Positions 1 to 64,000 of a DNA stretch of 64,000 nucleotides are shown one piece after another; position 1 is the stretch's first letter; every line of letters begins with the position of its first letter. Source of the DNA: Haloarcula nitratireducens. GTDB taxonomy: Archaea > Halobacteriota > Halobacteria > Halobacteriales > Haloarculaceae. The stretch is from contig NZ_RKLT01000015.1 of the NCBI RefSeq assembly GCF_019599505.1, forward strand, positions 8,803 to 72,802. The letters are read 5' to 3'. A program made the translations under genes and the position numbers. The notes under the pieces were generated by a model. That model ran no database searches. It was not told the origin of the DNA and worked only from the letters and a program-made list of their open reading frames with translations.

Positions 1-39
1 TGGTTAGACGCGGCTATTTCCCAGCAGGGAGAGCGGGAT

Positions 40-408
40 TCAGCGCGAGTCGAACTCCCGGCGCGCGCTCCCTAGAGGGTCGCCGCGGGTGAACAGCGTT
101 CGCACGTCCCACGCGAGATTTCCGAGGTACGCGACGAGACCGGAGTCACAGGTCCCGACTCGCCTGGCCTGCCGGTAATCGAAGAACAGCGCGACCGGCA
201 GGACCGGCGCGGCGAACACGGCGACGAGAGAGACGCCGAGAGAGAGCGGATGGCCGGTCGGGGCGGGTGCCCCCACCGCGAGCAAGAGCGCCCACAGGAG
301 CGCCCCGTGGACGACGGTCGGTCGCCAGTTGTGGGAGGGGAACCGCCCGCTCGCGGTCCTCGCCTCGGACGGCTCTCGCTCGGGCGAGTTCGACGGTGAG
401 CACGACAT
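40..408 (-). CDS. Small membrane protein, unknown function
   Basis: A 122-residue protein with a polar N-terminal 28 residues, then two hydrophobic stretches at about residues 32-48 and 57-76, ending in a charged cytoplasmic-type tail. No family was recognised. The ATG at 408 was chosen because further upstream the frame would run into the divergent promoter and coding start of the HTH_10 gene at 505. The two genes are divergent with about 95 bp between their starts. A shared regulatory region is therefore possible, but that is inference. The reading frame has normal haloarchaeal codon bias. Confidence 0.6.
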   Translation of the reverse strand: MSCSPSNSPEREPSEARTASGRFPSHNWRPTVVHGALLWALLLAVGAPAPTGHPLSLGVSLVAVFAAPVLPVALFFDYRQARRVGTCDSGLVAYLGNLAWDVRTLFTRGDPLGSARREFDSR

Positions 409-472
409 ACGCGGAGAGAGGCGGTCGGCGACGAAGGCCGCTCGTTCGGCACACGCCGAAAATTTTGGGTGG

Positions 473-481
473 ATATATATA
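473..481 (+). promoter_or_regulatory. TATA box of the HTH_10 gene
   Basis: An alternating TATATATA tract lies about 25-30 nt before the ATG at 505. This is the spacing expected for a leaderless haloarchaeal transcript and supports that start over the in-frame codon at 469, which would lie inside the promoter. Confidence 0.6.
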
Positions 482-504
482 CTTCGGCGGGCTACGAGGG
501 GGCA

Positions 505-1290
505 ATGCGAGAGTTCATCTTCACCATCGACTACGAGCGGGGGCTGGACCCGCTGATGGACGTGTTCATCGATAACCCGGCGATTCACTCCCGGACCATC
601 GCCTGCAACGTCACCAACGACGGGATGTGGCGGCTCGAACGCATCGCGGGCACCGAGGACGCCCTCGAACGCTTAGACGATGTCTTCGACGGGCCGGTGC
701 AGTGTACCGAGTGCATCGGCACCCGCGACTGTGATACCGAATGGCACTACGAGGTCATCGCCGCCGACCCGGGGAGTCGCACCGTCTACAGCTACCGGTC
801 CGAGGCCGGCGACTGCCACTCTATCCCGCGGCTGGCCATCGAACACGTCGGCAAGGGCGTCCTCGTCGAGACGGAGCGGCGGGGCAGCCGCTGTGAGTGG
901 CGGCTCCTCCTCTGTAGCGACGAGGGCGTCGACGACCTCTTCGGGGCGCTGGAGGCCGAACTCCGACCCGGACTCACCGTCGAGTTCCGGCAGCTCGGCG
1001 ACCCCTCCTACTGGACCGACGAGGCGGTGACGCTGGCGGAACTCCCGCCGGAACAGCAAGCGGCCGTCGAGGCGGCCGTCGAACACGGCTACTACCGCAC
1101 CCCGCGGGACACGTCGCTGTCGGACCTCGCCGAGACGTTGGACGTCTCGCGCTCGACCCTGCAGTACCGTCTGCAGCGGGCCGAGGCGTGGATCGTCCGC
1201 TCGTTCGTCACCCGGTCGATGGGTCCCGTCGAGGCCGACGAGTCGGTGGCCGAGGGCTCCCGCCTTCGCGTCAGTCGTTCGCGCGCGTGA
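505..1290 (+). CDS. HTH_10 (Bat-type) transcriptional regulator
   Basis: A 261-residue protein with an N-terminal ligand- or signal-sensing half and a C-terminal bacterioopsin-activator type helix-turn-helix at about residues 178-232. The HTH shows the usual LPPEQ start, a conserved GYY..PR turn and an LAETLDVS-STLQYRL recognition helix. Members of this family are cytoplasmic DNA-binding regulators that are abundant in haloarchaea. The N-terminal half carries several cysteines, including a CTECIG segment, which could sense redox or metal; this is speculation. A TATA box precedes it at spacing expected for a leaderless mRNA. Its target is not apparent from neighbours. It is one of three HTH_10 proteins in the window. 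Confidence 0.85.
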   Translation: MREFIFTIDYERGLDPLMDVFIDNPAIHSRTIACNVTNDGMWRLERIAGTEDALERLDDVFDGPVQCTECIGTRDCDTEWHYEVIAADPGSRTVYSYRSEAGDCHSIPRLAIEHVGKGVLVETERRGSRCEWRLLLCSDEGVDDLFGALEAELRPGLTVEFRQLGDPSYWTDEAVTLAELPPEQQAAVEAAVEHGYYRTPRDTSLSDLAETLDVSRSTLQYRLQRAEAWIVRSFVTRSMGPVEADESVAEGSRLRVSRSRA

Positions 1291-1398
1291 GTACCTAACA
1301 CACCTATTTGGCACATGCCGAACTAGGCCTGATACGGGAAGCGGCCCTTCCCTAGAGTACCTACGCGAGCGGTGGTCTCATCGCTCGCCTCCCTTACC

Positions 1399-2406
1399 AT
1401 GACCACACTCAGCACCTACGACGCCGACGAACGCGACAGCGCCGTCGAGGAGGAGACGACGGAGCGCGGCGAGCAAGTCTGCCCGGACTGCGGCGGCAAC
1501 CTCACGCAGGACGGCACACGCGGCGAGACGGTGTGTGCCGACTGTGGGCTGGTCGTCGACGAGGACGCCATCGACCACGGGCCGGAGTGGCGGGCGTTCG
1601 ACTCGGCCGAGCGCGACCAGAAGTCCCGCGTGGGCGCGCCGACGACGAAACTGATGCACGACGAGGGGCTCTCGACCAACATCGGCTGGCAGAACAAGGA
1701 CGCCAACGGCAACTCCCTCTCCTCGCGCCAGCGCGAGAAGATGCAGCGCCTGCGGACCTGGAACGAGCGCTTCCGCACCCGCGACCACAGCGAGCGCAAC
1801 CTCAAGCAGGCGCTGGGCGAGATCGACCGCATGGGGAGCGCGCTGGGCGTCCCCGAGAGCGCCCGCGAGACGGCCGGCGTCGTCTACCGCCGCGCCTTGG
1901 ACGAGGGCCTGCTGCCGGGCCGCTCCATCGAGGGCATCGCCACGGCGTCGCTGTACGCGGCGATCCGACAGACGAACCTGCCCCAGACCATCGACGACAT
2001 GGTGGTCGTCAGCCGCGTCGACGAACAGGAGTTCACCCGCGCCTACCGCTACATCAACCGCGAACTCGCCCTCGAAATCGGGCCGCCCGACCCCGCGAAC
2101 TACCTCACCAAGTTCGCCTCGAAGGTCGACGCCAGCGACGAACTGGCGATGCAGGCCCGCGACCTCATCGAGACGGGCAAGGACGAGAACGTCCACAGCG
2201 GGAAGAGCCCCGTCGGCCTGGCCGCGGCCGCCATCTACGCCGCCGGCCTGCTCGTGGACGAGGAACTCACACAGGAGACGGTCAGCGAGGCCACCGACGT
2301 GAGCACGGTCACCATCCGCGACCGCTACCGGGAGCTGCTCGAGGCGTCGACCGGCGGCGACGCCGTCGAGACGAACGCGCCGTCCGGACCGGGCGCGAGC
2401 GCCTAA
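1399..2406 (+). CDS. tfb: Transcription initiation factor IIB (TFB)
   Basis: A 335-residue general transcription factor that bridges TBP-bound promoter DNA and RNA polymerase. The N-terminal zinc ribbon has Cys28, Cys31, Cys46 and Cys49. It is followed by the B-reader/linker segment (GPEWRAF..., residues about 60-110) and two cyclin-fold repeats to the C terminus. Haloarchaea encode several TFB paralogs that steer different gene sets, so this may be one of a family. The ATG at 1399 gives the usual short acidic N terminus; a GTG nine codons upstream is less likely. It is a single-gene unit followed by a convergent halocyanin gene 11 bp away. Confidence 0.96.
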   Translation: MTTLSTYDADERDSAVEEETTERGEQVCPDCGGNLTQDGTRGETVCADCGLVVDEDAIDHGPEWRAFDSAERDQKSRVGAPTTKLMHDEGLSTNIGWQNKDANGNSLSSRQREKMQRLRTWNERFRTRDHSERNLKQALGEIDRMGSALGVPESARETAGVVYRRALDEGLLPGRSIEGIATASLYAAIRQTNLPQTIDDMVVVSRVDEQEFTRAYRYINRELALEIGPPDPANYLTKFASKVDASDELAMQARDLIETGKDENVHSGKSPVGLAAAAIYAAGLLVDEELTQETVSEATDVSTVTIRDRYRELLEASTGGDAVETNAPSGPGASA

Positions 2407-2417
2407 CCGACCTCTTC

Positions 2418-2858
2418 TCACTCCACGACGATGGTGCCGCGCATCCCCGACTCGTGGGGGATGCAGAAGTAGGGGAACTCGCCGGCGGTCTCGAAGGTGT
2501 GGCTATACGTCTCGTCCGCGCCGACGCTCCCCTCGGGATAGGCCCCCCGGGCCGCGGACTCGCTGTCGAACCCGCCGGAGGCGAAGTACGCCGCGCCGTC
2601 GGGCAGTTTCTCTTCGTAGGCCGTGACGCTGTGGGCGACCGAGTCGACCGTCTTCCACGTGACGGTGTCGCCGACGTTCACGGTGAGCGTCTCCGGTTCG
2701 AACTTGAGACTATCGGTCATCGCGACGTTAGTGCCGCCCGCCCAGCCGTCGCCGCTGGTCTCGCCGCCGCTCCCGTCTCCGTTACTGGATCCGGAACACC
2801 CGGCGACCGCGCCGGCCAGGCCCAGCCCCGCCGACCGCAACATCGTCCGTCGGTTCAT
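2418..2858 (-). CDS. Halocyanin-like blue copper lipoprotein
   Basis: A 146-residue type I copper protein of the plastocyanin/halocyanin family, a small electron carrier on the outer face of the membrane. The N terminus has a twin-Arg signal (NRR) and a lipobox (AVAGC) placing the lipidated cysteine at residue 21, followed by a Ser/Gly-rich linker. The cupredoxin domain runs from about residue 48 to the end. The four copper ligands are visible as His76 (AHS), Cys132 (YFC), His135 (PHE) and Met139 (GM). No oxidase genes are adjacent, so its electron partner is unknown. Confidence 0.93.
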   Translation of the reverse strand: MNRRTMLRSAGLGLAGAVAGCSGSSNGDGSGGETSGDGWAGGTNVAMTDSLKFEPETLTVNVGDTVTWKTVDSVAHSVTAYEEKLPDGAAYFASGGFDSESAARGAYPEGSVGADETYSHTFETAGEFPYFCIPHESGMRGTIVVE

Positions 2859-3130
2859 ATCGGAGGGAAGATTGCCAGTTGGTTAAGTGTAGCTACCGAC
2901 TGCGAGACTTCGCTGATCGACGCTGAAAGACAGTCGACGCAGGGCGTTTCGACGACGCCCTCAGAACTCCGCCGGGCCGAGTACGTTCCGCCGGCGGACT
3001 CCTTCCGCGGCTCGGTTTCCGTCCCTCGGCCCGCTCTCGCTGCGCCGCTCAGCTTGTCACTCGCTTCCTCAAACGTCTAGCGAACTAGAAAAACTCCGGC
3101 TGTTATCCGTCTATATCACCAAATACCCGT

Positions 3131-3460
3131 ATGGACTCCAAGGCGCGACCGATTCTTCCTGACGAGCTGCTGGGCGCGCTGGCCGACGTTGAACGCCGAA
3201 AATTGCTGTTCGAACTGTTGACAGACGGTCCGCGAGCGGAACCTTTTACGATCGCCGACGGGGGTCGTTCCGAAGGTAAGTCCCGTTCGAACGGCGTGCG
3301 GATGTATCACGTTCACCTGCCGAAACTGGCCGACTACGGGCTCATCGAGTGGGATCGCGAGAACGACGAGGTGCGCCGGGGACCGAACTTCGACGAGATG
3401 CGGCCGCTGTTGGAACTGCTGGTGGCCAACGAGGACGAACTACCCGCCGAGTGGTTCTGA
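3131..3460 (+). CDS. Haloarchaeal winged-HTH-like small protein
   Basis: A 109-residue soluble protein. Residues about 8-40 (LLGALADVERRKLLFELL) and about 55-85 (YHVHLPKLADYGLIEWD) match the pattern of haloarchaeal DUF7344-type winged-helix domains: a first helix with ERR(K)LL, and later a H.HLPKL...G.I..D recognition/wing region. It ends in a leucine-rich tail. It is likely a transcription regulator or HTH-fold signalling protein. It faces a HalOD1 gene that ends 20 bp away. Function beyond the fold is not known. Confidence 0.8.
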   Translation: MDSKARPILPDELLGALADVERRKLLFELLTDGPRAEPFTIADGGRSEGKSRSNGVRMYHVHLPKLADYGLIEWDRENDEVRRGPNFDEMRPLLELLVANEDELPAEWF

Positions 3461-3480
3461 CTCGGTAACTGGGGACGCTC

Positions 3481-3798
3481 TCACTCGCGACGGGCCGCTT
3501 TCGAGTCGACTACGCCGCCGCCGCGGCTGTCGACGGTCACGTCGACCCCGGCGTACTCGAACGACACGCGGACTGCACTTTCGGAGCGGTCCGGCTTGTC
3601 GATGAGAACCGCGGTCAGGGCGTCGGGATCGACGGTGGCGTACAGCGACGGCAGGTCGGCCGAATCTCGCCCCGTCGACGCGGCGACGGCCTCGACGATC
3701 GCAGTGCACGGGCTCTCGGTCGGTTTCCACTCGAATCGGGACTGAATCGGTTCGTTTGGCGCTTTCGAGCGCTTTCTGTGGTCTGTGTTATCGTCCAT
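3481..3798 (-). CDS. HalOD1 output domain protein
   Basis: A 105-residue stand-alone HalOD1 domain. The conserved core is readable: a VVEAVAAS-like helix (IVEAVAASTG), then DLPSLYATVDPDAL at about residues 52-66, then a strand with VSFEYAGVDVTV near the end. HalOD1 is a haloarchaeal output module of two-component and other signalling systems with unknown biochemical action. The ATG at 3798 gives a short acidic N-terminal extension. A 20-bp element at 3893-3912, shared with the neighbouring TrmB-like gene, lies 95 nt upstream of the start and probably belongs to its promoter. Confidence 0.85.
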   Translation of the reverse strand: MDDNTDHRKRSKAPNEPIQSRFEWKPTESPCTAIVEAVAASTGRDSADLPSLYATVDPDALTAVLIDKPDRSESAVRVSFEYAGVDVTVDSRGGGVVDSKAARRE

Positions 3799-3892
3799 GA
3801 CGTACTCCCTTCCCGAGACTCTTCCGTGTCTAATGCCGGTACTCCGCTGCCCGCGCCGCTTAGTTACAGTCGAACCGTTGGACCGTGACCGA

Positions 3893-3912
3893 TATAGGGC
3901 TTTTGTGATAAT
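3893..3912 (-). promoter_or_regulatory. Shared promoter element upstream of the HalOD1 gene
   Basis: On the plus strand the site reads TATAGGGCTTTTGTGATAAT, 95 nt above the HalOD1 start. It matches 16 of 20 bases of the element at 4824-4843, which sits 98 nt above the next minus-strand gene. Read in the gene direction it is a conserved ATCACAA block followed by a TATA-like segment. This suggests a common activator site plus TATA box and an untranslated leader of about 60-70 nt. The comparison is direct; the role is inferred. Confidence 0.5.
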
Positions 3913-3934
3913 ATGAATAACATCTTTCGACGAA

Positions 3935-4726
3935 TCATCGGGTTTCGCCGAGTTGCCAGGTGAACATCGCCCGGAGGACGACGACGAGGCTGTTCGATTC
4001 GCCGGCCCCCCAGATGGCGGCCTCGTCGCGCGGTTTCGGTGGGTGGTCGCCGTCACCGTCGACGAGCACGCTCACGAGCGTCTTCTCGTGGTCGACCATC
4101 AGCATGCGCCCGGCCGGCGTGTCCGACCAGACCCACATGGAGTCGAAGTAATCCGCCTCGGGGACCCCGTCGCGGAGGTCCTGTTCGACGGAATCGGCCA
4201 TCCCCGCGAGTTTGATCGAGACGCCGCGTTCGCTCGCGGCCCGGAGACGGGCCACGACGTCGTCGGTGAGGAGTTCGCTCACGGTCATGAAAACGACCTC
4301 GTCGCCGGCGGAGTCGATCAGGTCCACGACGCGCTCCGAGACGGTGTCCCGGCCCACGACGGTCCAGACGCCGCGCTGTTCCTCGGTTCGTTCGGCCGAG
4401 CCCAACCCGTCGAGGGCCTCGGTCAGCGCGTCCACGCGATGGCTGTACTCCCGTTCGAACTGCCGGCCGGTCGTCTCCGGGGAGACGACCCAGAACCGCT
4501 TCGGATTCGAGTGCTGGACGTCGGCCAGCCCCCGGTCGTGGAGCTCGTCGACGGCGTCGTAGACGCGGGTCCGGGGCACGTCGGCGACGTCGCTCACGTC
4601 CTTCGCCGTCCCGCTGCCCAGACTCACGAGCGCGACGAACGTCCGGGCGGCGTACGTACTCAGCCCCAGCGCTTCGAGCTGGTCGATCGCGACGGCCCGG
4701 GACTCGTCCGAGGACTCTGAGGTCAT
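3935..4726 (-). CDS. TrmB-family transcriptional regulator
   Basis: A 263-residue protein with an N-terminal TrmB-type winged helix (LEALGLSTYAARTFVAL...PRTRVYDAV, about residues 15-70) and a C-terminal TrmB/phospholipase D-like effector domain. That domain has ESERVV...VVFMTVSELLTDD and a region near residues 180-240 ending in an acidic WVWSDTPAGRMLMVD segment. TrmB-type factors in archaea respond to sugars or other small metabolites. It is divergent from, and closely related in layout to, the gene at 5107, which suggests a duplicated pair. The ATG at 4726 aligns with the N terminus of that paralog. Confidence 0.88.
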   Translation of the reverse strand: MTSESSDESRAVAIDQLEALGLSTYAARTFVALVSLGSGTAKDVSDVADVPRTRVYDAVDELHDRGLADVQHSNPKRFWVVSPETTGRQFEREYSHRVDALTEALDGLGSAERTEEQRGVWTVVGRDTVSERVVDLIDSAGDEVVFMTVSELLTDDVVARLRAASERGVSIKLAGMADSVEQDLRDGVPEADYFDSMWVWSDTPAGRMLMVDHEKTLVSVLVDGDGDHPPKPRDEAAIWGAGESNSLVVVLRAMFTWQLGETR

Positions 4727-5106
4727 GCGTATCGAGATGCCGCTTGAGTATTGGCGCGCAGCGACAGAGCGGTTGGGACCCAGTCTGGAGCTGCGCGCCA
4801 GTAGCACGTTCCCGTTCGCCCCGTATAATGCTATTGTGATTATTCGGGTGAACGATCGAATACCGGTTCGTAGCGTTCCCGACCTCCCGGAGAGTCCGGG
4901 CAGGTACCTCGCCCGTGTCTTCGCCGTGAATTCGCGATGCAGGGCCGGTGCGGCCACATTCTTCCCCCCCCAGCTTCGGTTGTGACTATCGAATTACCGG
5001 AGAGTTCAGACGGGACGGGTCACGAAAAGAGTGACAACGACTTTCAGTCCCGGCGAGAAATCGTGACCTAGGCTACCGCAGGTCGGTAGCGATGGTTGGG
5101 ACCCAT
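4727..5106. other. Intergenic region between two divergent TrmB-like genes
   Basis: This 380-bp region holds no gene. It contains the shared element at 4824-4843 serving the minus-strand gene, and AT-richer segments around 5040-5070 before the plus-strand gene. No repeat or tRNA was seen. Confidence 0.6.
4824..4843 (-). promoter_or_regulatory. Shared promoter element upstream of the TrmB-like gene
   Basis: On the plus strand the site reads TATAATGCTATTGTGATTAT, 98 nt above the start at 4726. It differs from the element at 3893-3912 at four of 20 positions and sits at nearly the same distance from its gene. This argues for co-regulation of the two genes. Confidence 0.5.
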
Positions 5107-5931
5107 ATGGATAAAATCGCAAACCGAGAACACGCAGTCGAACTACTTCAGCAACTCGGCCTCAAGGAGTACGAGGCCAAGGCGTTCGTCGCCCTCTCGC
5201 GGCTTCCGCGGGGGACGGCAAAAGAGATAAGCGACGTCTCCGAGGTGCCCCGGACCCGCGTCTACGACGCCGTTCGAGTGTTAGAGACGAAGGGGCTCGT
5301 CGAGATCCAACACTCGAACCCGCAGGTGTTCCGCGCCGTCGCCATCGACGAGGCGATCGGGACGCTCCGGAACGAGTACGACGACCGGGTCGAGACGCTC
5401 CGACAGACGCTTCAGGGGCTCGATCCGGCCGTTAGCGACGAGGAGTCGGAGGTCACGCACGAGGTGTGGGCGCTGGCGGGCGAGGCGGGGATAACCAGTC
5501 GCACGGCGCAACTGATAGACGAGGCCGACAGCGAAGTCGTCATCGTCCTCGGCCACCGGAACGTCTTCACGGACGACCTCGCGGACCGGTTACAGCAGGC
5601 CCGACGACGCGGCGTCGACGTGATTATCGGGACGGTCTCCGAGGAGTTACGCGACCGGGTCGTGGAAGCGCTCCCCGAGACGAAAGTGTTCGTCTCGGAA
5701 CTGGAGTGGCTGACCCACTCCGCGCTGCCGGACGACGATACGGAGATCGGTCGATTACTGCTGGCCGACAGAGAGGCGATCCTCGTGAGTTCGTTCCATC
5801 GGGCCGCCAGCGGCGGCCAAACGAAGGAGGAGGCAGTTTTCGGTCGGGGATTCGACAACGGCCTCGTGGCCATCGTCCGTCGCATCTTGGCGACCGGCCT
5901 GCTTTCGTCGGCGAAGGCTGACGACGACTGA
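5107..5931 (+). CDS. TrmB-family transcriptional regulator
   Basis: A 274-residue paralog of the divergent neighbour. The N-terminal winged helix (LLQQLGLKEYEAKAFVAL, then PRTRVYDAV) is nearly superimposable on it. The C-terminal domain contains ITSRTAQLIDEADSEVVIVLGH and an IGRLLLADREAILVSS segment. It probably acts as a dimeric DNA-binding sensor. A second in-frame ATG lies 15 nt upstream at 5092; the one at 5107 was preferred because it matches the length of the paralog. No metabolic operon is adjacent, so the ligand cannot be guessed. Confidence 0.87.
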   Translation: MDKIANREHAVELLQQLGLKEYEAKAFVALSRLPRGTAKEISDVSEVPRTRVYDAVRVLETKGLVEIQHSNPQVFRAVAIDEAIGTLRNEYDDRVETLRQTLQGLDPAVSDEESEVTHEVWALAGEAGITSRTAQLIDEADSEVVIVLGHRNVFTDDLADRLQQARRRGVDVIIGTVSEELRDRVVEALPETKVFVSELEWLTHSALPDDDTEIGRLLLADREAILVSSFHRAASGGQTKEEAVFGRGFDNGLVAIVRRILATGLLSSAKADDD

Positions 5932-6080
5932 ACCCGCGGATAGACTTCGGCTCGGCAACGTGTCTACGCCCGATAGATGCCGATAGCCCAGTGGTGTTCG
6001 CCGAACGTGCGATAACCCCCGCCGATGTTGCCGTCGACCGCGCCGTCGAGCGACTCTTTCCCTACCGGGTGGACGGGCGA

Positions 6081-6503
6081 CTAGTCGTCGCCGACCGTCG
6101 GTTTCGCGTTCGCGTCGAGCGCTCGCTCCAGAGCGGTCTCTTGTGGGTCGCTCAACCGCTCTCTCGCCGCCGTTTCCGATACCCACGCCGAATCGGTGTG
6201 TTCCTCGCTCAGCGTCACTTCGGCGCTCGCCGCGGTGCAGTGGTAGTAGACGGCGAGGCGGCCGTCGTCGGTGTCGTTCTGCCAGGAGACGACGTGAACG
6301 GGCCGGTGGACCGTCACCGAGACCGCGGTCTCCTCGTCGATCTCCCGCCGGAGACAGTCGGTCACGTCTTCGGTGCGATGCATTCGTCCGCCCGGCAGTT
6401 CCCACCCTCCGTCGCTCGCGCGACGGACCGTGAGAACCTGCTCGTCGGGCGTACAGACCACCCCGCGAACGCTCACCGTCGCTTCGAGGAACTGCTCGTC
6501 CAT
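6081..6503 (-). CDS. Nudix hydrolase
   Basis: A 140-residue Nudix-fold pyrophosphohydrolase. The Nudix box is at residues 39-61: Gly39, Glu45, then Arg53-Glu54-Ile-Asp-Glu57-Glu58, giving the metal-binding REXXEE core. The usual glycine two positions after EE is alanine (Ala60), a small departure seen in some members. The family cleaves nucleoside diphosphates linked to another group; the substrate cannot be read from sequence. It is a single-gene unit. Confidence 0.9.
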   Translation of the reverse strand: MDEQFLEATVSVRGVVCTPDEQVLTVRRASDGGWELPGGRMHRTEDVTDCLRREIDEETAVSVTVHRPVHVVSWQNDTDDGRLAVYYHCTAASAEVTLSEEHTDSAWVSETAARERLSDPQETALERALDANAKPTVGDD

Positions 6504-6590
6504 AGAATGCGATGGAGGGTGAGCGGTGTTAGTCTACCGGTCGCCGGGGAGGACCGACGTTGATAACCGTGGCACCGGAACCACCGATGG

Positions 6591-7031
6591 ATGTACTCCC
6601 GCAACCACGCGATCCTCTCGGCGGTGACCGGCGCGGCGCTACTGATCGCCACTTCGCCGCCGGTCCACCCCGCGCTGGTCGTCGCCGTCGCCGTCGTCGT
6701 CGGCGTCGGTATCGACTTCGACCACTTCCTCGTCGCCTACCTGAACACAGGATCGACCGAGAACGTCCGCCGTCTCCTCCGAAATCCGCTCGCTGCCGTC
6801 ACCGATCAGGACTCGCTGTTCGGCGAGACGGACCTCTCGCACGTCCAGCGTCTCTTCAGTCACGTCGTCATCGCCGGGGTCGCCGTCGGCGCGCTCTGGG
6901 CGCTCTCGGCACCGTACTGGGCGCTCGTCGTCGGGTCGACGCTGTACGTCCACGTGCTCGCCGACCTCTACGCGGACGTCAAACACTACGGGCGGACGGC
7001 GGACGCGACGCAGCGACGGACCGAGTCGTAG
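6591..7031 (+). CDS. Integral membrane protein, metal-dependent hydrolase-like (DUF457/YdjM type)
   Basis: A 146-residue protein with about three hydrophobic segments (residues 8-22, 28-42 and 90-125). Two short acid/His motifs sit at membrane edges: DFDHFL (about residues 44-49) and HVLAD (near residue 125). An N-terminal NHAILS motif is also present. This arrangement (N-terminal His, DxDH, HxxxD) is characteristic of membrane-bound metal-dependent hydrolase-like proteins of the YdjM/DUF457 group. The substrate is unknown. It appears monocistronic. Confidence 0.7.
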   Translation: MYSRNHAILSAVTGAALLIATSPPVHPALVVAVAVVVGVGIDFDHFLVAYLNTGSTENVRRLLRNPLAAVTDQDSLFGETDLSHVQRLFSHVVIAGVAVGALWALSAPYWALVVGSTLYVHVLADLYADVKHYGRTADATQRRTES

Positions 7032-7433
7032 GCCGGTCGTCGTCACTCGCGCTTCTCGGCCGCGCTCGGTCGGTCGGCTAGATTCTATATCGCGAGATAC
7101 CGTTTGCCGGCGGCGGCGTCGCCGGTTTCGGAGAAGGGGAGTCCGCGCGCCCGAACCGCCACGCCGAGGTCGGATCGTCGTCGCTTCTCGTCGAAGCGAG
7201 CCGAGGAGGAAACGGTCGTCGGATAGAATTGCCGCGAACGAGGGGGTAGCGCCCGGCGACAATACTCGCGTGAGCGGCGGCGATATCGCCGTCGAGACCG
7301 CCGCTGTCACCCCATCTCGTCTCGATATCGAGGCAACATCTACCCCCTTATGACTGCTTGGCGAGCGCAAGCCGAGTAGCCAGATGATTCGCCTGTGACA
7401 CCATAGACGTGAGCGAGATGGCTCACATCAATC
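7032..7433. other. Intergenic region before gshA
   Basis: About 400 bp without a convincing gene. It keeps moderate to high GC and contains short alternating-strand inverted patches (for example around 7270-7310). I see no promoter that clearly fits the gshA start. Confidence 0.5.
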
Positions 7434-8528
7434 ATGAAACTCGGCATCGAAATGGAGTTCTGGACCGTCGACGAACAGGGGAGACTGACCGACGGACGGG
7501 CGCTGCCGAAGGCACACGACAGGATCGAGCCGGAGTTCATCGCGCCCCTCGTAGAGGTACGGACCTCTCCGCACGAAACGGAGGACTCCCTCCGCCGGGA
7601 ACTGCAGTCGATACTCCGGACCGCGCTCACGGCGGCCCGCAGCGAGGGGCTTCACCTCGTTCCGCTCGGGACGCCGCTGACCAGCGCGGCGCCGGACGCG
7701 ATGGGCGACCGCGGGCGACTGTTCGAGGACATCTACGGCGAACAGATCACGAGCGCGAAGAACTGCGCGGGCACGCACGTCCACTTCGAGAAGACCGAAC
7801 CGGTGCGACAGCTGAACCTCCTGACGGCGCTGGACCCGGCGCTGGCGCTGGTGAACTCCTCGCCGTACTACCTCGGGGAGCGCCGACAGCAGTCCTCGCG
7901 CGCTCGCGCGTATCGACAGCAGGAGAGCGACGAGTTCGCCCGGTACTGCGGCCTCTGGTCGTACGCGGACTCGGTCTCGGAGTGGAACGACCGCGTCGAG
8001 ACCGCCTTCGAACTGTTCAAAGGGGTCGCGGCGAGCAACGGCGTCGGGGCCGCCGCCGTCGAGGAGCACTTCTGCCCGGAGGACACGATGTTGAATCCCG
8101 TTCGACTGCGCGAGGCGACCCCGACCGTCGAGTGGCGAGCGCCCGACACGGCACTCCCCAGCGAGACGGTGCGACTCGCCTTCGACATGGGCCGCGTCGT
8201 CGAGCAGGCGGCGACGAAATCGGTGGGTGTCGGGGGAGACGGGACCGACTCGAACCACGTCGAAATCCCGTCGTTCGGCGACCTCCGGGACCTCAGCGAC
8301 GCCGCGATATCCCAGGGGCTGGAATCGTCGGCCGTCCGCGAGTATCTCTCGGAGATGGGCTTCGATCCGTCGGCCTACGACCCGCTCGCCGACCGGCTCG
8401 TCGGGCCGGACGTCCTCTCTACCGCCGGGGCCCGGCGGATGCGGCTGCTGGCCGCGAAGTTGCTCCGCGAGGACGTGGCGACGCTGGTCGACGACGACGA
8501 CTCGGTGGCCGCGAAACCAGCGGTGTGA
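7434..8528 (+). CDS. gshA: Glutamate-cysteine ligase (GCS2 family)
   Basis: A 364-residue carboxylate-amine ligase of the GCS2/YbdK family. In haloarchaea it forms gamma-glutamylcysteine from glutamate and cysteine with ATP; gamma-glutamylcysteine is the main thiol of these organisms in place of glutathione. The N terminus GIEMEFWTVD gives the metal/ATP-binding E-x-E signature. Residues about 38-50 (EFIAPLVEVRTSPHET) and GTHVHFE (about 119-125) are further family motifs, and the VEWRAPDT segment (about 222-231) is the substrate-site arginine region. It is a single gene facing a convergent HTH_10 gene. Confidence 0.88.
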   Translation: MKLGIEMEFWTVDEQGRLTDGRALPKAHDRIEPEFIAPLVEVRTSPHETEDSLRRELQSILRTALTAARSEGLHLVPLGTPLTSAAPDAMGDRGRLFEDIYGEQITSAKNCAGTHVHFEKTEPVRQLNLLTALDPALALVNSSPYYLGERRQQSSRARAYRQQESDEFARYCGLWSYADSVSEWNDRVETAFELFKGVAASNGVGAAAVEEHFCPEDTMLNPVRLREATPTVEWRAPDTALPSETVRLAFDMGRVVEQAATKSVGVGGDGTDSNHVEIPSFGDLRDLSDAAISQGLESSAVREYLSEMGFDPSAYDPLADRLVGPDVLSTAGARRMRLLAAKLLREDVATLVDDDDSVAAKPAV

Positions 8529-8552
8529 CTCGGAGAGTCGATCGCCCCGCTC

Positions 8553-9215
8553 TCAATCGCCGTCGTCGGCCCGGCCGATGAGGAGCGTGTCCTCGACCAG
8601 CGCTCCCGTCGCTCGCCGGAGTCGCTCGGAGAGGGCCTGATGTGAGATGCCGACCGACTCGGCGAGTTCTTCGAGCGTCGTCTCGCGCGGGACTTCGAAG
8701 TAGCCCGCTCTCGCGGCGGCGACGAGCGCCCCGTGTTGCTCGACGGTCAAACCGTATCGGCCCGCCGGCTCCCCTTCCATCTCGCGAATGAACTCGACTT
8801 CGAACGGGATGTCGTGGTCCGCGGCGAACGCGTGGGTCTCGGCGCACAGTTCGCGGGTCGGGTACATCACCCGCAATTTCCAGCTGTCGCCGCTGCCGAA
8901 GGCGGTCAGAATCGTCGCCTTCGAGTTCGTCAGCATCTGGACCACGAGTTGGACGTGGTTGATCCACTGCATCCAGTAGAGGCACTCGCCGTCGAAGTCC
9001 CCGATGAGCGTCGCGTCGCTGACCGTCGGGTCCTCGTCGAGCGCCGCTTCGATGCCCTCTGCGTCGTCGCTTCTGACCCACAGGATGGGCATCACCTGTC
9101 CGTCCCCGCTCTGCGCTATCCGCTCGACTTCGAACTCCGTCTCCGGATACCGTTCGAGCGTATAGCTGAGCGCGAAGTCCGTCGCCGGAACCGTTCCTCT
9201 GACGATAGTGACCAT
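8553..9215 (-). CDS. HTH_10 (Bat-type) transcriptional regulator
   Basis: A 220-residue regulator with an N-terminal sensing region (residues 1-150, with FALSYTLERYPETEFEVER near the start) and a C-terminal HTH_10 domain (about 158-210). The HTH has LTVEQHGALVAAARAGYFEVPRE followed by LAESVGISHQALSERLRRA. The N terminus resembles the bacterioopsin-activator GAF/HTH-associated module found in many short haloarchaeal regulators. It is convergent with gshA, 24 bp away, with no evident shared promoter. Confidence 0.87.
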   Translation of the reverse strand: MVTIVRGTVPATDFALSYTLERYPETEFEVERIAQSGDGQVMPILWVRSDDAEGIEAALDEDPTVSDATLIGDFDGECLYWMQWINHVQLVVQMLTNSKATILTAFGSGDSWKLRVMYPTRELCAETHAFAADHDIPFEVEFIREMEGEPAGRYGLTVEQHGALVAAARAGYFEVPRETTLEELAESVGISHQALSERLRRATGALVEDTLLIGRADDGD

Positions 9216-9346
9216 TCGCTACGTACTCTTCTCAGGTAGATAACGTTCTTCATTTTTCTAACAAGTTCCGTGCGGGATAGCGATTCGACCCGTCCCAATT
9301 ACCGTCCCGAGCGGTCTGAACGCCCGATATCGCCGACAGCGCTCGC

Positions 9347-10258
9347 TCAGAGCGCGGGGCGGATCGGGACGCTCGCCAGCCCCTCCGGCCCGCCGTCCCG
9401 AGCGAAGACGAGCGTGAGCCGCCAGTCCCCGTCGACGCGGGCCGCCCGGAGCGCCGTGGGCGGCCAGTCGTCGGCGCCCCGGTAGAGCGCCAGGACGAGG
9501 GGGAGGACGGGAAGCCGGCCGTTCCGCGGCGAGAGGACGTACCCGGACAGCCGGACGACGACCGATCGGGTGCCGCCGTCGGCGTCCACGGACGGCGGCG
9601 ACTCGACGTAGCCGTCGAGCAGTCCCCGGTCTCGGAGGTGGGAGAACGCCGCCGGGATCGGCCGTCTCGCGGGATCGACCGGCGGCAGCCGTCCCGCGGC
9701 GTCGGCGAGGACGTCGGCCCGTTCGTCGGGCGAGAGCCGCCGGTCGAGTTCGGTCGCCATGCTCTCTAGGAGACACACGCAGAGGTCGTCGAGGTCGTCG
9801 ACGGTCTCCGCGAGGTCGAAGTAGGTGTCCATGACCGCCGATTCGACGGCGTCGTGGCCCGCCGCCGACAGCGTCTCGAAGACGGCGGCCGCGACGCTGT
9901 GACAGAGGTCGATGCGTCGGCGGCGGGTCGGTTCCGCGGGCGCGTCCTCGCTGTCGGTGTCCGCGGGGACGTCTTCGGTCGAATCGCCCGCCCGTCGCTC
10001 GCCCGCCACGTGCGGCTCGACCGCCTGACAGACGACGACGTCGTAGTGCGGGAGTCGCGGGTCGTAGCGCCGGAGCGCTCGCCGATACTGCTCGGTCGCG
10101 CGCGCGGCCCGCTGGGCCGTCGAGCGGCTGCCGAACCGCGCCTCGGCCGCCGGGACCGGGCGGTCCCCGGTGCGCGCACAGACGAGGTAGTACTCGCCGT
10201 CGGGACTGGCGAGGGTCTCGATTCGGTCGCGGAGTTCGGCGAGCGTGGTTCCGACCAT
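9347..10258 (-). CDS. Haloarchaeal protein of unknown function in the iron locus
   Basis: A 303-residue soluble acidic protein. The first about 70 residues (TLAELRDRIETLASPDGEYYLVCARTGD...) form one compact domain that resembles small haloarchaeal domains found alone elsewhere; the rest forms a second domain with SVAAAVFETLSAAGHDAVESAVMDTY and DLCVCLLESMA. No catalytic motif is recognised. It lies 12 nt downstream of the flavin oxidoreductase and is the last gene of an operon headed by an iron-box promoter, so a role in iron or siderophore handling is likely. That is based on context only. Confidence 0.75.
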   Translation of the reverse strand: MVGTTLAELRDRIETLASPDGEYYLVCARTGDRPVPAAEARFGSRSTAQRAARATEQYRRALRRYDPRLPHYDVVVCQAVEPHVAGERRAGDSTEDVPADTDSEDAPAEPTRRRRIDLCHSVAAAVFETLSAAGHDAVESAVMDTYFDLAETVDDLDDLCVCLLESMATELDRRLSPDERADVLADAAGRLPPVDPARRPIPAAFSHLRDRGLLDGYVESPPSVDADGGTRSVVVRLSGYVLSPRNGRLPVLPLVLALYRGADDWPPTALRAARVDGDWRLTLVFARDGGPEGLASVPIRPAL

Positions 10259-10270
10259 GGATTCGTTCGG

Positions 10271-11245
10271 TTACGGCGTCCGCTTGCCGGGTTCAGCTTC
10301 CAGATACTCCCTGATTCGTTCGTCGTCGACGGCGTCGAGCACCGCGTCGCTCCCGACGGCCTCGACGACGTCGTCCGGATCGAGGTGTTCGGCGAGGCGT
10401 CGGTGACCCTCGTCGGTGAGGCGCTCGATCTCCTCCTCGGAGCGTCGGGTCTCGAACGCCCGGTCGACGGCCCGTTCGCGCAGCGTCGAGAGGCGCTCGT
10501 CGTCCACCTCGGCGTCGGCCGCGTGCTCGTCGAACCGCTCCCGCCAGCGCTCGCGCTCGTTCCACTCTCCCTCGAACTCCGAGTCGGGTCTGAGCCAGTC
10601 GTAGTGATTGGCGAGGACGCCCTCCGGGAGCCCCTCCGCGCGCCGCCACTCCGCGAGGAGCGTGCGGGCGACGTGGGCTCCCTGTCCAGCGGCGACGACG
10701 GCCTGCACGTCGCGTTCGCCCGCCGGCGATGCGACGTACAGCCCGTCGACCGGCGTCCGACCGTCGTCGTCTGCGTAGTCGGGGTCGAAGTGTTCGTGAT
10801 CCTCGCCGCCGTGCTCGCGGGTCTCGAACATCGCGTCGCCGCCGAGCGGGCGGAGGTACTCCCCGCCGTAGCGCGTCGCCGCGACGACCCGGTCTGCGGT
10901 GACCGTTTCGCCGTCTTGGGTCTCGACTCGGAACGCCACCTCGCCGTCGCGCTCGCCCTCTCGTTCGACGGTCTCGACCATGTCGTCGACCACGTCACAG
11001 CCGGCGGCGTCGGCGTGGTCCCGCGCGAGTTCGAGGAACGTCTCGACGTCGATGCCGCCCGGGAATCCGAGGTAGTTCTGCAGGTGCGCACACCGGGCCA
11101 GCGAGGAGTTCCCGCGGTCGAAGATCACGGTATCGAGACCGTAGCGAGCGGTGAAGACGCCGGCCGAACAGCCGGCCGGCCCGCCGCCGACGATAACGAC
11201 CTCGCAGTGATCGTCGGCCTCGTCGCGTTCGTCCGCCGCGGTCAC
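10271..11245 (-). CDS. FAD/NAD(P)-dependent oxidoreductase, thioredoxin-reductase-like without the CxxC
   Basis: A 324-residue protein starting with GTG in a 4-nt GTGA overlap with the upstream gene. The N-terminal FAD fold is clear (VVIVGGGPAGCSAG at residues 16-29, then GLDTVIFDRG). An LYVASPAGE segment near residue 170 corresponds to the C-terminal FAD-binding motif. The middle NAD(P) domain is reduced. No redox-active CxxC of thioredoxin reductase is present (only isolated cysteines such as Cys26 and Cys52). The last about 130 residues are a charged helical extension. In an iron-box operon it may act as a ferric-siderophore reductase or release factor; this is inferred. Confidence 0.8.
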   Translation of the reverse strand: MTAADERDEADDHCEVVIVGGGPAGCSAGVFTARYGLDTVIFDRGNSSLARCAHLQNYLGFPGGIDVETFLELARDHADAAGCDVVDDMVETVEREGERDGEVAFRVETQDGETVTADRVVAATRYGGEYLRPLGGDAMFETREHGGEDHEHFDPDYADDDGRTPVDGLYVASPAGERDVQAVVAAGQGAHVARTLLAEWRRAEGLPEGVLANHYDWLRPDSEFEGEWNERERWRERFDEHAADAEVDDERLSTLRERAVDRAFETRRSEEEIERLTDEGHRRLAEHLDPDDVVEAVGSDAVLDAVDDERIREYLEAEPGKRTP

Positions 11246-11586
11246 GAGCTTCCCTCCCCCGTGACGATACCGGCGACCTTCTCGCGGTCGAACAACCGCT
11301 CGTCTTCGGGAATCTGCGGGAAGACGGTGAAGACGTCGCTCGGGACCGCGTCGAAGCCCACCTCGCCGACCGGAGACATCGACACGGCGTACCTGCCCCC
11401 GGTCGAGGCGTCAGTCTCGGCGGCCGTCGCCGAACCCCGACCAGCGTCGGTCGCGGCGGACCGATCGGTCTCGCTTCCGTCGGCGCTGGACCCGCTACAC
11501 CCCGCGAGTAGCCCGCTCGTCGCCGCGCCGAGGCCCGCCGCGACGAACCGCCGCCGCGTCGAACCGGAGTCGTCGTCGATTGGCAT
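11242..11586 (-). pseudogene. Internally deleted siderophore-binding lipoprotein
   Basis: A 114-residue reading frame. It keeps a Tat signal (RRRFVAAGLG), a lipobox ending in AGC, the linker and a GGRYAVSMSPVGEV segment. It then jumps to LFDREKVAGIV near the C terminus. Both ends match the full binding protein at 13840 (GGRYAVSMEPVGEV and LFDRERVASIV), but about 280 residues between them are absent. The join is in frame and no stop interrupts it. It is the first gene of the minus-strand iron operon and overlaps the oxidoreductase by 4 nt, so it may be kept for translational coupling. It cannot bind ligand as a normal family member would. A small functional lipoprotein is the alternative. Confidence 0.75.
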
Positions 11587-11591
11587 TATCG

Positions 11592-11607
11592 TTTAGGGGC
11601 ACCTAAA
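11592..11607. promoter_or_regulatory. Iron-box operator, minus-strand operon
   Basis: A perfect 16-bp palindrome, TTTAGG-GGCA-CCTAAA, 6-21 nt upstream of the start at 11586. An AT-rich ATACATATATT tract just above it looks like the TATA box. The site would overlap the transcription start. The half-site is the DtxR/IdeR/SirR-type iron repressor consensus. Confidence 0.8.
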
Positions 11608-11627
11608 TACATATATTCGTTCCGGTA

Positions 11628-11643
11628 TTTCGGTGAGCCTAAA
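11628..11643. promoter_or_regulatory. Second, imperfect iron box
   Basis: TTTCGG-TGAG-CCTAAA, one mismatch from the palindrome at 11592-11607 and 36 bp above it, upstream of the presumed TATA box. It may be a second repressor or activator site of the minus-strand operon. Confidence 0.55.
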
Positions 11644-11756
11644 AGTGGGGAAGTGTCACAGCGACGGGCGCTCCGGGCGAAGAATGACCGTACTGCTCGC
11701 CGGGAGACCCGGTGACTCTTCGAGTCACTATGCGAACCGAAACCCCTAATATGCTG

Positions 11757-11772
11757 TTTAGGCAACCCTAAA
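11757..11772. promoter_or_regulatory. Iron-box operator, permease operon
   Basis: A perfect palindrome, TTTAGG-CAAC-CCTAAA, ending 7 nt before the permease ATG at 11780. An ATG at 11776 is out of frame and not used. The position overlaps the expected transcription start, fitting repression when iron is replete. Confidence 0.8.
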
Positions 11773-11779
11773 TCCATGC

Positions 11780-12934
11780 ATGGCTAGTGCGCACTCCGAT
11801 TCAGCCCCCTCGGAGACCGCCGACGAGCGCGGCTGGATCACACCCCAACTCGTGACGTTCTGTCTGGCCTGTCTCGGGGTGACCGTCATCGCTGGCCTGG
11901 TTCAGGTGAGCTTCGGCTCCTATTCGATGACGATCGGACAGGCGTGGCGAGCGGTGTTCAACCCGGACGTCGTCTTCGATCTCGACGCCTGGGAGTCGTT
12001 CCTGCTGGGCGGCGAACTCCCCGAGATGAACCGGCGGAGTCTCGTCGTCTGGAACATCCGCCTCCCGCGGGTGTTCGTCGCCGCCATCGTCGGCGCGTCG
12101 CTGGCGATCTCGGGCGCGATCTTCCAGGCCGTGACGCGCAACGAGCTCGCCAGTCCGTACGTCCTCGGCGTCTCCTCGGGCGCGGGGCTCGTGGTCCTGT
12201 TGACGCTCGTCGTCTTCCCGGGCGTGACTATCGTGATCCCGGTCCTGTTCGGCGGCGTCGCGCTCACCACCTCGGCGTTGCTGCCGCTGCTGGCCGCCCT
12301 GGGGGGAACCGTCGCGTTCCTCCTCGTCTACGGGATCGCCTGGAAGGGCGGTACCAGTCCCGTCAGGCTCGTCCTCGCGGGCGTCATCGTCAACATGGTG
12401 TTTCAGTCCCTCCAGCGCGGGCTCTTCTTCTTCGCCGACAGCCTCGGCGTCGTCCAGTCGGCGCTCGCCTGGATAACCGGGTCGCTCACCGGCACCGGCT
12501 GGGAGCAAGTCCGACTGGCTATCGTGCCCGCGACGCTCGCCGTCGTCCTGGCTATCGGCGGCGCTCGCCAGCTCAACGTCCTGCTGCTGGGCGAACGGAC
12601 GGCGAAGTCGCTCGGGATGCGCGTCGAACGGATGCGGTTCCTCCTCTCGGGGGTCGCCATCCTCGCGGCGAGCACGGCCATCGCCGTCGCCGGGATCATC
12701 GGTTTCTTCGGCCTCGTCGTCCCCCACATCGTCCGCATCGTCCTCGGGAGCGACTACCGGCGGCTCATCGTCGGCTGTCTCTTCGCCGGCCCGGCGCTGA
12801 TGGTCGTCGCCGACGTGGGTGCGCGACTCGCGCTGAGTCCCGTCCAGATCCCCGTCGGCGTCGTCACCGGCGTCGTCGGCGGCCCGTACTTCCTCTATCT
12901 CATGCGCAAACAGCAGACGATGGGTGATCTCTGA
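11780..12934 (+). CDS. FecCD-type iron-siderophore (or corrinoid) ABC permease
   Basis: A 384-residue integral membrane protein of the BtuC/FecCD family. After a polar N terminus, hydrophobic segments begin near residue 27. Family signatures include NIRLPRVFVAAIVGASLAISG (about residues 92-112), NELASPYVLGVSSGAG (about 119-134) and, near the C terminus, GIIGFFGLVVPHIVR (about 305-319). About ten transmembrane helices are expected. It forms a transmembrane homodimer with the ATPase encoded immediately downstream in a 1-nt overlap. The iron box in its promoter points to iron-chelate rather than corrinoid uptake. Confidence 0.93.
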   Translation: MASAHSDSAPSETADERGWITPQLVTFCLACLGVTVIAGLVQVSFGSYSMTIGQAWRAVFNPDVVFDLDAWESFLLGGELPEMNRRSLVVWNIRLPRVFVAAIVGASLAISGAIFQAVTRNELASPYVLGVSSGAGLVVLLTLVVFPGVTIVIPVLFGGVALTTSALLPLLAALGGTVAFLLVYGIAWKGGTSPVRLVLAGVIVNMVFQSLQRGLFFFADSLGVVQSALAWITGSLTGTGWEQVRLAIVPATLAVVLAIGGARQLNVLLLGERTAKSLGMRVERMRFLLSGVAILAASTAIAVAGIIGFFGLVVPHIVRIVLGSDYRRLIVGCLFAGPALMVVADVGARLALSPVQIPVGVVTGVVGGPYFLYLMRKQQTMGDL

Positions 12935-13785
12935 TGGCGCGGACCGACGGCGAACGCGACCACGAGCGGGTCACCGACACCGAGGGCGTCCCCGTCGAGA
13001 GCGCGGTGGTCGCCGAAGACCTCGCGTTGAGCTATCCGAACGCCGAGGAGACCATCGTCGACATCGCCCGTCTGGACGTCCCCGAAGGGGAGGTGACCGC
13101 CCTCGTCGGCCCGAACGGGAGCGGCAAGAGTACCCTTCTGAAGGGCCTGTCGAACCACCTCTCCCCGGAGTCGGGCACCGTCCGCCTGTGGGACCGGGAG
13201 ATCCAGTCCTTCGGCGAGAAGGAACTCGCCCGCGCGATGGGGGTCCTCTCACAGGAGAACGAGTCGCCCGACTCCATCACCGTCGAGGACCTGGTCTATC
13301 ACGGGCGCTACCCCCATCGGGGGTTCTTCGAGAGCACGACCGAGGAGGACCGAGAGGTGGTCGAGCGGTCGCTTTCGATGGCCGGCGTCGAACACTTGCG
13401 GAACTCGGAGGTCGGTCAGCTCTCCGGCGGACAGAAACAGCTCGCGTGGATCGCGATGGTGCTGGCACAGGACACCGACGTCCTCTTGCTCGACGAGCCG
13501 ACCACGTTCCTCGACTTACACAACCAGTTCAAGGTCTTAGAGACGGTCCGGCAGTTGAACGAGCAGACCGACGTCACCGTCGCCATCGTCCTCCACGACA
13601 TCGCGCAGGCGGCCCGGTTCGCGGACTACCTCGTCGCGCTGAGAGACGGCGAGCTCTACGACTGGGGGCCGCCGACGGACGTGGTCACCGAACAGCTTCT
13701 CGCCGACGTCTTCGGCGTCGAGGCCACCGTCACCCACGAGCCTGAACTGCAGGTGCTCCCGAAGCGGGCGCTCCCCGACGAGTAG
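12934..13785 (+). CDS. Iron-siderophore ABC transporter ATP-binding protein
   Basis: A 283-residue FepC/BtuD-type ATPase. Walker A is GPNGSGKST (about residues 53-61), the Q-loop is LSQEN (about 105), the signature is LSGGQKQ (about 161-167) and Walker B is VLLLDEPTTFLD (about 182-193), with the switch His in VLHDIAQAA. It powers the adjacent permease. The start codon overlaps the permease stop (ATGGCG overlapping TGA), indicating coupled translation. A 30-residue acidic N-terminal extension is haloarchaeal in style. Confidence 0.94.
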   Translation: MARTDGERDHERVTDTEGVPVESAVVAEDLALSYPNAEETIVDIARLDVPEGEVTALVGPNGSGKSTLLKGLSNHLSPESGTVRLWDREIQSFGEKELARAMGVLSQENESPDSITVEDLVYHGRYPHRGFFESTTEEDREVVERSLSMAGVEHLRNSEVGQLSGGQKQLAWIAMVLAQDTDVLLLDEPTTFLDLHNQFKVLETVRQLNEQTDVTVAIVLHDIAQAARFADYLVALRDGELYDWGPPTDVVTEQLLADVFGVEATVTHEPELQVLPKRALPDE

Positions 13786-13819
13786 TCGCGACCGCCCTTG
13801 TTTCGGAAGTGTTTTTAAC

Positions 13820-13837
13820 TTTTAGGCGAACCTAAAA
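13820..13837. promoter_or_regulatory. Iron-box operator, binding-protein gene
   Basis: A perfect 7-4-7 palindrome, TTTTAGG-CGAA-CCTAAAA, ending 2 nt before the ATG at 13840. A TTTTTAA tract at 13812-13818 is the probable TATA box. The binding-protein gene therefore has its own iron-regulated promoter in addition to any readthrough from the permease operon. Confidence 0.8.
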
Positions 13838-13839
13838 AC

Positions 13840-15036
13840 ATGGCCGACGAACCACGCCGAACGAGACGTAACGTGTTGCAGACCGCCGCGGGCCTCGCCG
13901 GTACCGCCGCGCTCGCGGGTTGTTCACAGAGCGAGGGCGGATCGGGGACGCCGAACGACACCGAAACGTCCGGGGCGGACGCCGCGACGTCCGCAGGGAC
14001 CGAGCAGACAGACGCCGAGACGGAGGCATCGAGCGGGGGCAGGTACGCCGTGTCGATGGAACCGGTCGGCGAGGTCACCTTCGAGGCGGTCCCCGAGACG
14101 TGGGTCGCCAACAACGGCAGTTGGGCCGACATGGGCGTCGCACTCGGTCGGGACCCGCCCGAGGGCGTCTGGCTCCCGAGCCGATACCACACGCAGTACT
14201 ACGACGAGATTCCCGACGTCAGCGTCGACAAGAGCGGCATGAAGAAGCTCTGGGGGAGCAGCGGCGTCGGGAAGGAGCAGTTCTACTCGATAGACGCGGA
14301 CGTCCACGTCATCGACCCGAACTTCCTCGTCAACCGCGCGAAGGGCTGGAAGCAGAGCGACGTCGACGAGATCTCCGAGAACGTCGCGCCCTTCTTCGGC
14401 AACAGCATCTTCTCGACCGGATACGAGTGGCACGAGAGCTACCCGTACCTATCGCTGTACGAGGCCTTCGGGAAACTCGCGCAGGCGTTCCAGCGGACCG
14501 ACCGCTACGACGCGTTCAAGACGTATCACGACGAGACGTTCCAGTCGAACGTCGCGAACGTCGTCCCCGACGAGGGCGACCGCCCGGCCGTCGCCATCAT
14601 GTGGGCCGCCGGCAACGAACCCGAGGAGTTCTCGCCGTACCTCATCGGCGAGGGGACGAGCTTCAAGCAGTGGCGCGACCTGAAGGTCCGAGACGCGCTG
14701 GCCGAGACCGGCGTCAAGGACTTCCACGCGACCCGGGCGGCCATCGACTACGAGACGCTGCTGGAGATCGACCCGCCGATTCTCATGCTGCGGGGCCACG
14801 AGGGCCAGACGAAATCGGAGTTCCAGAACACCGTCGTCGACTTCATGGAGAACCACGACGTCGCCAGCCAACTCACCGCCGTGAAGAACGGCGACGTCTA
14901 CCGCGGTGGCCCCCTGTATCAGGGCCCGATCACGAACCTCGTCGTGACCGAACGCGCCGCGAAGCAGGTCTACGGCGTCGAGGACGAACTGTTCGACCGC
15001 GAGCGCGTCGCCAGCATCGTCAACGGCGACTTCTAA
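13840..15036 (+). CDS. Iron-siderophore ABC transporter substrate-binding lipoprotein
   Basis: A 398-residue BtuF/FecB-type binding protein. The N terminus has twin Arg residues (TRRNVLQ) and a lipobox (ALAGC) near residue 27, then a Ser/Thr/Glu linker to about residue 65. The mature domain follows, with AVSMEPVGEVTFEAVPETWVA at its start and TNLVVTERAAKQVYG and ELFDRERVASIV at its end. It is tethered to the outer membrane face and delivers the chelate to the permease. The ends of this protein are mirrored in the truncated frame at 11242-11586. Confidence 0.93.
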   Translation: MADEPRRTRRNVLQTAAGLAGTAALAGCSQSEGGSGTPNDTETSGADAATSAGTEQTDAETEASSGGRYAVSMEPVGEVTFEAVPETWVANNGSWADMGVALGRDPPEGVWLPSRYHTQYYDEIPDVSVDKSGMKKLWGSSGVGKEQFYSIDADVHVIDPNFLVNRAKGWKQSDVDEISENVAPFFGNSIFSTGYEWHESYPYLSLYEAFGKLAQAFQRTDRYDAFKTYHDETFQSNVANVVPDEGDRPAVAIMWAAGNEPEEFSPYLIGEGTSFKQWRDLKVRDALAETGVKDFHATRAAIDYETLLEIDPPILMLRGHEGQTKSEFQNTVVDFMENHDVASQLTAVKNGDVYRGGPLYQGPITNLVVTERAAKQVYGVEDELFDRERVASIVNGDF

Positions 15037-15236
15037 CGGCCGCTCTCTACCGTGGGGGCATCATTTTACGATTTTCTTTCGTCGTAGCGGAAGCGCTGCC
15101 TTGCCCCGCTCGCTCGAGCCGGCTGATTCAACGCCGACGCCGATTTGATATAGCTTTATTTACTTTATTAGATCAGCGATGTGCACTCTCGAACGGGGCC
15201 GTCGCTATCGAAGAAACCCACGGACGCCGCGAAACG

Positions 15237-16139
15237 TCAGTATCCGGCCAGCGACTCGAACGAGTCCGTCGCCACGGCCTCGGCCACCGCGTCGACGTCG
15301 ACGTCGTCGACCTGTGCCGGATACTTCCGCTGGAAGTAGCTCACGATGTTGTCGATGTCACGAGTTAACAATTCGCGTGCGTTCTCGTGGTTGGTCGGCA
15401 CGGCCTGGGGCCAATCGAAGACGACGACCCCCTGGGTGGTGACGAAGACGTTGTACTCGCTCATGTCCGCGTGGACGAACCCCTCGCGGTAGGCCGTCTG
15501 CATCTCGTCTAAGACCAGTTCCAGCAGCGGAACTACTTGCTCGGGTTCCAGTCCGGTTCGGGAGAGTTCGACGCCGTCTACCTTCTCCATGACGATGGCG
15601 TGGCGATTCGTGTCGATGGGCTGGGGCACCGAGACGTCGGGATACAGCGTTTCGAGGGCCTCGTACTCCCGCTCGGCGGCTTTTCGTGCGGTGTAGAGCC
15701 AGGAAACGTGGTCGCGGTCGGCGGTGTACTCCCGCTCTTTCATGACCTCGCGGAAGTTGGTGTACCCCTCGCGGTGGTATTTCAGGGCCATCGGCTTGTA
15801 GGACTGCACCTCGTAGACGTCGCTCTCCTTCCCCACGCCCAAGGGCGAACCGAAGCCCTCGATCGTGTCCCGTTCGACGAAGGTGTGCAACGCCAGCGCG
15901 TCGTAGCCCTCGAAGGTGAGTTTGAACCCCTCGTACTGCATCGTCTTGCGTTCGAGCAGCTCCCGATCGGCACAGCGGTCCAACCGATAGTCGACGTTCT
16001 CCTCGCTCAGCCGGGAGAACTCGGTGAGCTTCTCGCGGTTGACGTACTCGGAGAAGCGCATCCCCTGCTCGACGCCCGACAGGAGGTGGAAGTCCTCGGG
16101 TTCCAACTCCGTCATCACGGAAGCTACGTTCTGGACCAT
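15237..16139 (-). CDS. rio2: Rio2-type atypical serine kinase
   Basis: A 300-residue archaeal Rio2 protein, a kinase/ATPase acting in maturation of the small ribosomal subunit. The N-terminal winged helix spans about residues 8-85 (ELEPEDFHLLSGVEQGM... LTFEGYDALAL). The nucleotide loop is GVGKESDVYEV (about 101-111), with Lys in MALKYHREG. The catalytic loop is HADMSEYNVF (about 222-231) and the metal Asp lies in VVFDWPQAV. It is a single-gene unit and convergent with the iron-uptake binding protein, leaving an AT-rich 200-bp gap. Confidence 0.95.
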   Translation of the reverse strand: MVQNVASVMTELEPEDFHLLSGVEQGMRFSEYVNREKLTEFSRLSEENVDYRLDRCADRELLERKTMQYEGFKLTFEGYDALALHTFVERDTIEGFGSPLGVGKESDVYEVQSYKPMALKYHREGYTNFREVMKEREYTADRDHVSWLYTARKAAEREYEALETLYPDVSVPQPIDTNRHAIVMEKVDGVELSRTGLEPEQVVPLLELVLDEMQTAYREGFVHADMSEYNVFVTTQGVVVFDWPQAVPTNHENARELLTRDIDNIVSYFQRKYPAQVDDVDVDAVAEAVATDSFESLAGY

Positions 16140-16301
16140 GTACCGGCTCTAATCGCCCGACTCGTAAAAGTTCGGCGCGTCGGCTCGAACCCGGCGATAA
16201 ATCAGATAGCGCGATACGGAATACGATACGGTACTGCGATGGTGTGCTCGTCAGCGTTAGAAGCGGGTAGCGTAACGGACCGAGATGAGGTCGCTCTATC
16301 G

Positions 16302-17591
16302 TCACTCCGCCGTTCGAGTGCCGGTGAACTCGACGACGACTTTCACGTCCTGCCCCGTTCGCCGCTCGATGCCGCGTTCGAGCCTCGATGCGAGGTCCGG
16401 ATACGACTCGTCGGTCGAGTGGCTCACTGACACTGTCACCTCGATTGGGTCGCTAGTCTGTGGGGGTCCGCCGTAGGCCGGTTGGACGGCCATCAGCGTG
16501 AGCGAATCGTACGCCGGTTGCGAGAGCGTCTCTTCGACCTCCTGCGTCGTGTTCTGTGAGAACGCGATGTTCATGCCGGTGAGGACGCCGGTTCCAGCGG
16601 TGGCGACGATGACGAAGGCCAGTACCGCGTACACCGACGTCCGGGACTTCGAGGGCATCGACTCCCGAAAGCTCTCGAGATGCGGTTCGTCGTCCGTCCA
16701 CCACTCCGGCAGGTACCCCATCGCTACCAACGTGGCGGCCGCGCCGACGTTGATCGAGAGGAGGTTCACCAGCAACAGGAGGAAGGCCCCGTACGTGAAG
16801 ACGGGCAGCGACCACGCGATGCCGATGCCGACCGCTGCGACGGCGGGGATGATGGCCGCGGCCACCATCACGCCGATGAGCGACGTCGACTGTTCGGTCG
16901 TGTAGCCGAAGGCGCCGACGATGCCCGCGACGACGGCCCCGAGCGTCGAGAGCATCGTCGGCGAGGCCCGGAGCCCCAACAGTTCGAGGTTCGTGACGGC
17001 TAGTCTCGTCGAGACGAATCCGAACTCCCGTAAGAGAAACGCGAACGCGGCGGCACCGGCGATTCCGAGCGCGAGACCGAGGAACTGGTCTCTGACGCTC
17101 GACGTGACCATCTTCCAGTCGCCCAGTACCGCTCCGGCCGGGACCGCGAGCGCCGAACTGACCTGTGGCGCGATGATCATCGACCCGATGATGAGCGCCG
17201 GCAGGTCGACGAGCAACCCGGCGGCCGCCGCGATGACGCTGAGTAGCGTCCCGATGTAGTATATCTGGTAGGGCCACTGGATCTCTCGAATTTTCCCCTG
17301 TAGTTCCTGTTTCGAGAGGGACTGAACGGTCGAGGAGTACCTGTCTTGGAGGTCGGGTAACTTCGGCGTCTCCGCGAACTCGGCTCTCGTCACCACGGAG
17401 TACGCGTCGCTCCCGATGTCTTTCCCCTCGATAGCGTTCAGCACGTCTCCGACGGCCGGCGTCGGTACGGGCGAGAAGACGTGTACGGAATCGCCCTCGG
17501 AAAGCGCCGTGTAATCCGCCCCGTGATCGTCGAGAACGGACGTCACCTTCGATTTGTCTTCTTCTGCCACACTGATGTGGAGTTGGCGCAC
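16302..17591 (-). CDS. DUF389 / TIGR00341 family membrane protein
   Basis: A 429-residue membrane protein. Residues 1-75 form a soluble ferredoxin-like N-terminal domain (RQLHISVAEEDKSKVTSVLDD...). A DUF389 core of about six to eight hydrophobic helices follows (IYYIGTLLSVIAAAAGL, ALIIGSMIIAPQVSSALAVPAGAVLGD, then LIGVMVAAAIIPAVAAVGIG). The C-terminal about 100 residues are extracellular or soluble. The molecular role of the family is not established. It stands alone on this strand. Confidence 0.88.
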   Translation of the reverse strand: MRQLHISVAEEDKSKVTSVLDDHGADYTALSEGDSVHVFSPVPTPAVGDVLNAIEGKDIGSDAYSVVTRAEFAETPKLPDLQDRYSSTVQSLSKQELQGKIREIQWPYQIYYIGTLLSVIAAAAGLLVDLPALIIGSMIIAPQVSSALAVPAGAVLGDWKMVTSSVRDQFLGLALGIAGAAAFAFLLREFGFVSTRLAVTNLELLGLRASPTMLSTLGAVVAGIVGAFGYTTEQSTSLIGVMVAAAIIPAVAAVGIGIAWSLPVFTYGAFLLLLVNLLSINVGAAATLVAMGYLPEWWTDDEPHLESFRESMPSKSRTSVYAVLAFVIVATAGTGVLTGMNIAFSQNTTQEVEETLSQPAYDSLTLMAVQPAYGGPPQTSDPIEVTVSVSHSTDESYPDLASRLERGIERRTGQDVKVVVEFTGTRTAE

Positions 17592-17788
17592 GTCTCTCCC
17601 GTGGCCGGTCAGGGGATAAGCGCTGTTGCTTGCCTGCGAAACCCGGTCCAGCGTCGGGGCTGGCGAACGTAACTCTCGGGATCTCGATATGCGGTCCTTC
17701 TATGGGCCACCTTCGCCTATCGCGGCGGCTCGAAAATGAGACACGGAGCACGCGAACAGCGAAGTGGGTGCTGTCCGTAGGCCGAGGC

Positions 17789-18262
17789 ATGCGCGTCTAC
17801 GAGACCGACCTCCCGGGCGTCGGCCGGCGATACGCCGTCGAGTTCCCGGACGGCGGCCGACTGACGGTTCTCGTCGGCAACGACGGGACGCGAGAGACCT
17901 ACTGGCGCGAGGACGGCGACGGCGACAGCGACCGGTTGTTCTCGCTCACCGAGGGACAGGCGCGGAAACTCGCCGAGATATACGACGGGACGTACTTCGA
18001 ACCGACGCCCGAGGACGTCGACGACGTCCTGCGGGACGCGCGCATCCGCTGGGTCGAGGTCAGTTCGGACGATCCGGTCATCGGGCGGACCATCGGTGAG
18101 GCCGGGATTCGCAGTCGAACGGGGGTCCTCGTCCTCGCGGTCCAGCGGGGCGACCGAACCATATCGAGCCCCGACGCGAACACTCGAATCGAGTCGGGCG
18201 ACGTTCTCGTCGCCGTCGGGACCGACGATGCTCACGAGAGACTGGCCGACCTCCTCGGGTGA
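17789..18262 (+). CDS. TrkA-C domain regulator of cation transport (KhtT-like)
   Basis: A 157-residue protein. Residues 1-75 form an N-terminal domain (RVYETDLPGVGRRYAVEFPDGG) typical of KhtT-like subunits of potassium/proton antiporters. Residues about 85-155 form a TrkA-C (RCK-C) domain with IGRTIGEAGIRSRTGVLVLAVQRG and IESGDVLVAVGTDDA. TrkA-C domains bind small ligands and gate cation transporters. No transporter gene lies next to it, so its partner must be encoded elsewhere or it acts in another context. The ATG at 17789 gives the standard family N terminus. Confidence 0.88.
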   Translation: MRVYETDLPGVGRRYAVEFPDGGRLTVLVGNDGTRETYWREDGDGDSDRLFSLTEGQARKLAEIYDGTYFEPTPEDVDDVLRDARIRWVEVSSDDPVIGRTIGEAGIRSRTGVLVLAVQRGDRTISSPDANTRIESGDVLVAVGTDDAHERLADLLG

Positions 18263-18323
18263 GCCGTGACGAACTGCGCGATCCGACGGACGCTCTACCG
18301 TGGGAAACGAGTCGCGGGAAACG

Positions 18324-18746
18324 TTATAGTCCCTCGAACTCGGCGATGGCTTCGCGCCAGCTCTCGGGAATGGGTTGGGGGGCCTCCTCCTTGCGGCTGT
18401 AGGTGACGACCGTCGTCTCGCCGGTGGCGGCGACGTGACCGTCGGAGCGGACCTCGTACTCGAAGGGGAAGCTCTTGGTACCGAGACGCGGGACGCGGAC
18501 GCCCACGGTGACGCTGTCGGGGGTTCGCACCGGCCGCTCGTAGTCGAGTTCGAGGTTGGCGATGACGATGCCGGTCCCGTCGCCGGCCGCCGAGAGCAGG
18601 TCGCCGTCGCCCCGATCGACGACGGCTTGCAGGTAGTCGATACGGGCCTCTTCGAGATAGGTCCCGTACCGGACGTTGTTGACGTGGCCGTAGGTGTCGA
18701 GGTCGTCGTAGCGGACGTCGACCTCGGTCGTGAACTCGAAGCTCAT
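18324..18746 (-). CDS. Acyl-CoA thioesterase, 4HBT (YbgC/FadM) family
   Basis: A 140-residue hot-dog-fold thioesterase. The catalytic motif is DVRYDDLDTYGHVNNVRYGTY (split here: V-RYDDLD, then GHVNN, about residues 9-27), with the acid residue in DLD. The rest follows the family pattern of a long helix (YLEEARIDYLQAV) and strands ending in VAATGETTVV. It hydrolyses acyl-CoA to acid and CoA; the chain type is unknown. It overlaps the msrA stop by 4 nt (ATGA), so the two are co-translated. Confidence 0.9.
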   Translation of the reverse strand: MSFEFTTEVDVRYDDLDTYGHVNNVRYGTYLEEARIDYLQAVVDRGDGDLLSAAGDGTGIVIANLELDYERPVRTPDSVTVGVRVPRLGTKSFPFEYEVRSDGHVAATGETTVVTYSRKEEAPQPIPESWREAIAEFEGL

Positions 18747-19273
18747 GCTAGGAGCTCCGCGTGCTTCTCCTCGAGTTTTTCTATCTTCGGCGGGATCGTC
18801 ATCGTGCAGTACGCCTGGTTGGGGTTCTTCTGGAAGTAGTCCTGGTGGTACTCCTCGGCGGGGTAGAACGTCTCCAGGGGCTCGACCTCGGTGACGATGT
18901 CGTCGTCGTAGCCGTGCTGGATGTCGTCGATGAACGCCTCGACGGTCTCGCGCTGGTCGTCGTCGTGATAGAAGACCGCAGAGCGGTACTGCGTCCCCAC
19001 GTCGTTGCCCTGGCGGTTCAGCGTCGTCGGGTTGTGGGTGGTGAAGAAGACGGCCAGGAGGTCCTCGTAGCTCACCACGTCGGGGTCGTAGGTCAGCTGG
19101 ACGCACTCGGCGTGGCCGGTCTCTTCGCGGCAGACGGCCTCGTAGCTCGGGTCCTCGACGTGGCCGCCTGCGTACCCGGAGACCACCTTCTCGACGCCTT
19201 TCACCTGTTTGAAGACGGATTCGGTACACCAGAAACACCCGCCGGCGAACGTCGCTTGTTCGGTCTCGGTCAT
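18743..19273 (-). CDS. msrA: Peptide methionine sulfoxide reductase A
   Basis: A 176-residue MsrA, which reduces the S form of methionine sulfoxide in proteins. The catalytic motif GGCFWC is at residues 11-16 with nucleophile Cys13. GYAGGHVEDPSYEAVC, TGHAE and the RSAVFYHDDDQ segments are family-typical. A Cys near the C terminus (AYCTM) could resolve the disulfide. It heads a two-gene unit with the thioesterase. It begins 45 bp from the nuoCD stop on the same strand. Confidence 0.95.
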   Translation of the reverse strand: MTETEQATFAGGCFWCTESVFKQVKGVEKVVSGYAGGHVEDPSYEAVCREETGHAECVQLTYDPDVVSYEDLLAVFFTTHNPTTLNRQGNDVGTQYRSAVFYHDDDQRETVEAFIDDIQHGYDDDIVTEVEPLETFYPAEEYHQDYFQKNPNQAYCTMTIPPKIEKLEEKHAELLA

Positions 19274-19317
19274 CGAAGAGAGATAGGCGGGGGACGCACA
19301 AAAACAGACGGTCGACG

Positions 19318-20961
19318 CTAGCGGTCCACGTCGCCCATGATGGGGTCGAGACTGCCCAGCGTCGCCACGAGGTCGGCGACGTACTCGCCCTCGGCCATCG
19401 CGGGGAACGTCTGGACGTGCGAGAAAGAGGGACCGCGAATCTTGAAGCGGGCGGGCGTGTCGGTGCCGTCCGAACGGATGTAGATGCCGAGTTCGCCCTT
19501 GGCGGACTCGACGGCGCGGTAGATCTCGGTATCGGGGTCGGGCCGAAGCGTGCGGGGGACGTTCGACTGGATCTCGCGGTCTTCTTCGGGCCACTCGGCG
19601 AGCAGGTCGGCGCACTGCTCTACGATCCTCGCGGACTGCTCGACCTCCTGCAGTCGGACGAGGAGGCGCGCGAAGTTGTCGCCGCCGTCTTTCGTGACGA
19701 CGTCCCAGTCGAGCCGGTCGTAGTAGCCGTAGGGGTCGTCGCGGCGCAGGTCGTAGTCGACGCCCGACCCGCGGGCGACGGGACCGGTACAGCCGTAGGC
19801 CCTGGCGGTCTCCGGCGAGAGATACCCCGTGTCGACGGTACGCATCTGGAGTATCTCGTTGTTGGTCACCAGGTCGTGGAACTCCCGGACCTTCTCGGGG
19901 AGCGAATCGAGGAACGCGTAGATCTTCTCGAGGAACGGCTCGCGCGGTTCCGGGAGGTCCCACGCGACGCCGCCCAGCCGGAAGTAGTTGAACATCAGGC
20001 GCTGCCCGGTGAGGTCTTCGAGGATCCCCTGGATGAGTTCGCGGTCGCGGACCGCGTACTGCCAGACGGCGTTGAACTCGCCGACCACGTCCAGCGCGTA
20101 GGTGCCGAACGCGAGCAGGTGGCCCAACATCCGGCTGAACTCCGCACACATCGTCCGGATCACCTGTGCGTACTCGGGCACGTCGATGTCCGCCAAGTCC
20201 TCCGCGGCGCGGGCGTAGGCCCACTCGTTGGCCAGTCCGGCCCCGCTCCAGTCCCAGCGGTCGGGGTAGGGCATGATCTGGTGGCGGTAGGTCCCCGACT
20301 CGCACATCTGCTCCTCGCAGCGGTGGATGAACCCGATGTCGGGGTCGACGCCGACGACCTGCTCGCCGTCGAGTTCGACGTTGAGGTGGAGGACGCCGTG
20401 CGTCGAGGGGTGGTGCGGCCCGATATTGAGATGCATCGTATCGGGACCGGTACGCCTGTCTTCGAGCAGGTGCTGGTGTTCGCGGAAGGTGACGATCTGC
20501 GGCTGGTCCTGGTCGTAGTCACGGGACAACGGGTGACCCTGCCACGTCTCGGGCAAGAGGATACGCCGCAGGTCCGGGTGGTCGTCGTACTCGATGCCCA
20601 GCAGGTCGTACGCCTCGCGCTCGTGCCACTCGGCGGTCCGGTACACCGGTGCGGCCGACTCGCTGTGAGGGTGGTCCGACGTGGTGGGGACGACCACCGA
20701 CAGTTCGCGGGTCGGGTCGTCGTAGCTCCGCAGGTGGTAGATGGTCTCGAAGCGGTCGGCGTACTCCTGTGCGGTGACGCAGGCGCAGTGGTCCAGTCCC
20801 GCTTCTGTCTTCAGCGTCGAGAGCACCGCTTGCACCTCGTCGGCGCGGACCACGACTGCCGGCGCGTTCTCGTGAGTCTCCTCGTCGGTGACGTACTCGC
20901 GTATCGGTTCGACGAGGTCCGCGTTCGCATCGCGCTCTGTGACCCCGACTGTCCGTGACAT
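19318..20961 (-). CDS. nuoCD: NADH-quinone oxidoreductase subunits C and D fused (NuoCD)
   Basis: A 547-residue fusion. Residues about 1-160 are NuoC-like (VYRTAEWHEREAYDLLGIEYDDHPDLRRILLP). Residues about 180-547 are NuoD-like, with the quinone-site motif GPHHPSTHGVLH, the PYPDRWDW segment and a complete C terminus (GSLDPIMGDVDR). In complex I these subunits build the quinone-reducing arm on the cytoplasmic side. No other nuo gene is nearby, unlike the usual haloarchaeal nuo operon. It may be the only copy displaced, or a paralog for a hydrogenase-like or alternative complex. The ATG at 20961 was chosen from NuoC alignment; the region up to 21045 holds the divergent promoter. Confidence 0.9.
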   Translation of the reverse strand: MSRTVGVTERDANADLVEPIREYVTDEETHENAPAVVVRADEVQAVLSTLKTEAGLDHCACVTAQEYADRFETIYHLRSYDDPTRELSVVVPTTSDHPHSESAAPVYRTAEWHEREAYDLLGIEYDDHPDLRRILLPETWQGHPLSRDYDQDQPQIVTFREHQHLLEDRRTGPDTMHLNIGPHHPSTHGVLHLNVELDGEQVVGVDPDIGFIHRCEEQMCESGTYRHQIMPYPDRWDWSGAGLANEWAYARAAEDLADIDVPEYAQVIRTMCAEFSRMLGHLLAFGTYALDVVGEFNAVWQYAVRDRELIQGILEDLTGQRLMFNYFRLGGVAWDLPEPREPFLEKIYAFLDSLPEKVREFHDLVTNNEILQMRTVDTGYLSPETARAYGCTGPVARGSGVDYDLRRDDPYGYYDRLDWDVVTKDGGDNFARLLVRLQEVEQSARIVEQCADLLAEWPEEDREIQSNVPRTLRPDPDTEIYRAVESAKGELGIYIRSDGTDTPARFKIRGPSFSHVQTFPAMAEGEYVADLVATLGSLDPIMGDVDR

Positions 20962-21014
20962 ACCTGATTCGTCGGCCGCGTTCTCCCTCGCCTTGCTGCC
21001 TCTGTTGCGAGGTA

Positions 21015-21023
21015 CCTTTATAC
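21015..21023 (+). promoter_or_regulatory. TATA box of the HTH_10 gene at 21044
   Basis: CTTTATACC lies about 25 nt before the ATG at 21044, the normal spacing for a leaderless transcript. It supports that start over upstream in-frame codons. Confidence 0.6.
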
Positions 21024-21043
21024 CAAGTGTCCGAACTGCCGAC

Positions 21044-21718
21044 ATGAAGTACGTCAGGCTCTCCCTCTCGATGGCTCCCGACCTCCGCCATCCGATGCAC
21101 CAGTTCGTCGTCGAGCACGACGGCTTCGACGCCAGTTACCTCGTCCGGGGCAACGCGCTCGGCGAGGACGTACAGACCCTCCTCTTTCACGTCGACGGTC
21201 ACCCGGTCGAGCCCTACCGCGAGGCGCTCGACCGCGCCGAGAACGTCGTCGAGTACGCCATCTCGACGTGCCCGGACGAGACGTTCTACCTCTACGTGCG
21301 CGGCAACCCGTCCGAACAGGACCACGAACTCGTCGACGCGCTCGTCAGGGCGGGGTTGGTGGTCGTCTCTCCGATCGCGTACCGCGCCGACGGGACCATC
21401 CGCCTCGCGCTCGTCGGTCCCGGCGGCACCGTCCAGCGGGCTATCGAAGCCGTCCCCGACGGCATCTCGGCCGACGTCCGCGAGGTCAGCGAGTACGACA
21501 GTCGCCGCTTCGAGACGGCGTCGACGCTGACCGACCGGCAGTTCGAGGCCGTCGCCGCCGCCGTCGACTGCGACTACTACGACGACCCGCGGAGCGGGAC
21601 GACAGAAGACGTCGCCGATCGGCTCGACTGCGCGCCGGGGACGGCCGCCGAACACCTCCGGAAAGCCGAAGCTCGCGTGATGGAACGCGCGGTCGAGGAG
21701 TACCGCGGTCCGGTCTAA
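21044..21718 (+). CDS. HTH_10 (Bat-type) transcriptional regulator
   Basis: A 224-residue regulator. The N-terminal part (KYVRLSLSMAPDLRHPMHQFVVEHDGF) is the sensing domain common to many short haloarchaeal Bat-like proteins. The HTH_10 domain is at about residues 163-215 with LTDRQFEAVAAAVDCDYYDDPR and VADRLDCAPGTAAEHLRKAEARVM. It is divergent from nuoCD with about 80 bp between starts, so it could regulate that isolated gene; this is inferred from layout only. Confidence 0.87.
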   Translation: MKYVRLSLSMAPDLRHPMHQFVVEHDGFDASYLVRGNALGEDVQTLLFHVDGHPVEPYREALDRAENVVEYAISTCPDETFYLYVRGNPSEQDHELVDALVRAGLVVVSPIAYRADGTIRLALVGPGGTVQRAIEAVPDGISADVREVSEYDSRRFETASTLTDRQFEAVAAAVDCDYYDDPRSGTTEDVADRLDCAPGTAAEHLRKAEARVMERAVEEYRGPV

Positions 21719-21796
21719 GGGCATCGATGCGCGACTCGAATCGATCTCCTCCCGTGGCCCGCAACGCCTAACGCATCTCACCACCTACCGCCGCCG

Positions 21797-22591
21797 ATGA
21801 CACTCGCGGACCTAGACTGGCGCGTCGTCGGCGAGGAGCGACACGACGGGCCGCTGACGATGGCGTTCGAGGAAGTGGCGGCCGAGACGGTCGCCGACGG
21901 CGGTCCCGCCACCGTTCGCGTCTACACGTGGCCCGATACGCTCTCGCTCGGGTACCGACAGGACCCCGACAGCGTCGACTGGGAGTACTGCGAGCGCGAG
22001 GACATCGGCGTGACGCGCCGACCGACCGGCGGCGGCGCTATCTATCACGACTCGGTCGCGGACATCTCGTACGGCATCGTCGCCCCGACCGACGCCGTTC
22101 CGGGCGACCTCATGGAGTGTTACGAGCTGTTCTGTGAGCCGGTTCTAGATGCCTTCGAGGGTATGGGAGTCGATGCGTCCTTCGTCGACAGCGAACGCGA
22201 GGCCGTCCACCAACCGGCCTGTTACCTCCGCGCGCTCCACCCCGCCCACGACATCGTCGGGCCGGACGGCCGCAAACTCGGCGGGAACGCCCAGTACCGC
22301 CAGCGAGACGCCGTCGTCCAGCACGGATCGCTGTCGTTCTCGCTGCGGCCCGAGCGCCACTGCGGCTGTTTCGCCGGCGACGCCGACACCGACGCGTTCC
22401 GCGAGCGAGTCGGTGCCATCGACGAGTACGCAGATATCGACCGCGAGGTGGCGGTAGCGACGCTGAAAGAGACGCTGGCCGACTGGGTCGACGCCGAGGA
22501 AGGCGAGTGGACCGAGGAGGAGCGCTCGCGCGCACGCGAGCGCGCGCAGTCGAAGTACGACACCGAGGCGTGGGTCCGTCGCTCGCCGTAG
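21797..22591 (+). CDS. lplA: Lipoate-protein ligase A family protein
   Basis: A 264-residue biotin/lipoate ligase-fold protein. Characteristic motifs are LSLGYRQ (about residues 49-55), the RRPTGGGAIYHD lipoyl-AMP loop (about 74-85), SYGIV, and GRKLGGNAQYRQRDAVVQHGSL (about 157-178) with the substrate lysine. It attaches lipoate (from ATP and lipoate) to E2 or H proteins. The C-terminal about 40 residues are charged and helical and replace the separate accessory domain of bacterial LplA. It is a single gene upstream of nfo. Confidence 0.9.
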   Translation: MTLADLDWRVVGEERHDGPLTMAFEEVAAETVADGGPATVRVYTWPDTLSLGYRQDPDSVDWEYCEREDIGVTRRPTGGGAIYHDSVADISYGIVAPTDAVPGDLMECYELFCEPVLDAFEGMGVDASFVDSEREAVHQPACYLRALHPAHDIVGPDGRKLGGNAQYRQRDAVVQHGSLSFSLRPERHCGCFAGDADTDAFRERVGAIDEYADIDREVAVATLKETLADWVDAEEGEWTEEERSRARERAQSKYDTEAWVRRSP

Positions 22592-22651
22592 CGCGTGTCG
22601 GTTCGGCGGACAGTTCGGAATCTCTTTGTCGCGTCGTCGCCGACCGAGAGC

Positions 22652-23485
22652 ATGGTCAGAGTCGGTGCACACACCTCCATCGCGGGCGGCGCGTACAACG
22701 CCGTTACAGAGCAAGTCGAGTACGAGGGCAACTGCGGGCAGATATTCTCCCACTCCCCGCAGGTCTGGCAGGACCCCAACATCGACGACGAGGAGGCCGA
22801 GAAGTTCCGGGAACTGAGCGAGGACAACGGCGTCGGCCCGTGGGTCATCCACTCCTCGTACCTCGTGAACCTCTGTACGCCGAAGGAGGACCTCCGCGAG
22901 AAGTCCCGCGATTCCATGCAGAAGGAGGTCGAGGCGGCCGCGAAACTCGGCATCGAATACGTCAACGTCCACCTCGGGGCGCACACCGGCGCGGGCGTCG
23001 ACGGCGGTCTCGACAACGCCGCGAGCGTGCTGGACGACCTGGAGATCCCCGACGGCGTCACCGTTCTCGTCGAATCGGACGCCGGGAGCGGGACGAAACT
23101 CGGCGGCGACTTCGAGCACCTGGCGGCGGTGGGCGAGCGGACCGAGCAGGACGTCGAGTTCTGTCTCGACACCGCCCACGCGTTCGCCGCGGGCTACGAC
23201 ATCTCGACGCCCGAGGGCGTCGAAGAGACCTTCGCGGAGTTCGACGACGTGGTCGGCTTAGAGCGCCTCGCCTGCGTCCACCTCAACGACTCGAAGCACG
23301 CCTGCGGGACGAACAAGGACGAGCACGCCCACGTCGGCGAGGGTGAGATCGGCGAAGACGGCATGCGTGCGTTCGTCAACCACGACGCCGTCGCGGACGT
23401 GCCGTTCGTCTTAGAGACGCCAACCGAGAACGGCAAGAGCTTCGCGTGGAACATCGAACGGGTTCGGGAACTTCGCGACGAATAA
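22652..23485 (+). CDS. nfo: Deoxyribonuclease IV (AP endonuclease)
   Basis: A 277-residue endonuclease IV, a TIM-barrel trinuclear zinc enzyme that cleaves DNA at abasic sites in base excision repair. Metal-ligand motifs are visible: GAHTSIAGG (residues 5-13), [46 protein letters not shown] and [22 protein letters not shown]. The ATG at 22652 gives the exact family start, VRVGAH. A GTG further up is less likely. Confidence 0.95.
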
Positions 23486-23560
23486 TCTCTCACGAGGGAA
23501 AGTGACCGCCGAGGCGGTTCGACCGCGAACTTTTTGCCGCCGAACCGTCTCTCTCCGACA

Positions 23561-24349
23561 GTGCGCGAGTTCTCAGCCGACTACCTCGAAAGCACGCGAG
23601 AGGGCATGTGGACCGACTCCCGAGCGGCGCTGTCGGACCTCGCTCTCGGGGAGTGTGACCGCGTCCTCGATGTCGGCTGTGGCACCGGCGAACTCACTCG
23701 GGTGCTCCGCGAGGAGTCGGGCGGGACGGTCGTCGGCCTCGACGCCGACGCCGAACTGCTCGCCGCGGTGGACGGCCCGGCCGTCCGCGGCGACGCGACG
23801 CGACTCCCCTTCGCCGACGATTCGTTCGACCTCGTGGTCTGTCAGGCGCTGCTCATCAACCTCCCCGACCCCGAGGCGGCGGTGCGGGAGTTCGCCCGCG
23901 TCGCCGGCGACCGGGTCGCGGCCATCGAACCGAACAACGGCGCGGTCTCCGTCGACTCCACGATCGAACGCGAACCCCTCCTCGCCCGGCGAGCGCGGCG
24001 CTATTTTCTGGACGGCGTCCGGACGGACGTGACGCTCGGGGCCGACGCCGCCGAGGTGTTCGAGTCGGCGGGCCTCGACGTTATCTCGACGCGCCGGTAC
24101 GATCAGGAGCGAACCGTCGAACCGCCCTACGGTGAATCGGCGGTGCGGGCCGCCCGGCGGAAGGCGACCGGTGAGGGGCTGGCCAGCGACCGTGAGACGA
24201 TCCTCGCCGGCGAGACGACCCCCGAGGAGTACGACGCGCTGCGCGAACGCTGGCGGAAGATGGGACGGGACGTCATCTCCCAGATGCAGACCGACGACTA
24301 CGAGCGCCGCGAGACGGTCCCGTTCTTCGTCACCGTCGGTCGGGTGTAG
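23561..24349 (+). CDS. Class I SAM-dependent methyltransferase
   Basis: A 262-residue methyltransferase. The SAM-binding motif I is VLDVGCGTGELTRVL (about residues 33-47), followed by the acidic GLDADAELL (motif II) and a LPFADDSFDLVVCQ motif IV (about 84-97), typical of UbiE/COQ5-like enzymes. The substrate is unknown. A GTG start at 23561 was chosen because it lies about 27 nt below an AACTTTTTG TATA-like stretch; a TTG nine codons up is less likely. It is convergent with the membrane-protein pair downstream, overlapping by 20 bp at the 3' ends. Confidence 0.85.
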   Translation: MREFSADYLESTREGMWTDSRAALSDLALGECDRVLDVGCGTGELTRVLREESGGTVVGLDADAELLAAVDGPAVRGDATRLPFADDSFDLVVCQALLINLPDPEAAVREFARVAGDRVAAIEPNNGAVSVDSTIEREPLLARRARRYFLDGVRTDVTLGADAAEVFESAGLDVISTRRYDQERTVEPPYGESAVRAARRKATGEGLASDRETILAGETTPEEYDALRERWRKMGRDVISQMQTDDYERRETVPFFVTVGRV

Positions 24350-24860
24350 TCCGCCCGTCTGCGGTCTCTCGACGGGGTTCGTCGGGGAGCAGGTAGCCGG
24401 CGGCTCGATAGAGGGCGATGTCGACGCCGCCGAGGACGAGACCCACGAGGGCACCGATCGGCGCGGCGACGACGGTGCCGATGAGGACGATCAGTAGCGC
24501 CGAGAGAGGTTGGCTCGTGAGCAACTGCGGAACGGCGGTCACCGCGAGGATTCCGAGGAGGAAAGCGACGCCGCTGGCTCCGCCGGCCGCGACGCCCCGC
24601 AACGCGAGCGCGCGCAGCGATGCGTCGGCGAGCGACGCCGTCGAGAGCACCCAGCGCGCAGCGAGGACGAATATCGCCCAGAGATACAGGAAGACGGCGA
24701 CGCCCGCGAGCGTGTTCAGCCCTTGCAGGAGTCCGCCGAGGACGCCCGCCGCGTGGGCGGCGACGACGCCGACGAGGGCGAACGAGACGACGTCGACGGT
24801 GCCGAGCGCCCACGGGAGCAGCGAGAGCCGCCGGCCGTCGGCGGCGGCCGACTCAGCCAT
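24330..24860 (-). CDS. Membrane protein of unknown function
   Basis: A 176-residue protein with about four to five hydrophobic segments (residues 15-45, 50-70, 85-115 and 118-145) and a short charged C-terminal tail. No catalytic motif was seen. Its start overlaps the upstream CopD-like gene by 8 nt, so the two are translationally coupled and may form a complex. Its 3' end overlaps the convergent methyltransferase gene. Confidence 0.75.
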   Translation of the reverse strand: MAESAAADGRRLSLLPWALGTVDVVSFALVGVVAAHAAGVLGGLLQGLNTLAGVAVFLYLWAIFVLAARWVLSTASLADASLRALALRGVAAGGASGVAFLLGILAVTAVPQLLTSQPLSALLIVLIGTVVAAPIGALVGLVLGGVDIALYRAAGYLLPDEPRRETADGRTTPDRR

Positions 24861-25296
24861 GTGCCAACACCTCCGCGAGGACGACCAGCGCGAGGAGCGC
24901 GACGGCGGTCACGCCGTAGGCTCGGCCGAGCGTTCCGCGGAGGGCCGTATTCGCGGTATCGGCTTCGAAACCGTCGCGCTCGCCCGCACGGACGACGACG
25001 AGCGTTCTGACCGCCGACCCGACTGCGACGCCCAGTACCGCGACGAGTTTCACGAGCAGGGTCCGTCCCCAGTCGGTCGTCGGTCCGGGCACGCCGAGTG
25101 CACCGAGGTTGCCGACGCCGGTGAGGACGAGGACGCCGAGCGCGCCCCAGAACAGCCATTCGTACCGTCTGGCGGAGGTCAGGTCGGTCACTGCGGCGGT
25201 CCGGTAGCCGTACCAGACGGCGACGGTACCGCCGACCAGCACGGTGACGGTGAGGACGTGGAGGGTTCGGACGGCGAGGGAGACCAGTTGCGCCAT
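24853..25296 (-). CDS. CopD-like four-helix membrane protein
   Basis: A 147-residue protein with four hydrophobic helices. The first starts VRTLHVLTVTVLVGGTVAVWY and the next YEWLFWGALGVLVLTGVGNLGAL, the spacing and His position seen in CopD/DUF-type membrane proteins linked to copper or heme. TM3 is LLVKLVAVLGVAVGSAVRTLVVV. It is the first gene of a two-gene unit. The CopD assignment is tentative and no other copper genes are adjacent. Confidence 0.7.
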   Translation of the reverse strand: MAQLVSLAVRTLHVLTVTVLVGGTVAVWYGYRTAAVTDLTSARRYEWLFWGALGVLVLTGVGNLGALGVPGPTTDWGRTLLVKLVAVLGVAVGSAVRTLVVVRAGERDGFEADTANTALRGTLGRAYGVTAVALLALVVLAEVLAHG

Positions 25297-25339
25297 CGGT
25301 CGTAGTACGCGCGGCTCGACAAAAGCGCTTGGTCGCCGG

Positions 25340-25858
25340 TCAGCCGTCGGTTCCGTCCCCGTCGGCCGTCGCTCCCTCGTCGACGGTCTCTCCGATTCGC
25401 TCCGCCGCGGTCTCTCGGTCGCCGGTCGCCGGGACGAGACCGGTCGCGGCCCCCAGTCCGAACGGCGGCATGTTGACGTAGACGGACTCGTGGTCGCCGG
25501 CCCGAACCCGGTAGGTCTCGTGCCAGATGCCCACGTCGCCCCCTTCGCCCACTTCGGCGGCGAACCGCTTCCAGGCCGGCAAGTGCTCGCCGTCGGGGTC
25601 GTGGGCGTACGCGTGCAGATCCTCGAAGGAACGCCAGAACTGCGTCAGGGTGACGTTCCTGAGGCCGAAACTGGTCCGGCGGCCGAGTAGCCCGCTATCG
25701 GGGTCGGCGTCGAGCTCCCGTAACATCCGGGGCATCGCGAGGAAGACGGGGAGCCACTCGTGGACCTTCCAGAGCTTGTTGAGGCGGATACCGATGCGAA
25801 ACACCACGAAACCGTCGTCGACGTCGGCGGTCATCCGGCGTGGAATCGGGTCGCTCAT
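25340..25858 (-). CDS. DUF4188 monooxygenase-like protein
   Basis: A 172-residue protein of the DUF4188 family. It has an alpha-beta barrel related to antibiotic-biosynthesis monooxygenases. Typical segments are [22 protein letters not shown] and the later [26 protein letters not shown] and [10 protein letters not shown]. The last 40 residues are an acidic tail. The enzymatic role is unproven. It stands alone. Confidence 0.85.
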
Positions 25859-25920
25859 GTCTTTCGATTAACACTACTGGCTCCCGACGCATGTCTGTTA
25901 GTGTACGGAAAAGATCACAC

Positions 25921-26577
25921 TCACACCACGTCGCCGCGGACCGTCGCGCCCTCCTGGCGCTCGCGGTAGGCCCGAACGGCGTCGGCGGCCTCGTCGGCCT
26001 CCCCGTCGTCCATCCCGAGCATCTCCAGCGCGCCCGACAGCGTCGGGAGGACGAAGTCGCCGTCCCGGAGCTTCTCGAAGGCTTCCTCGGAGCGTTGCCC
26101 GTCCACCCACAGACACGCGCCGCGGGGGTCCAGAATCTGCTCGTAGTCGTCGCGGGCCATCGCGCCCTGTAGCCGCTGGGTGACGTTGTCGTCGAAGGAG
26201 GCGTTACACACCTCTAGGTGAACCGGTTCGTCCCCGTCGTCGGGCAGCAGGTGAGCGGCCAGACACTTCTCGGGGGCAGCGTGGCCGTTCGCGTTGGCCC
26301 GGAGGTACTCGGGGTACTCGTCGGCCCACTCCGCGCGAACCGTCTTGCCGACGCCGTCGACGCCGTGGCTCCGCTGGAACTCCTCGGCGCGTTCGGGGGC
26401 GTCCTTGAACAGGATGTCCTTGGTGACGTAGATATCGAGGCGCTCGATGGGGTCCAGTCCCAGCGCCACGTCGCCGTACACCCATACCTCCCGAACTGGC
26501 ACCGGCATCGTCTCCTCCTCGACGGTGGCGACGACGTCCTCGACTCGGGAAACGGCCGCCGCGCGGTCCATGCTCAT
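25921..26577 (-). CDS. Haloarchaeal conserved protein of unknown function
   Basis: A 218-residue soluble acidic protein. Readable conserved-looking segments are VREVWVYGDVALGLDPIERLDIYVTKDILFK (residues about 28-58) and ACLWVDGQRSEEAF. It resembles nucleotidyltransferase-like haloarchaeal proteins in having a GD...LDIYVTKD strand, but no catalytic motif is certain. A second ATG two codons inside the frame (26571) is equally possible. It is divergent from the alpha/beta hydrolase gene at 26662. Confidence 0.7.
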   Translation of the reverse strand: MSMDRAAAVSRVEDVVATVEEETMPVPVREVWVYGDVALGLDPIERLDIYVTKDILFKDAPERAEEFQRSHGVDGVGKTVRAEWADEYPEYLRANANGHAAPEKCLAAHLLPDDGDEPVHLEVCNASFDDNVTQRLQGAMARDDYEQILDPRGACLWVDGQRSEEAFEKLRDGDFVLPTLSGALEMLGMDDGEADEAADAVRAYRERQEGATVRGDVV

Positions 26578-26661
26578 CGCGTGGGCGTAGTGGACGGGCG
26601 GGCAAATCGCTGACGCTCTGCCGGCCGCGGCCTTTTACAGGGGGCCGTCGAAGGCCCGGCC

Positions 26662-27363
26662 ATGCAGGTTCGCGTCTACGACGATGGAGCAGAGCGGGAC
26701 TGTCTGCTCGTCCTCGGGTGGGGCAATCGTTGTCGTCACGAGAACGTCCGGTGGCTCGTCGACCGACTGGCAGAGCGCTACCGCGTCCACGCCGTCGAAC
26801 TGCCGACGCACATTACCGACGTCCGGCGCGAGTGGGTCGACCCGGTTCGGAGGTACGCCGCCGACCTCGACGAGTTCCCGATTCTCGCTCACAGCGCCGG
26901 CGGGCTGACCACCGCGCACCTCGACGCCGACGGCGTCACTAATCGCGTCTACCTCAGTCCGTGGTGGGGCGACGACCTCCCGTTCCCGAAGACGGTCGTG
27001 GAGGCACTCTCCCGACTCCCCATCACCGAACCGTTCCTCCCCACCGGTACGCTCGAACGCGAGGCCATCGGCGACCTCGCCACCGAGGCACAGATGCGCG
27101 ACGGGCCGGACGCCGCCTCGCCCGCGTTCCTGCGAACGACTCGCCGGGCACATGCCTCTCTCCCGCCGGCCCGCGAGAACGCCGTCGCGTTCTGCAGTCT
27201 CACGGACAGAATAGTGGACCCGAGAGCCATCGGGGAACGACTGCCCGCCGACCGAATCCGCCTGTACGACGGCGGACACGAACTGTTCAGTTCGAGCGCT
27301 CGGGACCGACATATCGACACCGTGCTCGACGCCCTCGAACGCGGCCCGGACGCGCTCTCGTAG
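26662..27363 (+). CDS. Alpha/beta hydrolase
   Basis: A 233-residue alpha/beta hydrolase-fold protein. The N-terminal strand LLVLGWGNRCRHENV lies where the oxyanion-hole loop is expected. The nucleophile elbow is AHSAGG (about residues 76-81, Ser78), and a C-terminal GGHELF segment offers the catalytic His, with Asp probably in the SLTDRIVD region. Substrate is unknown. It is followed 98 bp later by ncsA on the same strand. Confidence 0.85.
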   Translation: MQVRVYDDGAERDCLLVLGWGNRCRHENVRWLVDRLAERYRVHAVELPTHITDVRREWVDPVRRYAADLDEFPILAHSAGGLTTAHLDADGVTNRVYLSPWWGDDLPFPKTVVEALSRLPITEPFLPTGTLEREAIGDLATEAQMRDGPDAASPAFLRTTRRAHASLPPARENAVAFCSLTDRIVDPRAIGERLPADRIRLYDGGHELFSSSARDRHIDTVLDALERGPDALS

Positions 27364-27460
27364 ATCCGCTCTCGGCCGCCCGCGGCCCTCGTGGACGACG
27401 ACCGCTGGGGTTTCGAACCGAGACGAAACCCTCACCACCGCTCGCACGAAAGCGGAGACG

Positions 27461-28462
27461 ATGGAGTGTGACAAGTGCGGGGACCACGCGGTGCTGCACG
27501 CGGCGTACTCGGGGCTCCACCTCTGTGAGGACCACCTCTGTCGGACCGTCGAGAAGCGACTCCGGAGGCGGGTGCGCGAGGACGGTCTCGTCTCGGACGA
27601 CGCCACCCCCGAGGACCCGGAGACGTGGGTCATCGGTCTCTCGGGCGGGAAAGACAGCGTCGTCCTCACGTCGATCCTCCACGACGTCTTCGAGCGCGAC
27701 CCGCGAATCGAACTCGTCGCCCTGTCGATTCACGAGGGGATCGAGGGCTACCGCGATAAGAGCCTGGAGGCCTGCGAGGAACTGACCGAGGACCTGGGCA
27801 TCCGTCACGAAGTCGTCTCCTACGCCGAGGAGTTCGACGTGCGGATGGACGACGTCGTCGAGAAGGACCCCGAGGGGATGGCCGCCTGCGCGTACTGCGG
27901 CGTCTTCCGCCGGGACGTCCTCTCGCGGTACGCCGAGGAACTGGACGCGGACAAACTGCTGACGGGCCACAACCTAGACGACGAGGCCGAGACGGCGCTG
28001 ATGAACTTCTTCGAGGGCGACGTCGAGCAGATGGCCCAGCACTTCGACGCCTCGCTCGGGCCGTTCGAAAAGCAGTCCAACGGTGACGCGCCGACCGAAC
28101 GAACGCGGGAGAAACAGGACCACCACGTCCCGCGGGCGAAACCGCTTCGGGACGTTCCCGAGAAGGAGATCGCGCTGTACGCCCGCTTCCGGGACCTGCC
28201 GGCACACATCACCGAGTGTCCCCACGCCGAGGAGGCCTACCGCGGCGAGATCCAGCAGTTGATGCTCGGTCTCGAAGAGAACCACCCCGGCACGCGCCAC
28301 TCGATCATGGCCGGCTACGAGAAGCTCGCGGCGCTGGCGGCCGACGCCTACGGCGGCGACAATGCCGACGCCGAGTTCGGCGAGTGCGACAGTTGCGGCG
28401 CGCCGACCGCTCGGGACCTGTGTCGGAAGTGCAACCTCCTCGACGCCCTCGAAGCGGTTTAA
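27461..28462 (+). CDS. ncsA: tRNA 2-thiouridine synthesis protein NcsA/TtuA family
   Basis: A 333-residue tRNA thiolase that adds sulfur to U34 of certain tRNAs using a SAMP-type ubiquitin-like sulfur carrier in haloarchaea. An N-terminal zinc finger uses Cys3, Cys6, Cys22 and Cys27. The PP-loop SGGKDS (residues 61-66) binds ATP. A CAYCGV motif and a later ECPHAEEAYR region supply cysteines for an iron-sulfur cluster. A C-terminal second zinc finger has CDSCG and CRKC. In Haloferax this gene lies close to ftsZ2, as here. Confidence 0.94.
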   Translation: MECDKCGDHAVLHAAYSGLHLCEDHLCRTVEKRLRRRVREDGLVSDDATPEDPETWVIGLSGGKDSVVLTSILHDVFERDPRIELVALSIHEGIEGYRDKSLEACEELTEDLGIRHEVVSYAEEFDVRMDDVVEKDPEGMAACAYCGVFRRDVLSRYAEELDADKLLTGHNLDDEAETALMNFFEGDVEQMAQHFDASLGPFEKQSNGDAPTERTREKQDHHVPRAKPLRDVPEKEIALYARFRDLPAHITECPHAEEAYRGEIQQLMLGLEENHPGTRHSIMAGYEKLAALAADAYGGDNADAEFGECDSCGAPTARDLCRKCNLLDALEAV

Positions 28463-28476
28463 TCGAGCGCGTCGCC

Positions 28477-28586
28477 GATTCGCGCATAAGTCGTGTCTAA
28501 CGCCCGCACGACTGGTGACCGACTCGTGTCTCACTCGCGTCTGCCTCGTGGGCGATTCGTGTCAGACTCGTGTATGAGTCGTGCCC
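28477..28586. repeat. Degenerate 11-bp tandem repeat, about ten units
   Basis: Starting 15 bp after the ncsA stop, the sequence divides into ten consecutive 11-mers, for example GATTCGCGCAT, AAGTCGTGTCT, GACTGGTGACC, GACTCGTGTCT, CACTCGCGTCT, GATTCGTGTCA, GACTCGTGTAT and GAGTCGTGCCC. The consensus is GACTCGTGTCT. Six units in a row (28521-28586) are closest to consensus. The spacing is nearly one DNA helical turn. It ends about 70 bp before the DUF4397 gene. Confidence 0.75.
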
Positions 28587-28653
28587 GTTCCCGGTGGGAA
28601 TCTGGAAATGGTTCATGTGTCGGTAATCCTCCCTTTCTGACGGTGTATTCCAT

Positions 28654-29403
28654 ATGACACCTGACCGACGAGACGTGTTGCGAGGTATCGCCGCCGCCGG
28701 AACCGCCCCCGCCATCGCGGGCGTCGCGAGTGCGCACGACGATGACGACTACGAGGACGATAACGACTACGACGAGGACGCCCTCGTCCGGGCCGTCCAC
28801 GCGTCCCCCGACGCTCCGGACGTCGACGTCTACGTCGACGGCGACCGGGTACTGAAAGACGTCGAGTACGGCACCATCTCGGACTATCTCCGGGTCGAAC
28901 CGGACGAGTACGAGGTGAAGATAACCGCCGCAGGCGACCGGGACACCGTCGTCTTCGAGGACGACCTCGAACTCGAGGAGGACGAGGCGTACACCGTCGT
29001 CGCCACCGGCGAACTCGCCGAGGACGACTTCGAGGTGTTCGTCTACGAGGACGACCGGAGCATCCGACGGGACCGGGCCCGCGTTCGGGTCATCCATGCC
29101 TCGCCGGACGCCCCCGACGTGGACGTGACCCTCGACGAGGGCGACGCCGTCCTCATCGAAGACCTCGAGTTCGGCGAGGCGAGCGACTATCTGACGGTCA
29201 AGCCGGGCCGCTACGAGCTGGAAGTGCGACCCGCGAGCTCGAAGAACGACAACCCCTTCGACGCGGAGTTCGACGTCCGACTCCGTCCGGGCCGGGTGTA
29301 CACCGTCGTCGCCACCGGGTTCTTCATGCCCGACAAAGCCGCGGAGTACGAAGTGTTCGACCTCCTGGGAGCGGTCGACGCCCGCCGCGACGACGACCAC
29401 TGA
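28654..29403 (+). CDS. Exported double DUF4397 protein
   Basis: A 249-residue exported protein. It begins with a Tat-type signal (PDRRDVLRGIAAAGTAPAIAG) with cleavage expected near ASA (about residue 28), then a stretch of Asp/Tyr/Glu. Two DUF4397 (Ig-like beta) repeats follow: one with VRAVHASPDAPDVDVYVDG (about residues 47-65) and one with VRVIHASPDAPDVDVTLDE (about 146-164). Each ends in YTVVATG. DUF4397 proteins are surface-exposed with no known enzyme activity. The 11-bp tandem repeat lies in its upstream region. Confidence 0.9.
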   Translation: MTPDRRDVLRGIAAAGTAPAIAGVASAHDDDDYEDDNDYDEDALVRAVHASPDAPDVDVYVDGDRVLKDVEYGTISDYLRVEPDEYEVKITAAGDRDTVVFEDDLELEEDEAYTVVATGELAEDDFEVFVYEDDRSIRRDRARVRVIHASPDAPDVDVTLDEGDAVLIEDLEFGEASDYLTVKPGRYELEVRPASSKNDNPFDAEFDVRLRPGRVYTVVATGFFMPDKAAEYEVFDLLGAVDARRDDDH

Positions 29404-29463
29404 GTCGGCTTACCGTCGATACGTGGCGTATACTAAGGGCGTCCCAACGCGTCCGTTCCGCCG

Positions 29464-29742
29464 ATGGAGACCGTGCTCTGGCAGGTCCTCGCCGGCACCG
29501 AGGGCGGGCCCAACCGGGTCCGAATCCTTCGCGTCCTCGACGAGCGACCGCGGAACCGCCACCGGCTCGCCGACGACCTCTCGCTCAACTACAAGACGGT
29601 CGAACACCACCTCGACGTGCTCTCGAAGCACGGCTTGGTCGAGCACAGCGACTCCGACTACGGGGCCGTCTACTTCCCGACGGAGACGGCTCAGGAATAC
29701 TGGTCGGTCATCGAGCGGATCGCGGAGACGACCGACGCTTAG
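29464..29742 (+). CDS. Winged-HTH (ArsR-like) regulator
   Basis: A 92-residue winged-helix protein with RVRILRVLDERPRNRHRLADDLSLNYKTVEHHLDVLSKHGLVE (the HTH is about residues 20-62). It then has a wing with YGAVYFPTE. It is an ArsR-type DNA-binding protein without a separate sensor domain. The promoter is short and neighbours offer no clear target. It is convergent with ftsZ2 (86 bp gap). Confidence 0.88.
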   Translation: METVLWQVLAGTEGGPNRVRILRVLDERPRNRHRLADDLSLNYKTVEHHLDVLSKHGLVEHSDSDYGAVYFPTETAQEYWSVIERIAETTDA

Positions 29743-29828
29743 CGGCGTGTTCCGTTCGACTGACCGCGTTCGTCGGGAGCCGTCGCTCGGAGCGCGAAAA
29801 CGGAGAGGAAAGGAGAGTCGGTCGGCGG

Positions 29829-31058
29829 TTACTCGTTCGTCCGGATGACGTCGAGCCCGTTGTTCTTCTCTCGCTGGTCGCGGCCGCCGTCGGTCTCGCC
29901 GTAGCCGCTGGGGCTGCCGGCGTGGTTGGCGGTGCCGCCGTCGTTGGCGCTGGCTTCGAAGTTCTCGGAGGCGTCGAAGGAGGTGTCGTCGCCGACCTCC
30001 TGGATCGCCTCGCGGGACTTGTTGGCCTGCTTCTGCGTGGTCGGGCCGAGCACCTGCGCGGACTGGACGCCGGTCATGATGGCCATGACGCGGACCTTGC
30101 CCTTGTACTCCTCCTGGATGCGAGCGCCCCAGATGACGTTCGCCGAGGCCTCGAGGCGCTCGGTGATGTTCTGAGCGATGCCCTCGGCCTCCTTCAGGGT
30201 GAGGTCCGGGCCGCCGGTGATGTGGACCAGGCCGCCGCTGGCACCGCGGTAGTCCACGTCCAGCAGCGGGTGGTTCATCGCGTCCTTGACGACCTCCTGG
30301 GTCTTGTTCTTGTCCTGGGTCTCGCCGACGAGCATCACCGCGACGCCGCCCTGGTTCATGATGGAGGTCATGTCGGCGTAGTCGAGGTTGATGAGGCTCG
30401 GCTGAGTGATCGTCTCGGAGATCCCCTTGACCGTCTCGGCGATGATCTGGTCCATCACCGAGAACGCCTTGCCGATGGGCAGGTTCGGGACGTAGTCGAG
30501 CAGGCGGTTGTTGTCCAGCACGATGATGGAGTCCGCCTCGTTGCGGAGCTTCTCCAGGCCTTCCTCGGCTTTCACCGTGCGGGCGCGCTCGACGTTGAAC
30601 GGCGTCGACACCATGCCGACGACGATCGCGCCCTGCTCTTTGGCGATCTTCGAGACGACGGGGGCGGCACCGGTGCCGGTCCCGCCGCCCATGCCGGCCG
30701 TGACGAACACGAGGTCCGCGTCGCCCAGCACTTCCTTGATAGTCCCCTGTGCCATCTCGGTGGCGCGCTCGCCCATCGAGGGGTCGCCGCCGGCGCCGAG
30801 TCCGTTGGTGAGGGACTTGCCGACCAGAATCTTCGTGTCGGCTTCGATCATCTTGAGGTGCTGTTTGTCCGTGTTGATGGCGACGGTGTCGGCACCCTCG
30901 ACGCCGATGTTGTAGAGCCGATTGACGGTGTTGTTCCCGGCACCGCCACAGCCGACGATGACGATCCGCGGGTCGCCGAACCCGTCGACGTCGTCCTCGG
31001 ACATCTTCTGCTGTTCCTGCTCGTCGCGTTCGAGGGCCTCGTTGACGATGTCCTGCAT
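29829..31058 (-). CDS. ftsZ2: Cell division protein FtsZ2
   Basis: A 409-residue tubulin-like GTPase. In haloarchaea FtsZ2 drives constriction of the division ring. The GTP-binding signature GGGTGTG is at residues 124-130, with [17 protein letters not shown] at residues 32-48 and the catalytic T7 loop [11 protein letters not shown] (224-234). The acidic, Asn/Gly-rich C-terminal tail (about residues 355-409) would recruit partners. The ATG at 31058 starts 2 nt after the cdrS stop, and MQDIV is the usual N terminus; an earlier in-frame start at 31076 would overlap cdrS. It is in the known cdrS-ftsZ2 gene pair arrangement. Confidence 0.95.
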
Positions 31059-31060
31059 CG

Positions 31061-31243
31061 TTAGGCCCTCGCCCACGTCCGCTTTTGCTTCTCGGAAGCA
31101 CGCTCGGAGCCGTCCTGTTCTGCGAGCATCTCACGGACGGCCGAGCGAATCGCCTCGCTTCGGTTGGGGTATTCCCCCGTCTCGACCATCTGTTCGACCT
31201 CTTCGATCTGCTGCTTCGGAATCCGTAGTGTCACACGCTCCAT
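31061..31243 (-). CDS. cdrS: Ribbon-helix-helix regulator CdrS
   Basis: A 60-residue ribbon-helix-helix protein: strand [21 protein letters not shown], then [17 protein letters not shown]. In haloarchaea CdrS (cell division regulator short) controls division genes, including ftsZ2, and is co-transcribed with it. Here it lies 2 nt upstream of ftsZ2. The function statement rests on published work on Halobacterium/Haloferax; the sequence supports the RHH fold and the operon. Confidence 0.92.
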
Positions 31244-31458
31244 TGTTATTGGTCCCCTTTGGGTAAGACGGCCTGAACGAGTCGAGATTTCGACCCGTCC
31301 AGTTGTTTACACCGTGAAACCGCAAGCCGATGGCGGGATGCCACCGTTGCGCACACCGTGTAAGACGACCGTCTTACGCAAGATGTACCACAAACTGGGG
31401 GATATTAAAACTATCGCCGAGTGTATGACAAACGCGCGTTTACGTCAGAAGAAACGCG

Positions 31459-32106
31459 CTACCGCTCGTTTGCGCCACTTCGCGATCGGTCGAGTACGTC
31501 CGCCGCCGGCGTCCGACGACCGCAGCTGGGACAGAACCCCCAGTCGGACCGGATCTCGTCACCGCAGTCACAGAAGACGCGCCGTGACGCCTTCTCACCG
31601 CAATTCGGGCAGTAAACGTGGTCTTCGGAGAGGTTTTCGCCACATTGGGCACAGGAGATCTGTTCGCCCGGTTCCGCGTTTTCACTGCGTTCGGTCGGTG
31701 TCTTACGGCTCTCAGCGCCGTGTGATACGTCGTCGGCGGCATCGGCAGCGGCCGCGTCGGACGCGTGTGACTCGGCCGCCTGTTCGGTCGCCACAGCGCC
31801 GCGTTCGGCGTCGAGGGAGATGTTTACGTTGACATCCTGTGGTTGCCGCGCGGGCCGCCGCTCGGGTAACCGGTCGGTGATGATGGCGTCGACACGCTCC
31901 GCGATGAGTTCGTCGATGCTCTCGGTGTCGGTCACCGATTCGGCCCCCGTCGACTCGGCGGAGTCAGAGCGAGTGGGTGACGGGTCGTCGCCGCTCCCGT
32001 CGAGGTACGCTCGGAGGGCCTCGCGCATGACCTCGCTCTTCGAGGCGTCGAACGCTTCGAGGCGCTCGATGAGGTCGTCGTCAGCGCGGAACGTGATCTT
32101 GCTCAT
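31459..32106 (-). CDS. cdrL: RHH and zinc-ribbon regulator, CdrL-like
   Basis: A 215-residue protein. The N-terminal ribbon-helix-helix (KITFRADDDLIERLEAF then SKSEVMREALRAYLDG, residues about 3-43) is DNA-binding. A long acidic linker follows. The C-terminal two zinc ribbons have cysteines arranged CAQCGENL...CPNCG and CDCGDEIR...CPSCG (about residues 150-200). A long RHH/zinc-ribbon protein named CdrL is encoded next to cdrS-ftsZ2 in haloarchaea and binds their promoter; the gene position and architecture here fit it. The name is assigned from memory of that system. Confidence 0.82.
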   Translation of the reverse strand: MSKITFRADDDLIERLEAFDASKSEVMREALRAYLDGSGDDPSPTRSDSAESTGAESVTDTESIDELIAERVDAIITDRLPERRPARQPQDVNVNISLDAERGAVATEQAAESHASDAAAADAADDVSHGAESRKTPTERSENAEPGEQISCAQCGENLSEDHVYCPNCGEKASRRVFCDCGDEIRSDWGFCPSCGRRTPAADVLDRSRSGANER

Positions 32107-32182
32107 CCGACTCGTAAGACAGGTCGTCACCCGGGTATTAAAATCTTCCCGATACGTCAGACGCACGGCTGCCGAGACGCGC

Positions 32183-32401
32183 TCACTCTCGCGGATCGAA
32201 CCCGGCGTCCCAGCGTTCGCCGCAGTCCGGACACTCGACGTGGTACGCGTTCGACCGCAGGAAGTGTGACTTCTCCTCGACGGACAGCTCCCCCGCATCG
32301 CGGGCACACGCGACGTGAAATCCGGTGCCGCAGTGGTCGCACGTCACTGACCGCAGCTCGCTGGTGAGGGGATCGGAACAGTAGATGCAGTCTCCGAGCA
32401 C
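32183..32401 (-). CDS. Small zinc-finger protein (RING-like cysteine pattern)
   Basis: A 72-residue protein with eight metal-binding-type residues: CIYCSDPL, CDHCGTGFHVAC, then ECPDCG near the C terminus. The spacing CxxC...CxxC...HxxC...CxxC resembles a RING/FYVE-like cross-brace or paired zinc ribbons. It is probably a nucleic acid- or protein-binding accessory. It is one gene upstream of cdrL in the same direction. Confidence 0.82.
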   Translation of the reverse strand: MLGDCIYCSDPLTSELRSVTCDHCGTGFHVACARDAGELSVEEKSHFLRSNAYHVECPDCGERWDAGFDPRE

Positions 32402-32573
32402 TGACAGAGACGTACAACGACCGGTGGTTTACGTGTTCCCCCATCTCGCGGTCCGATTGCTGCGGTGAGTGAGCGAGCATCCTACGTGGTACGCATCCCC
32501 GTGTGAGCGCCCCGCGAACGCCCCGAGAATAACAATCCTTAAGTCCGGACGGCGGGCTAATTCCTGTTGCTGC

Positions 32574-32647
32574 CCGCCCTTAGCTCAGACTGGTAGAGCA
32601 GTCGACTGTAGATCGACTTGTCCCCCGTTCAAATCGGGGAGGGCGGA
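32574..32647 (+). tRNA. tRNA-Tyr (GTA)
   Basis: A 74-nt tRNA. The acceptor stem CCGCCCT (32574-32580) pairs with AGGGCGG (32640-32646), and the discriminator base is A. The D arm is GCTC...GAGC, the anticodon stem is GTCGA/TCGAC around loop CTGTAGA with anticodon GTA, and the T arm is CCCCG-TTCAAAT-CGGGG. No intron and no encoded CCA. A CCTTAAG-type TATA segment lies about 35 nt upstream. Confidence 0.95.
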
Positions 32648-33076
32648 CTTTTCCTGCGAACAGCGTGAGCAGTGAAACGTCCAACTGAGTAGATCTGAAC
32701 ACGGGAGTCGCAGTCCCGGAACGGCGTGACACGCCGCACGCCCGGAACGTCTCCCATCTGTTCAAATCGGGGAGGGCGGACTCGTTCTGTCGGCCGAACT
32801 GCTGTCGGAAATCCATTTCGGTACCTCGTTCCGCTCTATCTGTAGCTCGCCGGCTACGCGAAGTACCGATGAGAGCGACGAACCTAGTATCGTACTAGTG
32901 GCCAATAGAACATCGAATGGGTTCCGGCCCCCTTGCAGATCAGGCGGCCTGCGAACGAGTCAGGCGAGAGAACAGTTCTCGACGCGAACGCCCGTAACCT
33001 GTACGGAGAACCGTCAGATTGGGGGCGTGAAACCGCGTAAACGACCCACCCTCTTTTTGACAGAGCGGGTAGAAGC
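32648..33076. other. Intergenic region after tRNA-Tyr
   Basis: About 430 bp. It holds the duplicated tRNA 3' end (32760-32782), an inverted repeat CGGCGTG-A-CACGCCG at 32722-32736, and a CTCTTTTTGAC TATA-like tract at 33049-33059 that would serve the small zinc-ribbon gene. The rest shows no coding signal. Confidence 0.6.
32760..32782. repeat. Direct repeat of the tRNA-Tyr 3' end
   Basis: These 23 bp are identical to 32627-32649, which covers most of the T arm, the 3' acceptor strand, the discriminator and two bases beyond the tRNA. The copies are 133 bp apart in the same orientation. Such a pair is the usual trace of tRNA-targeted integration (att sites). Confidence 0.8.
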
Positions 33077-33250
33077 ATGGCTTGGTCGTCGATGGGAGTC
33101 TTTGACAAAGCACGCAACGTTTCCCAACTCGGGGAACAGGATAGATGCCCGTACATCTGTCTGGAATGTGAGGAGTCGTTCGAAGTCCAGTACCACTCCT
33201 GTCCGGTCTGCGACGGATACGACGTCCGCCGGGCCGAGTGGGTCGAATAG
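33077..33250 (+). CDS. Small zinc-ribbon protein
   Basis: A 57-residue protein (or 52 residues from the ATG at 33092). It contains CPYICLECEESFEVQYHSC followed by PVCDG, that is two CxxC-type cysteine pairs (CLEC and CPVC) forming a rubredoxin-like zinc ribbon, and ends RRAEWVE. Such small zinc-ribbon proteins are common and uncharacterised in haloarchaea. A TATA-like CTCTTTTTGAC ends about 18 nt before the first ATG. Confidence 0.75.
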   Translation: MAWSSMGVFDKARNVSQLGEQDRCPYICLECEESFEVQYHSCPVCDGYDVRRAEWVE

Positions 33251-33376
33251 CCCTCGACGTCCACACTGGCACGTCCTAGCCGATGCTATCGGGCTCAACG
33301 CCCTTTTTTGCCGCACGTCTCCAGCGCCGCATGCCGCTTGGCACAGCCACAAGTAACCGCGAGCGGTAGCGAGCGT

Positions 33377-34366
33377 ATGCAACATCGCCAACTCGGGACG
33401 ACGGGGTTCGACGTGACAGAGGTCGGGTTCGGGACGTGGAACATCGGCGGCGACTGGGGCGACGTCGACGAAGAGGCGGGCCGCGAGGCGGTCCGGGCCG
33501 CGCTCGACGCCGGCATCGACTTCATCGACACGGCCGACGTCTACGGCGACGGCTTCAGCGAGCGACGCATCGCCGAGGTGCTCGACGAGCGCGGCGTCCG
33601 CGACGAGGTGACGGTGGCGACGAAGGCCGGCCGCCGCCTCGACCCGCACACCGCCGACCGCTACGACTACGAGAACCTCTCGCAGTTCGTGGACCGCTCG
33701 CGGGAGTACCTCGGCGTCGAGACGCTGGAACTCGTCCAACTGCACTGCCCGCCGACCGAGGCGTACTACCAACCCGAGACCTTCGAGGCGCTGGACCGCC
33801 TGAGAGACGAGGGGAAGATCGCCCATTACGGCGTCAGCGTCGAGAAGGTCGAGCAGGCGCTGAAGGCCATCGAGTACCCCGGCGTCGAGACGGTCCAGAT
33901 AATCTTCAACATGTTCCGCCAGCGGCCCGCGGAGCTGTTCTTCGAGGAGGCCGCGCGCCGCGACGTCGGCGTCATCGTTCGGGTGCCGCTGGCGTCGGGC
34001 CTGCTGACCGGCGAACTCTCGCGCGACACGGAGTTCCCGGAGAACGACCACCGCAACTTCAACATCGAGGGAGAGGCCTTCGACCGCGGCGAGACGTTCG
34101 CCGGCCTCCCGGTCGAGGACGGCTTCGACGCCGTCGACGAACTGCGCGACCACGTCCCCGAGGAGACGACGATGGCGCAGATGGCGCTGCGCTGGATCCT
34201 CGACCACGACGCCGTCTCGACGGTCATCCCCGGGTCGACGACGCCCGAACACATCGAGGCCAACGCCGCGGCCAGCGAGAAAGCGCCGCTCTCGAACCAG
34301 ACTCACGGCGCGGTGCGGGACATCTACGAGGAGTACGTCTTCGACTCGGTTCACCACCGCTGGTAA
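33377..34366 (+). CDS. Aldo/keto reductase
   Basis: A 329-residue TIM-barrel NAD(P)H-dependent oxidoreductase. Catalytic tetrad positions are readable: Asp/Tyr in FIDTADVYGDG (about residues 52-62), Lys in TVATKAG (about 81-87) and His in LELVQLHCPP (about 112-121). The C-terminal cofactor motif is VIPGSTTPEHIEANAAA. The substrate is unknown. It is followed about 100 bp later by the HAD gene of the cobalamin cluster on the same strand but has its own start region. Confidence 0.92.
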   Translation: MQHRQLGTTGFDVTEVGFGTWNIGGDWGDVDEEAGREAVRAALDAGIDFIDTADVYGDGFSERRIAEVLDERGVRDEVTVATKAGRRLDPHTADRYDYENLSQFVDRSREYLGVETLELVQLHCPPTEAYYQPETFEALDRLRDEGKIAHYGVSVEKVEQALKAIEYPGVETVQIIFNMFRQRPAELFFEEAARRDVGVIVRVPLASGLLTGELSRDTEFPENDHRNFNIEGEAFDRGETFAGLPVEDGFDAVDELRDHVPEETTMAQMALRWILDHDAVSTVIPGSTTPEHIEANAAASEKAPLSNQTHGAVRDIYEEYVFDSVHHRW

Positions 34367-34470
34367 CGGCAGCGGAGCGACGCCGAGATTTTCTGCCGAC
34401 GGCATCGGAGTGCCGCCCGCCGTCGCGACTCACCGCACAGTTCAAGTGCGCTTGCAGTAACCTCACGCGT

Positions 34471-35109
34471 ATGGCGGTCTCTTTCGACCTGTTCGGGACG
34501 CTCGTCGATGCTGAACGGTCCGACGCGCCGTGGGACGCCGTCGCCGAGCGGCTCGACGCGCGCGGCGTCAGCGTCCCCGACGACTGGGAGGCCGCCTATC
34601 GAAGTTCTCACCGCGAGTACGACCGCGGCCGAGAGGCACCCCTCGACGAGCACGTCCGCCTCGCATTGGCGAGTCGCGATGTCGAGGTCAGCGAGGCGAC
34701 GGCGCGAGAAGCGGTGCTCGCGGCGTTCGACGTTCCGGTGACCGTCAGGGACGGCGCACGCGAGGCGCTGGCCGCCGCACACGACCGCGGTCCCGTCGCC
34801 GTCTGCTCGAACTGCAGCGTCCCCGGACTGGTCGAGCGGACGCTCGACCGGGCCGACCTCGGTCTCGATTCCCCGCTCGCGCCCGACGCCGTCGTCGCCA
34901 GCGTCGACTGCGGCTGGCGCAAGCCGTTCGAACCGATCTTCGCGGCGACGGCCGAGGCGCTGGGCGTTCCGCTGTCTGCGCTCGTCCACGTCGGCGACGA
35001 CGCGCGCACCGACGGCGGGGCGGGGCGGGTCGGCGCGACGTCGGTTCTGCTGGAGGAGGTACCGCTTCCGACGGTCGCCGCGCGGCTTCGGGAGGGGACG
35101 CTGTGCTGA
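34471..35109 (+). CDS. HAD-superfamily hydrolase at the head of the cobalamin cluster
   Basis: A 212-residue HAD-like protein. Motif I is SFDLFGTLVD (nucleophile Asp6 followed by LFG), motif II is VCSNCS, motif III Lys is in DCGWRKPF and motif IV is HVGDDARTD. The second Asp of the usual DxD motif I is replaced by Phe, as in dehalogenase-like members, so classical phosphatase chemistry is uncertain. Its stop overlaps cbiB by 7 nt, so it is co-translated with cobalamin genes. A phosphatase in the nucleotide-loop steps (alpha-ribazole phosphate) is the obvious contextual guess, but the motif I change speaks against it. Confidence 0.85.
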   Translation: MAVSFDLFGTLVDAERSDAPWDAVAERLDARGVSVPDDWEAAYRSSHREYDRGREAPLDEHVRLALASRDVEVSEATAREAVLAAFDVPVTVRDGAREALAAAHDRGPVAVCSNCSVPGLVERTLDRADLGLDSPLAPDAVVASVDCGWRKPFEPIFAATAEALGVPLSALVHVGDDARTDGGAGRVGATSVLLEEVPLPTVAARLREGTLC

Positions 35110-36029
35110 GTGCGCTCGCGATCGTCGTCGCCGCGGCGCTCGAAGCGGCCGTCGGCGAACCGCCGACGCGGTACCACCCCGTCGCGTGGTTCGGCTCGCT
35201 CGTCGCGCCGCTGGACCGGGAGTGGCGGGCCGACGCTCACGCGCTCGCGTTCGGCGCGCTCGGCGCGCTCGTCCTCCCGCTGTTGGCGGCGCTGGCCGTC
35301 GGCGCGTCGGTCGCGCTAGCCGAAACGCTCTCCCCGATGGCTGGGGCGTTCGCGGCCGGCCTCGCGCTGTTCCTGACGACCAGTCTCCGCGAACTCCTCG
35401 TCGCCGCGCAGTCGGTCGTCGCGGATTCCGAGATCGACCCCGAAGCCGCCCGCGACGGACTGCTCGCGCTGGCCGGCCGGGACGCCGCCAGTCTCTCACC
35501 GGGCCTTCTCCGCAGCGCGGCCGTCGAGAGCGCCGCCGAGAACCTGGCGGACGGGTTGATCGCCTCGCTGGGCGCGTTCGTCCTCGGGGCGGCGCTCGCG
35601 CCGCTGGCCGGGTTGCCGGCGCTCCCCGCGGCTGCGGCCGCCGCCGCCTGGGTCAAGGCCGTCAACACGATGGACTCGATGCTCGGCTATCGCTCGAAGC
35701 GAGTGGGAACGCCCGCCGCGCGCCTCGACGACGCCGTGATGTGGCTCCCGGCGCGGGCGAGCGCTCTGCTATTAGCCGTCGCGTTCGCCGACGCGAACTC
35801 GCTCGGCCGCGCTCGCGCGTGGCTGGACCGGGTCCCCTCACCGAACTCGGGCTGGCCGATGGGGACTGCCGCGGCCGCCCTCGACGTTCGACTGGAGAAG
35901 CCCGGCGTCTACGTTCTGAACGCGAACGCGGCACTTCCGAGCGTAGAGACGGCGCGGCGGGGCGTGCGCGGCGTCGGTCGCGCCGGCCTGCTGACGTACG
36001 CGCTCGCGGGGGTGATCGCGTGGTTCTGA
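35103..36029 (+). CDS. cbiB: Adenosylcobinamide-phosphate synthase CbiB
   Basis: A 308-residue integral membrane enzyme (CobD in the other nomenclature). It attaches (R)-1-amino-2-propanol phosphate to adenosylcobyric acid. GTG start at 35103, overlapping the HAD gene. Family motifs: GEPPTRYHPVAWFGSLV near the N terminus, SAAVESAAENLADGLIA, WVKAVNTMDSMLGYRSKRV (about residues 182-200), and WPMGTAAAALDVRLEKPGVY near the C terminus. Several hydrophobic helices are present. It overlaps cobS by 10 nt. Confidence 0.94.
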   Translation: MLSALAIVVAAALEAAVGEPPTRYHPVAWFGSLVAPLDREWRADAHALAFGALGALVLPLLAALAVGASVALAETLSPMAGAFAAGLALFLTTSLRELLVAAQSVVADSEIDPEAARDGLLALAGRDAASLSPGLLRSAAVESAAENLADGLIASLGAFVLGAALAPLAGLPALPAAAAAAAWVKAVNTMDSMLGYRSKRVGTPAARLDDAVMWLPARASALLLAVAFADANSLGRARAWLDRVPSPNSGWPMGTAAAALDVRLEKPGVYVLNANAALPSVETARRGVRGVGRAGLLTYALAGVIAWF

Positions 36030-36796
36030 GCGCGGTTCGCGGGGCGCTCGGCTTCCTCTCTCGGCTCCCGGTCGGCCACAGCGAGACCGCGTGGGACGCC
36101 TTCGCCGCGACCCCGGCGGCGTTCCCGCTGGCGGGCTACGTCGTCGGCGCGCTGGTCGCCGTCCCGTTCCTCGCCGTCGGACTCGTCCCCGCGCCGGTCG
36201 TCGCGGCGGCGTACCTCGGCGGAGTCGTCCTCGTCACCGGCGTCAACCACGCCGACGGCCTCGCGGACCTCGGCGACGCGGCGGCCGTCCACGGCGACCC
36301 CGCCCAGCGCCGCGAAGCGATGCGCGACACGACGGTCGGCGTCGGCGCGGTGCTGGCGCTCGGGACCGCCCTCGTCGGACTGGCGCTCGGCGCGCTCGCC
36401 GTGGCGGAACTACCGGTGCTCCCGGCCGTCGCCGTCGTCGTCGCCGCGGAGGTCGGCGCGAAGCTCTCGATGGCGACGCTGGCCTGTCTCGCCAGCCCGA
36501 GCCACGAGGGATTCGGCGAGACGGTGCTCTCGGGGAATCGGCCGCGAGACGCCTTCGCGTCGGTCGCGGCGGCACTTCCGGCCGCCGCGCTCGTCGTCCC
36601 CGCTGCGACCGTCGCCGTCGCCGCCGGGCCGGTCGTCGCCCTCCTCCTCGAACGGTGGGCCGACCGTCGCCTCGGCGGCGTCGGCGGCGACGTCTTCGGC
36701 GCGGCCAACGAGCTCTCGCGGGTCGTCGCCCTGCACGCGGCCGTCGTCGCGTGGACGCTCGTCGACTGGGGGGTGCTCGCGTGGACGCGCTGGTGA
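36020..36796 (+). CDS. cobS: Cobalamin synthase CobS (adenosylcobinamide-GDP ribazoletransferase)
   Basis: A 258-residue membrane enzyme joining adenosylcobinamide-GDP and alpha-ribazole (or its phosphate) to give cobalamin. GTG start at 36020. Characteristic sites are FLSRLPVG near the start, the acidic metal motif VNHADGLADLGDA (about residues 76-88) and MRDTTVGVGAV (about 100-110). Six or more hydrophobic helices follow. It overlaps both neighbours, cbiB (10 nt) and cobY (16 nt). Confidence 0.94.
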   Translation: MVLSAVRGALGFLSRLPVGHSETAWDAFAATPAAFPLAGYVVGALVAVPFLAVGLVPAPVVAAAYLGGVVLVTGVNHADGLADLGDAAAVHGDPAQRREAMRDTTVGVGAVLALGTALVGLALGALAVAELPVLPAVAVVVAAEVGAKLSMATLACLASPSHEGFGETVLSGNRPRDAFASVAAALPAAALVVPAATVAVAAGPVVALLLERWADRRLGGVGGDVFGAANELSRVVALHAAVVAWTLVDWGVLAWTRW

Positions 36797-37341
36797 TGTG
36801 CGGCGGGCGCGGGACGCGCCTCGACGCCGACTGCGAGAAGCCCCTGTTCGAGGTCGGCGGCGTCCCGATGGTCGACCGCGTCCTCGGCGCGCTCGAAGCC
36901 AGCGGCGTCGAGCGCGCGTACGCCGTTACGTCGCCGAACGCCCCCGAGACCCGCGCTCATCTCGACGTGCCGTGTATCGAGACCCCCGGCGAGGGCTACG
37001 TCGCGGACCTCGACCGGGCGCTGTCGGACACCCGGCTCACGGCGCCGGTGCTGACCGTCGCGGCGGACCTCCCGCTGCTCGACGGCGAGATACTCGACCG
37101 CGTGCTGGCCGCCCACGACGGCGGCTCGCTGTCGGTACTGGTCCCCGCCGCTCGCAAGCGCGAACTCGGCGTCAGCGACGACACGACTTTCCAGCGGGCC
37201 GGCGAGGCGGTCGCGCCGACCGGCGTCAACGTCGTCGGCGACGGCGGCGACCGCGACGACGCGTGGCGATCGACGGACGTCCGACTGGCGGTCAACGTCA
37301 ACGCGCTGTCGGACGCCCGCGTGGCCGAGCAATATCTGTAA
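36781..37341 (+). CDS. cobY: GTP:adenosylcobinamide-phosphate guanylyltransferase CobY
   Basis: A 186-residue archaeal CobY, which activates adenosylcobinamide-phosphate with GTP and replaces bacterial CobU. GTG start at 36781. The nucleotide-binding signature is ALVMCGGRGTRLD (residues 3-15) with EKPLFEVGGVPMVDRVL. ADLPLLDGE (about residue 100) holds the metal-binding Asp. ALSVEDxx-type C-terminal features are short. CobY is a hallmark of archaeal cobalamin pathways. Confidence 0.93.
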   Translation: MDALVMCGGRGTRLDADCEKPLFEVGGVPMVDRVLGALEASGVERAYAVTSPNAPETRAHLDVPCIETPGEGYVADLDRALSDTRLTAPVLTVAADLPLLDGEILDRVLAAHDGGSLSVLVPAARKRELGVSDDTTFQRAGEAVAPTGVNVVGDGGDRDDAWRSTDVRLAVNVNALSDARVAEQYL

Positions 37342-37382
37342 CGCACGAAACATACTCCCGACTCCTCCTCGTTCGGCCATCC

Positions 37383-38429
37383 ATGGACCCCGACAGCGTC
37401 GACCGGTTGCGAACGTTCGGCGAGACCGACCCGCACTTCGACGCGGACGGCCGCGTCCCGCACGGCAGTAGCGACGACAGGGAACTGCTCGATTTCAGCG
37501 CGAACACGAACCCGCGAGTCCCGACCGGCTCGGCCCGCGTGTTCAGTTCCGCCTTCGCCGCCGCGCGGTCGTACCCGGCCGACGACTACCTTCCGTTCCG
37601 GACGACGGCCGCCGAGTTCGTCGGCTGTGACCCCGTGCAGGTCGTCCCCACCGCGGGCGGCCTCGAAGCCATCCGAATGGCTATCCAGACGACCGTTCGA
37701 GCCGACGAGTCGGTCCTCGTCCCCGCGCCGAGCTTCGGCGAGTACGCCCGCGAGGTCCGGCTACAGGGGGCCGAACCCGAGTTCGTGGACCACGGCGAGA
37801 TACTCGATAGCGACCCCGCCTCCCACGCGATGGCTATCGTCTGCAACCCGAACAACCCGACGGGGCAGTCCTACGACGCCGAGGCGCTGCGGGCCTTCGC
37901 CGACCGCTGTCGGGAGCACGGGACCACGCTGCTCGTGGACGAGGCGTTCCTCGGATTTACTGAAGAACCCTCGCTCGCGGGCCGCGAGGGCGTCGTCGTC
38001 GCGCGCTCGCTGACGAAACTGTTCGGCCTGCCGGGCGTCCGGATGGGCTACGCCGTCGCGTCGGGGGAGTCGCTCGACCGCCTGACGACCGCTCGCCGCG
38101 CGTGGTCGATGAGCGAACCCGCCGCGGCGCTGGGCGAACACTGCTACCGACAGGACGACTTCGTCGCCGAGACGCGCGACCGGGTCGAGCGCGAGCGCGA
38201 GCGGATGCGCGACCGCCTCTCGGCGCGCTTCGAGGTGTTCCCGTCGGACGCCCCCTTCCTGCTGTTCGAGGTGGCCGACGTGAGCGTGGACGAACTGCTG
38301 TCGACGGCCCGCGAGCGGGGCATCGCGCTCCGGGACGCGCGCTCGTTCCGCGGCCTCGACGGCCACGTCCGCGTCGCGGTCCGAACCGAGTCACAGAACG
38401 ACCGCCTCTTGGCGGCGCTGGATGTTTGA
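37383..38429 (+). CDS. cobD: Threonine-phosphate decarboxylase-like PLP enzyme (CobD)
   Basis: A 348-residue class I/II aminotransferase-fold enzyme making (R)-1-amino-2-propanol phosphate from L-threonine phosphate. PLP-site residues are visible: CNPNNPTGQSY (Asn, about residue 154), LLVDEAFLGF (Asp, about 185) and the internal aldimine Lys in RSLTKLFGLPGVRMGY (about 211-226). Starts at ATG 37383, 41 nt after cobY. Its 3' end overlaps cbiZ by 8 nt. HisC-like aminotransferase is the alternative, made unlikely by the cluster. Confidence 0.92.
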   Translation: MDPDSVDRLRTFGETDPHFDADGRVPHGSSDDRELLDFSANTNPRVPTGSARVFSSAFAAARSYPADDYLPFRTTAAEFVGCDPVQVVPTAGGLEAIRMAIQTTVRADESVLVPAPSFGEYAREVRLQGAEPEFVDHGEILDSDPASHAMAIVCNPNNPTGQSYDAEALRAFADRCREHGTTLLVDEAFLGFTEEPSLAGREGVVVARSLTKLFGLPGVRMGYAVASGESLDRLTTARRAWSMSEPAAALGEHCYRQDDFVAETRDRVERERERMRDRLSARFEVFPSDAPFLLFEVADVSVDELLSTARERGIALRDARSFRGLDGHVRVAVRTESQNDRLLAALDV

Positions 38430-39135
38430 GACGACCCGGCGCGAGGGGGTCGTCCAGGTCCGCCGCGAGGGGGCGCGCTGGCTCTCGACCGCGTGGGACG
38501 GCGGCTACCGCGCCGCCGACGCAGTGTACAACCTCACCGTTCCCGAGGGGTTTTCCCGGACGGACCTCGACGCCTACCGGGAAGAGCGACTGCGGGAGGC
38601 CGGGTTTCCGGTCGGGCCGGCGCTGCTGACCGGTCTGGAGATGACTCACGCGCGCTGTGCCCGGAGCGGTCCCGTCGCGGTGCTGGCGACGGCGGGGCTC
38701 TCGAACCCGGCGGCGCTCCCGATGGGCGAGAGCGAGGCCGCCACCGAAAGGACCGCTAATCGCGACGCGGAGAGCGACGACGCCGAGTGGCGACCGGGGA
38801 CGGTGAACCTCGCAGTCGGGGCCGACCGCTCGCTGGACGACGGGGCGCTCGCGACGCTACTCGCGACGGCCGTCGAGGCGAAGGCGGCGACGCTGCTCGA
38901 TGCTGCGGGCGTCCCCGGCACCACCTCCGACGCCGTCCTCGTCGGTTGCGTCCCCGACGCCGACCCCGCCGAGTTCGCCGGGAGCGCGACCGAGGTCGGC
39001 GCGGCGGCGCGGGCCTGCGTGCGCGACGCCGTTCGGGCCAGCCTCGCCGCCCGCTACGACGACGGTCCGCCGACGGTCGAGGAAGCCGAGCACGGCGTCG
39101 TCACCGACCGGCAGACCGATGTGCGCCGGCCCTGA
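38422..39135 (+). CDS. cbiZ: Adenosylcobinamide amidohydrolase CbiZ
   Basis: A 237-residue CbiZ family protein, which hydrolyses adenosylcobinamide to cobyric acid so that archaea lacking CobU can salvage corrinoids. Family features: AWDGGYRAADAVYNLTVPEGF near the N terminus, VGPALLTGLEMTHARCARSG (split; about residues 65-85), and GTTSDAVLVG near residue 170. It overlaps cobD by 8 nt. Its presence beside cobY and cbiP points to a salvage-capable pathway. Confidence 0.9.
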   Translation: MFETTRREGVVQVRREGARWLSTAWDGGYRAADAVYNLTVPEGFSRTDLDAYREERLREAGFPVGPALLTGLEMTHARCARSGPVAVLATAGLSNPAALPMGESEAATERTANRDAESDDAEWRPGTVNLAVGADRSLDDGALATLLATAVEAKAATLLDAAGVPGTTSDAVLVGCVPDADPAEFAGSATEVGAAARACVRDAVRASLAARYDDGPPTVEEAEHGVVTDRQTDVRRP

Positions 39136-39144
39136 ATCGGGGCT

Positions 39145-39795
39145 ATGAGCGACAACTCCGCCGGCCCGACCGCCGAACCCATCACGCCCGGTGCGCCCGA
39201 GGAATTTGGGCTCGTGCAGGTGTGGTGGGGCGACGGCAAGGGGAAGACGACGGCGGCGCTGGGGATGGCGACCCGCGCCGTCGGCCACGGCTACCGCGTC
39301 CACCTCCTCCAGTTCATGAAGGGCGGCACCGGCACCGTCGAGGACGTCCGCGGCGAGTACAACGCCATCGCCGCCTTGCCGGGCTTCTCCTACGAGAACG
39401 CGGGCCACTACGGCTGGCACGGCTTCATGGACGGGAGCGACGACGACGAGCACGCCGCCCGCGCGAAGGGGGCGCTCTCCCGCGCTCGCGAGATCCTCGA
39501 CGCCAGCGGCGACGCCGACCTCTCGGAACCCCTGGACGCCGACGGCCCGCCTGAGGACGGCGTCAACATGCTCGTCCTGGACGAGATTCTCTACGCCGCC
39601 AACCGCGGCCTCGTCGATCCCGAGGACGTCGTCGCGCTGATCGAGGAGAAACCCGACGACGCGGAACTCGTCCTCACGGGCGGCCACGAACCCCCCGAGT
39701 ACGTCTTCGAGCACGCCGACCTCGTCACGGAGGTCGGCAAGATCAAGCATCCGCTCGAATCGGGCCACTCCGCGCGGAAGGGCACCGAGTACTGA
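39145..39795 (+). CDS. cobA: Cob(I)yrinic acid a,c-diamide adenosyltransferase (CobA/BtuR/CobO)
   Basis: A 216-residue CobA-type adenosyltransferase that forms the Co-C bond with ATP. Walker A is GDGKGKTTAALG (about residues 29-40). A WGDGKGK core, HLLQFMKGG and LVLDEILYAANRGL (Walker-B-like, about 134-147) are family motifs. A 20-residue polar N-terminal extension precedes. Starts 9 nt after cbiZ. Confidence 0.93.
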   Translation: MSDNSAGPTAEPITPGAPEEFGLVQVWWGDGKGKTTAALGMATRAVGHGYRVHLLQFMKGGTGTVEDVRGEYNAIAALPGFSYENAGHYGWHGFMDGSDDDEHAARAKGALSRAREILDASGDADLSEPLDADGPPEDGVNMLVLDEILYAANRGLVDPEDVVALIEEKPDDAELVLTGGHEPPEYVFEHADLVTEVGKIKHPLESGHSARKGTEY

Positions 39796-39821
39796 GTCGC
39801 CGGATCGGTCGGACCCACCGG

Positions 39822-40103
39822 CTACGAGTCGGCGTCCGACTCCGCGAGCAGGTCCGCGGCCAGCGACCGGGCGGCGTCGACGTGTTCGTCCGCCTTCTCG
39901 TCGCCCGTCGAGTCGAACTCCTCCAGTAGCTCCGCGACCTTCCCCACTCGCTCTCTGCGGACGGCGGGCGCGAGGTCGGTGATCGCGGCGTCGAGCGCGA
40001 TGGCCTCGGCTTCGCCCAGCCACCGGCTCGCCGTCCGCTCGACCGGACGCTCGCCGGTCGCTTCGAGATGTTCGTGCAGGGCGTGCAGTCTGTCTTCGTC
40101 CAC
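39822..40103 (-). CDS. Small conserved haloarchaeal protein
   Basis: A 93-residue acidic helical protein from a GTG start at 40103. Segments [32 protein letters not shown] and [26 protein letters not shown] are strongly helical and look conserved. No function is recognised. It lies between cobA and cbiP but on the opposite strand, 76 bp from the cbiP start, so it may share a divergent promoter with cbiP. Confidence 0.7.
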
Positions 40104-40178
40104 GGCGACGCTTCGCGCGGCGAGCGGAAAAAGCCGCCGTCGAACCACTCTTGTCGCCGGCCCGCTCACACTCGACCG

Positions 40179-41675
40179 ATGACTTCGAGCGGCGGACCGA
40201 CGGCCGACACCATCCTCGTCGCGGGCACCGCTTCGCACGTGGGAAAGAGCACGGTAGCGGCGGGGCTGTGCCGCCTCCTCGCCGACCGCGACCTGTCGGT
40301 CGCGCCGTTCAAGGCCCAGAACATGAGCAACAACGCGCGGGCGACGCCGGGCGGCGAGATCGGCGTCTCGCAGTACGTGCAGGCCCGCGCCGCCCGCGTC
40401 CCGCCGAGAACCGACCACAACCCGGTCCTATTGAAACCGCGCGGCGACGGCGAGTCCCAACTGGTCGTCGACGGCGAGGCGGTGGGCCACTTCGCCGCCG
40501 GAGCGTACTACGACGCCCACTGGGACAAGGCGCTGACGGCGGCCCGGGAAGCCCACGCTCGACTGGCCGCCGACCACGACGTGATCGTCGCCGAGGGCGC
40601 GGGCTCCATCGCCGAGATAAACCTCCACGACAGAGACCTCGCCAACGTCGAGACCGCGCGCTTCGCCGACGCCGACGTGCTGCTCGTCGCTGACATCGAA
40701 CGCGGCGGCGTCTTCGCCTCGCTGGTCGGGACGCTCGAACTCGTCCCCGACGACGTCCGCGAGCGCGTCGTCGGCGCGGTGATCTCGAAGTTCCGCGGCG
40801 ACGAGTCGCTGCTCGCGCCCGGCCTCTCCGCCTTCGAGGAGCGAACCGGCGTTCCGATACTGGGCGTCCTCCCGTACGACGACCCCGGCCTCCCCGAGGA
40901 GGACAGCGTTGCGCTTCCGTCCGTCGGCGAGCGCGCGATCCGCGGCGCGGACGACGGCGTCTCGGACGATCGGAGCGTCACCGTCGCGGTGCCGCGCCTT
41001 CCCCGCATCTCGAACTTCACGGACCTCCAGCCGCTCGCCGCGGTGCCCGGCGTCCGCGTCGCCTACGTCCCGCTCTCGGACCCGCTCGACGACGCCGACG
41101 CCGTCGTCCTGCCCGGCAGTAAGAACACCGTCGACGACCTGCTGGCGCTCCGGAAGGCCGGCTTCGGCGACGCCCTCTCGGAGTTCGACGGCCCGGTCGT
41201 CGGTCTCTGTGGGGGCTATCAACTGCTCGGCGAGGAGATTCGGAACGCCGATATCGAGGGGACGAGCGGCCGCGAGCGCGTCGAGGGGTTCGGCCTACTC
41301 CCGGTGACGACGACGTTCTCGACGGACAAGACCGTCGAACGCGTCGAACGCCGCCTGCGCGGCGTCGGCCCGTTGACGGGTGCGAGTGGTCCCGTCGAAG
41401 GGTACGAGATACACATGGGCGACTCGGCGCTCGTCGGCGACGCGATGCGGCCGCTCGAAGGGAGCGGCGCGGCGACCGACCGCGTGCTGGGAACCTATCT
41501 CCACGACCTCTTTGCGAACGACGTAGCACTCGATGCCTTCGTGAGAAACACGTTCGAGCACGCTGGAATCGAGCCACTAGCGCCGCTCGGTGACGACCGC
41601 CCCTCCCCCTACGACCGGGCGGCGTCGCTCCTCGCGGCATACGTCGACCCCGGCCCGCTCCCCGTCGAGTGGTAG
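40179..41675 (+). CDS. cbiP: Cobyric acid synthase CbiP (CobQ)
   Basis: A 498-residue glutamine-dependent amidotransferase that amidates adenosylcobyrinic acid diamide to cobyric acid. The N-terminal dethiobiotin-synthetase-like domain ([19 protein letters not shown] with P-loop, [10 protein letters not shown]) is followed by a class I glutaminase-like domain. That domain has nucleophile Cys in [12 protein letters not shown] (about residues 343-354) and His in GTYLHDLF near residue 440. It is separated from the salvage cluster by one opposite-strand gene and uses its own ATG at 40179. Confidence 0.95.
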
Positions 41676-41732
41676 TTTATTCGCCCGGCCGAGGCGCGAA
41701 GTTTATATGCGAGCGCGCGGGCAGTAGCGGTA

Positions 41733-42500
41733 ATGGTGGAAGTGTTCGCGGTCGCCAGCGGGAAGGGGGGAACCGGCAAGACGACGAGCACGGTCGCGCT
41801 GGGGATGGCTCTCGCGGACCGCTACGACGTGACGGTGGTCGACGCGGACACGGGGATGGCCAACCTGCTCTTTCACGCCGGCCTCTCCGACGCCGAGACG
41901 ACGCTGCACGACGTGCTGGCCGACGACGCGGCGGTGAGTGAGGCGACCTACGAGCGCTTCGGGATGACCGTCGTCCCCTGCGGGACGAGTCTGGACGGCT
42001 TCCGCGACGCCGACCCCGCCCGCCTGCGCGAGGTGGTCGCGACGCTGGCGGCCGACACCGACGTCATCCTGCTCGACTCGCCGCCGGCGCTCGACAGTCG
42101 CACGGCGGTGCTGCCCATCGTGATGGCCGACCGCATCGTGGTCGTCCTCCAGCCGACCATCCCGGCTATCTCGGACGGTCTGAAAGTCCAGGAGTACGCG
42201 ACCTCCTACGGGACCGGGGTCGCCGGCATCCTGTTCAACAAGGTCCGCGAGGACGAGCGCATCGACGACGTCGCCGAGAAGACCGAGCGCTACTTCGACG
42301 GGCCGACGCTCGCCGCGATCCCCGAGAGCGAACGGGCGCGCGAGGCCCGGCGCGCGGGCCGACCCCTGCTGGCTCACGCGTCCGACTGCGACGCCGCGGC
42401 GGCCTACCGTCGGGCGGCATCGCAATTAGAGATTGAACATCGTGATGTGCAAACTGTCGCACAGCGAGCGAGAAGCGCGATTATTCCGCAAAAGGCATAG
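41733..42500 (+). CDS. minD: MinD/ParA-type ATPase (MinD2-like)
   Basis: A 255-residue MinD-family ATPase. The deviant Walker A is KGGTGKTTST (residues 11-20), with VVDADTGMANLLFHAG, LLDSPPALD (Walker B, about 110-118) and LFNKVREDE. Haloarchaeal MinD proteins position motility and shape factors. A TATA box GTTTATATG sits about 30 nt upstream. The last about 28 residues (after RRAASQLE) use AT-rich codons unlike the rest and probably come from the adjacent inserted DNA. In Haloferax the MinD2 gene is followed by a small partner gene, which here lies beyond the transposon. Confidence 0.88.
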   Translation: MVEVFAVASGKGGTGKTTSTVALGMALADRYDVTVVDADTGMANLLFHAGLSDAETTLHDVLADDAAVSEATYERFGMTVVPCGTSLDGFRDADPARLREVVATLAADTDVILLDSPPALDSRTAVLPIVMADRIVVVLQPTIPAISDGLKVQEYATSYGTGVAGILFNKVREDERIDDVAEKTERYFDGPTLAAIPESERAREARRAGRPLLAHASDCDAAAAYRRAASQLEIEHRDVQTVAQRARSAIIPQKA

Positions 42501-42535
42501 AACGGGATTATGTGTGGGTGTATCCCGGAGACCCT

Positions 42536-42640
42536 GTGACATCCATGTCCGCTTGTAATCGGAACACCTGACACAGCAGGCGGTTTCTCGCAGGTTTCAG
42601 GACTCCACAACGCTCGTCATCACCGGGATCTCCGATTCAG
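42536..42640 (-). ncRNA. Candidate guide (reRNA/omega RNA) at the TnpB 3' end
   Basis: TnpB guide RNAs of this family extend from the tnpB 3' end to the element right end and into flanking DNA. The expected region here is 42640 down to 42536 on the minus strand, ending in a hairpin and GGATGTCA. No experiment is available; the placement is by analogy. Confidence 0.35.
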
Positions 42641-43833
42641 CAACGCTGTCCTGTGACACTGTCACTGGTGCGCCCATCCCGCGGTATGTCATCGTCGTCG
42701 GATTTCACGCGACAACTCTCACCCCACGGGTCACTGCGGCGAGCAATATTGATCGCCGCATTCAAATCTGCCTGATACGTGCTTACCCAACAGTCCTCGT
42801 TTTCACAACAGAATTCTGCCTGTGAGTGCCGCGTACCGATACGCTTGCACTGGTGGCATATTTTCGACGTATAGGCGGGATTGACATACTGAACTGGAAT
42901 CCCGATATCTACGGCTTTGTCTTCGAGACGCGTCTGTAGCCGATTGAACGCCCATCGATGGAGCCGCCGATTCATGTATGACCCATAGTCGAACCGTTCA
43001 CGAATCGTAGCGAGATCCTCCAAGACGATAACTGGGTTCTCGAACTGTTGAGCGTACTCAACACCACGCTTCGAAGCTTTCTCAATGATATCATCAAGTC
43101 CATCTTGGAAAGACTGTTTACGTTCCGTTATTCGCCAGCTGGCAGCATTTCGTGACTGGAGGCGCTTGAGGGTCGCATGTCGTTCCTTCTGGAGCTTTCT
43201 TGCTCGTTTTCCACTGATGAACAGTGGCTGTCTCGGCTTTCCCTGTTCAGTAGCACATCCGACTAAGAGGTTTGATTCGCCAACGTCGAACCCGACTGGG
43301 GTTCGCTCCGACGCCGACGGGGCCAAGGTTTCCTCAACCGCTCGCTTGATCGGAACCGAGAGTGACCACTGTTCCCCCTCGTACTGCAAGCGAACTTCAC
43401 CGACCGTCACCTCCTCGGCGATAATTTCGTGCCAGTGCTCGTGCTGGTCGGGGTTGATCTGCAACGGAATCCAGATATTCGGAGAATGTCCTGGAAGGGG
43501 TACCCGCCAACAAAATTCATAGGTCCGGTCGGTTGAGTGATCGAACCGAACGCCCCGGTTCGTGAGACGGACGGGTTGCTCATATCTGACTTCCTCCGCG
43601 TTATGTTGGTTTCGAAGGCGTGGAATACACTGCTTGAGGGCGTCTTTTGCATACGAGGTGAGGTCGTAGGGCGTTACGATCTCGTTCACCTGATACTGCG
43701 TCGTTGCCCCAGAACTGAATGCCTCTTCGAACGCTTCTCGGTAGGTTCTAAGAAGGATCTGTAGTTTCTCTTCCTTGTGCGCGGTTGGTTCAAGCAGTGT
43801 TGCCACTACTGTTCTCGTGATTGTCTTGGTCAT
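42637..43833 (-). CDS. tnpB: TnpB (RNA-guided nuclease of IS200/IS605 elements)
   Basis: A 398-residue TnpB, an RuvC-type nuclease guided by the element's own RNA. The RuvC catalytic acids are Asp183 (GFDVG), Glu272 (VLEDL) and Asp356 (TYQADLN). A zinc finger uses CHQC (326-329) and Cys342/343 to Cys348. N- and C-terminal lengths are normal, so it looks intact. Codon use is less GC-biased than neighbours, consistent with a mobile gene. No transposase TnpA is encoded, so mobility would need one in trans. Confidence 0.93.
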   Translation of the reverse strand: MTKTITRTVVATLLEPTAHKEEKLQILLRTYREAFEEAFSSGATTQYQVNEIVTPYDLTSYAKDALKQCIPRLRNQHNAEEVRYEQPVRLTNRGVRFDHSTDRTYEFCWRVPLPGHSPNIWIPLQINPDQHEHWHEIIAEEVTVGEVRLQYEGEQWSLSVPIKRAVEETLAPSASERTPVGFDVGESNLLVGCATEQGKPRQPLFISGKRARKLQKERHATLKRLQSRNAASWRITERKQSFQDGLDDIIEKASKRGVEYAQQFENPVIVLEDLATIRERFDYGSYMNRRLHRWAFNRLQTRLEDKAVDIGIPVQYVNPAYTSKICHQCKRIGTRHSQAEFCCENEDCWVSTYQADLNAAINIARRSDPWGESCRVKSDDDDIPRDGRTSDSVTGQRC

Positions 43834-43955
43834 GATTCACTCAATCCGTGATTCGCTCGTTATCGCTTATATATGTCCGTTCAATACACGGTCGGAAGGG
43901 CGTGTTAGCCAGTATTTTGTTGAGTTCTTATTCCTGCGCCAGCGCCCATTATAGC

Positions 43956-43966
43956 GCGTAATAAAA
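43956..43966 (+). promoter_or_regulatory. Candidate element-borne promoter
   Basis: A CGTAATAAAAA tract about 27-30 nt before the GTG at 43994. It is AT-rich like the inserted DNA around it and could replace the operon promoter lost through the insertion. Confidence 0.4.
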
Positions 43967-43993
43967 ATCTCTCACTCAGAATTACTTTCTTGG

Positions 43994-44548
43994 GTGAGAC
44001 TGCATCTCGGTCCATCAGCATACGAGGGCGGAACGCTCCGCAAGTCCCGCGTCGTCACGGACCCGCGCGATACCCTCGCGGACGTGCTCGACCGGGAAGT
44101 CACCGGCTACGCGGTGTTCGAGTCACAGGAGACGCTTCTGTTGGACGCCGAGGGCCGGGGCGTCGTCACCTTCGAGGACGGCGTACCGGTGTTGGCCTAC
44201 CACACCGGGACCGACCGCGGCGGGCCGCCGGCGCTGGCCGACCTCGCCGTCCCCGGCCCGTACCACGTCTCGGTCTTCGAACTCGCCGCCGCCGACCTCG
44301 CGGAGGCCCACGCGGCCGAGGAGTTGCGGGTGCCGCCGGGGATGCTTGCCGAGCGGTTGGCCGGCGACCCCGCGCTGGCCGACAGCACGCGGCGCGCGGC
44401 TCCGACCGAGCGGACGGCCAGCCGGAGTGACGCTCGCACGGACCAGAGCGCCGTGGAGGCGTTCCTCGAAGACGAAGAGAAAATTGCCGCTATCCGGGAA
44501 CAGGCCCGCGAGGAAGCGCAGCAACGCGCGGCCGAATGGGGTTTCTAG
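43994..44548 (+). CDS. Partner protein of MinD, haloarchaeal family of unknown function
   Basis: A 184-residue soluble protein: MRLHLGPSAYEGGTLRKSRV, then GYAVFESQETLLLDAEGRGVVTFEDGVPVLAYHT, and a C-terminal helical EEEKIAAIREQAREEAQQR-like region (about residues 155-182). It uses GTG at 43994. In Haloferax a gene of this kind directly follows minD2 and affects shape and motility. Here about 1.5 kb of TnpB element separates it from the MinD gene. The gene itself looks intact from its first codon. The identity is by synteny and N-terminal pattern. Confidence 0.75.
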   Translation: MRLHLGPSAYEGGTLRKSRVVTDPRDTLADVLDREVTGYAVFESQETLLLDAEGRGVVTFEDGVPVLAYHTGTDRGGPPALADLAVPGPYHVSVFELAAADLAEAHAAEELRVPPGMLAERLAGDPALADSTRRAAPTERTASRSDARTDQSAVEAFLEDEEKIAAIREQAREEAQQRAAEWGF

Positions 44549-44635
44549 CGCCTCTCGGACCGGATCTGTGGCTATCGGACGGCGGCGAGTTGGCAAACAC
44601 AGGGCTGTTATAGCCTCGGCGAGTCAGATATCCTA

Positions 44636-46420
44636 ATGACCTCCCGCAGCCCCCGCCCCGGGAGCGGGGTTACGCGCCGGGCGTTACTGGCAGGGCTGAC
44701 CGCGGGAGCCGCGGGGACGAGCGGCTGTGTGACGCGTCTCCGGACGCTGGCTAATCGACAGCAGCCCGACCCCATCTCCCTCTCGGTGAAGTGCCTCCCG
44801 GTCGACGAGGACCCGTACTCGGTCGCCATCGCCCGCCAGGTCGCCCAGTGGTTCGAGACGGCGGGCATCGATACCACCGTCCAACCGATGACCGCCGAGG
44901 AACTGTACCGACAGACGCTCGTCAACCACGAGTTCGACGTGTTCGTCGGGCAGTACCCCTCACACACGATTCAACCAGATGCGCTGTACTCGCTGTTGCA
45001 CTCGCGGTTCTCGGTCGAGGCGGGCTGGCAGAACCCCTTCGGGTACACGAATCTCACGGTCGACGACCTGCTGGCCGAACAGCGACGGACGTCGGGAAAG
45101 CGACGCGCCGAGGCCGTCGCGGAGATACAACGGCACCTCGTCAGGGAGTGCCCGTTCGTCGTCGTCGGCTTCCCGGACGTCATCAGGGCCGCCAGCAACG
45201 AGCGGTTCACCGGATGGCGCTCGATGGCTGGGCTCTCGCCGCTTCACCTGCTGTCGCTCGACCGCAGCGACCTCTCGGTGACGACGCTCCGGGCGACCAC
45301 GCCGGACGTGCGGCCGACGACCAACCTCAATCCGCTGGTCGCTCCGTTCCGCCGCAGCGGCTCGATAACGGAACTGATCTACGACTCGCTGGCCCGCCGG
45401 TATCGCGGTGACCTCCACCCGTGGGCGGCCGCCGAGTTCGAGTGGACGGCGGAGAGCCCGCCGGTGGTGCGCGCGACGCTCCGGGAGGACCAGACCTGGC
45501 ACGACGGCGAAGCCCTGACCGCGGACGACGTTGCCTTCACGTACGCGCTCCTCGCGGACACCTCGCTCGGCTCGTTCGACGAACCGGTTCCGCCGCTTCG
45601 CTTTCGCGGCCGGGCGTCGCTCGTCGAGGAGGCGACGGCGCTCGACGACCGCACCGTCGAGATCGAGTTCGGCGAGTGCACGCCCGAGGTCGCGACGCGG
45701 GCGCTCACCGTCCCGCTACTGGCCGAACACGTCTGGGAAGACCGGGCGGCCCGCGCGGACGTCAGCGGGCTCAACCTGGGATCGGCGACGACGGAGGCCC
45801 TCGTCGCGAGCGCGGTCCCGCCGGTCGGGAGCGGCCCGCTCGAATTCGAATCGGCGGCGGGCCGCCAGTCGCTGACGCTCTCCCGGTTCGAGGACCACTT
45901 CCTCGAACGGCCCGACCAGACGCGGCTGCCCGGTCCCATCGCCAGCGGCGTCCCGTTCGACGAGTTCGAGCTGCGGTTCGTCGGCTCGGACGCCTCGGCG
46001 GTCGATCTGGTCGCGAACGGGGATGCGGACTTCACGTCCGTCGGCGTGGGCCCCGACCTCGTCCGGACCATCGGGAAGCAACAGCACCTCACGCTGGCCG
46101 TCGACCAGACGGACTCGTTCTACTTCCTCGGGTTCAACGCGCGGCGGACGCCGCTTTCGAACCCGCGGTTCCGCCACCTCCTCTCCCGCCTGCTGGACCG
46201 CAAGACCGTCACGGAGTCGATTTTCGACGGCTACGTCACGCCCGCGGTGAGCCCGCTCGCCGGTACCGACTGGCTCCCGTCGGACCTCGCGTGGGACGAG
46301 GACCATCCGGTCACGTCCTTCCTGGGTAGCGGCGGCTCGGTCAACAAGCTACGCGTCCGCGAGGCCTTCCGGGACGCCGGCTACCGATACGACGAACAGG
46401 ATCGACTCCTCCGGGTCTGA
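44636..46420 (+). CDS. Solute-binding lipoprotein, family 5, with swapped lobes
   Basis: A 594-residue lipoprotein (TRRALLAG signal; lipid Cys31 in TSGC). Residues about 48-215 resemble the C-terminal lobe of peptide-binding (SBP_5) proteins: WFETAGIDTTVQPM, YTNLTVDDLLAEQR and ECPFVVVGFPDVI. Residues about 231-560 resemble the N-terminal and middle lobes: LNPLVAPFRRSGSITELIYDSLAR, WHDGEALTADDVAFTYALL, and RFRHLLSRLLDRKTVTESIF...DAGYRYD. Normal members have the order reversed. It is followed 1 nt later by a PAP2 phosphatase gene. No permease or ATPase gene is nearby. Confidence 0.85.
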   Translation: MTSRSPRPGSGVTRRALLAGLTAGAAGTSGCVTRLRTLANRQQPDPISLSVKCLPVDEDPYSVAIARQVAQWFETAGIDTTVQPMTAEELYRQTLVNHEFDVFVGQYPSHTIQPDALYSLLHSRFSVEAGWQNPFGYTNLTVDDLLAEQRRTSGKRRAEAVAEIQRHLVRECPFVVVGFPDVIRAASNERFTGWRSMAGLSPLHLLSLDRSDLSVTTLRATTPDVRPTTNLNPLVAPFRRSGSITELIYDSLARRYRGDLHPWAAAEFEWTAESPPVVRATLREDQTWHDGEALTADDVAFTYALLADTSLGSFDEPVPPLRFRGRASLVEEATALDDRTVEIEFGECTPEVATRALTVPLLAEHVWEDRAARADVSGLNLGSATTEALVASAVPPVGSGPLEFESAAGRQSLTLSRFEDHFLERPDQTRLPGPIASGVPFDEFELRFVGSDASAVDLVANGDADFTSVGVGPDLVRTIGKQQHLTLAVDQTDSFYFLGFNARRTPLSNPRFRHLLSRLLDRKTVTESIFDGYVTPAVSPLAGTDWLPSDLAWDEDHPVTSFLGSGGSVNKLRVREAFRDAGYRYDEQDRLLRV

Positions 46421-46421
46421 G

Positions 46422-47210
46422 ATGAGTCTGCTAACCGTCCTCGCCGAGGTCGTCGTCGTCGTGGCCACCGCGCTCTCGGTGGCGTCGGTGGCCGTCGTCG
46501 GTCCCGAGAACATCAGAGCGGCGGCGGCGGACTTCCCGCAACGGCTCCGTGACGCCGCTCGACCGCTCGCCGTGCTGGTGGGGGTACTGGCGCTGAACAG
46601 CGTCGTCCGCGACGTGGGCGTCGAACTCTCCTGGCTCATCGGTCTCAACATCACCGACACCATCTACGCCATCGAGGGGTCGTTCGTCGCCGCTCTCCAG
46701 TCGCTCATGACGCCGTGGTCGACGCCGTACTTCGGCTACGTCTACATCTACGGCTACGTCTTCCTGCTGGTGTTTCCGATCCTCCTGGGTATCTTCGCCG
46801 ACGACGACTCCGTCCTCCGGCGGACGGCGCTCGCCTACACCGTCAACTACGGCGGCGGTATCCTCTGTTACCTCCTGTTCGTGGCTTACGGGCCGCGCAA
46901 CTACATGCCGGAACTCGTCGAGCCGCTGCTGTTCGATACGCTCCCCCGGTTCCAGTTGCTCACGAGCCGGGTCAACGCCAACACGAACGTCTTCCCGTCG
47001 CTGCACACCTCGCTGTCGGTGACCGTCGCGCTGCTCTCGGTCCACACCCGCGAGCGCTTCCCGCGCTGGACGCCGGTCGCGGTGTTTCTCGCGACGAGCG
47101 TCGTCCTCTCGACGATGATCCTCGGCATCCACTGGGGGACCGACGTCGTCGCCGGCGTCTTGCTCGGCGCGTTCGCCGTCTGGGTCGCGACGCGGTCGCG
47201 GTTCCGGTAG
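46422..47210 (+). CDS. PAP2-family membrane phosphatase
   Basis: A 262-residue membrane protein with about six hydrophobic segments. The PAP2 motifs are NVFPSLHTSLS (His, about residues 187-197) and GIHWGTDVVAGVLLGA (His and Asp, about 229-244), plus an upstream YGPRNYMPE. It removes phosphate from lipid or polyprenyl phosphates on the outer face. One nt separates it from the binding-protein gene, so they form a unit. The link between the two is unexplained. Confidence 0.88.
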   Translation: MSLLTVLAEVVVVVATALSVASVAVVGPENIRAAAADFPQRLRDAARPLAVLVGVLALNSVVRDVGVELSWLIGLNITDTIYAIEGSFVAALQSLMTPWSTPYFGYVYIYGYVFLLVFPILLGIFADDDSVLRRTALAYTVNYGGGILCYLLFVAYGPRNYMPELVEPLLFDTLPRFQLLTSRVNANTNVFPSLHTSLSVTVALLSVHTRERFPRWTPVAVFLATSVVLSTMILGIHWGTDVVAGVLLGAFAVWVATRSRFR

Positions 47211-47249
47211 CCGGAGGCGCTTGCGATTACGACCGAGACTCGGCTGCGG

Positions 47250-48041
47250 CTACTCGGCGGTGCCCGTATCGAGGCCGTGGCAGGCTTCCAGACGTTCGCT
47301 CAAGCGCTGGACGAACCGGGCGGCCGCCCCTCCGTCGACGACGTCGTGGTCGACGGTGACGGTCAGGCTCAGGAACTCCCGGGAACGGAGTTCCCCGTCG
47401 ATCAGGCGGGGCTTGGTGCCGATGCCGCCGACGGTTAGTTGAAGCGTGTAGTTCGTGGGGCTGACGGCCCAGCCGTTTCCGGTGCCGAACATGCCGACGG
47501 AGGTGACTGCGACGGTGCCGGCGAGGGCCTTCCACCGTCCCGGAAACCACCTGGGGAGCCGCCAGATCTGGCGACGGAGGACGCCCGGGAGGCGGCGTGC
47601 GAGTCGTTCCAGTCCGGGCTCTGCGTGGGCCGTCGCGTCCGCCTCGACGCGGCGAATCTCGTCGTGAATCGACCGGACCGACCGTCGGTTCGCCTGCCGG
47701 ATGACGTGCGGGACACCGATCCGCTCGCCGTCGGTCTCCCGTTCGACGAGGACGTTCACGTCGACGTCCTCGAACTCGCGGACTCGTCCCCGCCAGTCGC
47801 GATACCGCTGGACGTGGGGCTGTTCCCGCACGGTGGCGGCCAGACAGGCGACGACGAACGCGGTGAACGAGAGCTTCGTCCCGGTCGCCGATTCGATCGT
47901 CCGGATGCGCCGTCTGGCGTCGGTGACGTCGACCTCGACGAGTCCGTGAACGTTGCTCCTGCGGCCCGCCATCCGCATGTAATCCGCTGTCAACTGCTGT
48001 TGTGGGGAGACACGCTCGCCGTCGGTGCCGCTACCGCTCAT
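47250..48041 (-). CDS. Stand-alone 2-oxoacid dehydrogenase E2-like catalytic domain
   Basis: A 263-residue acyltransferase-like protein. It matches the E2 catalytic domain: VHGLVEVDVTDARRRI near the N terminus, LSFTAFVVACLAATVREQPHVQ, and the active-site HDVVDGGAAARFVQRL at the C terminus (about residues 229-245, His and Asp-Gly). There is no lipoyl domain or E3-binding domain. The order of blocks is intact. It may be an acyltransferase that acts on CoA esters of unknown acceptors. It is convergent with the PAP2 gene and not in a dehydrogenase operon. Confidence 0.82.
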   Translation of the reverse strand: MSGSGTDGERVSPQQQLTADYMRMAGRRSNVHGLVEVDVTDARRRIRTIESATGTKLSFTAFVVACLAATVREQPHVQRYRDWRGRVREFEDVDVNVLVERETDGERIGVPHVIRQANRRSVRSIHDEIRRVEADATAHAEPGLERLARRLPGVLRRQIWRLPRWFPGRWKALAGTVAVTSVGMFGTGNGWAVSPTNYTLQLTVGGIGTKPRLIDGELRSREFLSLTVTVDHDVVDGGAAARFVQRLSERLEACHGLDTGTAE

Positions 48042-48084
48042 ACCGTCTCTTCGAGCGTGAGGACTAAAGCCGTGACCCGACCGT

Positions 48085-49734
48085 TCAGTTCGACGCCGTC
48101 CGACGGAAGACGACGACGCCCTCGTTCTCGAAGACGGGCTCGTAGCGGCCGCTGAGCGCGAGCGAGCGGTCCAGCGTCCCGAGGTTGCGCTCGTGGTGAC
48201 CTCGAACCGTGTAGGACCCTTTGGGCACGTAGAGGTAGTCCGGGCTGGCGTCGACGGCCGAGAGCGAGCGCTCGACGCAACTGGCCGACTGGCACTGCGA
48301 GGCGTTCTTGAACGCGCCTAACTGGGGGCCGTAGGTGTCCGGGCCCCGCCACTCCGCACCCCACGGCGAGACGAGGATGGTCCGCTCGGCGACGGCCGGG
48401 AACCACTCGGCGGCGTCCCCGAGGACGACGAACGTCGCGTCGGGCCGCGTCTCCTCGGCGGCCCACTCCATCGCCGCCACGTCGTGATCGTCCACGAACT
48501 CCGGGGTCGTCTCGTCCGGGCCGGCGAACTCGTAGCCGACGCCGGCCACGCCCACCGCAGAGACGACGAGGAGCGCGGCGACGGCGATTCGGCCGGCCGT
48601 CCCGACGTTCGCGTTCACGGTCGCGCCCACGTCGTCGCCGTAGCGCTCCGTGACGACGACCACCGACGCGACCACCGCCACGGCCCCGACGGCGTAGGTG
48701 AACCGGGACTGGGCGAACGCCAACCAGACGGCCACCGTCCAGACGCCGACGACGCGGTGGCGCGTCAGGAGGAGGGCGACGGCGGCCGCGACGGGAATCA
48801 GCGCGAACGACGGGCCGTACTGGATGAGGTGCGTCAGGCCGCCCCCGACGCCGCCGTGGGTACCCGCCGCGCCGGTGAACACGCCCGGCCCGTGCGTGCT
48901 CGCGACGGTCAGGAGCCACGGCGAGACGAGCAACACGCCGCCGAGGCCGACGACCGCGCCCCGCGCGAGTCCGAGGAGCGACCGGTCGTAGCCGGCCCAG
49001 AACAGGAGGTACGTCAGGACGACGAACAGCGTGTACGTCGGGTGCGTGAGTGCGACCAGCACGAACCCGAGGAGGCCGACGGGGACCCACGCGGTCTCGC
49101 CGTCGCGGAAGATGCGGAGCGCGGCGTAGGCCCCACAGAGCGCGAGGAGGAACGCGGGCGCGCGGACGAGACCACCGGCCGAGATGTGCCACTGGAGGAC
49201 CTGCGGGTTCAGTCCAACCAAGAGGGCGACGGCCGTCCCGGCGCGGCGGTCACCGAGGAGGTCGCGGCCCAGCAGATACGCCGGGACGAGCGCCGCGACG
49301 GTGACGAGCGGCGGGAGGTACAGCGCCGTGGCGAACGTCGGCGCACCGAGGTCCCGAAGCACCGCGAGCGCGTAGAACACCAGCGGCGGATAGGCGAACG
49401 GGACCCCGCGCGGCCCGTAGTGGGGCACCGTCGCCGGCAGGGCGTAGCCGTTCGCTCGGATCGCGTCGGCGGTGAGCGTGTACAGCCCCGCACCGAAGGC
49501 CGGGTAGGCGTTCGTCGCGGCGTACAGCGCCGTCACGACGAGACCGACCAACAGCGGCCACGCGAGCCACGGCCAGTCCCTCTCAGAGACGGGCGAGGGC
49601 GGGAGCGCTCGCCGCAGTCGCCCGGGAGCGCTCTCAGTCGTCGCTCCATCGGTCGCCCTCGCGTCTGTGGTCGTCGTGTCCGCCGTCGCCGAATCGGCGC
49701 TCACCGCGTCCGTGGTGGTCGTGTCGTCGGTCAT
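48085..49734 (-). CDS. Multi-pass membrane protein, glycosyltransferase-39-like
   Basis: A 549-residue membrane protein. After an Asp/Thr-rich N terminus it has about ten to twelve hydrophobic helices. AFAYPPLVFYALAVLRDLGA and GLNPQVLQWHISAGGLVRAPAFLLALCG are typical of polyprenyl-phosphate-dependent glycosyltransferases or their relatives. The C-terminal about 120 residues (from SPWGAEWRGPDTYGP) form an external domain. The start at 49734 forms an ATGA overlap with the arylsulfotransferase-like gene, indicating a coupled pair. The exact reaction is unknown. Confidence 0.82.
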   Translation of the reverse strand: MTDDTTTTDAVSADSATADTTTTDARATDGATTESAPGRLRRALPPSPVSERDWPWLAWPLLVGLVVTALYAATNAYPAFGAGLYTLTADAIRANGYALPATVPHYGPRGVPFAYPPLVFYALAVLRDLGAPTFATALYLPPLVTVAALVPAYLLGRDLLGDRRAGTAVALLVGLNPQVLQWHISAGGLVRAPAFLLALCGAYAALRIFRDGETAWVPVGLLGFVLVALTHPTYTLFVVLTYLLFWAGYDRSLLGLARGAVVGLGGVLLVSPWLLTVASTHGPGVFTGAAGTHGGVGGGLTHLIQYGPSFALIPVAAAVALLLTRHRVVGVWTVAVWLAFAQSRFTYAVGAVAVVASVVVVTERYGDDVGATVNANVGTAGRIAVAALLVVSAVGVAGVGYEFAGPDETTPEFVDDHDVAAMEWAAEETRPDATFVVLGDAAEWFPAVAERTILVSPWGAEWRGPDTYGPQLGAFKNASQCQSASCVERSLSAVDASPDYLYVPKGSYTVRGHHERNLGTLDRSLALSGRYEPVFENEGVVVFRRTASN

Positions 49735-51119
49735 CGTCTTCGGAACTGGAGCGGCGAGCGGACGCTCACCGCGAGGTCGCGTCGTCGCCACTCGACGATT
49801 AGCAACAGCGGTACAGTGACGAGCAGTCCCAGCACCGCGAGGGCGTCGAGGGTGCCCATCCAGCCGGGCATGAGGTAGGCCACGCCGTTGACGACCTTCT
49901 GGGGCGCGGCGGCCTTCACCCGGCCGACCGATCCGCGGTCGCTGGCGTTCGGCGTCCGGTCGGGGAGTCCGAGCGCGGCGGCGCTCTGCCCGCCCGCGCT
50001 CTCGTCGCCGGTCCCGAAGCGCTCCGCCTCGTAGGGGAAGCCGATGTCCGCGCTCCAGACGACCTCGCCGGACTCGTCGACTTCGAGGACGCGGTCGCCG
50101 TTAGAGTCGGCCATGAGCGTGTGGCCGTTCGGGAGGCGGTCGGCGTCCCGGACCCACGTCAGCCGCGAGTCCTTCCACTTCCACGACTGGACCCACTCGC
50201 CGTCCTCGCGTTGATATTCGACGACGCGGCCGTTCTCGGAGTCGGCGACGAGGACGGCGGGACCGCCGCGCTCGGCCGGGATGAAGTCGGGGTTGTGCTG
50301 TTCGTACAGCGTGTCGTGGTCGCCGTCTTCCCCGAGCGTCCAGTCCTCGCGCAGGCCCCGTTCCATGTCGATGAAGACGACCTGGTCCTGATTGCGGAGG
50401 CTCGCCATCACGGTCGGTCGACCGTCTATCTCGACGTACTCGACGTCGTTGAGGTGCGTCCAGTCCGAGGGGTAGGGGCCGCCGCTGGAGGTGTTGTAGT
50501 CCGCCTGTGCGTCCCACGACCACTCGACCAGTTCCGTCGTCGTGTTGACGACGTACGCCCGGTCGCGGTCGATGTCGGCGACCAGCAGGCGGTCTTCGCT
50601 GATGCGGTCGACGTCGTGCCAGCGCGTCGAGTGCTTTCCGGGCGTGATGCGGCTGTAGACGCTGGTCACTTCGCCGGTCGTCATGTTCACCCGCTCGACG
50701 CCGTTGCGAGTACAGACCGTCTCGGCGTCGCACTGCTCGGGCGTGAGGTGTTGCGCGTAGACGTACTCGACGGTGGCGTTGGTCCCCGGCACGGGGTCGA
50801 CGTCCCAGTAGCGAGTGTGGCTGTCGTTCGCGTAGTAGATGCTGCCGTCGGGGGCGAACGCGACGAGTTCCGCGCGCTTGCGGGCGCTGTCGCCCTGGTC
50901 GCTCGTGAAGGCCGTCGAGTCCGTGGCGACGACCGTGAGGTTGTCGCGCGGGCCCACGACCGGGTCGCGCTCGCCGGTCTGGAGGGCGCGCTCGACCGCG
51001 GGATCGCCCCGGATCTCGTCGTTGCTCAACTGCGCGCTGGCGTAACTGGTAGCCAAGAGAAGCGCAAATAACAGCGTCAGGACAGCAAGTCCAGCGCTGA
51101 GACGCCTGCTATCGGTCAT
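49731..51119 (-). CDS. Arylsulfotransferase-like beta-propeller membrane protein
   Basis: A 462-residue protein with an N-terminal hydrophobic anchor (ALLFALLLATSYASA), then a beta-propeller like arylsulfotransferases (LVAFAPDGSIYYANDSHTRYWDVDP, HSTRWHDVDRISEDRLLVADIDRDRAYVVN, DADRLPNGHTLMADSNGDRVLEVDESGEVVW). A C-terminal transmembrane helix sits near residues 425-445. Family members transfer sulfate or remodel surface glycans at the outer face. It is coupled by ATGA overlap to the membrane protein downstream. The pair probably acts on cell-surface glycans; this is inferred. Confidence 0.85.
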   Translation of the reverse strand: MTDSRRLSAGLAVLTLLFALLLATSYASAQLSNDEIRGDPAVERALQTGERDPVVGPRDNLTVVATDSTAFTSDQGDSARKRAELVAFAPDGSIYYANDSHTRYWDVDPVPGTNATVEYVYAQHLTPEQCDAETVCTRNGVERVNMTTGEVTSVYSRITPGKHSTRWHDVDRISEDRLLVADIDRDRAYVVNTTTELVEWSWDAQADYNTSSGGPYPSDWTHLNDVEYVEIDGRPTVMASLRNQDQVVFIDMERGLREDWTLGEDGDHDTLYEQHNPDFIPAERGGPAVLVADSENGRVVEYQREDGEWVQSWKWKDSRLTWVRDADRLPNGHTLMADSNGDRVLEVDESGEVVWSADIGFPYEAERFGTGDESAGGQSAAALGLPDRTPNASDRGSVGRVKAAAPQKVVNGVAYLMPGWMGTLDALAVLGLLVTVPLLLIVEWRRRDLAVSVRSPLQFRRR

Positions 51120-51203
51120 TGTCGGCCGATGGACCCGAGGAGTGATATGCCCGTTGGCCGAATCCGCCGTGCGAGGTGTGTGAGCGGCTACCGTACGAGC
51201 GTG

Positions 51204-51437
51204 TCAGTCAGTTCGCACGGGGATCCACCACACGCGCGAGCGGCCGCCGACTTTCTTGCTCGTGATGTCGGTCTCGTCTTCGAGGCTGTGGAGTTTGTTC
51301 AGGGCGGTACGGCGCGAACAGCCGAGTCGGTCGGCGACCTCCGAGGCGGTCAGCGGCTCGGCGTAGTCGTCCCGGTCTTTGAACACCTCGATGACGTCCG
51401 ATTCGGTGTACTGGACTTCACGTCCGGGTGGTGACAT
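51204..51437 (-). CDS. Small winged-HTH DNA-binding protein
   Basis: A 77-residue winged-helix protein: VQYTESDVIEVFKDRDDYAEPLTASEVADRLGCSRRTALNKLHSLEDE then KVGGRSRVWW (residues about 8-72). The ATG at 51437 gives the complete domain. It lies directly upstream of the arylsulfotransferase-like gene in the same direction and could regulate it. Confidence 0.85.
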   Translation of the reverse strand: MSPPGREVQYTESDVIEVFKDRDDYAEPLTASEVADRLGCSRRTALNKLHSLEDETDITSKKVGGRSRVWWIPVRTD

Positions 51438-51503
51438 GCGTCCGAAAACGGCGGCTGGGTACTTAACTGTCGCCCGACTCCCGCCGGTGACGGCCACCGC
51501 GTC

Positions 51504-52406
51504 TCACTCGGGGTCCGGGACGTACTCGGAGCCGACGCGCAGGTCCAGCGTGCGCTCGCCCACCGAGATGTCGAGCGCCTCGTGTTCGGCGAGCTCGCCG
51601 TCGCGGCTGAACGACACCGCCGCCTCGCGGCTCTCGATGGAGATGTCGCGGGCGCGGACGTGCGTGACGCCCTCGGTCTCGGTGGCCAGCAGTCGGTGGC
51701 CGATGGCCTCGGCGACGAGGTTGCCGGTCGGCATCTGCTCGACGATCGCGACGTCCAGCAGACCGTCCTCCATGTTGGCCTGCCCGCCGCGTTCGACGAA
51801 CTTCCGGGCGTTGCCGACCAGCAGACAGACGACTTCGCCGGACCACCGGACCGGGCCGTCCTCGCCGATGGCCTCCAGCGAGATGTCCAGCCCGTCGAAC
51901 TCGATGGCCTCCTGCGCGCCCGAGAGCAGGAAGGCGAGCGTCCCGAAGCGCTCCTTGAGTTCGCCGGAGGCCGAGACGCTGGCGTCGGCCGTCAGGCCCG
52001 CGATACAGGAGACGAGGAACGGCTCGTCGTCGGCGAATCCCACGTCGACGCTGCGGACCGTCCCGGTGTCGGCCACCTCGACGCCGTGTTCGTCGTCCGT
52101 CACGCCGATGGTCCCCGCGAGCAGGTTCGCCGTTCCGGCGGGGACCACGCTCAGTGTCACTTCGTCCAGATGGTCGGCCCGATGGAGGCCGCGCAGCACC
52201 TCGTTGATGGTGCCGTCGCCGCCACAGACCGCCACTTCGCTGGCCTCGACCTCGCCGGCTTCGCGTCCCATCTCGATGGCGTCGCCCGCGCCCTCGGTCC
52301 GCTCGACGGCGAACCCGCGCGCCTCCATCAGTCGCTCGACGTAGTCGGCGTGCTCGCCGTCGCCGCTGACGGGGTTGAGGATACACCGACGCGAACCGAC
52401 TTGCAT
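51504..52406 (-). CDS. Diacylglycerol/lipid kinase family protein
   Basis: A 300-residue DAGK-fold lipid kinase (YegS/LCB5 type). The nucleotide motif is CGGDGTINEVLRGLHRA (about residues 62-78) with VPAGTANLLAGTIGV (about 87-101) and, at the start, RCILNPVSGDG (7-17). Later GNARKFVERGG and MEDGLLDVAIVEQM are family strands. It would phosphorylate archaeal lipid or diacylglycerol-like substrates. The ATG at 52406 begins the conserved domain. It ends 67 bp before the HTH gene start, on the same strand. Confidence 0.92.
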   Translation of the reverse strand: MQVGSRRCILNPVSGDGEHADYVERLMEARGFAVERTEGAGDAIEMGREAGEVEASEVAVCGGDGTINEVLRGLHRADHLDEVTLSVVPAGTANLLAGTIGVTDDEHGVEVADTGTVRSVDVGFADDEPFLVSCIAGLTADASVSASGELKERFGTLAFLLSGAQEAIEFDGLDISLEAIGEDGPVRWSGEVVCLLVGNARKFVERGGQANMEDGLLDVAIVEQMPTGNLVAEAIGHRLLATETEGVTHVRARDISIESREAAVSFSRDGELAEHEALDISVGERTLDLRVGSEYVPDPE

Positions 52407-52509
52407 ACGGAACGCGAGGTCCGTCCGACACTTAGGTATCTCGTTGTCCTCGGGAGCCGCCGCCGGAGCCATCACCTACAATCCGCTCCGGCCCGTCTCG
52501 ACGCCCGAG

Positions 52510-53079
52510 ATGGACGCGGTCCGCTTTCGGCGGTACGACCCGCGCGACGCCGACGCGGTGTGGACGCTCCACGAGTGGGCGATGCGCGAAACGGGTACCG
52601 ACCCGGCCGAGATTCCCGGCACCGAGGACCTGCGGGACGTGGAGGGGCGCTATCTCGACGTCGGCGGCGAGTTCCTCGTCGGCGTCGCGGGCGGCGACGC
52701 GACCAGCCGCTCGACCGGCCGCGAACCCCCGGCTACCCACGACGGGAGGGTCGTCGCTATCGGCGGCCTGCTCCCCAGCGAGGCCGGTCACGACGACGAG
52801 CGGACGGTGGCGGGCGCGGCCGAACTCCACCGGATGCGCGTCGCGCCGACGCACCAGCGGCGCGGCTACGGTCGGGCGCTGCTGGCGCGACTGGAAGCGC
52901 GCGCGGCCGAACTCGGCTACGACCGGCTGCTGGCGACGACGGCGCGCAGTCAACCGGCGGCCGTCGCGTTCTACCGCGACGCCGGCTACGACGAGGTGGG
53001 CCGCTCGAAGGAAGCGGGCTACGAACTCGTCCACTTCGAGCGGGACCCGCGTGCCGAGACGTCGTCCGAGCGGCGGTGA
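52510..53079 (+). CDS. GNAT N-acetyltransferase
   Basis: A 189-residue GNAT acetyltransferase. The acetyl-CoA motif is RMRVAPTHQRRGYGRALLARL (split; about residues 110-130), followed by GYDRLLATTA and PAAVAFYRDAGYDEVGR. Acceptor unknown. The ATG at 52510 was chosen as the start of the domain. It is divergent from the lipid kinase and is followed 40 bp later by trpB. Confidence 0.9.
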   Translation: MDAVRFRRYDPRDADAVWTLHEWAMRETGTDPAEIPGTEDLRDVEGRYLDVGGEFLVGVAGGDATSRSTGREPPATHDGRVVAIGGLLPSEAGHDDERTVAGAAELHRMRVAPTHQRRGYGRALLARLEARAAELGYDRLLATTARSQPAAVAFYRDAGYDEVGRSKEAGYELVHFERDPRAETSSERR

Positions 53080-53119
53080 GAGAGCACGGTTTATCACCCC
53101 GGGCGTTTCACGGTAGCGT

Positions 53120-54274
<1,155 letters not shown>

Positions 54275-54406
54275 GTCCGAGGCACTTCTTCACTCGCCGC
54301 TTCACCGCTCGGCTCGCGCCGAGCAGCGGTGGTCACCACGAACGTACCACTCATTTTCATATTAATCGTGATGTTTTATCACCGCGCTGTCCTTTGGGTG
54401 CGGTGC

Positions 54407-55933
54407 ATGTCAGACTCTGGCAAGGGTTTCGACAGGCGTAGCGTTCTCAAGGGCGTCGGCGCGCTGCTGGGCGGCGCGGCTGCGAGTCCGCGGCTGGTCG
54501 CCGCGGAACCGACGGGGCAGTACGTCGTGTCGGCTCGCGGGAAGGGCGCGGGGCGACGGCTCGAGAAAGCGGGGTTCACCGTCACACGCGAACTCGCTGG
54601 CGGGCGCGTCCTCCTCGTGGCGGGTGGCGATGACCCGGCGAGCGTCAACGGGATCAAAAACGCCACGCGGGACGTTCGACTCCGACTCGAGCGGCCGAGC
54701 CGGTCCGCGCCGCTACCGAAGGGAACGGCCGAGACCAGAGCGGAGTCGCTGTATCCGAGGCAGTGGGACAAACAGACGACTCACGCCGCCGCGGCCCACG
54801 ACGTGACGACCGGCGAGGGCGCGACCGTCGCGGTCATCGACACCGGGTCGGACCTCGACCACCCCGACCTCGCGCCGAACCTCGTCCCCGGTGCGCTGTT
54901 CCGCCGGGTCGCCGGGACGGGCCCCGACGACGGCGTCTTCACGGACTCGGGCGTCGACGTGCGCCTCCCCGAAGACCCGTTGACGGCCGCCGACGAGGTG
55001 ACGGACGGCGGGGGCGCGGTGGTCGGCTACGACCCCGACGCCTTCGAGGTGACCGACGACCGCCACCCCTCCGACGACGTGGACGGCCACGGCTCGCACG
55101 TCGCCGGCATCGCCGCCGCCTCGGTCGGCGAGGAGGTCGACGACGGCTTCACCGGCGTCGCCGGGACCGCACCCGATGCGACGGTCGTCCCTCACCGCGT
55201 GTTCTACTGGGAGCGACAGGAGGTCACCTTCGAGGGCGACGGCGGCGAACGAACTGAGGAACTGGTTGTCACCTCGACGACGACGGCCGACGTCCTCGCG
55301 GCCATCGACTTCGCCGCGAACGAGGTGGGTGTCGACGCGATGAACCTCTCCATCGGGACGCCGCCGCTCCCCCCGCAACTCAACAGCGAGGGGTTTAGAG
55401 GGGCCTACCGGCAGGTGATTCAGGACGCCGTCTCCTCGGATAGCGTCGTCGTCGTCAGCGCCGGCAACAGCGGTACGGAACTCAACCAGGGCGGCGCGTT
55501 CACGACGCCCAACAGCGTGCCCGGCGCGACCAGCGTCTCCGCGACCGGGCCCGACGACGAGCGCGCGTTCTACTCGAACTACGGGGCCAACGAGATCACG
55601 CTCGGCGCGCCCGGCGGCGGCTACGAGACGCTGGAGAAGACCCTCTCACGGGACACCGAGTGGCCCTACCCGACGAACCTCGTCCTCTCGACGACGCCGC
55701 CGGACGTCTACGGCGCGGCCCACTCGTACTTCGCGGGCACCTCGATGGCCGCGCCGCAGGTGACCGGCGCGGCCGCGCTGGTGGCGACGGCCAATCCGGA
55801 CCTCAGCGCCACCCAGGTCGAGTCCGTCCTCGAGAACAGCGCGAGCGACGTGAGCGGGCAGCGGCGCGACGACGTCGGCGCGGGCGTGCTGGACGTGGCG
55901 GCGGCGGTGCGGGCCGCTACCGACCGGCGGTAG
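54407..55933 (+). CDS. Tat-exported subtilisin-like serine protease (S8)
   Basis: A 508-residue subtilase. A Tat signal (DRRSVLKGVGALLGG) is followed by a short prodomain (residues about 35-120, with QYVVSARGKGAGRRLEKAGFTV as inhibitor-like I9/propeptide). The catalytic domain has Asp145 (VAVIDTGSDLDHPD), His228 (GHGSHVAG) and Ser446 (GTSMAAPQV), plus oxyanion Asn in SAGNSGTEL. It is secreted and probably self-processing, a halolysin-like protease without a C-terminal extension. A TGTTTTATC TATA-like tract is upstream of the ATG at 54407; an in-frame ATG 12 codons earlier is less likely. Confidence 0.93.
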   Translation: MSDSGKGFDRRSVLKGVGALLGGAAASPRLVAAEPTGQYVVSARGKGAGRRLEKAGFTVTRELAGGRVLLVAGGDDPASVNGIKNATRDVRLRLERPSRSAPLPKGTAETRAESLYPRQWDKQTTHAAAAHDVTTGEGATVAVIDTGSDLDHPDLAPNLVPGALFRRVAGTGPDDGVFTDSGVDVRLPEDPLTAADEVTDGGGAVVGYDPDAFEVTDDRHPSDDVDGHGSHVAGIAAASVGEEVDDGFTGVAGTAPDATVVPHRVFYWERQEVTFEGDGGERTEELVVTSTTTADVLAAIDFAANEVGVDAMNLSIGTPPLPPQLNSEGFRGAYRQVIQDAVSSDSVVVVSAGNSGTELNQGGAFTTPNSVPGATSVSATGPDDERAFYSNYGANEITLGAPGGGYETLEKTLSRDTEWPYPTNLVLSTTPPDVYGAAHSYFAGTSMAAPQVTGAAALVATANPDLSATQVESVLENSASDVSGQRRDDVGAGVLDVAAAVRAATDRR

Positions 55934-55949
55934 GGGAGATCCCGAGACG

Positions 55950-56408
55950 CTACCGCGTTTCTCCGTGTCCCGCCCGCGCCAGTTCGTGCGCACGCTCGTT
56001 CTCTCCGCGGCCGACGGCCCGATAGGTGACGACCGGAATGTCCGCGACCCACTCGCGGATGGACTCCACCCGCCGCTGGGCCACTCGGTCCTCGGGCATC
56101 GCGTGGTGCTGTGGGTCAACGGCGCGAAGGACCGCATCGGCGTCGCCGTGGACGTGCAGCGACGCCACGGTGGTCGGGTACGCCTCGACGGCCCGCACTG
56201 CTTCCAGCAACGCTCGATACTCCAGATGGGCGCTGGAGACGAAGGCGTCGATACGCATCGACCGCTCGATGACCGCCGCGGACCCGTCCTCGACGAGAAA
56301 CCCGACCGCCGCCGAGGTCGGCGTCGCGTTGTCGTCGGCGTACAGCACGCTCGCGTCGAAGTATAGTAACAGCGAGGGCGGCGTCGGTTCCTCGTCGGTC
56401 GGTGACAT
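55950..56408 (-). CDS. RNase H-like protein
   Basis: A 152-residue RNase H-fold protein. LLLYFDASVLY (Asp18 area), SAHLEYRALLEAVRAVEAY (Glu, about residue 63), LHVHGDADAVL (Asp, about 89) and NERAHELA (C-terminal) match the catalytic layout of archaeal/bacterial type 1 RNase HI. It may digest RNA in RNA-DNA hybrids. It is convergent with the subtilase, 16 bp apart. Confidence 0.82.
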   Translation of the reverse strand: MSPTDEEPTPPSLLLYFDASVLYADDNATPTSAAVGFLVEDGSAAVIERSMRIDAFVSSAHLEYRALLEAVRAVEAYPTTVASLHVHGDADAVLRAVDPQHHAMPEDRVAQRRVESIREWVADIPVVTYRAVGRGENERAHELARAGHGETR

Positions 56409-56462
56409 TCGTCGTTCGCCTCTCGGATCGGTCGGGGCAAAGTCCCGTCGGTCGGCCCGGGC

Positions 56463-57680
56463 TCACTCGCCCGGCGTCTCGGCGGTGGGCGTAAGCGAGC
56501 GGTGGTCGAGGTAGATACTGGTCACGAGGAACGCCGCGGCGAGCAGCGGAATCACGGCGCAGGCGGCGTACACCGCGGTGAAACCCACCGACTCGACGAG
56601 CGGGAGCGACACCATCGGTCCGAGCGCACCGCCGAAGTCGCCCAAGACGTTGTTCGTCGCGGTGGCCCGGCCCATCCGCTCGTTGGGCGTGAGGTCCGCG
56701 AGTAAGGCCACGAGGGGGCCGCTGGAGCCGCCCTGACCGGCCCCGATGAGGACGCAGGCCGCGACGAACGCCGGGAGCGTGCCGGCGACGGTCAACAGGA
56801 GGAAGCCGCCGAAGGAGACCACGAGAAAGCCGAGCAACACCGGCACGCGGCGGCCCTCCCCGTCGCTCAGCTTCCCGCCGCCGAGCATCAGCCCCGAGGC
56901 GGCGAGGACGGTCACGGCCATCAGGCCGCCGGACATCCCCTGCGCGCCGTAGCCCAGCGTGGCGAGGTCCCGCGCCTCGATGACGAGGACGAGCGTCGAG
57001 AACAGCGCGCCGAGGTACGCGAAGTACAGCCCGAAGTTGACGAGGCCGACGGTCAGCGCGGGCTTGCTCGTGTCTATCTCCAGGGGCGAGACGCCGCGGT
57101 CTGTGCCGTCGACGTGCGTCTCGGGCACCAGTCGGTAGGCGATGACGCTCGCCACCAGCGCGAACGCCGCCGCGACGGCGAAGGCGGCGGTGACGCTGTA
57201 GGCCTCGCTGACGACGCCGCCGAGCACCAGGCCGACCGGGAAGCCGAGCGTGATGCCGCCGCGGACGACGCCCATGTTCTGCCCGCGCGAGTCGGCGTCG
57301 CTCACGTCGGCGGCGATGGTGTAGGCCGTCGCGAAGACCAGCGCGCTCCCGATGCCCCACAGCACGCGCGCGAGGAGGAACCACGCCTCCGGCAGCGGCG
57401 CGTTGATGGCGACGACGTAGCCCATCGTCGCCACCCCCTCGATGAACAGCCCGACGACGAACGGCGTTCGGGTGCCCGCGCGGTCGATGAGCGACCCCGC
57501 CGGCGCGTTGGCGACGATGCGCGTGATGCGGTTCGCGCTCAGGATGAGGCCGACGAGGAACGGCGAGATGCCGAGCACCGCCCCGAGGTTCGGCAGGACG
57601 GGGAAGACGACCCCGCCGCCGAACCCGACGAAGAACGTGCTCAGGATGACCGCGACGATGACCGTCCGCGAACGGGTCAT
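56463..57680 (-). CDS. Major facilitator superfamily transporter
   Basis: A 405-residue MFS protein with 12 predicted helices. The MFS motif-A region is seen after TM2 (PAGSLIDRAGTRTPFVVG) and its repeat in the second half (GGKLSDGEGRRVPVL). The substrate is unknown; a multidrug or metabolite exporter is likely by size. The ATG at 57680 was preferred; an upstream GTG at 57731 would add 17 residues. Confidence 0.9.
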   Translation of the reverse strand: MTRSRTVIVAVILSTFFVGFGGGVVFPVLPNLGAVLGISPFLVGLILSANRITRIVANAPAGSLIDRAGTRTPFVVGLFIEGVATMGYVVAINAPLPEAWFLLARVLWGIGSALVFATAYTIAADVSDADSRGQNMGVVRGGITLGFPVGLVLGGVVSEAYSVTAAFAVAAAFALVASVIAYRLVPETHVDGTDRGVSPLEIDTSKPALTVGLVNFGLYFAYLGALFSTLVLVIEARDLATLGYGAQGMSGGLMAVTVLAASGLMLGGGKLSDGEGRRVPVLLGFLVVSFGGFLLLTVAGTLPAFVAACVLIGAGQGGSSGPLVALLADLTPNERMGRATATNNVLGDFGGALGPMVSLPLVESVGFTAVYAACAVIPLLAAAFLVTSIYLDHRSLTPTAETPGE

Positions 57681-57848
57681 CGCGCGGTCCCACCGACGAG
57701 GGCGACGTGGAGGGGTGTCGCTCGCATACACTAACTGGGCCGCTGGGTCAGAAATGGGTATCGACCGCGGGTCGGCTGACCGGGGAGTTCCGCCGTCGAT
57801 CCCGCGAAACCAACACTACTTCGAAGGAAGCCTCACAACGGGGAGACG

Positions 57849-58610
57849 ATGACTGCGCCCTCCCCCGCGATCTCAGTCAGCGACCTCTCGAAATCGTACG
57901 GTTCGACCACCGCGGTCGACGGCGTCGACCTCGCCGTCGACCGCGGCGTCGTCTACGGCTTCCTCGGCCCGAACGGGGCCGGGAAGACGACGACCATGCG
58001 GATGCTGACCGGGCTGGTCGAGCCCTCGTCCGGCGAGGCCCGCGTCGCCGGCGTGGACTGCCGCGACCGCGCCGAACTGGTCTCGCACATCGGCCTCCTG
58101 CCCGAGGAACCGCCGCTGTACGACGAGCTGAGCGGCCGCGAGCAACTGGCCTTCGCCGCCGACGTCCGCTCGCTGTCGTGGGAGAGCGTCGCCGAGCGCG
58201 CCCTCCCGCTGGTCGACCGACTCGGACTCGCCTCGGACCTCGACAAGCGCGTCGACGGCTACTCGAAGGGGATGCGCCAGAAGCTGGCGTTCGTCCAGGC
58301 GGTCCAGCACGACCCCGACGTGGCCTTCTTAGACGAGCCGACGAGCGGGCTGGACCCGCGGGCGGCGAAGACGCTCCGGGAACTCATCACGGAACTGCGC
58401 GCCGAGGGGACGACCGTCTTCCTCTCGACGCACATCCTCCCGGTCGTCGAGGAGATCGCCGACGTGGTCGGCGTCCTCCACGACGGGCGACTCGTCGCCG
58501 AGGGGTCGCCCTCTGATCTCGTCGCCCAGCGCGATGACGAGGCCGGCGACGGCGACCTCGAAGACGCGTTCCTCGAACTGACGAGCGAGCACCCGGAGCC
58601 GGGGCGATGA
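57849..58610 (+). CDS. ABC exporter ATP-binding protein
   Basis: A 253-residue ABC ATPase. Walker A is GPNGAGKTTT (about residues 41-50), Q-loop LLPEEPPLYDEL, signature YSKGMRQKLAF (about 138-148), Walker B VAFLDEPTSGLDP (about 158-170) and switch His in LSTHILPVVEE. The short YSKGMRQ signature is typical of CcmA/Nod-type export ATPases. It overlaps the permease start by 4 nt (ATGA). Confidence 0.93.
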   Translation: MTAPSPAISVSDLSKSYGSTTAVDGVDLAVDRGVVYGFLGPNGAGKTTTMRMLTGLVEPSSGEARVAGVDCRDRAELVSHIGLLPEEPPLYDELSGREQLAFAADVRSLSWESVAERALPLVDRLGLASDLDKRVDGYSKGMRQKLAFVQAVQHDPDVAFLDEPTSGLDPRAAKTLRELITELRAEGTTVFLSTHILPVVEEIADVVGVLHDGRLVAEGSPSDLVAQRDDEAGDGDLEDAFLELTSEHPEPGR

Positions 58611-60193
58611 GTTCCCGGGAACGCCGCGCCACCCGCGCCATCGCCCGGACGGAACTGCGGACGCGCCTCCGCGCTATCAGAGCCGACACCCGACAACTGC
58701 TCGCCACGCTCGTCGGCGTCGCCGCGCTCTGTTTCGCCGCCGCGACGGTGGGCTTCGACGCGGTCACGTCCTTCGGTCGGGCGCTCGCCGGCGGGAGTCC
58801 GCCGGTCGGACAGGTGGGGATCGCCGTGCTGGGCGTCCTCGCCGGCGGCGTCTACCTCGGCGGCGCGAGCGCCATGAACCAGGGGAGCGTCGGTCGCGTC
58901 GGGCCGCTGGTCCGCACCTCGACGACGCCGCGGACCGTCGTCGCCGGCCGCGTCGGCGGCGCGTTCCTGGTCGGCAGTCTGGTCGTCGTCGTCCCGCTGC
59001 TCGTGGTGCTCGTCGAGTTGTTCGTCGGTGCCGGCGGGGTCCTCGCGCCGACCCTCTTCCTCGTCGGCCTGCTCCCGGTGGCGCTCGCCGGTGCGATCAC
59101 CGGTCGCGCGATCGGGTCCGGCGGGAAACTCGTCGGCCGCCGGCTCGGAATCGGCGGCTGGGCGAAGGCCATCCTCGGACTCCTCGTCGTCGCGTTGCTC
59201 TTCCTCGGGACGCAACTGGCGACCCGGTCGCTGATCGAGAACCCCGAGGCGGCGATGCCCCAGACGGCGCTCCTGCCCGGCGCGCCGGCACAGGCCTACG
59301 GTGGCCTCGTCCTCGCGCCCGTCGGCGGCGCGGTGACGGCGACGGGCCTGCTCGCCTTCGCGGCGGTCGCCGCCACGGGGCTCGTCGCGGCGGTCGTCAC
59401 CGTCCGAACCGAACAGCGGCTGCTCGTCACCGACGACGGAGCGCGGGGCGCGACCGTGAGTTCCGACGCGACGGTGCCGACGCCGTTCGACCGCGCGCCC
59501 TCGACGCGGCTGGCGTGGCGCTACCTGCTGCGCGCCCGCCGGAACCCGTCGACGATGGGCCACCTCTTTCCCCTGCTGTTCGGTGGGATGAGCATGCTCG
59601 CCAGCGTCTTCGCCAGCCCGGACGCGGCGATGCTCGTCGGTCCCGGCGCGCTGGAGGTCCTGGGCGTCCTGTTGGCCGGCGCGACGTACGGGCTGAACCC
59701 GCTGGGCGACGAGCGCGACCAGCTGCCGCTCTTGCTGACGAGCGCTCGCTCGACGGCGATTCCGCTCCGCGGCCGCGCCGTCGCCGGCGCGGCCATCGGT
59801 CTCGCCTTCGTCGCTCTCGGTTTCGCCTTCGACGCGTACCTGAACGGCGTCGTCGGGTCGCTCGCGCGGGCCGCACTGAGCGTGTTCCTCGTCGTCGCCG
59901 CCGCGGGGACGGCGCTCGGTTTCGGAGCGGCGCTCCCGGCGTTCGAGCGCCGCGAGTACATGAACGTCGAGCGCGCTCACCCCTCTCTCATCGTCCTCTT
60001 CGGCTACCTCTTCGGCGGAGCGGTGATGGCCGCCGGCGGGCTCGTCCTCGCCTCCATCGCGGTCGTCGACGGCATCGGCATCCTGACCGGCGGTCTGGGG
60101 GCCGTCTACCTCCTAGTCGTCGCCGGGTTCGCCGTCGGCGGGTACGTCTACGCCGTCCGCCGCTTCGACGGCTTCGAGATGGACGACGTGTAG
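58607..60193 (+). CDS. ABC exporter permease, multi-pass
   Basis: A 528-residue membrane protein with about ten to twelve hydrophobic segments (for example LLATLVGVAALCFAAATVGF, VGQVGIAVLGVLAGGVYLGG, GTALGFGAALPAFERREY). No soluble catalytic domain is present. It forms the membrane part of the exporter with the ATPase upstream. Substrate unknown. Confidence 0.88.
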   Translation: MSSRERRATRAIARTELRTRLRAIRADTRQLLATLVGVAALCFAAATVGFDAVTSFGRALAGGSPPVGQVGIAVLGVLAGGVYLGGASAMNQGSVGRVGPLVRTSTTPRTVVAGRVGGAFLVGSLVVVVPLLVVLVELFVGAGGVLAPTLFLVGLLPVALAGAITGRAIGSGGKLVGRRLGIGGWAKAILGLLVVALLFLGTQLATRSLIENPEAAMPQTALLPGAPAQAYGGLVLAPVGGAVTATGLLAFAAVAATGLVAAVVTVRTEQRLLVTDDGARGATVSSDATVPTPFDRAPSTRLAWRYLLRARRNPSTMGHLFPLLFGGMSMLASVFASPDAAMLVGPGALEVLGVLLAGATYGLNPLGDERDQLPLLLTSARSTAIPLRGRAVAGAAIGLAFVALGFAFDAYLNGVVGSLARAALSVFLVVAAAGTALGFGAALPAFERREYMNVERAHPSLIVLFGYLFGGAVMAAGGLVLASIAVVDGIGILTGGLGAVYLLVVAGFAVGGYVYAVRRFDGFEMDDV

Positions 60194-60479
60194 GGCCGAT
60201 CCGCCCTCTCGGCTCCCGTCCCACGTACTGACTCCCACCGCGGGCCTCTCGTGTGGCTCCCTCCCGGTCGTCGACCTGAACTTTCCGACCGTCGCGGCGT
60301 CGGCTTCGAGAGCAGGTCAGCCGCCGACTCGCCGACGAAGAAGCGGGCTGAGCGAAAGTGCGATATCTGCGATCGGCAAATAGGCAGAACAGTGTCGAGA
60401 CCGAATCGTTCCCCTCCAGAAATCATATTCGATATTTCAGAGAGTAGTTTTTAGACGGCGCGGTGACGACCTGTCTCCG

Positions 60480-60842
60480 ATGGGAACGGCACGGCCGGCG
60501 TGGCTCCACTTCGAGACGTCGCCGTTCAGCGAGCGCTCTTTCTCCTGGGTCTGGTGGCTCGCCGCGGCGACCTACGGCGTCGGCGACGTCGTGACCACCA
60601 TCGCGATAATCTACTTCGTTCCCCACCTGACCGAAGCGAACCCGGTCGTCAGAGCCGCGATCACCGCGTTCGGCGGCGGGGGGTTCCTCGCCCTGAAACT
60701 GCTGGTCCTCTATGCCGGCATCGGAATCAGCCTCTGGGCCGGCAAAGCCGAGGACGACCCGCTGTCGTTCTACGGTCCACCCGCGCTCCTGACGGTCGTC
60801 GGGCTCTGGGTGACGGCACACAACCTCGCGCTCCTCCTCTGA
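60480..60842 (+). CDS. Small membrane protein
   Basis: A 120-residue protein with three hydrophobic helices (residues about 23-48, 62-85 and 97-118). It begins ATG 60480 after a GTAGTTTTTAGA TATA-like tract. Sequence such as ATYGVGDVVTTIAIIY and VGLWVTAHNLALLL occurs in uncharacterised haloarchaeal membrane proteins. Function unknown. Confidence 0.75.
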   Translation: MGTARPAWLHFETSPFSERSFSWVWWLAAATYGVGDVVTTIAIIYFVPHLTEANPVVRAAITAFGGGGFLALKLLVLYAGIGISLWAGKAEDDPLSFYGPPALLTVVGLWVTAHNLALLL

Positions 60843-60935
60843 CCCGCTGCGAGCCGCTCTCACTGCGTCTGTGGTAGATGATTTTCGTATGCAAGCAGCA
60901 CACGCATACCACAGAGGCAGCTACGGCTAGTCGCG

Positions 60936-61184
60936 ATGTCAACGACTCAAATCGACGACGACGACGTCGGGAAGGATGTCGTCGCCACGGACGGCGACGA
61001 CGTCGGCATCGTCAGCGGCTACAGATACGGAACGGCGTACGTAGAGCCCGACCCCGGGATAACGACGAAACTGAAGACGTCCCTCGGTTGGGACGACGTC
61101 GACGAAGAGGAAGGCTATCCGCTGCAGGAAGAGGCAGTCGAGGAAGTCACCGACGACGAGATTCGACTGCGCTCTGACCTGTAA
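60936..61184 (+). CDS. PRC-barrel-like small protein
   Basis: An 82-residue acidic protein: DDDDVGKDVVATDGDDVGIVSGYRYGTAYVEPDPGI, ending EAVEEVTDDEIRLRSDL. The strand-turn pattern (GKDVVATDGDDVGIV...GTAYVEP) is that of a PRC-barrel domain as found next to haloarchaeal cell division and RNA-related proteins. Its partner is unknown. Confidence 0.78.
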   Translation: MSTTQIDDDDVGKDVVATDGDDVGIVSGYRYGTAYVEPDPGITTKLKTSLGWDDVDEEEGYPLQEEAVEEVTDDEIRLRSDL

Positions 61185-61455
61185 CCCGCTGTGCAACCGT
61201 CCGCCGCCTCGTGGAGGAGGGCGGCCCGCCGGCTGTCGATGGGAGCCGACACCGGCGGGCCCGTTTTCGCTGCGTACTAATCGCGATACGTCGCTCGACG
61301 ATACCGAGCGCGATCGTCACCGAGACGTAGCCCCGTCCGAGCGTCGGATGTGTTGTCGGTGCACGTGACACACCGAAATCTGACCCGGAATTAACGACTC
61401 GTCCCGCTGAGTAATTGGGGTATTTTAATCCGCCCGCACGCGTACTACTCGGCCT

Positions 61456-62868
61456 ATGTGGGGCAACGAACGGGCTCGTCCGGCGCTACTTCTGGTCGCC
61501 CTCATCCTGGCGGTGACGCTGTTCGCGCCGTTCTCGCCGCTCGTAGAGCGGAGCCCGGACGAACGGAAGACGGTCAAAGACGTCCGCTTCGTCCAGCCCG
61601 CCGACGACGGCGTGCGACTGTGGCCCTACACGAGTCGCGGTCGGTCCTTCGAGCAGGCGACGCTCCCTATCAACGCCGTCGTCATGACCGACGCGACGAC
61701 GACCTATCAGCTGCTTTCGACGACGCCGGGCGGCGGCCAGCGGCTCTACTGGAACACGACCGAGAAGACCTGGCAGCCGAGCCGAACCGCGCAGGCCAAC
61801 GTGACGATAAACGAGACCGGCGTCTACTGGGCCGAATCCACCGGCTCCGAGCGGTACACGTTCACGATGTCGAACCGATCGAGCCAGTGGCACGACGCGA
61901 CCTACCAGCTCCACCACGGGACGTACTTCGGGTCGCGCCACCACCTCCGCCTCTACGCCGGCGGGTCGAGAGACCGACCCTGGACGGCCATCCAGGCCCA
62001 CCACGAACACTGGGACTGGTTCCGCCTCCGTCACGACGTCAACAGCCTCTCGAAGTCCCAGCACTACCTCGAACGCGACTTCCGCGGCATCGGTCTCGTC
62101 ACCGAGCTGAGCCGCGAGCGGTGGGCGAACGGCGGCGCGATCGACGCCGACGGCTGGGTCACCGTCATCGAACTCGAAGACCGCGTCACCAGGGGACCGC
62201 AGTACGACGCCGACCGCTCCCGAAAGCCATCGGCAGACTCACAGACTCAGCCCGAGCGAGCGGACTCACAGACCCGACCCGAGCACACCGATACAGCACC
62301 GCGAGTGGCGGCGTACGGTATCGCGCTCTCGCTCGTCGGGCTGTCGTTCGCCGGGTACGTCGAGTCCGTCGTCGAGGAGAGCCGCGAGTACGCCGAGGAG
62401 AGCCGCGAGTACGTCAGACGGCTCCGCGAGAGCCCGCTGTCACTGAACCACGTCGCGCTGTTCGCCTCGACGGCGCTCATCCCGCTGATCGTCCGCGTCG
62501 GCGGGATCGCCGCCGAACAGGCGTTCCCGTTCACGTCGCCGAAAGTCGTCGGCGCGCCGTTCTACGCGCTCCTCGCCGTCGGCCTGCCCGTCGTCGCGGT
62601 CCTGTTCGGCCGTCACCTCACCGCGACCGACGGGTTCACCGTCGCTATCCTCGGGTTCGGGACCGGCATCATGCTCGATTACTCGTACCTCGGACTGACC
62701 GTCATCCCCTACGGCGCGCTCGTCCAGCGTGCCGTCCTCCTCTTGGGGCTCGGCCTGCTCGCCGCCGGCGGCACCCGCTGGGCGACGGAACCGATTCCGC
62801 GCCACCGCTATCACACCGCCGGGCTCGCGATCTGGACCTGGGCGCTCGTCTGGCCGCTGCTCGGGTGA
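61456..62868 (+). CDS. Large membrane protein with external domain, unknown function
   Basis: A 470-residue protein. One N-terminal transmembrane anchor (residues about 10-30) is followed by about 240 residues outside (QPADDGVRLWPYTSRGR, LYWNTTEKTWQPSRTAQANVTINETGVY). A hydrophobic C-terminal half has about six helices from residue 288. Between the first membrane segment of this half and the next lies a charged repeat, EESREYAEESREYVRR (about residues 311-326). A GTATTTTAAT TATA box lies about 28 nt upstream. Found in related haloarchaea without known function. Confidence 0.8.
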   Translation: MWGNERARPALLLVALILAVTLFAPFSPLVERSPDERKTVKDVRFVQPADDGVRLWPYTSRGRSFEQATLPINAVVMTDATTTYQLLSTTPGGGQRLYWNTTEKTWQPSRTAQANVTINETGVYWAESTGSERYTFTMSNRSSQWHDATYQLHHGTYFGSRHHLRLYAGGSRDRPWTAIQAHHEHWDWFRLRHDVNSLSKSQHYLERDFRGIGLVTELSRERWANGGAIDADGWVTVIELEDRVTRGPQYDADRSRKPSADSQTQPERADSQTRPEHTDTAPRVAAYGIALSLVGLSFAGYVESVVEESREYAEESREYVRRLRESPLSLNHVALFASTALIPLIVRVGGIAAEQAFPFTSPKVVGAPFYALLAVGLPVVAVLFGRHLTATDGFTVAILGFGTGIMLDYSYLGLTVIPYGALVQRAVLLLGLGLLAAGGTRWATEPIPRHRYHTAGLAIWTWALVWPLLG

Positions 62869-62889
62869 GGGGCTGCGGAAGTAGCTGAA

Positions 62890-63153
62890 TTATCTGTGCA
62901 ACGTCGACTGGATTTGGTCGGACTCGACGCCGACGGCGAGAGTCATACGGTGGTCGAAGTAAATCGAGTCAACAACGACGTTCGACGGGCGGTTCCTGAC
63001 GGCTACGAGCAGATCGCTGCCTGCGAGCCGGTTGATGCACTGTGAGTCGTAATATTCCATACGGAGGCTCACGCGATTCTCGTCGCTCTGAGTGACCCAT
63101 TGGAGGGCGGACCAGACGGTAGAAGATTGTCTCAGGGAGAGTTCCTTCGCCAT
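62890..63153 (-). CDS. Small protein of unknown function
   Basis: An 87-residue protein: AKELSLRQSSTVWSALQWVTQSDENRVSLRMEYYDSQCINRLAGSDLLVAVRNR. It has balanced composition and is convergent with the preceding gene. No family recognised. It may be a signalling or regulatory small domain. Confidence 0.55.
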   Translation of the reverse strand: MAKELSLRQSSTVWSALQWVTQSDENRVSLRMEYYDSQCINRLAGSDLLVAVRNRPSNVVVDSIYFDHRMTLAVGVESDQIQSTLHR

Positions 63154-63240
63154 CGACGAGCCAGAATTTACCGAGATTACGACGGTCTCACAGTTGCTCG
63201 ATGAAATCGAGTGGGACGGTGTGGAAGTACCGGAAAAGGG

Positions 63241-63490
63241 GTATTAAAACCCGAGCATCCCCGAGCGGGGCGTTCGTGGCCTGTCCGTACACGCAAGGTT
63301 GGAGAAATCCACCGCAAGAGTGGGATTGCGAGGCTGCTAGGGCTGCCTAGGCGCGGGGGAAAGTGAGTGTCAACAAGAACAGGGTGACCGTCGCCGGGCG
63401 GAGAATCGTGGGACAGCGAGCGTCTCGTCGGCAAGGAACGAAACGAGGGGAGTGCAGTAACGTGGCTGTCTGTGGATAGATGAAGCAAGA
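63241..63490 (+). ncRNA. Candidate structured non-coding RNA
   Basis: A GC-rich island following a GTATTAAAA TATA-like box (63241-63249). It contains hairpins: CCCC-GAGC-GGGG (63259-63270), GGTTGGA-GAAA-TCCACC (63297-63313, a GNRA tetraloop), CGCAA...TTGCG (63313-63330), CTAGG-GCTG-CCTAG (63337-63350) and CTCGT...ACGAG (63424-63447). Neither strand has a convincing protein. It is not a recognised tRNA, SRP or RNase P RNA by the motifs I know. Confidence 0.4.
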
Positions 63491-63558
63491 TCGAATTCCA
63501 ACCTTAGTTGCTGTCTTGCGGTTTAATCTAACCTTGGAATCAGTCTATATTGTGATAT

Positions 63559-63711
63559 ATGGGTCGTCGACAATGGACCGGAGATGGTGAGACTCTCGTG
63601 TATTGGCGGCTCAACCGACGACCAACGGAGTCGCCGAACGACCTCGGATTTGGTGGAACTCTAGGGGCGATTCAGCAGCTACAACAGACTTCTTGCGGGA
63701 CGTCTCGGTAA
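63559..63711 (+). CDS. Possible small ORF
   Basis: A 50-residue frame from ATG 63559 (GRRQWTGDGETLVYWRLNRR...) ending at TAA 63709. A TATA-like TCTATATTGTGATAT precedes it. Codon use is mixed. It could be a real short protein or a relic of a transposed gene; evidence is weak. Confidence 0.25.
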   Translation: MGRRQWTGDGETLVYWRLNRRPTESPNDLGFGGTLGAIQQLQQTSCGTSR

Positions 63712-63875
63712 GGTTGGACGCTTTCTACGGCCATTGCAGCATAGGAGAATTCGGCTGAAGCAGTGAGACGCACGAAAAGTAGGTGAGAAGTATTCGCTCA
63801 AGGGAGATTCATCAAGGATATTCAATTACGATTCTAGAGCAGATTGAGGGCAGTCGTCAAGTGGGTGCCAGTCTT

Positions 63876-64000
63876 TGACATCCTCCCCGCGCTGAAGCGC
63901 GAGGATTCCAACGCGGGACAGCGGGCCGGTCCCACGTCCCCGCTGGCAACTTCTCGCCTTCCGAACGAGGTCCGGCGAGGCGATACCGGGTTCGTGCGCG
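63876..64000 (-). mobile_element. Right end of a second TnpB-type IS element
   Basis: From 63876 the plus strand reads TTGACATCC followed by a strong hairpin, CGCGC-TGAA-GCGCG with flanking CCTC/GAGG. This is the reverse complement of the right-end hairpin and GGATGTCAA terminus of haloarchaeal IS1341-type elements. The tnpB gene would lie beyond the window end. The guide RNA for such an element would extend from this end into the adjacent DNA. Confidence 0.65.

Follow-up and report, generated by a model that had tools for sequence, protein, structure and literature searches.

The window, meaning the whole 64,000-nucleotide stretch of Haloarcula nitratireducens DNA analysed here, encodes a family-5 solute-binding lipoprotein (hereafter SBP) and a PAP2-superfamily protein on the forward strand and, on the reverse strand, two further genes that recur with this pair in some genomes. 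The features at the locus are as follows:

44608..44613, + strand: TTATAG, a TATA-box-like sequence about 25 nt 5' of the SBP ATG (read in the sequence)
44636..46420, + strand: SBP, a circularly permuted family-5 solute-binding lipoprotein of 594 aa (profile and structure searches)
44636..44728, + strand: Tat signal (R14R15) and lipobox ending at C31 (sequence)
44768..45166, + strand: SBP residues 45-177, N-terminal in this protein but corresponding to the final third of the normal fold (positions 386-517 of the normal-order profile, i-E 5.9e-7; 4pft chain 357-508)
45317..46261, + strand: SBP residues 228-542, corresponding to the initial two thirds of that fold (profile positions 77-355), the structural match extending to residue 594
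46422..47210, + strand: PAP2-superfamily membrane phosphatase/phosphotransferase of 262 aa (PAP2_3 3.1e-15, PAP2 1.6e-13)
48085..49791, - strand: H568, a multi-spanning protein with a weak likeness to archaeal STT3 (GT-C; TIGR04154 6.5e-5, far below its cut-off)
49731..51119, - strand: ASST-like protein (arylsulfotransferase family propeller) adjoining H568 (PF05935 2.6e-8, PF14269 8.6e-7)

The SBP scores 140.8 bits against PF00496 (SBP_bac_5), above the curated cut-off of 32.4; it has the family-5 fold, lacks the normal chain order of that family and is filed as a permuted variant. Its nearest relatives are from Haloarcula (95% identity to H. limicola and 91% to H. amylovorans, L001), and a Foldseek search with its structure model returned the LpqW structure 2grv among the matches. 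The original prediction described a lipoprotein without transporter genes beside it, followed 1 nt later by a PAP2 gene, and all three points hold: the Tat signal and lipobox are present, with R14, R15, G30 and C31 at least 90% conserved, no ABC family was found in the nine window ORFs scanned around the SBP, and the coordinates place the PAP2 start 1 nt past the SBP stop. The TTATAG element is a putative promoter, and a leaderless transcript of SBP and PAP2 would fit its position. Upstream lies a TnpB-like gene (Cas12f1-like_TNB, 42637-43833, - strand), probably an insertion-sequence remnant, in a low-GC stretch (0.516 at 43-44 kb). A link to cobalamin was considered for the CobQ-like gene further upstream (40068-41675) and for CbiX near 18 mostly Natrialbaceae loci, as was one to the ThiD-kind kinase genes near Halorubrum-type loci, and both were judged coincidental.

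Chain order was read throughout with a normal-order profile built from 15 clean proteins, the source of all order counts given here. Against the window SBP, this profile places the last-third segment ahead of the first two thirds (residues 228-594), each part once (5.9e-7 and 3.6e-25), which bears out the proposed circular permutation with the C-lobe segment preceding the N-lobe segment. The swap could be merely apparent if the first 200 residues were unrelated to the family or the gene were a duplication, and in favour of this the N-terminal match is weak when single sequences are used (i-E 0.81) and the output of the structural aligner covers residues 211-594 only. However, the profile scores residues 45-177 at 5.9e-7 in their swapped place with neither part repeated, and a single order rule applied to 374 matched sequences called 310 permuted against 28 normal (34 were unclear and two had no usable N part). 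A superficial N-terminal likeness or a tandem duplication, the outcome that had been named as fatal to the permutation, is therefore scarcely credible, and at the level of sequence we regard it as already refuted.

The permuted arrangement extends well beyond this locus. PF00496 matched 66 rows representing 65 proteins in 13 Halobacteria genomes, of which 40 end at profile positions 334-366 and 25 at 257-288 (tallied by eye); one of the 25 short-ending proteins (in G013) has a piece matching 250-361 before one matching 1-262 in the same frame. The genomic context of 23 of these 25 was read in 21 loci. In 15 of them the SBP has permeases and ATPases encoded nearby but PAP2 is not matched, and the remaining six have a PAP2 gene and no permease or ATPase match. 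The same swapped order was found in plasmid records of Nitratireductor, Roseomonas, Halomarina and Halalkalicoccus, each time followed by two permeases and two ATPases. These proteins, and L058 of genome G001, resemble the window SBP in their swapped order and are colinear with it at about 25% identity, but they precede permeases and ATPases and fall outside the PAP2-linked clade described below. The Roseomonas protein used as a query retrieved 1664 relatives at 1e-20, and 120 of 120 among those listed were called permuted; the permuted class of family-5 proteins is thus wide and includes bacterial members. The suggestion that a permuted chain in itself argues against import finds no support, since permuted SBPs stand beside ABC genes in 15 of the 21 context loci and in all four plasmid genera, and the step from permutation to a non-import role fails. 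A single 1582-codon open frame (L086, G003:C1:2362605-2365421) was also seen to encode a pair of family-5 SBPs, both of normal order, a tandem fusion of a kind that could be a source for circular permutation.

Phylogenetic reconstruction was based on 84 rows chosen by hand from the matched sequences, 62 permuted and 22 normal, the latter including three proteins called unclear by the order rule (L072, L083, L056) and entered as normal because their pieces run from N to C in order. All 34 PAP2-linked rows form one clade (SH-aLRT 100). This clade lies inside a 55-row group together with 10 haloarchaeal ABC-operon proteins and 11 Roseomonas-kind proteins, two of which (L060, L061) were found in ABC operons; with a support value of 92 this larger grouping is not strong. 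Seven other permuted SBPs, all from ABC operons (L093-L095, L098, L102, L106, L111), are placed among the normal-order rows, a scatter that suggests repeated permutation within family 5. A single origin, with the 62 permuted rows held together against the 22 normal ones, was rejected by the AU test (p 0.00034, to be read with the long branches and short tree search in mind), indicating that permutation arose more than once. In the ancestry of the window SBP, permutation on this tree preceded the pairing with PAP2; it is an inherited topology and not the cause of a new role. Thirty-three positions are conserved in the PAP2-linked clade and not in its ABC-type relatives, among them H122, S123, Q132, P134 and F135, and may serve a ligand or contact peculiar to this clade.

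The window PAP2 protein exceeds the domain cut-offs of both PAP2_3 (56.9 bits over 27) and PAP2 (51 over 27.2). Its catalytic-type residues R159, H195, H237 and D241 each reach a conservation of at least 95% among 58 sequences, and PAP2 activity is therefore likely. It shares the PAP2 domain and these residues with enzymes of the PgpB and undecaprenyl-diphosphatase types, and reaches neither NCBIfam equivalog cut-off (40.3 of 261 bits for PgpB and 23.3 of 250 for undecaprenyl-diphosphatase). Its motif 1 reads GPRN and its motif 3 S-T-M, which we take to be departures from the classical motif wording. In PgpB-type PAP2 enzymes the active site faces outward.

Patterns taken from the SBP alone, when scanned against GTDB genomes, matched 51 loci, of which 50 are haloarchaeal. 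Looking for permuted homologs next to PAP2 genes, as had been proposed, shows the pairing to be real: in 49 of the 50 haloarchaeal loci, PAP2 lies downstream of an SBP copy and in the same orientation, with match edges at most 204 bp apart, and in the exception (L048) the SBP gene is itself cut off by the contig end. A candidate PAP2 start falls within 20 nt of the SBP stop, often overlapping it, at 43 of 58 places, a figure that is flattering in that the nearest start was chosen. Across 292 Halobacteria genomes, both genes are present in 190, the SBP only in one, PAP2 only in three and neither in 98, at cut-offs of 1e-30 for SBP (191 genomes) and 1e-20 for PAP2 (193 genomes) and with counts uncorrected for kinship. 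The SBP of the SBP-only genome (G132) is an ABC-operon relative, and the PAP2-only genomes (G158, G237, G254) have PAP2 matches of about 1e-21 and no SBP at 1e-30. Copy number varies: nine loci have the arrangement SBP-PAP2-SBP, the second SBP having no PAP2 match after it, and nine others contain two pairs. Tandem pairs occur at identical positions on the chromosome and a plasmid of Natronorubrum bangense (L012, L013), reflecting a duplicated segment or an assembly effect. One SBP copy in genome G148 (L115:7163-8932) stands beside ASST-like and H568 genes with no PAP2 match, and a second SBP copy in that genome has a PAP2.

A third membrane protein, p489, tracks the pair. On plasmid pHG2 of Haloferax gibbonsii, where it has 489 aa, it precedes the SBP-PAP2 pair, as do an ASST-like gene and an H568 relative on the opposite strand. 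This haloarchaeal protein has a signal or helix, an alpha/beta ectodomain and C-terminal helices (model pLDDT 84.1), and occurs at many loci (for example L064:6408-7877 and L144:4796-6112). It is present in 175 of the 191 SBP-positive genomes versus four of the 101 SBP-negative ones (uncorrected for kinship), and in 13 of 50 loci is found upstream of the SBP at a distance of 66-291 bp, upstream DNA being too short for a call in four. The H. amylovorans p489 lies about 20 kb downstream, a place that here would be past the end of the window. No Pfam family matched p489 at E values up to 10. A likeness to LssY_C, which in LssY proteins is joined to PAP2, was not supported: nothing exceeded the cut-off in six genomes, the best HMMER values were 0.14 and 0.014, and hhalign gave probabilities of 0.5% and 3.7%. 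A metagenomic SBP relative of 847 aa (P0005) has an N-terminal extension containing a p489 piece (43% identity over 83 residues to P0242, 1e-16), as if p489 and SBP shared one frame, which may be a real fusion or an artefact.

The archaeal STT3 likeness is the sole family hint for H568. Of the 38 genomes in which H568 and SBP occur together, 32 have H568 at most 5.1 kb from a copy of SBP or PAP2. It occurs in 55 genomes in all, 38 of 191 SBP-positive versus 17 of 101 SBP-negative, and is thus not enriched with the SBP, indicating that the co-occurrences of PAP2 and p489 with the SBP are not automatic. Ten further loci were picked for H568 and form a non-random sample, in which the eight with an SBP have ASST and H568 in 8/8, PAP2 in 7/8 (not L115) and p489 in 5/8; the two from SBP-negative genomes have H568 alone. 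In the unbiased set of 50 loci, an ASST match was found in one and H568 in three.

We give about an even chance to the reading that SBP and PAP2 form a two-gene envelope module in which the transporter-free SBP is the extracellular ligand-binding partner of a PAP2 lipid phosphatase. It is favoured because PAP2 follows the SBP in nearly all haloarchaeal loci, the two genes co-occur in 190 of 292 genomes, the PAP2-linked SBPs form one clade, the PAP2 catalytic-type residues are conserved and p489 tracks the pair. Counting against it are the second SBP of the nine tandem loci and the L115 copy, which have no PAP2 of their own, the three genomes with a PAP2 match and no SBP, and the lack of H568 enrichment. 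The permuted SBP would be exported by Tat and held by its lipid anchor outside the cell where, having lost its transporter, it would have become the ligand-binding partner of PAP2, either sensing a ligand and setting PAP2 activity or presenting PAP2 with the head group of a lipid or with a polyprenyl (pyro)phosphate carrier. The setting may be the metabolism of surface glycans or lipids, with p489 as a further participant and the GT-C-like and ASST-like proteins taking part in some species, and the working mode may be analogous to that of the transporter-free mycobacterial lipoproteins LpqW, LpqZ and FecB. Of the original "sensing or lipid carrier" idea, we prefer the form in which the SBP regulates a lipid enzyme or presents a ligand to one. 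More tentatively, the pair may constitute an extracellular ligand-gated lipid phosphatase, with a permuted SBP of ABC ancestry as the PAP2 sensor subunit, which together with p489 would make a three-part envelope system in about two thirds of Halobacteria, one that does not figure in the papers searched.

The SBP could instead still serve import, PAP2 stripping phosphate extracellularly and the SBP handing the freed molecule or another solute to a distantly encoded Dpp-type permease. The permuted relatives in ABC operons are consistent with this, as is the presence of at least one family-5 SBP in each of the 13 Halobacteria genomes searched, making other family-5 systems available, and in Pseudomonas several SBPs, DppA1-A5, are reported to share one permease (PMC4206461). 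The six PAP2-linked loci tested, however, have no adjacent permease or ATPase match, the SBP is instead strictly paired with PAP2 across the loci and genomes surveyed, and we consider an importer rather unlikely. Quite unlikely, too, is that the SBP acts as a stoichiometric carrier and not a regulator, extracting a lipid or isoprenoid from the membrane and ferrying it to the S-layer or in either direction between itself and PAP2, against which stands the likeness of p489 falling under a trustworthy level. That SBP and PAP2 are neighbours with separate jobs, joined by shared regulation only, would accommodate the SBP copies without PAP2, but it accords poorly with the few-nucleotide spacing or overlap of the genes at many places and with near-perfect co-occurrence in many families whose flanks differ, and is improbable.

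The nearest parallels to the module reading are mycobacterial. LpqZ and FecB are reported to be SBP-like lipoproteins without a transporter that bind AftA and AftB (PMC12802301), and LpqW is said to channel a PIM (mannolipid) precursor to lipomannan synthesis (PMC3229680). All three are lipoproteins that resemble binding proteins and are associated with enzymes of envelope lipids or glycans, an association that for the window SBP takes the form of genetic linkage. They differ in that the enzymes they partner act in arabinogalactan, LAM or PIM synthesis and are not PAP2 proteins, LpqZ and FecB resemble SBP classes other than family 5, and no mention of permutation was found for any of them. Compared with the family-5 proteins AppA, OppA, DppA, NikZ and AccA, the window SBP differs in its permuted chain, the absence of adjacent ABC genes and its PAP2 partner. 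Circular permutation already has a precedent among SBPs: the lipoprotein TpMglB-2 (Tp0684) of Treponema pallidum has a circularly permuted topology termed "Type Ic / Cluster Bc" and belongs to a different class (Type I / cluster B, glucose; PMC4990184). It was the sole other permuted SBP lipoprotein found in the open-licence papers searched, which yielded nothing on permuted family-5 proteins or SBP-PAP2 operons. New here are p489, as a third membrane protein tracking the pair, and the linkage of H568 in a subset of genomes.

Databases label these SBP genes "ABC transporter substrate-binding protein", which probably inflates counts of haloarchaeal importers and hides a conserved envelope module. 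The pairing with PAP2 in the absence of transporter genes suggests a capacity of binding proteins of this sort to assist lipid enzymes of the envelope. Family-5 SBPs provide a natural experiment in which one fold has undergone permutation more than once and one clade stands beside a lipid enzyme and not an ABC transporter. The family makes testable the idea that archaeal binding proteins may sense ligands for membrane enzymes or help these enzymes, comparable to what was recently reported for SBP-like mycobacterial lipoproteins (PMC12802301).
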